Part shown: in pieces, positions 1 to 32,430 of the stretch | Numbering within the stretch: the first letter of the stretch is position 1 | Layout of the letters: every line of letters begins with the position of its first letter | NCBI GenBank assembly: GCA_002449695.1 | Contig: DJXI01000007.1 | Span: forward strand, 23,865 to 56,294 | DNA: 32,430 bases | From: Verrucomicrobia bacterium UBA7008 | GTDB lineage: Bacteria > Verrucomicrobiota > Kiritimatiellia > RFP12 > UBA1067 | Direction: 5' to 3' | Position numbers and translations under genes: made by a program | Notes under the pieces: model-generated | The model's database searches: none | The model's input: only the letters and a program-made list of their open reading frames with translations | Told to the model about the DNA's origin: nothing

Positions 1-1
1 C

Positions 2-751
2 TACGCGCTCTATCCGCACATGACGGTGCGCGCGAACATGGAGTTCGCGCTGAAGCTGCGCAAGTTCCCGAAGGCGGAGATCGCGCGGCGCGTCGACGCG
101 GCCGCGGCCGCGCTGGGTCTGACGCCGTACCTGAAGCGGCTGCCGAAGGCGCTGTCGGGCGGGCAGCGCCAGCGCGTCGCGCTCGGGCGCGCGATCGTGC
201 GCGAGCCGGCGGTCTTCCTCTTCGACGAGCCGCTGTCGAACCTCGATGCGAAGATGCGCGTCGAGATGCGCGCGGAGATCATCCGCCTCCACCACCGGCT
301 GGGCGCGACGATGATCTACGTGACGCACGACCAGACCGAGGCGATGACGATGGGCGAGCGCATCGTCGTGATGGAGAAGGGGCGGATCCAGCAGGTCGCG
401 CCGCCGCTGGAGGTCTACGAGCGGCCGGCGAATCCGTTTGTCGCGGGCTTCATCGGCACGCCGCCGATGAACCTCTTTCCGGCGGGGCTGCTCGGCCCCG
501 GGCTTGTCGGCGTGCGGCCGGAGCAGATCCGGCTGGAGGCGGGCGCGGCGCGGACGGGCGGCGGCTGTCTGGCGGCCACGGTGGATTTTCTCGAACCGCT
601 CGGTTCGGAGACGCTCGTGCACGTCGTGGTGGACGGGACGGATTTCCACGCGGTCGTGCGCGTGCCGGGCTTTTCGCCGCTGACGCCGGGCGCGCGCGTC
701 ACGCTCCGGCCCGACCTGTCGCGCGCGGTCGTCTTCGGCACCGGCGCCTGA
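2..751 (+). CDS. ABC transporter ATP-binding protein, sugar-importer (UgpC/MalK) type, 5' end missing
   Basis: This is the nucleotide-hydrolysing subunit of an ABC importer, of the class that usually serves sugar or sugar-phosphate uptake. The reading frame is open from base 2 and begins just after the Q-loop region (YALYPHMTV), so the Walker A half lies outside the window. Visible motifs in order are the signature LSGGQRQR (about 151-174), Walker B VFLFDEP with the D-loop SNLD (about 211-245), and the switch histidine in YVTHDQ (about 318-335). A short C-terminal TOBE-like domain contains GVRPEQI, as in MalK/UgpC proteins. The partner permeases and binding protein are not in view, so the substrate is unknown. 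It ends 111 nt before prs and looks like the last gene of its operon. Confidence 0.9.
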
Positions 752-758
752 TCTGCCT

Positions 759-779
759 CCGCCGCCCGGACGGTGGCGG
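759..779 (+). other. Hairpin after the ABC ATPase gene, possible weak terminator
   Basis: An 8-bp inverted repeat (CCGCCGCC / GGTGGCGG, one G-T wobble, 5-nt loop) lies 7 nt after the stop codon. It has no T-tract, so intrinsic termination is uncertain. Its place between two transcription units is the main support. Confidence 0.3.
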
Positions 780-822
780 ACGAGACTTGACGGCGCGGGC
801 GGTGCACCGGCGGGCGGATTTA

Positions 823-831
823 TGATATACT
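823..831 (+). promoter_or_regulatory. Extended -10 promoter of prs
   Basis: TGATATACT matches the extended -10 consensus TGnTATAAT at 8 of 9 positions, counting n as free, in an otherwise GC-rich gap. No convincing -35 hexamer is seen 16-18 nt upstream. The predicted transcription start is near 838, leaving a leader of about 25 nt with a Shine-Dalgarno AAAGGA (849-854). Confidence 0.7.
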
Positions 832-862
832 ACTATTCACCCACCTCGAAAGGACTTGTACA

Positions 863-1828
863 ATGGAACAGAGAGATGACTTCATGGTGTTTTCGGGAAC
901 GGCCAATCTGCCGCTCGCCGAGAAGGTCGCGGACTACCTCGGCCGTCCGCTGAACAAGATCGACATCAAGCACTTCCCCGACGGCGAGACCTTCTGCCAG
1001 GTCATCGAGCCCGTGCGCGGCAAGGATGTCTACGTGATCCAGTCCGGCTCGCCCGCGCCGAACGACGCGTACATGGAGCTGTTCATCATCATGGACGCGC
1101 TGCGCCGCGGCAGCGCCCAGCGCATCACCGCCGTCATCCCCTACTACGGCTACGCCCGCCAGGACCGCAAGGACCAGCCTCGCGTGCCGATCACCGCGCG
1201 CCTCGTCGCGAACCTCATCCAGGCCGCCGGCGCGGACCGCGTGCTGACGATGGACCTGCACGCGAACCAGATCCAGGGCTTCTTCCAGATTCCGCTCGAC
1301 CACCTCAAGGCCGAGCCCGTCATCCTCGAGTATATCCGCGAGCAGCACTGGGCCAACCCCATCGTCGTCGCGCCCGACACCGGCGGGGCCAAGACGGCCT
1401 ACGGCTACAGCCGCAAGCTGAAGTGCGGCCTCGCCATCGTCGCCAAGCAGCGCACGGGCGATTCGACCGTCGACGCGTTCTCGGTTGTCGGCGACGTGAA
1501 GGGCCACGACGTCATCATGATCGACGACATGACCGCGACGGGCGGCACGCTCTCGGCGGCGGCCAAGCTCTGCCGCGATCACGGCGCGGCGAGCGTCCAC
1601 GCGTTCGTCTCGCACTTCCCGCTCACGGCGAAGGGCGAGGAGCGCCTCCTGACCGAGACGCAGCTCGACGAGCTCGTCGTCACCGATTCGATTCCGCTGC
1701 GCACGGGCTTCGATCCGGCGAAGCTGCCGTTCAAGCTCACGCAGCTGTCGGTCGCGCCGCTCATCGGCGAGGCGATCAAGCGCACGCACCTGAACGAGTC
1801 GATCAACGACCTCTTCAATCACGAGTGA
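863..1828 (+). CDS. prs: Ribose-phosphate pyrophosphokinase (PRPP synthetase)
   Basis: It makes PRPP from ribose 5-phosphate and ATP in the cytoplasm. PRPP feeds purine, pyrimidine, NAD, histidine and tryptophan synthesis and base salvage. The 321-residue length fits the family. It has the N-terminal FSGTANLPLAEKVA segment, the KHFPDGE motif, the DLHANQIQGFF segment, and the PRPP-binding loop MIDDMTATGGTL around residues 219-230. The start ATG has an AAAGGA ribosome site 8 nt upstream. The stop overlaps the start of pth by one base (TGATG). Several PRPP users (nadC, upp, apt) lie in the same window, though in other transcription units. Confidence 0.97.
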   Translation: MEQRDDFMVFSGTANLPLAEKVADYLGRPLNKIDIKHFPDGETFCQVIEPVRGKDVYVIQSGSPAPNDAYMELFIIMDALRRGSAQRITAVIPYYGYARQDRKDQPRVPITARLVANLIQAAGADRVLTMDLHANQIQGFFQIPLDHLKAEPVILEYIREQHWANPIVVAPDTGGAKTAYGYSRKLKCGLAIVAKQRTGDSTVDAFSVVGDVKGHDVIMIDDMTATGGTLSAAAKLCRDHGAASVHAFVSHFPLTAKGEERLLTETQLDELVVTDSIPLRTGFDPAKLPFKLTQLSVAPLIGEAIKRTHLNESINDLFNHE

Positions 1829-2427
1829 TGAAGATCCTCGTCGGTCTCGGCAATCCGGGTGCGTCGTATGCGAATACGCCGCACTCGGTCGGTTTTGAGA
1901 CGGCGGACCGCCTTGCCGCCGAAATCGGCGCGACGTGGGAGGAGAAGCGCGCGTTCAAGTGCCTCTTGGCGCGCGGCACGCTCGCCGGGCAGCCGGTGCT
2001 GCTCGTCAAGCCGCAGACGTTCATGAACCTGTCGGGCGAATCGGTCGCGCCGGTCGTCAGGTACCACAACGCGACGGTCGCCGATCTCGTCGTCATTCAG
2101 GACGACATCGATCTGCCGCTCGGTCGCCTGCGCATCCGCACGGGCGGCAGCTGCGGCGGCCACAACGGCGTGCGCAACATCATCGAGCGCCTCGGCACGC
2201 CGGCGTTCACGCGCCTCAAGCTCGGCGTCGGCAAGGACCGCGGCAACGTGATCGGCCACGTCCTCGGCAAGTTCGATCCCGCGTCGCGCGCGGTGATGGA
2301 CGAGGAGGTCGCCGCCGCCGCCCGGGCCGCGGCCGACATCCTGCGCCTCGGCGCGGACCGCGCGATGAACGCCTGGAACGGCTGGCAGCCGGAAGCGCGC
2401 CGCGCACAAAGCGAAACGGCGTCTTGA
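1828..2427 (+). CDS. pth: Peptidyl-tRNA hydrolase
   Basis: It releases tRNA from stalled or dropped peptidyl-tRNA by cleaving the ester bond. The 199-residue protein has the usual opening MKILVGLGNPG, the MNLSGE motif, QDDIDLPLG with the conserved aspartate, and GGHNGVRNI. The catalytic histidine is present at residue 19. It sits in a TPHSVGF context where most bacterial enzymes have TRHNVGF or TRHNAGF, so the asparagine after the histidine is serine here. The ATG overlaps the prs stop by one base, so the two are translationally coupled. Confidence 0.96.
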   Translation: MKILVGLGNPGASYANTPHSVGFETADRLAAEIGATWEEKRAFKCLLARGTLAGQPVLLVKPQTFMNLSGESVAPVVRYHNATVADLVVIQDDIDLPLGRLRIRTGGSCGGHNGVRNIIERLGTPAFTRLKLGVGKDRGNVIGHVLGKFDPASRAVMDEEVAAAARAAADILRLGADRAMNAWNGWQPEARRAQSETAS

Positions 2428-2453
2428 TTTTCGAGGCGGTTTCATGATATACT
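2424..2453 (+). promoter_or_regulatory. Promoter for the small membrane protein gene
   Basis: The extended -10 TGATATACT (2445-2453) is preceded by TTGATT (2424-2429) at 18 bp from the -10 hexamer. The predicted transcription start is near 2460. That excludes the ATG at 2455 and leaves 2464 as the first usable start, with a leader of only a few bases. Confidence 0.6.
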
Positions 2454-2463
2454 GATGGCAGCC

Positions 2464-2703
2464 ATGAAAATCAAGAAGCCAGTTCCTGCCGCCGCACCGG
2501 CCGCTCCCGCAGCCGGCGGCGCGATCCTCGCCGACCGCTTCAAGCTCGATACGACCGCCTCCAAGCGTGCGAAGGGCGGTACGACCAGCAAGGGCGCGGC
2601 CACGGCCGCCCTCATCGCCGCGTTCATCGCGCTGGCGCTCGCGGGCGTCCTCACCTACATGCTCTACGCGCACACCGCGTTCCTGAGCAAGGCGATCGGT
2701 TGA
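2464..2703 (+). CDS. Small Ala/Lys-rich protein with one C-terminal membrane segment, unknown function
   Basis: I do not recognise this 79-residue protein. It has an Ala/Pro-rich N-terminal stretch (roughly residues 5-20), then a basic region with several lysines and arginines (about 25-45). One hydrophobic helix follows (about residues 46-66, AALIAAFIALALAGVLTYML), close to the C-terminus, so it would be tail-anchored with a basic cytoplasmic head. The start at 2464 is preferred over the ATG at 2455 because the -10 element ends at 2453. Its own promoter and open frame of typical composition argue that it is real. Confidence 0.6.
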   Translation: MKIKKPVPAAAPAAPAAGGAILADRFKLDTTASKRAKGGTTSKGAATAALIAAFIALALAGVLTYMLYAHTAFLSKAIG

Positions 2704-2726
2704 CGCGCGCCTGATGCGGTTGCCAT

Positions 2727-2751
2727 CCATGCGCTATGGAGCGTTCCATGG
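2727..2751 (+). other. Imperfect hairpin in the trpE leader
   Basis: CCATG pairs with CATGG, and inside that CGCT pairs with AGCG around an ATGG loop, with a 3-nt bulge. It lies 36 nt before the preferred trpE start. No Trp codon run, T-tract or alternative pairing partner is seen, so attenuation is not supported. Confidence 0.2.
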
Positions 2752-2786
2752 CGACGCCTGTCTTTAACCTTCAGAGTGGAACATCC

Positions 2787-4217
2787 ATGCTCAAGCAACT
2801 CAGTGAAGTCGAGTTCGAGCGACGCACCGCGGGCGGCGCGCGCACGCCCGTCTTTCAGGAATTCATCGCGGACCGCGAAACACCCGTCTCGGTGCTGACG
2901 CGCGTCGCGGACACGGACGCGGCCGTCTTCCTGCTCGAATCGGTTTCCGGCGGCGCGTCGCGCGGACGGTACTCCTATCTCGGCCTCGACCCGGAGCGGC
3001 TCGTGACCGAGGACGCGGGCGCGGATCCGCTCCCGGCGCTGCGCGCGGCGGTCCAGGACCGTCCGTTCACGCCCGCGCCGGAGCTGCCGAGCCTGCAGGG
3101 CGGCGCGATCGGCTACTTCGCCTACGATGTCGTCGGCACCTTCACGCCGCGCGTCGGTCGCGTGCTCGTGCGCGAGCCCGGCACGCCGACGGCGAACTTC
3201 CTCGTCACCGACACGCTCGTCATCTTCGACAACGTCCGCCAGACCGTTCTCATCTCCAAGGTCGCGGGCGCGGGCGGCTACGCGCAGGCGATGGCCGGCA
3301 TCGCGGCGCTCGCGGAGCGGCTCTTGAGCGCGGAATCGATCGCGCGCTACGTCCAGGCGCACGGGGCGGCGCCGCAGCCGACGCTGGAGGAGTTCACGAG
3401 CGAGATGAGCGCCGTCGAATTCGCGGAGATGGTCAGGAAGTGCCAGGCGGCGATCCGCGCGGGCGAAGTCATCCAGATCGTCCCGTCGCAGAAGTTCACG
3501 GCCCGCACGGATCTGTCGGCGATCGCGCTCTACCGCGCGCTGCGCGTCGTCAATCCCTCGCCCTACAACTTCTTCCTGAAGCTGGGCGACCGGACGCTCA
3601 TCGGGTCGTCGCCGGAGGAGCTCGTCAAGCTGGAGCACGGCATCGCCTCCACATGCCCGATCGCGGGGACGCGGCCGCGCGGACGGACCGTCGCGGAGGA
3701 CGCGATGCTGGAAAAGGAGCTGCTGGCCGATCCCAAGGAGCGCGCCGAGCACGTGATGCTCGTCGACCTCGGGCGCAACGACCTCGGGCGCGTGTGCGAG
3801 ATCGGCTCCGTGAAGGTCGACCGCTACGCCTTCGTCGAGCGCTATTCGCACGTGATGCATCTCGTCTCGCAGGTGCGCGGGCGTCTCGCCGCGCCGTACG
3901 ACGCGTTCGACCTGCTGAAGGCGACGTTCCCGGCGGGGACGCTTTCGGGCGCGCCGAAGGTGCGGGCGATGGAGCTGATCGCCGAATTCGAGAAGTCGCC
4001 GCGCGGCGTCTACGGCGGCGCGGTCGGGTATTTCAGCTACACGGGCGACATGGATTTCGCGATCGTCATCCGCACGATGCAGCTCGCGCACGGCACGCTC
4101 ACGCTGCGCGCGGGCGCGGGCATCGTCGCGGATTCGAACCAGGTGAAGGAGTACGAGGAGACGGTCAACAAGGCGAAGGCGCTGTTCGAGGCGGCGCGCT
4201 TCGCCGCAACGCTCTAA
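2787..4217 (+). CDS. trpE: Anthranilate synthase component I
   Basis: It converts chorismate to anthranilate, the first committed step of tryptophan synthesis, normally with the glutaminase TrpG. From the chosen ATG it is 476 residues, typical for TrpE. The N-terminal LLES motif, associated with tryptophan feedback binding, is present (VFLLESVSGG). The C-terminal chorismate-binding domain shows VVNPSPYNFF, PIAGTRPRG (near residue 291), GRNDLGR, FPAGTLSGAPK and GGAVGYFSY. These favour TrpE over PabB. An ATG at 2748 with GGAG 6 nt upstream would add 13 residues and is a real alternative start. No trpG or other trp gene is adjacent. The stop codon overlaps a short tandem repeat. Confidence 0.92.
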   Translation: MLKQLSEVEFERRTAGGARTPVFQEFIADRETPVSVLTRVADTDAAVFLLESVSGGASRGRYSYLGLDPERLVTEDAGADPLPALRAAVQDRPFTPAPELPSLQGGAIGYFAYDVVGTFTPRVGRVLVREPGTPTANFLVTDTLVIFDNVRQTVLISKVAGAGGYAQAMAGIAALAERLLSAESIARYVQAHGAAPQPTLEEFTSEMSAVEFAEMVRKCQAAIRAGEVIQIVPSQKFTARTDLSAIALYRALRVVNPSPYNFFLKLGDRTLIGSSPEELVKLEHGIASTCPIAGTRPRGRTVAEDAMLEKELLADPKERAEHVMLVDLGRNDLGRVCEIGSVKVDRYAFVERYSHVMHLVSQVRGRLAAPYDAFDLLKATFPAGTLSGAPKVRAMELIAEFEKSPRGVYGGAVGYFSYTGDMDFAIVIRTMQLAHGTLTLRAGAGIVADSNQVKEYEETVNKAKALFEAARFAATL

Positions 4218-4239
4218 ACTTTCAAACTTTCAAACTTTC
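4216..4239 (+). repeat. Three tandem copies of AAACTTTC
   Basis: Three perfect 8-bp units begin inside the trpE stop codon and end upstream of the infA promoter. They are AT-rich in a GC-rich genome. Function is unknown. Confidence 0.8.
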
Positions 4240-4255
4240 AACGCTACAATCCTAG

Positions 4256-4284
4256 TTGCGCAACGGCGAAGATTTTGATAAACT
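4256..4284 (+). promoter_or_regulatory. Promoter of infA-yebC
   Basis: The extended -10 TGATAAACT (4276-4284) lies 17 bp after TTGCGC (4256-4261). The predicted start near 4291 gives a leader of about 28 nt with AAGGT (4305-4309) before the infA ATG. Confidence 0.6.
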
Positions 4285-4318
4285 ATCTTCAATTATAGGC
4301 AAATAAGGTAAAAACCGA

Positions 4319-4546
4319 ATGGCGAAAGAAGAAGATCAGGCGATCGAGGTGACGGGCGTCGTCACCAAGGTCCTGCCGGCCACCATGTACAAGGTCCAGC
4401 TCGAAAACGGGCACGAAGTGCTCGCGCACATTTCGGGCAAGATGAGGAAGTTCTTCATCAAGATCGCGATCGGCGACAAGGTCACCGTCGAGATCTCGCC
4501 CTACGATCTGGGCAAGGGGCGCATCACCTACCGCCATAAAGTCTGA
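4319..4546 (+). CDS. infA: Translation initiation factor IF-1
   Basis: A single S1/OB-fold protein that binds the ribosomal A site during initiation. The length of 75 residues and the sequence ([50 protein letters not shown]) match the family along the whole length. It is followed 39 nt later by yebC and probably shares its transcript. It has its own recognisable promoter upstream. Confidence 0.97.
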
Positions 4547-4585
4547 TTTGAACAACCGCATACTCAACTGAAAGGATAAAAGAAC

Positions 4586-5353
4586 ATGTCAGGTCACAGT
4601 CACTGGGCGACGATCAAGCGCGCGAAGGGCGCGGCGGACGCGAAGAAGGGCAAGATCTTCTCGAAGCTCGGCAAGGAAATCACCATCGTCGTCAAGGCGA
4701 AGGGCGGCAACCCCGACAACAACCCGACGCTGCGCACGCTCATCGCGAAGGCGAAGGCCGCGCAGATGCCGAACGACAACATCGACCGCGCCATCAAGAA
4801 GGGCACGGGCGAGCTCGAGTCGGCGACGCTCGTCGACGCCGTGTACGAGGGCATCAAGGGCGGCATCGCGATCGTCTGCACCGTCCTCACCGACAACAAG
4901 AACCGCGCGGCGGCGGAAGTCTCGAACGTCTTCAAGAAGAACGGCACGGAGCTCGCCAAGCAGGGTTCGGCGGCGCGCCTCTTTGACCGCATGGGCCAGG
5001 TGATGATCCCGGCCGCGGACGGCGTGACCGAGGACAAGGTCATGGAAGTCGCGCTCGACGCGGGCGCGGAGGACGTCATCGCCGAGGACGGCGGCTTCAC
5101 GGTCAAGTGCCAGTGCGCCGACTACACGGCGGTCGTCGAGGCGATCAAGGGCGCGGGCATCGCGATCGACGAGGAGAACTCGGCCGAGCGCACGCTCATC
5201 CCGAACATGACCGCCCCCGTCAGCGACGTCGCGGTCGCCAAGGCGATCAACAAGTTCACCGACATGCTCGAGGACCTCGAGGACGTGCAGGACGTCTACA
5301 CCAACATGGAGACGACCGACGAAGTCGACGCCGCGCTCGAGGCGGAAGGCTGA
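4586..5353 (+). CDS. yebC: YebC/PmpR family protein
   Basis: Members of this family are described as DNA-binding regulators and, more recently, as translation factors that relieve ribosome stalling (TACO1/YebC). The 255-residue protein begins MSGHSHWATIKRAKGAADAK, the family hallmark, and continues with IFSKLGKEI, MPNDNIDRAIKKGTGE and the acidic C-terminal part LEDLEDVQDVYTNM. The start has AAAGGA (4570-4575) upstream. Its placement after infA fits a translation role, but that is only context. Confidence 0.95.
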   Translation: MSGHSHWATIKRAKGAADAKKGKIFSKLGKEITIVVKAKGGNPDNNPTLRTLIAKAKAAQMPNDNIDRAIKKGTGELESATLVDAVYEGIKGGIAIVCTVLTDNKNRAAAEVSNVFKKNGTELAKQGSAARLFDRMGQVMIPAADGVTEDKVMEVALDAGAEDVIAEDGGFTVKCQCADYTAVVEAIKGAGIAIDEENSAERTLIPNMTAPVSDVAVAKAINKFTDMLEDLEDVQDVYTNMETTDEVDAALEAEG

Positions 5354-5383
5354 ACCGGCTCCTGAAAGAGGAAGGACCCTCGC

Positions 5384-5764
5384 ATGAAACTCGAACACGT
5401 GGCGATTGACGTGCCGGACGCCGAGGCGTTCAAGGCGTGGTGGTGCGAGAACCTGGGCTTCCGGGTCTCGTCCAATCCCGGTTTCATCATGGACGATTCG
5501 GGCATCATGGGCCTGGAGGTCTACCGCACGGGCGAAACGCCCGCCGCGCCGGACTACAAGGCGATGCATGCGATGACCTTCCATGTGGCGTTCGTCTCCG
5601 ATGACGTGCAGGCGGATGTCGACCGCCTCGTCAAGGCCGGCGCGACGCTGGAGCAGCTGAAGCTTGAAAATCCCGCGTTCCACATGGCGATCCTGCGCGA
5701 TCCGTGGGGCGTGGCGATTCAGCTGTGCAAGCGCGCGCAGACGATTTTTATGTCACAGGCTTGA
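5384..5764 (+). CDS. VOC (glyoxalase/bleomycin-resistance) superfamily protein
   Basis: A 126-residue single-subunit member of the vicinal oxygen chelate superfamily with the two beta-alpha-beta-beta-beta halves expected. Candidate metal ligands are His5, Glu45, His67 and Gln113, the last being Glu in many relatives. The ending LRDPWGVAIQLCKR is typical. The substrate cannot be predicted. A strong GAGGAAGGA ribosome site precedes the ATG. The last four codons and stop lie in the first arm of a hairpin that starts a tandem repeat, so the C-terminus may have been reset by the repeat. Confidence 0.85.
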   Translation: MKLEHVAIDVPDAEAFKAWWCENLGFRVSSNPGFIMDDSGIMGLEVYRTGETPAAPDYKAMHAMTFHVAFVSDDVQADVDRLVKAGATLEQLKLENPAFHMAILRDPWGVAIQLCKRAQTIFMSQA

Positions 5765-5852
5765 AGAGCCTGTGACGCAGGACGCCTGCGGACGCTTGAA
5801 GAGCCTGTGACGCAGGACGCCTGCGGACGCTTGAAGAGCCTGTGATGCAGGA
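5753..5852 (+). repeat. 35-bp hairpin-forming tandem repeat, about 2.6 copies
   Basis: Two identical 35-bp units (5761-5795 and 5796-5830) are followed by a third partial unit (5831-5852) with one change. Just before and into the first unit is a perfect 8-bp stem TCACAGGC / GCCTGTGA with a 7-nt loop (5753-5775). Each full unit also contains GCAGG-ACG-CCTGC. The VOC gene stop codon lies at 5762-5764, inside the first unit. Confidence 0.9.
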
Positions 5853-5867
5853 ACGAGCCGCAGATGC

Positions 5868-5905
5868 GCGGGACGCCCCTTGATGAGGCGTCCCGCCGCT
5901 TTTTT
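5868..5905 (+). terminator. Intrinsic terminator of the infA-yebC-VOC unit
   Basis: A perfect 10-bp stem (GCGGGACGCC / GGCGTCCCGC, 9-nt loop) is followed, after CGC, by six T residues (5900-5905). It is the clearest intrinsic terminator in the window and sits just before the nadC promoter. Confidence 0.85.
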
Positions 5906-5929
5906 ATGCCGCGCGCGATGCGGGACGGG

Positions 5930-5959
5930 TTGACCGCAGGGCGCGTCATGTGATAGACT
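5930..5959 (+). promoter_or_regulatory. Promoter of nadC, predicted leaderless
   Basis: TTGACC (5930-5935), an 18-bp spacer and TGATAGACT (5951-5959) form the most complete promoter seen. Only 6 nt separate the -10 from the ATG at 5966, so transcription should begin at or next to the start codon. There is no Shine-Dalgarno sequence. Confidence 0.7.
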
Positions 5960-5965
5960 AACCCC

Positions 5966-6898
5966 ATGACTACGAAAAAGACATCGTCCGCGAAAGCGCC
6001 GCATCCGCTCAAGGACGTGATGCGCTCCACCCGCGCCCAGGCCGCCGTGCGCCTGGCGCTTGACGAAGACCTCGCGAACGCCGCCGATGCGCGCTCCGCC
6101 GCCTGGTGCGACGCGACGAGCGACGCGCTGGTCGATCCGGACGCGGTCGCCACGGGCGAAATCTACGCGAAGGGCACGGGCTGCACCGTCGCGGGCGCGA
6201 CGGTCGCGAAGGCCGTCCTCAAGGCGGTGGACCCGAAGATCAGGGTTACGATTCTGAAGCCCGACGGCAGCACGGTCCAGCCGAAGGAGCCCATCCTCGT
6301 CTTCCGCGGCAAGGCGCGCTCGATCCTCGCCGCCGAACGCACCGCGCTCAACTTCATGCAGCGCCTGTGCGCGACGGCCACGCTGACGCGCCAGTTCGTC
6401 GACGCGACGAAGAAGTACGGCACGCTCATCCTCGACACGCGCAAGACGACGCCGGGCCTGCGCGTCTTCGAGAAGTACGCCGTCCTCTGCGGCGGCGGCA
6501 CGAACCACCGCATGGGCCTCTACGACCGCGTGCTCATGAAGGACAACCACCGCCGCCTGTGGAAGGGCGGCGACCCCGACGCGCTCGATCAGGCGGTCCT
6601 TGCGGCGCGCCGCGCGTTCCCGAAGCTCGCCGTCGAAGTCGAGGTCGAAAGCCTGCGCGAATGCGCGAGCGCGCTCAAGGCGAAGCCGGAGTGGATCATG
6701 CTCGACAACATGAGCGTCGCGGACATGAAGAAGTGCGTCCGGATGTGCAAGGGCCTTTCGAAGACCGAGGCGTCGGGCGGCATCACGCTCGCGCGCGCCA
6801 AGGAAGTCGCCGCGACGGGCGTGACCGCGATTTCGCTCGGCTGCCTGACGCATTCGGCCGGTTCGGTGGATTTGAGCCTCGAATGGCGGACGGTCTGA
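5966..6898 (+). CDS. nadC: Nicotinate-nucleotide pyrophosphorylase (carboxylating), quinolinate phosphoribosyltransferase
   Basis: It converts quinolinate and PRPP to nicotinate mononucleotide, CO2 and pyrophosphate in NAD synthesis. The 310-residue protein shows AERTALNFMQRLC, the DTRKTTPGLR motif (from Asp157), KYAVLCGGGTNHRMGLYD and MKDNH (Lys192), all family hallmarks. The C-terminal part has EVEVESL, MLDNMS and ASGGI as expected. There is no ribosome site; the promoter geometry suggests a leaderless message. The last 16 nt overlap coaX in another frame, so the cofactor genes are coupled. Confidence 0.96.
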   Translation: MTTKKTSSAKAPHPLKDVMRSTRAQAAVRLALDEDLANAADARSAAWCDATSDALVDPDAVATGEIYAKGTGCTVAGATVAKAVLKAVDPKIRVTILKPDGSTVQPKEPILVFRGKARSILAAERTALNFMQRLCATATLTRQFVDATKKYGTLILDTRKTTPGLRVFEKYAVLCGGGTNHRMGLYDRVLMKDNHRRLWKGGDPDALDQAVLAARRAFPKLAVEVEVESLRECASALKAKPEWIMLDNMSVADMKKCVRMCKGLSKTEASGGITLARAKEVAATGVTAISLGCLTHSAGSVDLSLEWRTV

Positions 6899-7677
6899 TC
6901 GTCGTCGACGTCGGCAACACCTCGACGGCGGTCGGGCTGTGGCGCGGCGGAAAGGTGACGCGCGTCGCCCACTGCGACGGCGCCTTCGCCGAGGCGCGCG
7001 CGGCGGTCGAACGGCTCGCCGCCGTCGCGGACGCGCTCGCCTACGTCTCGGTCGTGCCGAAGGCGGACGCCGCGTGGCGCGCGTTCGCAAAGGCGCGGCG
7101 GCTGAAGTTACATGCCGTCTCCTGGCGCGATTTTCCGCTCGCGCTCGACTATCCCCGGCCCGAAACGATCGGCGCGGACCGCCTGGCGGACGCGGCGGGC
7201 GCGGTCGCGCGCTACGGCGCGCCGGTCCTCGTGATGGATTTCGGCACGGCGCTCACGGCGGCGATCGTCACGCGCGACCGGGTGTGGCGCGGCGGCGTGA
7301 TCGCGCCCGGCTTCCCGCTCATGCGCGACTACCTCTTCGAGCGCACGGCGAAACTGCCGCGGATGGAGCTCGGCCGGGGCGGCGTGCCGAAGATCGGCCG
7401 CTCGACCGAGGAGGCGATGCGCTTCGGCGCGCTCGTCGGCTACCGCGGGATGGTGCGCGAGATCGTCGCGACGCTGCGGGCGAATTTCAACGAGGATTTC
7501 CGGCTCGTGGCGACGGGCGGTTTCGCGCGCTGGGCGCTGAAGGGCAGCGGCCTCGATTTCACCGTCGACCCGACGCTGACGCTGTACGGGACGGGGCTGC
7601 TGGCCGCCGGCCCGCTGCGCGGCGCGCCGGACGCAAAGACGGCAACGAAACGGACGAAGAAGGAGGTGCGGACATGA
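6883..7677 (+). CDS. coaX: Type III pantothenate kinase
   Basis: It phosphorylates pantothenate in the first step of coenzyme A synthesis. The 264-residue protein starts MADGLIVVDVGNTSTAVGLW, with the phosphate-binding DxGNT motif of the ASKHA fold. It continues with ETIGADRLAD, MDFGTALTAAIV and GGVIAPGFPLM, which mark type III enzymes. The start ATG lies 16 nt inside the end of nadC. The stop forms an ATGA overlap with the following lipoprotein gene. A separate coaB gene lies further on at 11392. Confidence 0.93.
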   Translation: MADGLIVVDVGNTSTAVGLWRGGKVTRVAHCDGAFAEARAAVERLAAVADALAYVSVVPKADAAWRAFAKARRLKLHAVSWRDFPLALDYPRPETIGADRLADAAGAVARYGAPVLVMDFGTALTAAIVTRDRVWRGGVIAPGFPLMRDYLFERTAKLPRMELGRGGVPKIGRSTEEAMRFGALVGYRGMVREIVATLRANFNEDFRLVATGGFARWALKGSGLDFTVDPTLTLYGTGLLAAGPLRGAPDAKTATKRTKKEVRT

Positions 7678-8186
7678 AGAAGATTCTGATCGCGGCCGTC
7701 GCGCTCGCGGCGCTGGCGGGGTGCGGCCCGTTCTGGATGAATCCCTACATCACGGTGGAGGAGTCGCGACTCAACTGGGTGGAGATCCACTACTACCGGC
7801 TCGACAAGACGCCCGTCTACCGCAAGGCGGTCCGCCTGAGCGGCGACGGATTCGTGGAGCTCCGGAAGGGGACGAGCGAGCTCATCTCCAACGATTTCGC
7901 CAAGCACAACGAGCTGGACGGCTGGGAGAACATCAAGACCCAGCGCGTCCACGTCGATCCCGCGCACATCAACGACATCTTCCAGAATCTCGTCAACCAC
8001 GGGCTGCTGGACCAGGAAAAGACCTTCAAGAAGGCGAAGAATCCGCGGAAGGACCGCGTGCTCGGCGTCAAGGCGACCATCAACAACATGGCCTACACGC
8101 TGCAGGACAACATTTTCGAAGTCGATCCCGATCTCGCCGAGCACCTCCTCGATGTCGTGCGCGAGTTCGACAACCCGACGCTGTAA
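7674..8186 (+). CDS. Putative lipoprotein, unknown function
   Basis: I do not recognise the family of this 170-residue protein. It has a typical lipoprotein signal: two lysines, a hydrophobic stretch and the lipobox LAGC with Cys17. The mature part is hydrophilic and begins PYITVEESRLNWVEIHYYRLD. A strong AAGGAGGTG ribosome site lies in the end of coaX, and the start forms an ATGA overlap with that gene. The next two genes encode an FtsX-type ABC exporter, so this could be its extracytoplasmic partner. That is inference from order only. Confidence 0.75.
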   Translation: MKKILIAAVALAALAGCGPFWMNPYITVEESRLNWVEIHYYRLDKTPVYRKAVRLSGDGFVELRKGTSELISNDFAKHNELDGWENIKTQRVHVDPAHINDIFQNLVNHGLLDQEKTFKKAKNPRKDRVLGVKATINNMAYTLQDNIFEVDPDLAEHLLDVVREFDNPTL

Positions 8187-8198
8187 GGAGAATCACCG

Positions 8199-8912
8199 AT
8201 GGATGCGTTGAAGGCCACGGGAGTCTGCCGCCGTTACGGCGAGCAGGAGGTGCTGAAGGATTTTGCGCTGACGCTCGGTGCGGGCGGCTTCGAGGCGCTG
8301 ATGGGACCGTCCGGGAGCGGCAAGTCCACGTTCCTGCATCTCGCGGCGGGCCTGCTCGCGGCGGACGCGGGCGCGATCGAAATCGACGGCACGGACGTCA
8401 CGCGCCTCTCCGACGCCGCGGCCGCGCGCTTCCGCCGCCGCCACGTGGGCGTCGTCTTCCAGGCGTTCAACCTGCTGGACGACCGGACGGTCGCCGACAA
8501 CATCGTTCTGCCGCTCAGGCTCGACGGCGCGCGGCCGGACGCGGCGCGGTTCGCGAAACTGACCGGCGTGCTCGGCCTCGCCGACAAGCTCGCGAAGAAA
8601 CCCGAGCAGCTGTCGGGCGGCGAGCGCCAGCGCACGGCCATCGCGCGCGCGCTGATGGCGGAACCGGCGGTCGTGCTCGCGGACGAGCCGACGGGCAATC
8701 TCGACGTGGCGGCGGCGAAGGAACTGTGTGCGCTCCTGAAGGAACTGAACGCGACGGAAAAGAGCGCGATCCTCGTCGTCACCCACGATCCCGTCGTCGC
8801 GGCGAGCGCGACGCACGTCAACTTCCTGAAGGACGGACGGATCGTCGCCCGCCACGCGACGCAGGGCGATCCGGCGCGCGTCTCGCAGCTCTATCTGGAG
8901 ACCTACCGGTGA
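8199..8912 (+). CDS. ABC transporter ATP-binding protein, LolD/MacB/YbbA type
   Basis: This is the ATPase of an FtsX-class ABC system, which usually moves lipoproteins or other envelope molecules or drives mechanotransmission rather than uptake. The 237-residue protein has Walker A GPSGSGKST (residues 36-44), the Q-loop in VVFQAFNLL, the signature LSGGERQR (from Leu138), Walker B with Asp162-Glu163 in LADEPTGNLD, and the switch histidine in VVTHD. The EPTGNLD form is typical of this subclass. An AAGGAGA site precedes the ATG. The TGA stop overlaps the GTG start of the permease gene (GTGA). Confidence 0.93.
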   Translation: MDALKATGVCRRYGEQEVLKDFALTLGAGGFEALMGPSGSGKSTFLHLAAGLLAADAGAIEIDGTDVTRLSDAAAARFRRRHVGVVFQAFNLLDDRTVADNIVLPLRLDGARPDAARFAKLTGVLGLADKLAKKPEQLSGGERQRTAIARALMAEPAVVLADEPTGNLDVAAAKELCALLKELNATEKSAILVVTHDPVVAASATHVNFLKDGRIVARHATQGDPARVSQLYLETYR

Positions 8913-11074
8913 AGGCGCGGCACCTCTGCGCCGTCGCGGGCGTGGCGATCGCGGTCGGCGCGGTCGTCTTCATGCGTTCGCTCGTCGCGTCGAACGACGT
9001 GCAGGCCCCCGCCCGGGCGGCCGAACTCCTGAAAGCGCTACCGGTCGCGGCGGACGCCGAGACGGTGCGTCTGACGCTCGACTTCCGGCCCGGCGGCCGC
9101 GTGATGCAGGGCCCGCCGCTCGCCGCCGAGATCGCGACAAAGCCGGGCGTCGAGGGCATCGCCATCGCCCGTTCGGCCTTTGCGGCGCGCCGCCTCAAGC
9201 CGCCGGCGGTCGGCGAGGAACTGACGCTCGTCGGCCGCAACGGCACGTACCGGCTGGCGGTCAGCGAAATCCTCCCGTGGTCGAAGCCGGTCCGCGGCTA
9301 CCCGAACGCCTACGTCTCGCCCGAGACGGCCGCGACGATCGGCGAAGAGTGGCGCGCGTTCGAGCCGAAGACGGCCGCCGAACTCGCGCCGGGCTTCATG
9401 AGCGACGCCGGGCGGCACTTTGACATGTCGAAGGGCCTGCTCCTCTGGGCGGCGGCGCTCACGGCGCTCTGCCTGCTCGTCAATTCGCTCTTCCTCTCCA
9501 TTGAGGCGCGGCGGTGCGACCTCGCGCTGCTGCGGACGCTGGGCCTGACGCGCGGCGGCGTCATCCGGCGCGTCCTGGCCGAATCGCTGGCGCTGACGGC
9601 GGCCGGGTGCGCGCTCGGCACGGCGGTCGCGGTCGCGGCGGTCTATCTCTATGTCGCCGCCGACAGGGAGCTCTTTCCGGCGGGCGCGGCACTTCTGCCG
9701 CGCGGCGCGCTGGCCCTGTGCGTGCTCGCGGCGCTCGCCGTCGCGGGCGCGGCGGCGCTCCTCGCGCTCAAACCCGCACTCGCCGTCAAGCCGCTGGAGG
9801 TCGTGCGCGCGCCGGGTCCGCGCCGCAGCCGCGTCGGCATGCTCATCGCGTTTGCGTGCGGCTTCGGCGCGTTCGTGGCGGTGGAGGTGTGGGGCGCGTC
9901 GCTGATGAGCGCGTTCGTGCCGTCGCCCGAATGGCCGGACGCGATCGTCTCGATCCTGCCGGGCGGCGTCTCCAGCTTTGATGTCGAGAAGCTTCAGGCG
10001 ATCGACGGCGTGGCGCGGATCGCTGAATTGCAACCTTTGCAGGTCAACCTCGATCCGCTTGACGAGCTGAAGGGGCCGGGCGGCGGCGAACGCGGCGACG
10101 CGGGCGGGCGCGGCGGACGCGGGCGCGGGCCGGCCTACCGCAACGCGCTTCTGCTGGCGTCGGGGTGGCTGCCCAAGTTCAGATTCACGGAAGGCGACTG
10201 GGAAACGGCGTCCCGCGCGCTCGGCGCAGGCGACAACTGTGTAATCACCGAAATGATGGCCCATGCGAAGGGGCTGCACCTCGGCGACGCGCTGAAGCTC
10301 GACTGCGGACGCGACTTCAAGAGGACGCTCGCCATCGTCGGCGTCGTCGATCTGAACTGGCACATGGTGACGAGCCGCGGCCTTGTGCGCGGCCTCAACC
10401 GGATGCCGGTCCAGACGGACGGCCCCGTGTTCGTCAGCTTCGACACGCTCGCCGCGTGCGACGCGCGGCCGCAGCCGTTTGTCAACATGACGCACCTGTG
10501 GCTCGACTACACGCCGGAATTCCTCGCCCAGCACGGCGCGTTCGCGGCGGGGCGGATTGTGGAGAAGCGCATCGTCGCGGCGCTCGACGGCGCGTACAGC
10601 GAGACGGAGGACGGCGAGGTGCGCGGCAACACGGTGCGGCTCCACGCGCGCGACGAGGTGGCGGACGGGACGCTCGCGCACGGCCACGAGATCATCGGTT
10701 CGATGGCGCGCGTGCCGTTCATCTTCATCGCGGTTCTCTCGCTCGGGTTCGTGGCGCTGATCGTCGCGCGCGCGGACGGGCGGCGGCGCGAATTCCGCGT
10801 CCTGCGCGCCGTGGGCGCGACGCGCGGGCATCTGGCGCGGCTGCTGGCGCGCGAGGCGCTGGCGGTGGCGGCGCTCGGCCTGGCGTTCGGGTTCGCGGGC
10901 GGCACGGTCGCGGGGTTCCTTTTCACGATTCCGACGCGGGCGATCTGGAGCCTGCCCGTTCTCTTCGCGGTGCCGGTCGCGCCGGTGGTGAAGGGCGCGG
11001 CGCTCGCGCTTCTCTGCGCGCTCGCGGTCGCGGTGCCGGCGGCGTTCGCGGTCGTCCGGAAGGAGCGCGCATGA
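8909..11074 (+). CDS. FtsX-like ABC permease, duplicated eight-helix (YbbP-like) form
   Basis: This is the membrane subunit for the preceding ATPase. It is 721 residues from the GTG that overlaps the ATPase stop; no better start is seen. I count eight likely membrane helices in two sets. The first set is one near residues 4-24 and three between about 176 and 285. The second is one near 307-331 and three after about residue 600. The first helix of each set is followed by a large extracytoplasmic domain. This fits the duplicated FtsX layout rather than the four-helix MacB form. The second extracytoplasmic domain contains a Gly/Arg-rich insert at about residues 388-409. The substrate is unknown. 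Confidence 0.88.
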   Translation: MKARHLCAVAGVAIAVGAVVFMRSLVASNDVQAPARAAELLKALPVAADAETVRLTLDFRPGGRVMQGPPLAAEIATKPGVEGIAIARSAFAARRLKPPAVGEELTLVGRNGTYRLAVSEILPWSKPVRGYPNAYVSPETAATIGEEWRAFEPKTAAELAPGFMSDAGRHFDMSKGLLLWAAALTALCLLVNSLFLSIEARRCDLALLRTLGLTRGGVIRRVLAESLALTAAGCALGTAVAVAAVYLYVAADRELFPAGAALLPRGALALCVLAALAVAGAAALLALKPALAVKPLEVVRAPGPRRSRVGMLIAFACGFGAFVAVEVWGASLMSAFVPSPEWPDAIVSILPGGVSSFDVEKLQAIDGVARIAELQPLQVNLDPLDELKGPGGGERGDAGGRGGRGRGPAYRNALLLASGWLPKFRFTEGDWETASRALGAGDNCVITEMMAHAKGLHLGDALKLDCGRDFKRTLAIVGVVDLNWHMVTSRGLVRGLNRMPVQTDGPVFVSFDTLAACDARPQPFVNMTHLWLDYTPEFLAQHGAFAAGRIVEKRIVAALDGAYSETEDGEVRGNTVRLHARDEVADGTLAHGHEIIGSMARVPFIFIAVLSLGFVALIVARADGRRREFRVLRAVGATRGHLARLLAREALAVAALGLAFGFAGGTVAGFLFTIPTRAIWSLPVLFAVPVAPVVKGAALALLCALAVAVPAAFAVVRKERA

Positions 11075-11361
11075 GCTATTATGCCGAAACAAAGGAGGGC
11101 GTCGTCGTCAACGTGCGCGCGCAGCCGCGTTCGTCGCGCGCGGGGCTGGACGGGCTCGTCGGCGAGGCGGTGAAGGTCCGCATCCGCGCCGCGCCGGTCG
11201 ACGGCAAGGCGAACAAGGAGCTGATCGAGACGCTCGCGGACGCATTCGACCTGCCGAAATCGGCCGTGCGGTTCGTCGCGGGCGAGACGAGCAAGCTCAA
11301 GCGCATCCTGCTCGCCGGCGTCACGGCGGCCGCGCTCCGCGCCCGCCTCGGCGACGGCTGA
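11071..11361 (+). CDS. DUF167/YggU family protein
   Basis: A 96-residue protein of the conserved YggU family, whose function is not established. The diagnostic parts are the opening VVVNVRAQPRSSRAGL, the central RIRAAPVDGKANKELIE and the basic GETSKLKRI, all in the expected order and spacing. The ATG overlaps the permease stop (ATGA), making it the last gene of the nadC-led unit. Nothing in the sequence links its role to the ABC exporter. Confidence 0.9.
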   Translation: MSYYAETKEGVVVNVRAQPRSSRAGLDGLVGEAVKVRIRAAPVDGKANKELIETLADAFDLPKSAVRFVAGETSKLKRILLAGVTAAALRARLGDG

Positions 11362-11374
11362 CGCGGCGGGAATG

Positions 11375-11383
11375 TGATATACT
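11375..11383 (+). promoter_or_regulatory. Extended -10 promoter of coaB, predicted leaderless
   Basis: TGATATACT ends 8 nt before the ATG at 11392. There is no Shine-Dalgarno sequence in the gap. No good -35 hexamer is seen at normal spacing. Confidence 0.65.
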
Positions 11384-11391
11384 ATCGCACC

Positions 11392-12012
11392 ATGAAAAAG
11401 GCGCTGAAAGTGGTGGTGACGGCGGGGCCGACGCGGGAGTTCATCGATCCCGTCCGGTTCCTCTCGAACCCGTCGACGGGCAAGATGGGCTTCGCGCTCG
11501 CGCGCGCGGCGGCGGCGGCGGGGCACGCGGTCGCGCTCGTGGCCGGGCCGGTCGCCCTGAAGACGCCCAAGGGCGTGCGGCGCATCGACGTCGTCAGCGC
11601 GCGCGACATGCTCGCGGCGGTCGAGCGGGAGGTCGCGGCGGGCGCGGACGTGCTGATCGCGACGGCGGCGGTGGCGGACTGGCGGCCGAAGCGCCGGGCG
11701 GCGCAGAAACTGAAGAAGGGCGAGATGGACGGGACGCTGGCGCTCGTGCGCAATCCCGACATCCTGAAGACGGTCACGGGCGTGCGGAAGATCGGGTTCG
11801 CCGCCGAGACGCGGAACGTCCTGCGCGAAGCGGTGCGCAAGTGCCGCGAGAAGGATCTAGAGCTGATCGTCGCCAACGACGTGACGGAGAAGGGCTGCGG
11901 ATTCGGGACGGACACGAACCGCGCGACGCTCGTGCGGCGCGACGGCACGGTGACGCGATTGCCGCTCCTGACGAAGCTCGCCCTCGCCCGCCGCATTTTG
12001 CGGGAGATCTGA
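11392..12012 (+). CDS. coaB: Phosphopantothenate-cysteine ligase, stand-alone CoaB
   Basis: It joins 4'-phosphopantothenate and cysteine, using a nucleotide triphosphate, in coenzyme A synthesis. The 206-residue protein matches only the C-terminal half of the usual bifunctional CoaBC/Dfp enzyme. It shows [59 protein letters not shown] and LIVANDV. The flavoprotein decarboxylase half (CoaC) is absent and no separate coaC lies in the window. An upstream GTG at 11374 would fall inside the promoter, so 11392 is chosen. A leaderless message is likely. Confidence 0.93.
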
Positions 12013-12025
12013 TTGCTGGATTGCG

Positions 12026-12057
12026 AGGATTCTAGACCTCTCGACTTCTAGAATCCT
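12026..12057 (+). repeat. Perfect 11-bp inverted repeat upstream of upp
   Basis: AGGATTCTAGA and TCTAGAATCCT are exact complements separated by 10 nt, placed between the coaB stop and the upp -10. No T-tract follows. It could be a terminator without U-tract, a protein-binding site next to the promoter, or a repeat remnant. Confidence 0.75.
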
Positions 12058-12078
12058 AGAACCACCTGCCCGGATATA

Positions 12079-12087
12079 TGATATAAT
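12079..12087 (+). promoter_or_regulatory. Extended -10 promoter of upp and the long operon, predicted leaderless
   Basis: TGATATAAT is a perfect TGnTATAAT extended -10. It ends 8 nt before the upp ATG at 12096, so the start should fall within about 2 nt of the start codon. No -35 hexamer or ribosome site is seen. No other recognisable promoter lies before 23799. Confidence 0.75.
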
Positions 12088-12095
12088 ATACCATC

Positions 12096-12716
12096 ATGCA
12101 TACGGTTCTCACACATCCGCTGGTCAAGCACCGCGTCACGCTGATGCGCGACATCAACACCAAACCGAAGCAGTTCCGCGAGCTCGTCAACGAAATCACG
12201 GAATTCCTCGCCATCGAAAGCCTGAAGGACCTGCGCACGGTCGAAATCCCCGTCACGACGCCGGTCGCCAAGACGACGGGCGTCAAGATCGAGGACTCCA
12301 TCGTCATCGTCCCCATCCTGCGCGCCGGCATGGGCATGCTCGACGCCATGCTCCACGTCCTTCCCTACGCGAAGGTCGGCGTCCTCGGCATGCAGCGCAA
12401 CGAGGCCACGGCCGAGCCCGTGCCCTACTACGCGAAGGTCCCGCCCGCCAAGAACGACGAGATCGCCGTCGTCATCGACCCGATGCTCGCGACCGGCGGC
12501 AGCGCGTGCGACGCATTCACCCAGCTCAAGAAGCTCGGCTACCGCCGCATCGTCTTCCTCAACCTCATCGCCGCGCCCGAAGGCATCGCGAAGGTCGAGA
12601 AGGAGCATCCCGACGTGCCCGTCTTCACGGCGGCGAAGGACGAGCGGCTGAACAGCCACTTCTACATCGTCCCCGGCCTCGGCGACGCGGGCGACCGCAT
12701 CTTCGGAACGCTCTGA
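12096..12716 (+). CDS. upp: Uracil phosphoribosyltransferase
   Basis: It converts uracil and PRPP to UMP, the main uracil salvage reaction. The 206-residue protein shows VPILRAGMGMLDAML, GMQRNEATAEPVPYYAKVP, the PRPP loop DPMLATGGSA (from Asp128) and the C-terminal IVPGLGDAGDRIFGT, matching bacterial Upp along its whole length. It is first in an eleven-gene co-directional run that also holds a UraA-type uracil permease. The next gene starts 11 nt after its stop. It is probably leaderless. Confidence 0.97.
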   Translation: MHTVLTHPLVKHRVTLMRDINTKPKQFRELVNEITEFLAIESLKDLRTVEIPVTTPVAKTTGVKIEDSIVIVPILRAGMGMLDAMLHVLPYAKVGVLGMQRNEATAEPVPYYAKVPPAKNDEIAVVIDPMLATGGSACDAFTQLKKLGYRRIVFLNLIAAPEGIAKVEKEHPDVPVFTAAKDERLNSHFYIVPGLGDAGDRIFGTL

Positions 12717-12727
12717 GGCCGCGCCGC

Positions 12728-14425
12728 GTGACGTTCGCCGCCAGCAAATTCGCCCGATTCCTCCCCAGCGCGACGTTCGCGATGGCGGCGGAATACCTGA
12801 TGGGCCTGTCGGACAGCGTCATCTGCGGCCAGATCCTCGGCGAGGAGGGGCTGTCGGTCATCAACCTGATGCAGCCCGTCTTCAATGCCGTCTCGTTCGT
12901 CGCCTTGCTCGTCGGCACCGGCACGAGCGTCCTCTACGCGACGGAAATGGGGCGCTTCGACCGGCGGCGGGCGAGCGAGCTGCTGACGCAGGGGCTGTGG
13001 ACGGCGCTCCTCCTGGGCCTCGGGCTCGTCGCGACGCTCGCCTGCGTGCGCCACGGCGCCACCGCCGCGTTCGGCGTGACGGGCGGCGTGCTGGACGGCG
13101 CGCGCACGTACTGGGCCTGGTTCCTGCCGTGCGCGCTCCTCGAGTCGCTCGCGTTCTACCTTTCGAGCCTCTGCTACGCCGACGGCGACGGGCGCCTGAG
13201 CGCGTTCGCCTACGGTGCGCAGCTCGTCGGCAACTGCGCGCTGTCGGTGCCGCTGACGATGAAGTTCGGCTACGCCGGCTGCGCCGTCGGCACGACGATC
13301 GGGCACATCGCGGCGGTCGCGGTCCTGCTCCTGCACCTGCGCCGCGCGGAAAACTCGCTCGCGTTCGTGCGCCACTTCTCGCTCGCGGACTCCGGCCGCA
13401 TCTGCGTCTGCGCGCTGGGCGACGCGAGCATCCGCCTCTGCCAGGCCGTCCTGACGCTCCTTCTGAACCTCTACGTCATCGCGCGCTTCGGCGAAGGGCG
13501 TCTGCCGGTCCTCGCGGCGGTCCTGGCCGTCCTCGGCCTCAGCGAGGCGTTCGACGGCGTGGCGACGGCCGCCCAGCCGCTCGCGAGCGTCTACATCGGC
13601 GAAAGCAACGACCGCCTGACGCGCCGCATCATGCGCCTGGCCGCGCGCGTGGCGACGGCGGAAGGCATCGCGCTGACGCTCCTTCTGGCGGTCTGGCCGG
13701 GGCTCGTCACCGGCCTTGTCGGCCTGAGCGACCCGGTGCTCGTCGGCCCGGCGCAGCAGGCCGTGCGCCTCGTCGCGCTCGGGCTCGTCGGCACGGCGTT
13801 CGTGATGCTGCTCAACTCCTACTACACGTTCCGCGTGCGCGAAGGGCTGGCCGTCGGCCTGACGGCCCTGGCGACGCTGATCCTGCCGGCGGCGCTCTTT
13901 CCGGCGGCCGGCCATCTCTTCGGCGAGACGGGCGTCTGGGCGGCGCTCGCCGCGAGCCCCTACGCCGCACTCGCGCTCGTCGCGGCGTACGTGACGGCGA
14001 AGGGCGGCCGCGGCGCCTTTCCGCTCCTCCTCGACCGCGCGCGCGAACGCGCCTCGCGCGTCTACGATCTCGTGCTGGAGCCGGCGGACGTCTGCCGCGT
14101 CTCCGCCGCGCTCGGCAAGTTCCTCGCCGTGCGCCGGGGCCTGGACGAACGCAAGGCGGGCCTCACGTCGCTCCTCATCGAAGAGGCGCTGATGCTCATC
14201 CGCGAGCGCAACGCGGGGCGCCGGATCCACGCGGAGCTGACCGTGACGTGGAAGGAGGGCGTCACGATCGTCGTGCGCGACGACGGCCGGCTCTTCGACC
14301 TCACCGACGCCGATACGGCCGTCTCGTCCCTGCGCGCCTACCTCGTGTCCAATCTCATGGTCGCCATCCCCGCGCGCCGCAACATGACGACGACGGGCTT
14401 CAACCGCAACGTGTTCAAGATATGA
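12728..14425 (+). CDS. MATE-family transporter fused to a C-terminal RsbW-like (GHKL) ATPase domain
   Basis: A 565-residue fusion. Residues 1 to about 430 form a MATE/MOP-type membrane domain, with the usual opening (PSATFAMAAEYLMGLSDSVICG) and roughly twelve hydrophobic segments. This class exports drugs, metabolites or lipids in exchange for cations. The soluble tail (about 440-565) resembles the anti-sigma kinase fold of RsbW/SpoIIAB. It has IEEALML at 484-490 where the N-box lies, VRDDGRLFD around Asp518-Gly520 where the G1 box lies, and the ending TGFNRNVFKI. The N-box asparagine is not seen, so ATP-dependent kinase activity is uncertain. The start is a GTG 11 nt after upp; an ATG at 12782 would cut into the first helix. 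The stop forms an ATGA overlap with the next gene. STAS and PP2C partners are encoded just downstream. Confidence 0.82.
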   Translation: MTFAASKFARFLPSATFAMAAEYLMGLSDSVICGQILGEEGLSVINLMQPVFNAVSFVALLVGTGTSVLYATEMGRFDRRRASELLTQGLWTALLLGLGLVATLACVRHGATAAFGVTGGVLDGARTYWAWFLPCALLESLAFYLSSLCYADGDGRLSAFAYGAQLVGNCALSVPLTMKFGYAGCAVGTTIGHIAAVAVLLLHLRRAENSLAFVRHFSLADSGRICVCALGDASIRLCQAVLTLLLNLYVIARFGEGRLPVLAAVLAVLGLSEAFDGVATAAQPLASVYIGESNDRLTRRIMRLAARVATAEGIALTLLLAVWPGLVTGLVGLSDPVLVGPAQQAVRLVALGLVGTAFVMLLNSYYTFRVREGLAVGLTALATLILPAALFPAAGHLFGETGVWAALAASPYAALALVAAYVTAKGGRGAFPLLLDRARERASRVYDLVLEPADVCRVSAALGKFLAVRRGLDERKAGLTSLLIEEALMLIRERNAGRRIHAELTVTWKEGVTIVVRDDGRLFDLTDADTAVSSLRAYLVSNLMVAIPARRNMTTTGFNRNVFKI

Positions 14426-15135
14426 AGAACAGTCTCCTTCTGCTGGCGCTCGTCGCCCTCGCGGGCTGCTCCGACCGGGCGGCGCGCCCGGCCGTCGATC
14501 CGCGCATCGCCGACGCGACGCGCCCGCTCGTGTTCCTCGCGAACCCGACCGAGCCGCCGTGTACGTACCGGAACGAAGCCGGCGAGATCGTCGGCACCGA
14601 CATCGACCTCGCGCGGCGGATCGCCGCGAAGATGGGCCGCGAACTCGTCATGGAAGGCGTCGACTTCATCGACATCCTGCCGCGCCTCAAGGCGGGCACG
14701 GCGGACTTCTCGATCGCCACCATCACGATGACCGAGGCGCGGCGGCGCGACGTCGACTTTTCGGTGCCGTACGGCGAGGGCGGCGCGCGGTTCCTCTACC
14801 GGACGGACGGGAAGAGGCCGCGCCTGTCGCAGCTTATGGCGCTGCGCATCGGCATCGAGGCTGATTCCGCCCACGACATCTACCTGTGCCTGCGCGGCGG
14901 CGACCCCAAGCGCTACCTCCGGATCCAGGATGCCGTCGCCGCGCTGAAGGCCGGCGAGATCGACGCGGTGCTCTTCGACGGCATGCAGCTGACGACGCTC
15001 GCGGATGCGTCGGGCGGGACGCTCGCGGTCTCGGCCCCGCTGACGCGCGAGTTCTACGGCGTCGCGGTGGACAAGCGGCGGCCGGACGTGCTAGCGGCGG
15101 CCAACGCGGTCATCGCGGAAGGGGGCGCGCGATGA
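14422..15135 (+). CDS. Type-3 solute-binding lipoprotein (amino-acid binding-protein family)
   Basis: A 237-residue periplasmic-type binding protein, probably anchored by lipid. The signal ends in the lipobox LAGC (Cys16). The mature part shows the family features: EPPCTYRNEAGEIVGTDIDLARRIA near the start, GTADFSIATITMTEARRRDVDFSVPY in the middle, and ALKAGEIDAVLFDG later. There are no ABC permease or ATPase genes beside it. It overlaps by ATGA both the MATE fusion and the PP2C phosphatase gene. It may therefore act as a ligand sensor for the phosphatase rather than in uptake; this is inference. The ligand is unknown. Confidence 0.85.
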   Translation: MKNSLLLLALVALAGCSDRAARPAVDPRIADATRPLVFLANPTEPPCTYRNEAGEIVGTDIDLARRIAAKMGRELVMEGVDFIDILPRLKAGTADFSIATITMTEARRRDVDFSVPYGEGGARFLYRTDGKRPRLSQLMALRIGIEADSAHDIYLCLRGGDPKRYLRIQDAVAALKAGEIDAVLFDGMQLTTLADASGGTLAVSAPLTREFYGVAVDKRRPDVLAAANAVIAEGGAR

Positions 15136-16817
15136 CGGAACGGCGCAGCCTGGACCTGAAGCTCGTCCTGAGCGTGCTCGCGGCGTTCCTGCTGTCGATG
15201 GCGTTCACCTGGTTCCTCCACACGCGCCTGTCCGAGCGCGACGCCTACGCGCTCATCGACCGCACGTTCACGGCTGTCGAGGCGGAGATCATCGATTGCG
15301 TCGACGAGCGGCTCGTGCGGCTGTGCCTCGCGGTGCGCGAGCGGCTGGAGGACGACGGCTGGCCGACCGACACCGCGTCGCTGGCGGCGCTGGCGCAGGA
15401 GATGAAGATCACCGAGATCAGCGTCGCGAACGCGGCCGGCGACATCGTCGCCTCCTCGGTGACGGACTACCTCGCCGCGCCCGGCAAGCCGGCCTTCAAC
15501 TTCAAGACGGCGGGCGGCAAGGCGGAGGACATGATGTGCCTCGTGACCGGCCCGGAGACGGATTACTGCCAGCCGTTCCGCAGCAACACGGCGAACGGGG
15601 CGTGGCGCAAGTTCGTGGGCGTCTGGATGCCGTCGACCGGCGGCTTCGTGGAGATCGGCTGCGACGGCGAGTCGCTCCGGGGGCTGTCGCGCTCGTCGCT
15701 CATGGACCTGTTCCGGAACTGGCGCGTGGGCGGCGCGGGCGGCATCGTCGTGACCACGCCGTCCGGGCTCATCCTGTCGGACTACGAGGAGCCGAACCGC
15801 GAGGGCGCGTACTGGGAGGCCCCGGACGATTCGTTCTACTGGAAGCGCGAGGAGATCGAGGGCTTCCCGACGTACGTGCTGATCCCGAAGGGCTCGGCGG
15901 CGGTCCAGCGCGACGTGCTCGTCGGCGCGACGGCCGTGCTGAACGGCGCGGCGCTCGTCTTCGTCGCGCTGCTCGTCGGCTTCGTCATCTCCGCGTTCGT
16001 CCGCCGGCAGATGCGCCTGCAGGCCGCGAAGGAGCTCACGATGGCGAAGGACATCCAGCTCGCGGCGCTGCCGAACGTCTTCCCGCCGTTTCCCGGCGAG
16101 ACGCGCTTCGACATCCGCGCGTCGATGGCGACGGCGAAGGAGGTCGGCGGCGACTTCTACGACTTCTACTTCACCGGCCCCGACCGCGTCCTCTTCCTGA
16201 TCGCGGACGTCAGCGGCAAGGGTGTGCCGGCGGCCATGTTCATGATGCGCGCGAAGACGCTCATCAAGAGCATCGCGCAGACGGGCCGGCCGCTCGCGCA
16301 GGTGTTCGCGGCGGCGAACGACGCGCTCTGCGAAGGCAATTCGTCCAACACGTTCGTGACCGTCTGGGCGGGCGAGCTCAACATCGAGACGGGCCGCGTC
16401 ACGTACGTGAACGCGGGCCACAACCCGCCCGTCGTGCGCCGGGACGGCGCGGTCGCCTACCTGAAGTCGCGCCCGGCGCTCGTGCTCGGCGCGCTCGCCG
16501 GCGTCCGCTACGGCGTGGGCGAGCTCCAGCTGAAGCCGGGCGACGCGATCTACCTCTACACCGACGGCATCACCGAGCAGCCGGACGCGGTCGGCGAGCT
16601 CTACGGCGAGGCGCGGCTTCTCGCGTCGCTCGCGGGGTGCGCGGACCGTTCGGAGGAGGCCGCGCTCGACACGGTGCTCGCGGACGTGCGCCGCCACGCG
16701 GCGGGCGTCGAGCAGGCCGACGACTGCACGCAGCTCATCATCCGCTACGACGGCGACGGCGGCCGGGCGGCGGGAACGAACAACGGACAGGAAAAAGGAG
16801 ACGACCATGGAAATTAA
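15132..16817 (+). CDS. Membrane-anchored PP2C (RsbU/SpoIIE-type) serine phosphatase with extracytoplasmic sensor
   Basis: This class removes phosphate from STAS proteins in partner-switching pathways. The 561-residue protein has one membrane helix near residues 10-27, an extracytoplasmic domain of about 230 residues, and a second helix near 262-291. A short coiled linker leads into a PP2C domain opened by AKDIQLAALPNVFPPF. Metal-binding acidic residues are visible at Asp341 (GGDFYD), Asp359 (ADVSGKG), Asp478 (YTDGITE) and Asp530/Asp531 (ADDCTQ). No clear HAMP domain is seen. The start overlaps the binding-protein stop (ATGA). The final ~20 residues are Gly/Asn-rich and encoded by the ribosome-site region of the next gene, which this gene overlaps by 11 nt. 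Confidence 0.9.
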   Translation: MTERRSLDLKLVLSVLAAFLLSMAFTWFLHTRLSERDAYALIDRTFTAVEAEIIDCVDERLVRLCLAVRERLEDDGWPTDTASLAALAQEMKITEISVANAAGDIVASSVTDYLAAPGKPAFNFKTAGGKAEDMMCLVTGPETDYCQPFRSNTANGAWRKFVGVWMPSTGGFVEIGCDGESLRGLSRSSLMDLFRNWRVGGAGGIVVTTPSGLILSDYEEPNREGAYWEAPDDSFYWKREEIEGFPTYVLIPKGSAAVQRDVLVGATAVLNGAALVFVALLVGFVISAFVRRQMRLQAAKELTMAKDIQLAALPNVFPPFPGETRFDIRASMATAKEVGGDFYDFYFTGPDRVLFLIADVSGKGVPAAMFMMRAKTLIKSIAQTGRPLAQVFAAANDALCEGNSSNTFVTVWAGELNIETGRVTYVNAGHNPPVVRRDGAVAYLKSRPALVLGALAGVRYGVGELQLKPGDAIYLYTDGITEQPDAVGELYGEARLLASLAGCADRSEEAALDTVLADVRRHAAGVEQADDCTQLIIRYDGDGGRAAGTNNGQEKGDDHGN

Positions 16818-17100
16818 GACCCACACGGACGGAGCGACGCTGACGATCGCCGTCAGCGGACGCGTGGACACGGTGACGGCCCCCGAACTGGAGGCGGGCC
16901 TCAAGTTCGGCGACGCGACGCGCGTCGTGCTCGATCTCGCGGACGTGCCCTACATGAGCTCGGCGGGGCTGCGGCTGCTGCTGAGCGCCCACAAGACGAT
17001 GCTCGCAAAGGGCGGCGAGCTCCAGATCGCCCGCGTGCCGCCCGCCGTGCGCGAGGTGCTCGATCTCACCGGATTCTCCGGCATTCTCAATCTGGTTTAA
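16807..17100 (+). CDS. STAS-domain anti-sigma-factor-antagonist-like protein (RsbV/SpoIIAA type)
   Basis: A 97-residue single STAS domain. In partner switching such proteins bind an RsbW-type kinase when unphosphorylated and release it when phosphorylated on serine. The key segment DVPYMSSAGLRLLL places Ser52 where SpoIIAA Ser58 and RsbV Ser56 lie. The rest (LTIAVSGRVDTVTAPELE, VVLDLADV, VLDLTGFSGIL) fits the fold. The gene begins within the end of the phosphatase gene, behind an AAAAAGGAG ribosome site, so the pair is almost certainly co-translated. Its natural partner is probably the ATPase tail of the MATE fusion three genes upstream, since no other RsbW-like gene is in view. Confidence 0.92.
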   Translation: MEIKTHTDGATLTIAVSGRVDTVTAPELEAGLKFGDATRVVLDLADVPYMSSAGLRLLLSAHKTMLAKGGELQIARVPPAVREVLDLTGFSGILNLV

Positions 17101-17126
17101 CGAACGACAAAAAAGAAGGGACAGAC

Positions 17127-18800
17127 ATGAGCGACATCAAGGAATCGATCAGGAAGTTTGAAGCGTCCATCCTGGAGGACGGCAAGGTCGATCGCGCCGA
17201 GACGCAGATCCTGCTCGCGTTCGCGCGTCCGCGCGCGGCGGAGAGCCCCGAGATGGCGGAGTTCGTTCAGCTCCTCGACGACGTGCTCGAGGACGGCGTC
17301 GTCACCGCGGAGGAGTCGATCCGCATCGGCGCGTACCTGAAGTGGATGACGCGCGAGGCGGAATCCGACGAGCCGGAGACGACGTTCCTCGGCCGCCTCT
17401 TCAAGCTGAAGCGCAACCGCACGACGGTCCGCACCGAGATCGTCGCGGGCGTGACGACGTTCATGACGATGGCGTACATCCTGGCCGTGAACCCGTCGAT
17501 CCTCTCGACGGCGGGCATCCCGAAGGGCGGCGTCTTCGTGGCGACGGCGGTCGCGGCGGTCGTCGGCACGCTTCTCATGGCGTTCATGTCGAACTACCCG
17601 TTCGTGCTCGCGCCGGGCATGGGGCTCAACGCCTTCCTGACGTTCGGCGTCGTGCTCGGCATGGGCTACAGCTGGCAGTTCGCGCTGCTCGCGGTCTTCG
17701 TGGAGGGACTCGTCTTCCTGGCGCTTTCGCTCACGCCGGTGCGCGAGGGCATCTTCAACGCGATCCCGATCTCGCTCAAGAAGGCGGTCGCGGCGGGCAT
17801 CGGCCTCTTCATCTGCCTCATCGCGATGAAGACGGCGGGCGTCGTCGTCGACAACCCCGCGACGCTCGTGTCGATGGTCCGGTTCAACGAGGTGCCGTTC
17901 CACACGAACGGCATCTGCGCGGTGCTGGCGCTCCTGGGCACGCTCTTCACGGCGTTCCTGCTCGTCAAGCGCCTGAAGGGCGCGATCCTCTTCGGCATCC
18001 TCTTCACGTGGGGTCTCGGCATGGCGGCGCAGGCGACGGGCCTCTACACGCCCGATCCGGCGGCGGGCTTCTACTCGCTCTATCCCGACTTCTCGGTGAA
18101 GGGCCTCGCGCAGAACTTCTCCGAATTCGGCTCGACCGTCGGCGCGCTCTTCCATGCCGACGGCTGGACGCACACCGTGAAGGGCGAGGTTGTCGGCTCC
18201 GGCTGGTCGCTCGTCACGTCGCTCGACTTCTTCGTCGTGATGTTCGCGTTCTTCTTCGTCGATCTCTTCGACACGCTCGGCACGCTGATCGGCGTGTCGA
18301 TGAAGGGCGGCTTCCTCGACAAGGACGGCAGGCTCCCGCGCATCTCGGGCGCGCTCTGCGCCGACTCGATCGCGACGAGCGTGGGCGCCGTCTTCGGCAC
18401 GTCCACCACGACGACGTTCGTCGAATCGGCCTCGGGCGTGATGGCGGGCGGCAAGACGGGCCTGACGGGCGTCACCTCCGCGGCGCTCTTCGCGGCGGCC
18501 ATCGTCTTCGCGCCGGTCTTCCTCGCGATCCCCGGCTTCGCGACGGCGCCGGCCCTGATCGTCGTCGGCTACATGATGCTCTCCTCGTGCGCGGACATCG
18601 ACTGGCGCGACGCGGGCGAGGCGGTGCCGGCGTTCCTCGCGGTGGCGGCGATGCCGTTCACCTACTCGATCTCGGACGGCATCATGTTCGGCGTCATCGC
18701 CTACACGGTCGTCAACGCGCTCGCGGGCCACTTCAAGCGCATCCACTGGATCATGTACGTCCTCACGGCCCTCTTCGTCGCCAAGTACGCGCTCATGTAA
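17127..18800 (+). CDS. AzgA-type purine permease with an N-terminal DG-motif helical domain
   Basis: A 557-residue membrane protein. From about residue 87 it follows the AzgA (adenine/guanine/hypoxanthine) permease family: FKLKRNRTTVRTEIVAGVT, MAYILAVNP, APGMGLNAFLTFGVVLG, VDLFDTLGTLIG and STTTTFVESASGVMAGG. The first ~86 residues are extra. They contain two matching motifs, EDGKVDRAE (Asp18) and EDGVVTAEE (Asp56), 38 residues apart, recalling TerB-like or EF-hand-like acidic repeats. The same domain begins the UraA-type permease two genes on. It starts 26 nt after the STAS gene with an AAGAAGGGA ribosome site. Apt, which uses adenine, follows 4 nt after the stop. Confidence 0.9.
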   Translation: MSDIKESIRKFEASILEDGKVDRAETQILLAFARPRAAESPEMAEFVQLLDDVLEDGVVTAEESIRIGAYLKWMTREAESDEPETTFLGRLFKLKRNRTTVRTEIVAGVTTFMTMAYILAVNPSILSTAGIPKGGVFVATAVAAVVGTLLMAFMSNYPFVLAPGMGLNAFLTFGVVLGMGYSWQFALLAVFVEGLVFLALSLTPVREGIFNAIPISLKKAVAAGIGLFICLIAMKTAGVVVDNPATLVSMVRFNEVPFHTNGICAVLALLGTLFTAFLLVKRLKGAILFGILFTWGLGMAAQATGLYTPDPAAGFYSLYPDFSVKGLAQNFSEFGSTVGALFHADGWTHTVKGEVVGSGWSLVTSLDFFVVMFAFFFVDLFDTLGTLIGVSMKGGFLDKDGRLPRISGALCADSIATSVGAVFGTSTTTTFVESASGVMAGGKTGLTGVTSAALFAAAIVFAPVFLAIPGFATAPALIVVGYMMLSSCADIDWRDAGEAVPAFLAVAAMPFTYSISDGIMFGVIAYTVVNALAGHFKRIHWIMYVLTALFVAKYALM

Positions 18801-18804
18801 GACC

Positions 18805-19332
18805 ATGAAAAATCTCGACAACTACGTCAAGGGCATTCCCGACTTCCCGAAGCCGGGCGTCCTCTTCCGCGACGTCACGGGGATCCTCGAATCCCCCGAC
18901 GGCTTCCAGCTCGCGCTCGACAGGGCGGTCGGCATCCTCGCCGCCGTCGAATTCGACCTCGTGGCGGCGCCCGAGTCGCGCGGCTTCATCTTCGGCGCGG
19001 CGCTCGCCGACCGCTTCCGCACGGCGTTCGTGCCGATCCGCAAGCCGGGCAAGCTCCCGCGCGAGACGATTTCGGAAACGTACGATCTCGAATACGGCCG
19101 GGCGACGCTGCACATGCACACGGACGCCGTGAAGCCCGGCCAGCGCGTCGTGATCGTCGACGACCTCCTGGCGACGGGCGGCACGGCGCTCGCGGCGGCG
19201 CGGCTCGTCGAGCGGCTCGGCGGCTCGGTCGCGAAGATGGTCTTCCCGATCGAGCTCGAGGGCTTCCGGGCGCGCGACGGGCTCCTGAAGGGCTACGACG
19301 TCGCCTCGCTCGTCAAGTATCCGGGAAAATAA
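18805..19332 (+). CDS. apt: Adenine phosphoribosyltransferase
   Basis: It converts adenine and PRPP to AMP. The 175-residue protein shows IPDFPKPGVLFRDVT, AAPESRGFIFGAALA, RKPGKLP, EYGRATLHMHTDAVKPG and the PRPP loop IVDDLLATGGTA with Asp119-Asp120. These are the standard Apt landmarks. It sits 4 nt after the AzgA-type permease gene and 28 nt before the UraA-type permease gene. This fits a unit for uptake and trapping of nucleobases. Confidence 0.96.
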   Translation: MKNLDNYVKGIPDFPKPGVLFRDVTGILESPDGFQLALDRAVGILAAVEFDLVAAPESRGFIFGAALADRFRTAFVPIRKPGKLPRETISETYDLEYGRATLHMHTDAVKPGQRVVIVDDLLATGGTALAAARLVERLGGSVAKMVFPIELEGFRARDGLLKGYDVASLVKYPGK

Positions 19333-19360
19333 TTCGCCAACGGACAAAAGAAGGAACACC

Positions 19361-21001
19361 ATGGCTACACAACAGAATGCAGACAACTGGACGCTGTCGC
19401 AGCTGATGACGGCGGCGGCGAAGTTCACGTTCGCGGACGGCAGGGCCGACCTCGACGAGACGAAGGCCCTGATCGGCCTCGTCCATCCGTTCGCCGCGAA
19501 GGACACCGACCTCGCGCTCTTCGAGAAGCTGCTGACCGGCATCGCGGAGGACGGCGTCGTCACCGCGGACGAGTCGGCCGCGCTGGCGCAGGCCATCGCC
19601 CGGCTGCGCGCCAAGTACCAGGCGGGCGACGCCGTCTACGACGCGCGCACGCTCGGACTGCCGAAGATGGCCGTCCTCGGCGTCCAGCACATGTTCGCGA
19701 TGTTCGGCGCGACGATCCTCGTGCCGATCCTCACGGGCCTCTCGCCGAGCGCGACGCTCCTCTGGGCGGGCCTGGGCACGCTCCTCTTCCATCTCGTCAC
19801 GAAGCGGATGGTGCCGGCGTTCCTCGGTTCGTCCTTCGCCTATCTCGCCGGCTACTTCGCGCTCGCCGGGATGGCCGGCGCGGCGGGCTTCGAGGACTGC
19901 GACAAGGCGAAGATGCTCCAGTACGCCTGCCTGGGCGTCGCCTCCTCCTCGCTCCTCTACTTCATCGTCGCCGGCTGCGTGAAGGCCTGCGGCGTCAAGA
20001 CGGTGATGAAGTTCTTCCCGCCCGTCGTGACGGGGCCGATCATCATCGGCATCGGGCTCGTCCTCGCGCCCGTGGCGGTGAACAGCTGCACGACCGACTG
20101 GCCCGTCGCGCTCGTCGCCATCGTGACGGTGATCGCGTTCTCGATCTTCGGGCGCGGCATGTTCCGGATCATTCCGATCCTGATGGGCGTCGTCTTCTCC
20201 TATCTCGTCGCCGTCGTCTTCGGCCGGCTCGGCCTGAGCGCGTCGATCGACTACTCGGCCGTCGCGAACGCGGCGTGGATCGGCCTGCCGGTCCGGATGG
20301 AGAACACGGTCTTCCCGCTCCTGTCGCATCCCGACTGGGGCCGGATCGTCAGCGCCGTCGCCATCGTCTTCCCGCTCGCCTTCGCGACGATCATGGAGCA
20401 TGTCGGCGACGTCTCGGCGATCAGCTCGACGGTGAAGCGCAACTTCTTCGCGCAGCCGGGCCTGCACCGCACGATGCTCGGCGACGGCCTCGCCACCTGC
20501 CTCGCCTCGCTCTTCGGCGCGCCGGCCAACACGACGTACGGCGAGAACACGGGCGTCCTGTCGCTCTCGCGCGTCTATGACCCGCGCGTCATCCGCATCG
20601 CCGCGTGCCTCGCGATCCTCGTCTCGTTCTGCCCGAAGTTCTCGGCGTTCATCGGCACGATCCCGGCGGCGACGATCGGCGGCGTGAGCTTCATCCTCTA
20701 CGGAATGATCTCCGCGGTGGGCGTGCGGAACCTCGTCGAAAGCCAGGTCGACCTCGGCAAGTCGCGCAACATGCTGATCGCCGCGCTCATCCTCGTCCTG
20801 ACGCTCGGCATCACGTTCTCGAAGGCGGGCGCGATCGCGTTCGCGGTCGGCTCGGTGAAGATCTCGCTCTCCGGCCTCGCCGTGGGCGCGCTCATGGGCA
20901 TCGTCCTCAACGCCGTGCTGCCGGGCAAGGACTTCGCCTTCTCGGAGACCGCCCCGACGATCAAGGACGCCGACCGCTTCGGCGGCAAGAAGCCGGAGTA
21001 A
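19361..21001 (+). CDS. UraA-type nucleobase permease (NCS2) with the same N-terminal DG-motif domain
   Basis: A 546-residue permease. From about residue 95 it follows the NCS2/UraA family: VLGVQHMFAMFGATILVPILTG, FLGSSFAYLAGY, EHVGDVSAISS and GAPANTTYGENTGVLSLSRVYDP. The last motif resembles uracil-specific members, and upp lies in the same gene run. Residues 1-90 are extra and carry ADGRADLDE (Asp26) and EDGVVTADE (Asp64), 38 residues apart. They align without gaps to the N-terminus of the AzgA-type permease; I count about 22 identities in 64 positions by hand. The ribosome-site leaders of the two permease genes also look alike. Substrate specificity is inferred. Confidence 0.9.
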   Translation: MATQQNADNWTLSQLMTAAAKFTFADGRADLDETKALIGLVHPFAAKDTDLALFEKLLTGIAEDGVVTADESAALAQAIARLRAKYQAGDAVYDARTLGLPKMAVLGVQHMFAMFGATILVPILTGLSPSATLLWAGLGTLLFHLVTKRMVPAFLGSSFAYLAGYFALAGMAGAAGFEDCDKAKMLQYACLGVASSSLLYFIVAGCVKACGVKTVMKFFPPVVTGPIIIGIGLVLAPVAVNSCTTDWPVALVAIVTVIAFSIFGRGMFRIIPILMGVVFSYLVAVVFGRLGLSASIDYSAVANAAWIGLPVRMENTVFPLLSHPDWGRIVSAVAIVFPLAFATIMEHVGDVSAISSTVKRNFFAQPGLHRTMLGDGLATCLASLFGAPANTTYGENTGVLSLSRVYDPRVIRIAACLAILVSFCPKFSAFIGTIPAATIGGVSFILYGMISAVGVRNLVESQVDLGKSRNMLIAALILVLTLGITFSKAGAIAFAVGSVKISLSGLAVGALMGIVLNAVLPGKDFAFSETAPTIKDADRFGGKKPE

Positions 21002-21005
21002 GCCC

Positions 21006-22091
21006 ATGGTGGAGCTGAACGAGAGCCAGCGCAAGACGGTCGCGACGGGGCTGACGATCCTGTCGGTCACGGTCGTCGGCGCGTTCGTCGCGTTCGTGGG
21101 GTGGCTCGCGCTGAAGGCGCTCGCGTACGTCTCCAGCGCGATCATCCCCGTCATCTCGGGCCTCTTCCTCGCGCTCTTCTTCAAGCCGTACTACGGCTGG
21201 TGGAAGCGGCTCGTCAAGAACCCGTCGGGCGCGGCGGCGCTGATGATGCTGTCGGTGCTGGTTCCGGCCGGCTTCTTCCTCTGGAACTTCGGCGCGTTCG
21301 CCGCCGACCAGATCTCGAACCTCGTCACGCAGGCGCCGGAGCTGGCCGCGAAGGGGGTGGACTGGCTGCACGCCAACTTCCCCAAGGCGCGCGAACTCGC
21401 GGACACGCTCGGCATTCCGTATCAGGACTGGATCGAGCTCTACAAGGTGAAGGCGGCGCATCTCGGCGTCAGCGTGCTCGGGTATCTGACGGGCATCGTC
21501 GGCGCGCTCGTCGCGCTCCTCTTCTTCTTCTACTTCCTGACGCGGCCCGACATGCGCGGGAACGACTACGTCGCCGAGATGCCGTTCCTCAAGGACGACA
21601 CCAAGGCGTTCGTCGCCGAGCAGATCGACGCGTTCCTCGACATCGTCGTCAGCTTCTTCCAGCGCCAGGTCGTCATCTGCCTCATCGAAGGCGGACTCTA
21701 CGGGCTCGGGTTCGCGGCCGTGGGGCTGCCGTACGGCTTCCTCATCGGCTTCATCCTCGGCGTCCTCAACCTCGTGCCGTTCTTCGGCACGGTCGTCTGC
21801 CTGCCGATCGCGCTCTCGCTCGCCTACTTCGGCGCGGACGGCTCGACGTGGCGCGTCGCGGGCGTCGTGCTCGTGTGGGGCGCGGGGCAGCTGCTGGACG
21901 GGTACGTGATCACGCCGAAGATCCAGGGCGACAAGACGGGGCTCGGCTACGCGGGCGTCATCTTCTCGTTCTTCTTCTGGGGCGCGGTGTTCCAGTCGTT
22001 CCTGGGGCTTCTGCTGGCGATCCCGCTCTCGGCGTTCTGCGTCGTTCTCTGGCGCGCGCTCAAGTCGAAGTACATCAAGCCCGTCGTCTGA
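21006..22091 (+). CDS. AI-2E family (PerM/YdiK-like) membrane protein
   Basis: A 361-residue membrane protein of the AI-2E exporter-like family, whose members have been linked to autoinducer export, Na+/H+ antiport or permease roles; the role here is open. Two N-terminal helices (about 15-60) are followed by FKPYYGWWKR, a soluble stretch, and a C-terminal membrane block with GFLIGFILGVLNLVPFFGT and YVITPKIQG, which mark the family. It starts 4 nt after the UraA-type permease gene and so belongs to the same run. Confidence 0.9.
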   Translation: MVELNESQRKTVATGLTILSVTVVGAFVAFVGWLALKALAYVSSAIIPVISGLFLALFFKPYYGWWKRLVKNPSGAAALMMLSVLVPAGFFLWNFGAFAADQISNLVTQAPELAAKGVDWLHANFPKARELADTLGIPYQDWIELYKVKAAHLGVSVLGYLTGIVGALVALLFFFYFLTRPDMRGNDYVAEMPFLKDDTKAFVAEQIDAFLDIVVSFFQRQVVICLIEGGLYGLGFAAVGLPYGFLIGFILGVLNLVPFFGTVVCLPIALSLAYFGADGSTWRVAGVVLVWGAGQLLDGYVITPKIQGDKTGLGYAGVIFSFFFWGAVFQSFLGLLLAIPLSAFCVVLWRALKSKYIKPVV

Positions 22092-22126
22092 CGGGCGGGG
22101 CAGATGACAGGAGAGACACGCCGCCC

Positions 22127-23071
22127 ATGATCCGACCGATCCCCTACGTGAACGAAGAGGTCGCCAACCGCGACTTCAAGTACTACATCTTCGACTGGGA
22201 CGACAACATCCTGCACATGCCGACGAAGATCCGGCTGGAGCACCGCGAGACGGCCGACGCGCCGTGGCGCCCCGTGGAGGTCTCGACGTCGACCTTCGCG
22301 CTCGTGCGCGCCGACACCGCGCACTACCGCGCGCCGGCGCAGGGCGGCTGGGAGGAGGCGTTCCGCTGCTTCGCCGACCCGGCGCGCGACGGCGAGCCGA
22401 ACCACTTCATCGACGATACGCGCGCGGCGCTCGCGCGCGTGGCGGCGGGGATCGAGAAGCCGAGCCCGAGCTACAACACGTTCAAGAAGACGCTCGTCGA
22501 GGGGCGCATCTTCGCCATCGTCACCGCGCGCGGCCACGCGCCCGCGACGATCGAGAAGGCGGTGCGGCTCTTCATCGCGGAGGCGCTCACGCCGCTCGAG
22601 CGCGAGCTGATGATGTCGAACCTGCGCGGCTACCGCCGCTGGCTGGACAAGGTGGAGACGTTTGGCACCGACGACGAGGAGCTCGACTACTACCTCGGCA
22701 TGTGCCGCTATTCGGCGGTCACCTACGACGGCTTCAAGGCGCGGATGGCGAACGACCCGATCTACCGGGAGAAGCTGGCCGTCGCCACGACCGCCGCACG
22801 GCCGGAGCTCGCCAAGGAGTTCGCGATCCGCGATTTCGTCGAGCACGTCTTCCACACGCTCCAGCGCACGGGCGGGCTGGACCGCTCGGTCGCGATCGGG
22901 TTCTCCGACGACGACAAGGGGAACGTGCGCAGCGTCTCGAACTACATCAGGGCGGAGCTGTCGCGCCGGTTCGACGGCATCAAGTTCGTCGTCTACGACA
23001 CGTCCGACCGGACGCTCACGAAGGGGCGCAAGGTCTGCGTCTCGGGGCAGATGAACCTGCCGGGATTCTGA
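22127..23071 (+). CDS. HAD-like protein with a DWDDN motif, function unknown
   Basis: A 314-residue protein that looks like a divergent haloacid dehalogenase-fold enzyme. YIFDWDDNILHMPTKI puts Asp23 and Asp25 in the place of the DxD nucleophile motif. IFAIVTARGHAP fits motif II, and GFSDDDKGNV near the C-terminus fits the acidic motif IV. HAD enzymes are usually phosphatases, but the nucleophile context and the long cap-like middle part prevent a substrate call. The start has AGGAGA 12 nt upstream. The stop lies in the ribosome site of the response regulator gene, so the two are coupled. Confidence 0.7.
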   Translation: MIRPIPYVNEEVANRDFKYYIFDWDDNILHMPTKIRLEHRETADAPWRPVEVSTSTFALVRADTAHYRAPAQGGWEEAFRCFADPARDGEPNHFIDDTRAALARVAAGIEKPSPSYNTFKKTLVEGRIFAIVTARGHAPATIEKAVRLFIAEALTPLERELMMSNLRGYRRWLDKVETFGTDDEELDYYLGMCRYSAVTYDGFKARMANDPIYREKLAVATTAARPELAKEFAIRDFVEHVFHTLQRTGGLDRSVAIGFSDDDKGNVRSVSNYIRAELSRRFDGIKFVVYDTSDRTLTKGRKVCVSGQMNLPGF

Positions 23072-23084
23072 GGAGGAACGCGCG

Positions 23085-23768
23085 ATGGCCGAGATTCTCA
23101 TCGTCGAAGACGACCGGCTCGTGCGCGCCGGCTACGCGCGGCTCTTCGCGGGCGAGGGGTACAGGGTGCGGCTCGCGCGGACGGGCGAGGAGGGCGTGGA
23201 GAAGTTTCGCGCCGAGCGGCCCGACGTGGTGCTGCTGGACGTGATGCTGCCGGGCGAGAACGGCTTCACGGCGTGCCGCCGGATGCGCGCGATCGACGCG
23301 TTCACGCCCATCGTCTTCAACACCCAGCTCGACAGCGCGGAGGACCACGTGCGCGGGCTGGAGCTGGGCGGCGACGACTACGTCCTCAAGACGGATCCGG
23401 ATTCCGTGCGGATCGCGCGGGTGGCGCGCGCGGTGGCGCGGTTCGAGGCGTTCAGGCGCGGGCTGCGGCCGGCCCTGACGATCACGGTCGGGCGCGCGGT
23501 CGTGGACTGCTGCGAGCTGACGGTCCGGGACGGGTCGCGGCGCAACCGCGTGCTGACGCGCACGGAGTTCGACATCCTGCGGCTGCTGGACGGCGCGCGC
23601 GGGCGCGTCTTCTCGTCCGAGGAGATTCTCGACCACATCCGCGGCGAGGGGTACGCGTGCGACGACAACACGGTCTACGTGCACGTCTGGAACCTGCGCC
23701 GGAAGCTCGGCGCGGCGGGCGAGCTGATCGTCAACCAGCGCGACGCGGGCTACAAGCTCGTCAAGTGA
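23085..23768 (+). CDS. OmpR/PhoB-type response regulator, no adjacent sensor kinase
   Basis: A 227-residue regulator with an N-terminal receiver domain and a C-terminal winged-helix DNA-binding domain. Receiver residues visible are Asp9-Asp10, the phospho-acceptor Asp52 (LLDVMLPG), the threonine in IVFNTQ and the lysine in VLKTD. The proline that usually follows this lysine is threonine here. The output domain shows LTRTEFDILRLL, GRVFSSEEIL, NTVYVHVWNLRRKLG and GYKLVK. A GAGGAGGAA ribosome site overlaps the stop region of the HAD-like gene. No histidine kinase gene is seen. It is the last gene of the long run and could regulate it. Confidence 0.93.
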   Translation: MAEILIVEDDRLVRAGYARLFAGEGYRVRLARTGEEGVEKFRAERPDVVLLDVMLPGENGFTACRRMRAIDAFTPIVFNTQLDSAEDHVRGLELGGDDYVLKTDPDSVRIARVARAVARFEAFRRGLRPALTITVGRAVVDCCELTVRDGSRRNRVLTRTEFDILRLLDGARGRVFSSEEILDHIRGEGYACDDNTVYVHVWNLRRKLGAAGELIVNQRDAGYKLVK

Positions 23769-23798
23769 CCGGCACGGCAGACAGGACGGGGGCATTTG

Positions 23799-23807
23799 TG
23801 ATATACT
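23799..23807 (+). promoter_or_regulatory. Extended -10 promoter of the polysaccharide locus
   Basis: TGATATACT lies 30 nt after the response regulator stop. The predicted start near 23814 gives a leader of about 57 nt, ending in a strong AAGGAG site (23860-23865) before the ATG at 23872. Unlike most promoters here it drives a leadered gene. Confidence 0.65.
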
Positions 23808-23871
23808 TTGCTGATTGCGAACGGATGGAACCCTTCAGGCGGCGGCGCCGGGCTCCGGGAAGGAGAAGCTG

Positions 23872-24789
23872 ATGGATGTCAAGACAACGGTCGTCACGGC
23901 CGACGACGCGAACTTTGCCTGGGGAACCTTTCTGCTCGTGGCCAGCATGCGAATGAACGGCATGAAGCAACCGGTTCTCGTCGGGGCGATGGGATGGAGC
24001 GACGAGATGAAGCGTCGCGTGGAGGCGCTAGGCGGCGTGACCATCAAGGATCTGCCGCTGTCGCGCCAGTGCGTGACGTGCCAGAAGCCGCTTTTGATGA
24101 TGGACGACGCGATCGATACTGAGTGGGTGTGCTGGGCCGATTCAGACGCGGCGTTCGTCGGCGACTGCACGGAATGGCTTTGCGGGGCGAATCCTGACGA
24201 AATCGTCATACGCAGGTACGACCCGCCGCCAGCCGATTTCACCAAGGAGAATCTTGCAGTCTGGAAGCGCGACATCGAGAAGTTCTGCGGAGGCGCCAAC
24301 GCCGAAAGCCGCTATACGACACGTGTCAATGCGCCGTTCATCGTCATCCACCGCAAATGGAAGAGGTTCCTCGAAACGTGGAACCGGCAGATTCAAAACG
24401 TGCTGCCGCCTGATGTCGAGATCATAATGAAGCATGGTTCGCCTTATTTCCAGACAGACGAGAGCGTGCTGGGAAGTCTGCTGTGCTTCGACCCGGACGC
24501 GCCGAAGGTCGCGGGTTCCTACAAGGCCAACGGCAGCGCTGACAAAAGCCGGTACTTCGCGCACTTTGCATACAACCCGAAGCCCTGGCAAATGTGGAAC
24601 GCATATTCTCTGAAATGGCGCGACGTGGTTTTCCCGGTAGTCGACTGGATCGTCGAAAACGGGATAGCGAAGCCCGGCGAGCTGCCGCTGCCGCTGCGGA
24701 AGGGCTGGTGGCCGCTTTGCCGCGCCGCTGCGCCGCTGGCGCCGTGGGTCTGGCGCGCCATGAAACTCAAACGACGCGTCTGTCGCTGA
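23872..24789 (+). CDS. Putative GT-A-type glycosyltransferase of the polysaccharide locus
   Basis: A 305-residue protein that resembles nucleotide-sugar-dependent transferases. After an N-terminal alpha/beta segment (VVTADDANFAWGTFLLVASMR) it has WVCWADSDAAFVGD, in which DSD would be the DxD metal and sugar-nucleotide motif (near residue 90). A late YFQTDESVLGSLL and AHFAYNPKPW follow. It is a paralogue of the gene at 26344, sharing layout and motifs. The ATG at 23872 is chosen for its ribosome site; an in-frame TTG at 23815 is unlikely. Donor and acceptor are unknown. Confidence 0.7.
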   Translation: MDVKTTVVTADDANFAWGTFLLVASMRMNGMKQPVLVGAMGWSDEMKRRVEALGGVTIKDLPLSRQCVTCQKPLLMMDDAIDTEWVCWADSDAAFVGDCTEWLCGANPDEIVIRRYDPPPADFTKENLAVWKRDIEKFCGGANAESRYTTRVNAPFIVIHRKWKRFLETWNRQIQNVLPPDVEIIMKHGSPYFQTDESVLGSLLCFDPDAPKVAGSYKANGSADKSRYFAHFAYNPKPWQMWNAYSLKWRDVVFPVVDWIVENGIAKPGELPLPLRKGWWPLCRAAAPLAPWVWRAMKLKRRVCR

Positions 24790-24796
24790 AAACGGC

Positions 24797-26347
24797 ATGA
24801 AACTCGATTTCAAGAAGAACGTCAAGCGCAATATGGCGGCGAACGCGGCTTCCAGCGGCATTCGTCTGCTTTTCCCGTTCCTCAACCGCACGTTGTTCCT
24901 GTGGCTTCTCGGCCCTGCGTACCTCGGACTGAACGGGCTCTTCGGCTCGATTCTCGGCGTTCTCATGCTCGCCGAACTCGGCTTCGGCACCGCCGTCGTA
25001 TGCTCAATGTACAAGCCGGTCGCGGACGATGACCGGGAATTGCTTTGCGCATATCTCAAGTTTTACCGCGCCGTTTATCGCTGCGTGGGTGCGGTTATTT
25101 TCTTTGGCGGGCTTGCTCTGCTTCCGTTTCTTGATCGTCTTGTTCACGGTACGGTGCCGCCGGACATAGACCTGCACATTCTCTACGTCATCCACCTCGT
25201 GAACACTGCGGCGAGTTATTTTCTCTTTGCCTACCGCGGTGTCGTTCTCGGCGCGCATCACCGCAACGATGTCATCACGAATATCCGCACCGGCGTTTCC
25301 GTCGCGCAGTACATTGTCGTGTTCTTGATTCTGCTCATCACGCGCAACTACTACCACTATGTCATTGCGACGGTTGCGTTCACCGTTGTACAGAACGTCC
25401 TGCTCGTGAAGGCTTCGCGCAGGTTGTTCCCTGACATCGAGCCGAGGGGTGCGCTTCCGCTGGAGATGCGTCGCAGGGTGATTTCGGACGTGAAGTCTAT
25501 CTTTATGCACAAGGTCGGCGGTGTCATCACGTACTCCACGGACAACCTGGTCATCTCCGCGTTCCTTGGACTTGTTGCAGTGGCCTCGTATGGAAATTAT
25601 TATTATGTTGCTACGTCTGTTGCCGGACTTGTCTCGGTCGTGTATTCGTCGATGACGGGCGGATTCGGCAACAAGATATATACCGAGTCGAAGAAGGAGA
25701 ATTTCCGGCTCTTCATGCGAATGAATCGGCTTTCGATGATTGTGGTCGTGTTCTGCTCTGCGATGATGGCGGCACTTTATCAGCCGTTTATGGAGGTCTG
25801 GGTGAAGGGGGACCCCGCGCTTATGCGCCACGCGCTAACACCAGTGCTGATGGTGTTCTACTTTTATGTCATGCAGTCGCGCCAAGTGCTGCTCGTTTTT
25901 AAGTCGGCCGCATCTCTTTGGAAACAGGACCGCTGGAAGCCGATTGTAGCTGGGATTGTGAATCTTGGGACGAATGTTCTGTTTGTCCTCTTCCTTCCGG
26001 ATGCCTACAAGCTTGACGGCGTCATCTTCTCGACAATCATTGGATTTGCCTTTATAGAGGTTCCGTGGGAATCGCATGTCGTGTTTACTGCGTTTTTCGG
26101 TCGGGCGGAGTCGCGCGCCTATTGGCGCGCCTATTTCGGTTTTGCGGCATGTGCCCTTGTGTTGTGTGTTATCGCGTGGTGGACGGCGCATAGTGTTCCC
26201 GTCGACGGGCTTGCCGGTTTGGCCTTGAAGGGGGCAGTTTCCTCCGTGATTGTGGCGGCCCTGATCTTTGCCTTGTTTAGGCACGACGTCTTGGCATTGC
26301 TGTGCAAGCGCAAAACTGCACTGGCAGGGGAAAGGAGATTGGGATGA
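24797..26347 (+). CDS. Wzx-type polysaccharide flippase (MOP superfamily)
   Basis: A 516-residue protein with about 12-14 membrane segments, of the class that moves lipid-linked oligosaccharide repeat units across the inner membrane. The N-terminus KKNVKRNMAANAASSGIRLLFPFLNRTLFLWLLGPAYLG (read in parts) has the basic start and first helix of this family, and SYGNYYYVATSVAGLVSVVYSSMTGGFGN in the middle is also typical. GC content falls clearly here, to about 42% in the line around 25600, unlike the neighbouring operon. This suggests transfer. The stop overlaps the next gene start (ATGA). Confidence 0.88.
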   Translation: MKLDFKKNVKRNMAANAASSGIRLLFPFLNRTLFLWLLGPAYLGLNGLFGSILGVLMLAELGFGTAVVCSMYKPVADDDRELLCAYLKFYRAVYRCVGAVIFFGGLALLPFLDRLVHGTVPPDIDLHILYVIHLVNTAASYFLFAYRGVVLGAHHRNDVITNIRTGVSVAQYIVVFLILLITRNYYHYVIATVAFTVVQNVLLVKASRRLFPDIEPRGALPLEMRRRVISDVKSIFMHKVGGVITYSTDNLVISAFLGLVAVASYGNYYYVATSVAGLVSVVYSSMTGGFGNKIYTESKKENFRLFMRMNRLSMIVVVFCSAMMAALYQPFMEVWVKGDPALMRHALTPVLMVFYFYVMQSRQVLLVFKSAASLWKQDRWKPIVAGIVNLGTNVLFVLFLPDAYKLDGVIFSTIIGFAFIEVPWESHVVFTAFFGRAESRAYWRAYFGFAACALVLCVIAWWTAHSVPVDGLAGLALKGAVSSVIVAALIFALFRHDVLALLCKRKTALAGERRLG

Positions 26348-27294
26348 AACGGGAAAACACCATTGTCACGATCGGTGACATCAACTACTTGTGGGGCATA
26401 TTTCTCTTGATTGCATCTGCCCGCAAGGCGGGAATGGAAGAGCCGTTTCTTGTCGGCGTCAAGAAGTTTACACCCGAGGCGGAACGTGTACTGGCGCAGT
26501 TCGGCGGCGTTCGCGTGCTGCCGCTAGACGGAATAAAGCGCTCGCTGACCTGTCTGAAGGCTCATGTTATGCTGAATGTGGATTCGGAATACGCCACCTG
26601 GGCGGATTCCGACGCGTTCTTCACCGGAAACGTGTCCGAAATTCTGACTCCTAATTCTCCCGACGAAATTCATTTCCGCCTCCGCGCACCGTTTGAAATG
26701 CCGGACGCATTTAGGGGCCATACGTTCGGCGAAGACGGCAAGTCTATACCGAAGGCTATTCTTGAAGCCTGGAGAAAGGATATCGAGGATGTGGCGGGCG
26801 AAGCTCGCGCCGAGTCGCGGTACGCGACTTCAGGCTCCGCATCCTTCTGCTCGTTTTCAATGGCGCGTTTCAGGAAATTTGCAGAGATCTGGCACGAACT
26901 TCAGATGAAGGTGCTTCCCGACCGGGATGTCGGAGTTGTTGATAGGTCTTTGCGCTACTACCATCAGCTTGACGAAAGCACGCTGAACGCCTGCCTAAAC
27001 TTCGTCGTGGACGCGCCGCGCGTGCAGGATGTGTACCGAATGGACAAGGAAAGGAATCGGTTGTTTGTTCATTTCATAGCGCGGCCCAAGCCCTGGGAAG
27101 GGTGGACGAAGCGGGCTTTTAGGCATTTCGACGAGTATGTGTCCGTAGTGGAATGGGCCGTTGCCCAGGGGCTCACATTGCCCGGTTCGGTGCCGGGATC
27201 TCTTGTCCGTTCGCGCAAAGGTCTTATGCGCGCGCTCATCCCGTGGATGACCCTCCAGCCTAAGATCGTCCGGCGGCTGAAGCGCCTGTTCTAG
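26344..27294 (+). CDS. Putative GT-A-type glycosyltransferase, paralogue of the gene at 23872
   Basis: A 316-residue protein with the same plan as the gene at 23872. It opens with IVTIGDINYLWGIFLLIASARKAGM, has TWADSDAFFTGN as DxD motif, AESRYATSGSASF in the middle, then YYHQLDESTLNACL and VHFIARPKPWEGW. It has an AAAGGAGA ribosome site and overlaps the flippase gene by 4 nt. The two copies around the flippase probably act on the same surface glycan with different sugars; this is inference. It is convergent with the - strand operon, 38 nt away, with no clear terminator between. Confidence 0.7.
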   Translation: MKRENTIVTIGDINYLWGIFLLIASARKAGMEEPFLVGVKKFTPEAERVLAQFGGVRVLPLDGIKRSLTCLKAHVMLNVDSEYATWADSDAFFTGNVSEILTPNSPDEIHFRLRAPFEMPDAFRGHTFGEDGKSIPKAILEAWRKDIEDVAGEARAESRYATSGSASFCSFSMARFRKFAEIWHELQMKVLPDRDVGVVDRSLRYYHQLDESTLNACLNFVVDAPRVQDVYRMDKERNRLFVHFIARPKPWEGWTKRAFRHFDEYVSVVEWAVAQGLTLPGSVPGSLVRSRKGLMRALIPWMTLQPKIVRRLKRLF

Positions 27295-27332
27295 CGGCTG
27301 AGGAGAATAGCAGACGTCATGCCGCGGATAGG

Positions 27333-28388
27333 TTAGCGACGGCGCGCGGCCAGGGGATAGTACAGGCACCAGAAGAATATCTTGGCAGGCAGCACCCATC
27401 CGTGCGCCGCGAGAAGCAGAAATTTTGCGGCTATGCGCTTGGGCTTGGTCGCATGCGCGGCGATTGCGCGGAATCCGGATTCCCCTCCGCCTGCAAAAAG
27501 CGCGCGGATGGCTTCGCGGCGGTCTCTGTCCGACACCTTGCGCGAAGTTACCGGATGAAACAGGAACCAGTACAGCACGGATAGCCACTGGTTGCTCCAG
27601 ATGGCCATAATGTCTTGCGGCGGACGGCATTCGGACGCGAACTGGGCGAGGGTATTGAAGTGTTCGGCCAGATGACTCACGGCGCGAGACGATGCTTCGG
27701 TTGTAAGCGAGCCAGGTCGACGACGGTAGGCATAGAACGATCTGTGGACATAGGCGAAGCGTTTGGCGTGATACCATACGCGCGGCGTCCACTCGAAATC
27801 CTCCATTATTCGGCCAGGCTTCTGGAGTAGGCTGCACTCGCGCAGAAACGTTGTCCGGTAGACGCACATCACTGTGTAGTTGTGCATGCTTCCGCCGTTG
27901 CGCCCAGCTTTGCGGATGGCGTCAAGCCCCGTGAATACGGTATGTTCGTCTTCCGGCCTAAAATTGGTGATCCAGCCCGATCCTCTATCCCATTCCACTT
28001 CGTCCTTAGTTGTTGAGGTCATGGCAAACGCCATTACGTCAACATCGCCGCATTCGGACAGCCTGTTTGATAATTCGCCAAGCATGTCGTTGGCGAGCCA
28101 GTCGTCACCGTCTAGGAATACAAGATAGTCACCGCGGGCGTGCTCTACACCGAAGTTCCGCGTGGACGAGACGGCACCGCTTTTAGGGGCGGACACTACT
28201 GTGAATCGCGTGTCGCATGCGGCGTATTTGTTACAGATGGTCAGTGAGCCGTCGGTGGATTCTTCGACATAGCAGATTGCCTCGAAGTCATGGAAGCTCT
28301 GGCTGGCGACAGAATCCAGCGCCTTCTTCAGATAGGGCTCTGTTTGAAAGCAGGCTATTACAATTGAGAATCGCGGCGAAGGACTCAT
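27333..28388 (-). CDS. Family 2 glycosyltransferase
   Basis: A 351-residue GT2 enzyme, last in the - strand operon. It begins with FSIVIACFQTEPYLKKALDSVASQSF, followed by SSTRNFGVEHARGDYLVFLDGDDW with the DxD-type acidic motif near residue 93, both standard for GT-A family 2. The C-terminal part has a basic/hydrophobic end, LLLAAHGWVLPAKIFFWCLYY, that may sit at the membrane. Its start overlaps the stop of the GT4 gene (ATGA). The sugar is unknown. Confidence 0.88.
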   Translation of the reverse strand: MSPSPRFSIVIACFQTEPYLKKALDSVASQSFHDFEAICYVEESTDGSLTICNKYAACDTRFTVVSAPKSGAVSSTRNFGVEHARGDYLVFLDGDDWLANDMLGELSNRLSECGDVDVMAFAMTSTTKDEVEWDRGSGWITNFRPEDEHTVFTGLDAIRKAGRNGGSMHNYTVMCVYRTTFLRECSLLQKPGRIMEDFEWTPRVWYHAKRFAYVHRSFYAYRRRPGSLTTEASSRAVSHLAEHFNTLAQFASECRPPQDIMAIWSNQWLSVLYWFLFHPVTSRKVSDRDRREAIRALFAGGGESGFRAIAAHATKPKRIAAKFLLLAAHGWVLPAKIFFWCLYYPLAARRR

Positions 28389-29572
28389 TTTTGCGGTACC
28401 CCCTCAATTATTTTGTCAAGAACGGCGCTTTGTCGATTCGTGTATGACTGAACTGTAAAAAGGGCCGCTCTTTGAACGCAGTGCCTTAGTTGCTGATCCC
28501 TGAAAGTCTCGTCGGATAGAAGCCGCGACAGTATGTCGGATGCCTGACCGTTGTCGCTGTATGAAAGAGCTTTCGAGTCCACTATCTCGCAGGCTCCGCC
28601 CTCGTCGGGCACAATTGGAATGATCCTGGACTTCAGGTATTCTGTGATGGAAATGCCGAACGTCTCGTCTCTTTCGCCGTGAATGGCGTAGGTGGCTGAC
28701 GAAAGAAAGCGAGACTTTGCCTCGCCGCTGACATAGCCAACGAGTGACAACCATGCGCATGTGTAGGCGATTTCTCTGACTTTCCTGACATAATGCGTGT
28801 CGATTAGGCTGCCAGCAATGTCCAGTCGGATATCCTTCCCCGTCGCGGCGCGTGCGCGTGACACGATGTCAATGATGTCCAGAACGCGCTTCTCGGGGAA
28901 TATCTGCCCGACATACACGACCCTCAAAGGGTCTTTCTTTGCAAGAGGCTCTGTCGGCGTGAACAGCGTCGGCGGATAGAAGACCGTGTTGGTAAAGTTT
29001 CCATAGAACGCGCGCAGAATCCGTTCGACATACATTGAAGTGGAATATATGTGCTCGCGGGGGGTTGCTATGATCTTTCGCGTCGAACGCACGCCGAGGA
29101 TAGGACGAATAATCGTTTCTGCTACAAATGTCTTCAGTTTTTGGGAAAAGCGCCTTCTTACGGTCCCGTGCGCGCCATGGTTTACATAGTCCACAAAGGC
29201 GTTGTCCCCGAAGGTTCGCAACAGGTAGACGAAATGATGTGCCGGTTTCCCAAAATCCACGAGGTTTGCGGTTGAAATGCAGAGGTCAGACTTCTTGGCA
29301 AGCTTCTTCAACTGCCAGGTCGTGTAGAAAGGGAGTATCGCATCAATCTTGCGCAAAAAAGTGATGCGCGGTTTGACAAACGCAATGCTGAGTCGGCTCA
29401 TGTCGGCAGACACGCCGATAATCTTCATGGCATTCTCGACGTCGGATTGCCAGTTTAGCGCCAGTGTAACGGAAATACCTTTCCTTTGGAGATAGTCAAC
29501 GATGAGCAGCGGGAGAATATCGCCGCCGCCGAGAGAACTTGTGAAACATGTATAGTAGACAAGTGCTGTCAT
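28385..29572 (-). CDS. Family 4 (GT-B) glycosyltransferase
   Basis: A 395-residue protein. The C-terminal half has the group 1 features VVYVGQIFPEKRVLDIIDIV and the E-x7-E-like segment ERDETFGISITEYLKS, then VPDEGGACEIV. The N-terminal half opens with YYTCFTSSLGGGDILPLLI, a glycine-rich acceptor-domain loop. The start is fixed by the ATGA overlap with the preceding GT2 stop; the frame is open further upstream but that would run deep into the other gene. Base composition is more AT-rich than the housekeeping genes. Confidence 0.87.
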   Translation of the reverse strand: MTALVYYTCFTSSLGGGDILPLLIVDYLQRKGISVTLALNWQSDVENAMKIIGVSADMSRLSIAFVKPRITFLRKIDAILPFYTTWQLKKLAKKSDLCISTANLVDFGKPAHHFVYLLRTFGDNAFVDYVNHGAHGTVRRRFSQKLKTFVAETIIRPILGVRSTRKIIATPREHIYSTSMYVERILRAFYGNFTNTVFYPPTLFTPTEPLAKKDPLRVVYVGQIFPEKRVLDIIDIVSRARAATGKDIRLDIAGSLIDTHYVRKVREIAYTCAWLSLVGYVSGEAKSRFLSSATYAIHGERDETFGISITEYLKSRIIPIVPDEGGACEIVDSKALSYSDNGQASDILSRLLSDETFRDQQLRHCVQRAALFTVQSYTNRQSAVLDKIIEGVPQK

Positions 29573-30636
29573 GAAGCTCGCTTTAGTTGCAGAATCGGGA
29601 AATAGAGCATGTTGAAGAATGCCTCGGCCAGCGGGCGGGCGACTGCGTATCGAACAAACGCCTTGACCCACCACCCGGCGATGCGTCTTGGACGGGAACC
29701 GCAACCGTTGAGGAGCGAATTAAAGTCGTCCATGCCTCGGGAAAATATTTTTTTAAGTGAATCCAATCTCTCTTTTCTTGGCACTTTAGCCACGAAATCC
29801 CTACTGAACCACTTTATGAAAAGCGTTGAAAGCCAGGTTTTTGCCCAAGCCTTTGTCACAGCTCGGTCGAATCCAGGTGCTGATGATACCTTGGCGTGAA
29901 ACGCAAAGAGGGAAAGGAGAATCACTGACCAGTCACGATAGAAGTACCCATAGCTTCTGGCTGAAGACTGGACGGATCCGTCATGAATCCTGTATATATA
30001 AATCTCCTCGTGAAGGGGGCTGACGCGTTTGGCCAGATAGAGCGCGCGAGGAGAAAACTCGCTGTCTTGGTTTCTCAGCCCATAGATGCACTTGAGATCG
30101 TTTTCGATAAGAAACAAGCGCCGAAATACAGAGAGTTGCAGCATTGGGCACGGGTAGAAGAGCCGATTCGAAAGGTTCACTGTAGCCTGAGGCCCTGTGA
30201 GTTCGTCTGTAAAATCTGGCGGATAGTTGTCACGGTGGTCAATCACCTTGCCCGTCTGATCTTCATAGACTTTCATCGCGCAGGGGTAGATGTCCGCTCC
30301 GGGGCGCGCGGCTATCTTGTCGTGGAGGCGCTGGAGCGAGCCTTCGGCAATCGTATCGTCGCCGTCGAGAAAGATGATGTACTTGCCTGTCGCCATGTCG
30401 ATGCCGGTGTTGCGCGAGGCGGAGCAGGAACCGGATCGCGGCCCCGTGAAGATCTTGAATCGCGGGTCTTTCGCGGCATATTCGCGGGCGATCTTCTCGG
30501 TGTCGTCCTTCGACTCCTCCACGCCGAGGAGGCATTCCCAGTCTTTGAACGGCTGGTTCGTAACCGAGTCGAGGCATTCGCGCAGATACGGCGCGACGTC
30601 GCAGCAGGGAACGATGATCGAAAAGAACGGCGTCAT
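29569..30636 (-). CDS. Family 2 glycosyltransferase, compositionally mosaic
   Basis: A 355-residue GT2 enzyme opening with MTPFFSIIVPCCDVAPYLRE and carrying FLDGDDT near residue 90. Its first 113 residues align without gaps to the truncated GT2 at 31736-32122; I count about 79 identities (70%). GC content is about 60-67% over the N-terminal coding part (30300-30636) and falls to roughly 40-53% in the rest. The drop starts near 30290, close to where the truncated copy ends. The ATG overlaps the epimerase stop (ATGA). An in-frame ATG at 30660 is not preferred. Confidence 0.88.
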   Translation of the reverse strand: MTPFFSIIVPCCDVAPYLRECLDSVTNQPFKDWECLLGVEESKDDTEKIAREYAAKDPRFKIFTGPRSGSCSASRNTGIDMATGKYIIFLDGDDTIAEGSLQRLHDKIAARPGADIYPCAMKVYEDQTGKVIDHRDNYPPDFTDELTGPQATVNLSNRLFYPCPMLQLSVFRRLFLIENDLKCIYGLRNQDSEFSPRALYLAKRVSPLHEEIYIYRIHDGSVQSSARSYGYFYRDWSVILLSLFAFHAKVSSAPGFDRAVTKAWAKTWLSTLFIKWFSRDFVAKVPRKERLDSLKKIFSRGMDDFNSLLNGCGSRPRRIAGWWVKAFVRYAVARPLAEAFFNMLYFPILQLKRAS

Positions 30637-31595
30637 AGCCCGTGATACTCCTTGTACCATTTCGCGAAGACGGGGATGCCTTCGCGGATTGTCGTCTTCG
30701 GTTCGTAGCCGACGGCCTTGTTGAGCTTCTCGATGCTCGCATACGTCGCATAGACGTCGCCCGGCTGCATCGGGAGCATCTCTATCTTCGGCTCAACGCC
30801 GAGCGATTCGGCGAGGACGTTGATGACGTCGAGGAGCTTTTCGCTGCGGTGGTTCCCGATGTTGAAGATGTCGTATGCGGGAAGGGCGTTGGACTCGACT
30901 ACGCGGACGATTCCGTCCACTATGTCGTCCACGAAGGTGAAGTCGCGCATCATGTCGCCGTGGTTGAACACCTTGATCGGCCTGCCGTGCAGCATCGCGT
31001 CCGCGAAGAGCGAGAGCGCCATGTCCGGACGATACCACGCGCCGTAGACGGTGAAGAACCTTAAGCCTATCGTCTGCATCCCGTAGAGGTGCGAGTACGT
31101 GTACGCCATCAGCTCGTTCGCCTTCTTCGTCGCGGCGTAGAGACTGATCGGGGTGTCTACTTTGTCAGACTCCTCGAAGGGCATCTTCTTGTTTCCGCCG
31201 TAGACGGATGACGACGAAGCGAAGACGAGTTTCGGGACCTTCGCCGCGTGGCGGCAGCATTCAAGAACGTTTAGGAAGCCCTCGATGTTCGTCTTCTGGT
31301 ATACGAAGGGATGGTCTATGCAATAGCGCACCCCCGGTTGCGCGGCGAGGTTGAGCACGACGTCCGGCTTTTCCGCGGCAAATGCGCCGCGCAGACCTTC
31401 GAGATCGCAGATGTCGAGCTCGCGGGCGGAGAAGCCGCGTTGGCCTTCGAGCAGCGCCGCGCGGTCGCGCTTCAGCTTTACGTCATAATAGTCGCAGAAG
31501 TTGTCAATGCCGACGACATCCCACCCGCGCCGAAGGAATTCCTGCACCGCGTGGAAGCCAATGAAACCGGCAAAGCCTGTTATCAGAATTTTCAT
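30633..31595 (-). CDS. NAD-dependent sugar epimerase, UDP-glucuronate 4-epimerase-like
   Basis: A 320-residue extended short-chain dehydrogenase. The NAD-binding glycine motif TGFAGFIG is at residues 6-13, the catalytic region SSSSVYGG near 127-134, and the YxxxK pair is Tyr153/Lys157. NFCDYYDVKLKRDR and YGAWYRPDMAL resemble bacterial UDP-glucuronate 4-epimerases, which supply UDP-galacturonate for surface glycans. It is first in the - strand operon and followed by three glycosyltransferases, each with a 4-nt overlap. The ATG is 8 nt from a perfect extended -10, so the message is probably leaderless. Confidence 0.92.
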   Translation of the reverse strand: MKILITGFAGFIGFHAVQEFLRRGWDVVGIDNFCDYYDVKLKRDRAALLEGQRGFSARELDICDLEGLRGAFAAEKPDVVLNLAAQPGVRYCIDHPFVYQKTNIEGFLNVLECCRHAAKVPKLVFASSSSVYGGNKKMPFEESDKVDTPISLYAATKKANELMAYTYSHLYGMQTIGLRFFTVYGAWYRPDMALSLFADAMLHGRPIKVFNHGDMMRDFTFVDDIVDGIVRVVESNALPAYDIFNIGNHRSEKLLDVINVLAESLGVEPKIEMLPMQPGDVYATYASIEKLNKAVGYEPKTTIREGIPVFAKWYKEYHGL

Positions 31596-31603
31596 TGACG
31601 CAC

Positions 31604-31612
31604 ATTATACCA
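31604..31612 (-). promoter_or_regulatory. Extended -10 promoter of the epimerase operon, predicted leaderless
   Basis: Read on the - strand, TGGTATAAT is a perfect extended -10, with 8 nt to the ATG at 31595. It lies back to back with the + strand element at 31628-31636. Each promoter's -35 zone falls on the other's -10, so the two should compete for polymerase. Confidence 0.75.
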
Positions 31613-31627
31613 TTTCCGTCTGAAAGT

Positions 31628-31636
31628 TGCTATAAT
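31628..31636 (+). promoter_or_regulatory. Extended -10 promoter in front of a broken permease gene, predicted leaderless
   Basis: TGCTATAAT is a perfect extended -10, 7 nt before the ATG at 31644. The promoter looks intact although the gene behind it is truncated. Confidence 0.7.
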
Positions 31637-31643
31637 GACAGGT

Positions 31644-31790
31644 ATGGATCCGATTTGCAGTGGCGGCGAAAAGACCGCCAAGTCGAAACTCGGCCCGTAT
31701 CTCGCGCCGATAGCTGTCCTTGCTCTGTCCTTCGGCTATGCCGTGGGATGGGGTTCGTTCGTCATGCCCGGGACGATGTTCCTCCCGGGA
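31644..31790 (+). pseudogene. N-terminal fragment of an APC-family amino-acid permease
   Basis: The first ~49 codons from the leaderless ATG give a hydrophilic start followed by LGPYLAPIAVLALSFGYAV and GWGSFVMPGTMFLP. This is the first-helix region of APC-superfamily permeases (GWGAFVMPG-like). Homology then stops. The frame stays open to 32129, but from about 31790 it is only the antisense of the truncated GT2 gene, so the rest of the permease is gone. The junction contains a 9-bp direct repeat, CCCGGGACG, at 31767-31775 and 31784-31792. Confidence 0.65.
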
Positions 31791-32122
31791 CGGGCCGCAA
31801 TCTTGTCGTGCAGCCGCAGGAGCGAGCCTTCGGCGATTCTGTCGTCGCTGTCGAGAAATATGACGTATTCGCCTGTCGCGTGTTCAAGCGCCGTGTTGCG
31901 CGGCGCGGCAGGCGAGCCGCTGCGCGGCTGTGTGAACACGGAGATCCTCGAATCCTTTGCCGCGTATTCGCGCACGATTTCTTTCGTCCGGTCTTTCGAC
32001 GTCTCGACGACCGCGACAAGTTCCCAGTCGCCGAAAGGCTGGCTGAGAACCGAGTCGAAACACGCTCTTACATACGGCTCGACGTCGCAGCACGGAACAA
32101 TTATGGAAAAGAATGGTTTCAT
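31736..32122 (-). pseudogene. Truncated family 2 glycosyltransferase, N-terminal half only
   Basis: 128 codons from MKPFFSIIVPCCDV to a stop inside the antisense of the permease fragment. GT2 homology runs to about residue 118 (LHDKIAARPG then NIVP), including the acidic motif FLDSDDR near residue 90. The last ~10 residues are junction sequence. Full-length GT2 neighbours have 351-355 residues, so about two thirds of the enzyme is missing, including the acceptor-binding part. It may still be transcribed from the promoter at 32318-32326, 20 nt after the AAA-like remnant. Confidence 0.8.
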
Positions 32123-32142
32123 GTGGTAGAGTGTGTCTTGTT

Positions 32143-32310
32143 TCAAAACGCCCGCTCCGCGGCGAAGTCTACGAGGCGGCGTGTCTTGGAGTCGAACGAA
32201 AGGCCGATGAGCCGGGCCGGGCGATGCATATACATCGTCTTGTCCACGTATATCTTGCCGTCCCGCCTCAATGACGGGAAATCATGCGTGTCTGTCGCTA
32301 TCGGTCTCAT
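32143..32310 (-). pseudogene. Internally deleted remnant of a predicted AAA-ATPase/PD-(D/E)XK family protein
   Basis: 55 codons. The first part, IATDTHDFPSLRRDG then KIYVDKTMYMHR, matches the N-terminus of the large predicted AAA-ATPase-like family (PF09820 type), just before its Walker A. The second part, LIGLSFDSKTRRLVDF, matches the usual extreme C-terminus of the same family (PD-(D/E)XK_9 end). Everything between, normally several hundred residues with both the ATPase and nuclease-like domains, is absent, yet the frame is kept. The start at 32310 fits the promoter; ATGs at 32313 and 32358 are less likely. Confidence 0.6.
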
Positions 32311-32317
32311 CATGTGC

Positions 32318-32326
32318 ATTATACCA
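32318..32326 (-). promoter_or_regulatory. Extended -10 promoter of the AAA-like remnant, predicted leaderless
   Basis: On the - strand TGGTATAAT lies 7 nt before the ATG at 32310. It is the same 9-mer as at the epimerase promoter. It would also transcribe the truncated GT2. Confidence 0.65.
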
Positions 32327-32430
32327 TTTTTACCGTGGTGTGTGTGTAATGATCGCATGGTGATTTAGTTCGGTGAGACTTCAAAAGAGGCCGTCCGCGT
32401 GCGTGGCTTGGAGGTTCCCCATTTTTTCGG

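Follow-up and report, generated by a model that had tools for sequence, protein, structure and literature searches.

What does a partner-switching cassette control when no sigma factor gene lies beside it and one of its domains is built into a transporter? Partner switching mostly serves to release sigma factors, and a few other outputs have been reported. The window analysed here, a stretch of 32,430 nucleotides from Verrucomicrobia bacterium UBA7008, carries four packed genes that raise this question. An earlier note had read them as a complete partner-switching set in which the RsbW-like kinase domain is the tail of a MATE transporter.

The locus

Pfam matches bear out the four genes (MATE, SBP_bac_3, SpoIIE/PP2C, STAS), which overlap by 4, 4 and 11 nt in that order. 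Nucleobase-salvage genes flank them.

12096..12716, + strand: upp, uracil phosphoribosyltransferase; PF14681 E 7e-69; neighbour, also in many relatives
12728..14425, + strand: MATE transporter with C-terminal tail of predicted RsbW fold; 565 aa, GTG start; PF01554 E 4e-18, two stretches
14033..14425, + strand: tail of the MATE protein, residues 436-565; predicted RsbW/SpoIIAB fold without N-box Asn and without G2 glycines
14422..15135, + strand: SBP_bac_3 lipoprotein; 237 aa; PF00497 E 2e-24; lipobox LAGC read off the sequence
15132..16817, + strand: sensor PP2C/SpoIIE phosphatase; 561 aa; PF07228 E 8e-53; lacks the C-terminal kinase domain that most relatives have
16179..16748, + strand: PP2C catalytic domain, residues 350-539; VGGDFYD, ADVSGKG, YTDG and ADD motifs read off the sequence
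16758..16817, + strand: 19-residue phosphatase end, the deletion junction, in place of the relatives' kinase domain (about 130 aa)
16807..17100, + strand: STAS protein; 97 aa; PF01740 E 6e-17; Ser52 at the phospho-site
17127..18800, + strand: NCS2-type nucleobase permease a; PF00860 E 5e-31; neighbour, also in many relatives
18805..19332, + strand: apt-like phosphoribosyltransferase; PF00156 E 4e-12; neighbour, also in many relatives
19361..21001, + strand: NCS2-type nucleobase permease b, uracil-permease-like; PF00860 E 1e-81; neighbour, also in many relatives

The start codon chosen for the MATE gene is backed by a near-invariant MTFA shared by its homologues. The lipoprotein reaches 86 bits against PF00497 (cut-off 26.4), and its top solved-structure matches are amino-acid binding proteins. 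Its lipobox was read from the sequence alone, as was the arrangement of membrane and extracytoplasmic parts in the phosphatase. Permease b matches the NCBIfam uracil permease model at E 1e-83, under that model's cut-off. The STAS phospho-site was called correctly in the earlier note: Ser is retained in 20/20 STAS sequences compared, the window's included.

Fold of the MATE tail

In Foldseek, the model of the whole MATE protein aligns with solved MATE structures (6fhz, E 6e-12, 410 columns). Against Pfam the whole protein gives MatE as its sole match at E<=1 and no kinase domain. We do not read this blank as absence of the domain, since searches with the tail by itself and by fold pointed to the RsbW class. 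Structure prediction and the HATPase_c_2 profile search that the earlier note had proposed for the tail came out differently: the RsbW-like domain is confirmed by its predicted fold and not by Pfam. RsbW-class kinases are the closest solved structures to the tail-only AlphaFold model; model confidence is low in the tail's region 520-560. Searched alone, the tail scores E 0.0022 and 18.5 bits against HATPase_c_2, below the gathering cut-off of 27.4 bits; 13 of 72 members match that profile at E<=10, the best at 3e-4. In a profile-profile comparison (hhalign), the tail matches the kinase domain of relatives with probability 92 and E 6e-7, at a score of 45.2 where the best of 40 column-shuffled controls reached 22.0. 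RsbW was also the sole match of the tail profile among PDB sequences (E 1.3, non-significant alone). The MATE tail is thus predicted to have the RsbW/SpoIIAB fold.

The tail lacks the residues of an ATP site

14180..14185, + strand: N-box acidic pair Glu485-Glu486; Leu490 stands four after Glu486, where kinase domains have Asn
14276..14287, + strand: G1-like motif R517-D518-D519-G520; R, D and D in 119/119 homologues, G in 118/119
14324..14335, + strand: S533-S534-L535-R536 where kinases have the G2 box GGLG (hhalign alignment)
14399..14410, + strand: C-terminal FNRN signature, residues 558-561; N, R and N in 119/119 homologues

The canonical kinase domains that we aligned have DEIxxN in 11/11 cases and GGLG in 11/11. 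None of 119 MATE homologues has the N-box Asn at tail position 490, where V, L, T, A, I or S stands instead, and all 119 as aligned carry S534 and R536, an S-x-R for the G2 glycines. Glu486 is retained in 116 of them and is Asp in the other three; Asp and Gly of G1 are present. The N-R of FNRN persists in 15/15 distant tails, Selenomonas among them. Our alignment A3 holds 20 chosen tails and omits close relatives along with L031, L059, L061 (two), L063, L064, L058 and L111. The first five tails in this list have a gap or another residue for S534-x-R536, L111 has W534 and L058 has A495; all of the omitted tails retain R517, D518, G520, N559 and R560. Judged by these alignments, the MATE tail is a domain that has lost its ATP-site residues.

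These residues bear on whether the tail could be the set's own RsbW kinase, phosphorylating STAS and being released from or bound by it. The fold, the retained N-box Glu486 and G1 Asp518/Gly520, and the failure to find another such kinase domain on the contig would fit this role. We nevertheless consider it very improbable and reject the tail as an active kinase: the N-box Asn is missing, the G2 glycines are replaced in 119/119 homologues, and in relatives the same tail is accompanied by a canonical kinase domain. After the kinase loss described below, the window's tail did not regain the N-box Asn or the G2 glycines.

Loss of the kinase domain from the phosphatase

In relatives, it is the phosphatase that bears the RsbW-type kinase, as its C-terminal domain. 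Among the 120 best-listed SpoIIE homologues, 110 are at least 660 aa long and carry PF13581; the other 10, the window's own protein included, lack the kinase domain and have several different ends. Of the genus genomes, 13 have MATE-SBP-SpoIIE, the window genome included, and 11 of these have the domain; the two without it are the window genome and G020. No RsbW-type kinase domain was found at the window locus or on its contig. An assembly fault was rejected as the cause, as the junction is near-identical in the sister genomes (L097 in G020, L098 in G009), making three genomes with the same junction, and short forms recur among protein records. The kinase domain was deleted from the phosphatase in the window's lineage. 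The set is therefore not complete as claimed, since the kinase is absent from the locus and the tail lacks the ATP-site residues.

The window genome retains one RsbW-type kinase on another contig (G000:C62:9585-9956), within a sister cassette that has an ECF sigma gene nearby. Sigma70_r2 has seven matches in this genome; one is on C62, near the sister cassette, and none is on C11, the contig of the locus, which upholds the earlier statement that no sigma factor gene is present here. The earlier note had also held that relatives carrying the four genes apart, with a separate RsbW and a sigma factor, would speak against its circuit. Relatives do have a separate RsbW, in the form of the phosphatase's C-terminal domain, which speaks in part against that circuit; the search for sigma factor genes covered the window's own genome.

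Loss of the kinase domain could also mean that the window's cassette is decaying, with the switch locked and only the transporter still of consequence. The domain is missing in three genomes, and the kinase-less homologues with their several different ends, 10 of the 120 best-listed with the window's included, would suit such decay. We find it doubtful. The PP2C motifs are intact and Ser52 is retained, a kinase of the same type persists on C62, and STAS shows dN of 0 and 0.009 against dS of 0.05 and 0.09 between the kinase-less genomes, on few changes. The dN/dS of SpoIIE against L097 was left out, as the sequences apparently differ by an indel. In G020 the STAS protein is 100% identical to the window's and the MATE protein, on a different contig, is 55% identical; there is therefore no sign of co-variation between tail and STAS, a point against the docking of STAS on the tail proposed below.

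Linkage across relatives

Full-length MATE orthologues number 21 in 61 genus genomes. SBP-SpoIIE adjoins the MATE gene in 13 of them; in the others the arrangement is MATE-STAS (5), MATE-NCS2 (2) or a contig end (1). Rearranged orders include MATE-STAS, STAS-kinase-MATE and MATE-STAS-SBP-SpoIIE.kinase. MATE-SBP-SpoIIE.kinase-STAS occurs in two other genera (L133, L134) with no nucleobase genes detected in the stretches read, and we rejected the idea that these genes are essential to the unit. In the genus itself, the nucleobase-salvage neighbourhood suggests a nucleobase-related substrate for the MATE transporter. Where the MATE family is present, 27 of 28 genomes have a kinase of the relatives' type; where it is absent, 13 of 33 do (Fisher p 1.7e-6, a value that ignores kinship and rests on incomplete genomes).

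Linkage of MATE to partner-switch genes is not universal. An adjacent STAS gene is missing at two orthologous loci. Among more distant MATE-family loci, 13 were searched in the genus: partner-switch genes lie near 3 (L058, L111, L112) and were not found near the other 10, among them the tail-bearing L057 and L110 (19 and 14 kb). None were found near the MATE gene in L135, from another family of the phylum, and none are annotated near a copy on a Selenomonas plasmid.

These gaps give some weight to the idea that the tail serves stability or assembly, that STAS has its target elsewhere, such as a sigma factor, and that the neighbourhood reflects co-expression only. The loci without STAS nearby (the two orthologous ones, L135, the Selenomonas plasmid and 10/13 distant MATE loci) and the seven Sigma70_r2 matches, including that on C62, are in its favor. 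It is less probable than regulation through the tail, though a real contender: MATE with STAS or kinase genes persists through several rearranged orders, in two other genera the cassette with MATE occurs with no nucleobase genes in the stretches read, and known partners of the tail's fold include STAS proteins. The same recurrence in rearranged orders and in those two genera supports the transporter as the likely output, as originally proposed.

A switch that may act on a transporter

We give an even chance to the reading that this partner-switching cassette has a transporter as its output, and not a sigma factor, with the kinase-dead MATE tail as the receptor for unphosphorylated STAS. In such a switch, a ligand on the lipoprotein or the sensor domain would shift the activity of the membrane PP2C protein. 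By analogy with their families, the PP2C domain would dephosphorylate STAS at Ser52 and an RsbW-type kinase would rephosphorylate it. As the kinase domain is deleted in this lineage, rephosphorylation would here come from another kinase of the genome, for example that on C62, or STAS would remain mostly unphosphorylated. Beyond the computed fold, motifs, linkage and kinase loss we infer two further steps, STAS binding and gating: unphosphorylated STAS would dock on the MATE tail, and the tail, as receptor, would switch the transporter open or closed. If the tail is such a receptor, the sensor phosphatase would therefore set transporter activity, and the switch may control the transporter directly rather than gene expression. 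What is supported of the circuit first proposed is a transporter with a built-in RsbW-fold domain, linked to a sensor phosphatase and to a STAS protein that can be phosphorylated; its completeness and the tail as its kinase are not supported.

A broader claim is that bacteria have a transporter class gated directly by serine phosphorylation, in which a kinase-dead RsbW domain docks a STAS protein whose phosphorylation is controlled by a sensor chain of phosphatase and kinase. This class would span phyla, from the window's to that of Selenomonas. We hold this to be plausible, at somewhat less than an even chance.

Relation to known systems

The Bacillus systems RsbU-RsbV-RsbW and SpoIIE-SpoIIAA-SpoIIAB likewise comprise a PP2C phosphatase, a phosphorylatable STAS protein and an RsbW-fold partner. 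In contrast to these, no sigma factor was found on the contig here, the RsbW-fold domain belongs to a transporter and is without ATP-site residues, and the kinase, which relatives carry fused to the phosphatase, is missing at the window locus. Rv1364c of M. tuberculosis, with sensor, PP2C, GHKL kinase and antagonist in one protein, is the top solved sequence match of a relative's PP2C-kinase protein; the title of a paper cited in PMC7693655 speaks of loss of its kinase activity. Here, STAS is instead encoded as its own protein, and the MATE transporter bears a second RsbW-fold domain.

In M. smegmatis, as outlined in PMC7693655, RsbW1 interacts with the antagonist RsfB and RsbW2 alone phosphorylates RsfB. 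We propose a similar split of labour here, between a non-phosphorylating homologue that is the partner and one that phosphorylates, although RsbW1 is an anti-sigma factor and the kinase-dead domain here is part of a transporter. SiaABC is described in PMC7647112 as a partner switch that acts with the diguanylate cyclase SiaD to control biofilm formation; this Pseudomonas aeruginosa system (SiaABCD) has an enzyme rather than a transporter as its output, and its kinase is a protein of its own. A transporter is also joined to a domain of the partner-switching toolkit in the SLC26/SulP transporters with STAS domains (PMC8256260, in outline), but there the STAS half is fused, whereas here it is the RsbW half, and the transporter family is a different one.

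No described MATE-RsbW fusion was found in the literature searched (open-licence papers, judged on titles and abstract starts), and by that search the arrangement appears new. With the kinase joined to the phosphatase in relatives but gone from this locus, experiments can tell the receptor role apart from that of the kinase. If our reading is true, partner switching extends to the direct control of membrane transport, and the MATE tail is a clear case of a kinase turned receptor.

Results

The four genes of the cassette lie where an earlier note had placed them, overlap by 4, 4 and 11 bases, and carry the Pfam names MatE, SBP_bac_3, SpoIIE and STAS. Their neighbors, also named from Pfam, are upp, an apt-like gene and two NCS2-type permeases. 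The genome is a 2.5-Mb assembly, 82% complete, with the window on contig C11; the named relatives that carry the MATE come from assemblies labelled Kiritimatiellae, Lentisphaerae and Verrucomicrobia, and the titles of two mention sheep rumen. Both permeases (window 17127-17400 and 19361-19650) share a comparable N-terminal segment about 75 residues long, without a Pfam name and to our eye presumably TerB-like, and the apt protein of L010, a relative's locus, has a similar one (12400-12670). Ser52 of the STAS protein falls where SpoIIAA has its phosphorylated serine, Ser58. It is retained in all 20 STAS sequences compared, including five from loci without phosphatase genes.

The note had called this a complete partner-switching set. 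The genes are in place, but the kinase domain of the set has been lost in this lineage and the tail of the MATE protein is probably kinase-dead. In relatives, the phosphatase protein (about 675 aa) has at its end a HATPase_c_2 domain of canonical type (in L010, E 1.2e-17), with STAS directly after it. A full-length MATE orthologue (match at E below 1e-250) occurs in 21 of the 61 genomes of the genus. SBP and SpoIIE genes adjoin it in 13 of these 21, and the kinase domain is present in 11 of the 13, the window genome and G020 being the two without; parts of the cassette are split over two contigs in G020 and in a further genome, G058. The remaining orthologues are followed directly by STAS (five) or by a permease (two), or stand at a contig end (one). 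Genome G009 has no MATE of the window's family at the same threshold and has, at a contig start, the same kinase-less junction before STAS. The kinase is found in 110 of the 120 best-listed SpoIIE homologues and missing from 10, the window's own protein counted in; because the kinase-less ends differ, the domain was probably lost more than once. A second SBP-SpoIIE pair sits between upp and MATE in L010 (3613-5945), at 38% and 47% identity to the window pair; no kinase domain was detected following it.

The sole kinase-type domain found in the window genome (E<=1e-6) is on another contig, C62, in a STAS-SBP-SpoIIE.kinase cassette that lacks MATE. Close by are a sigma gene of the ECF type and two genes of the export apparatus: Bac_export_1, Bac_export_2, the sigma gene and the cassette follow in a row (L114, 3776-9962), possibly a classical counterpart with sigma output.

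Judged by its residues, the MATE tail is not a normal kinase. When it is aligned with the relatives' kinase domain, Glu486 falls on the N-box Glu and Asp518/Gly520 on the G1 box. At the N-box Asn position, all 119 tails counted (P0001 and 118 of the 120 homologues listed) have V, L, T, A, I or S, and the G2 sequence GGLG has given way to another in which S534 and R536 are invariant. The kinase domains of the relatives keep DEIxxN, DxG and GGLG in 11/11. The tail model has low confidence in a part that includes the lid region. Also invariant in the 119 tails are N495, E503, R517, D518, D519, N559, R560 and N561, while E485, E486 and G520 occur in 116 to 118. Twenty chosen tails, one from Selenomonas ruminantium plasmid pSRC2, have E485, E486, N495, E503, R517, D518, G520, S534, R536, N559 and R560 in common. 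Fifteen more distant tails all retain R517, D518, G520, N559 and R560; none has Asn at 490, and the S534-x-R536 pair is missing in five (L031, L059, L061 twice, L063). This common signature suggests a selected, non-catalytic role.

The pSRC2 MATE (L132, 7971-11069), which has the same tail signature, lies beside a glutamate-cysteine ligase family gene and, on its other side, an unnamed gene that we take to be ATP-grasp-like; nothing within 8 kb is annotated as a partner-switch gene. Two MATE relatives (L059, 6568-8853; L061, 6801-9095) continue past a degenerate tail for about 220 residues, with a very weak GNAT match (E 0.06) in one and none in the other. Two more (L065, 1395-3884; L066, 6655-9036) carry a fused Condensation domain (PF00668, E 5e-25 and 3e-35), and no RsbW-fold tail signature was seen in them by eye.

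MATE, SBP, SpoIIE.kinase and STAS occur together without nucleobase genes in the stretches read of L133 and L134, which belong to two further genera of the family. Partner-switch genes lie near three of 13 more distant MATE loci in the genus, in differing orders: STAS-kinase-MATE (L058), STAS, kinase, SpoIIE, then MATE (L111), and MATE-STAS-SBP-SpoIIE.kinase (L112). None were detected near the other ten, some on short contigs, or near L135, and STAS is missing at two orthologous MATE loci. Across genomes, a kinase of this type is present in 27 of 28 with the MATE family and 13 of 33 without (Fisher p 1.7e-6, uncorrected for kinship).

MATE seems to have been exchanged within an otherwise conserved operon in G020. 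From 12701 to about 14500, MATE and the SBP start are about 55-78% identical to the G020 locus L053 (DNA, per 100-base step), against about 82-100% in the flanks. The STAS protein of G020, whose cassette spans two contigs, is identical although MATE differs, so there is no co-variation in support of a tight MATE-STAS pair.

Discussion

The window is better described as holding a partner-switching cassette whose kinase domain was lost in this lineage, linked to a transporter that bears a kinase-dead RsbW-fold domain. The earlier reading, a switch gating the transporter, is supported in part: an RsbW-fold domain on a transporter at such a cassette stands, an active kinase in the tail is not supported. 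No prior description of this arrangement was found in the open-licence papers searched.

Taken together, the evidence fits a switch with the transporter tail as reader. Against it speak the two orthologous loci that lack STAS, the ten distant MATE loci, L135 and the Selenomonas copy with no partner-switch genes found close by, and the exchange of MATE beside an unchanged STAS in G020. The sensor phosphatase and its kinase would set STAS phosphorylation, with ligand presumably acting on the phosphatase; the tail would read that state through STAS and in turn act on transport. There are published precedents. In M. smegmatis, one RsbW homologue is reported to interact with the antagonist and a second to phosphorylate it (PMC7693655), and SiaABCD is reported as a partner switch that works together with a diguanylate cyclase (PMC7647112). 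In the window lineage, a kinase would have to act in trans, or else the balance would be shifted to unphosphorylated STAS.
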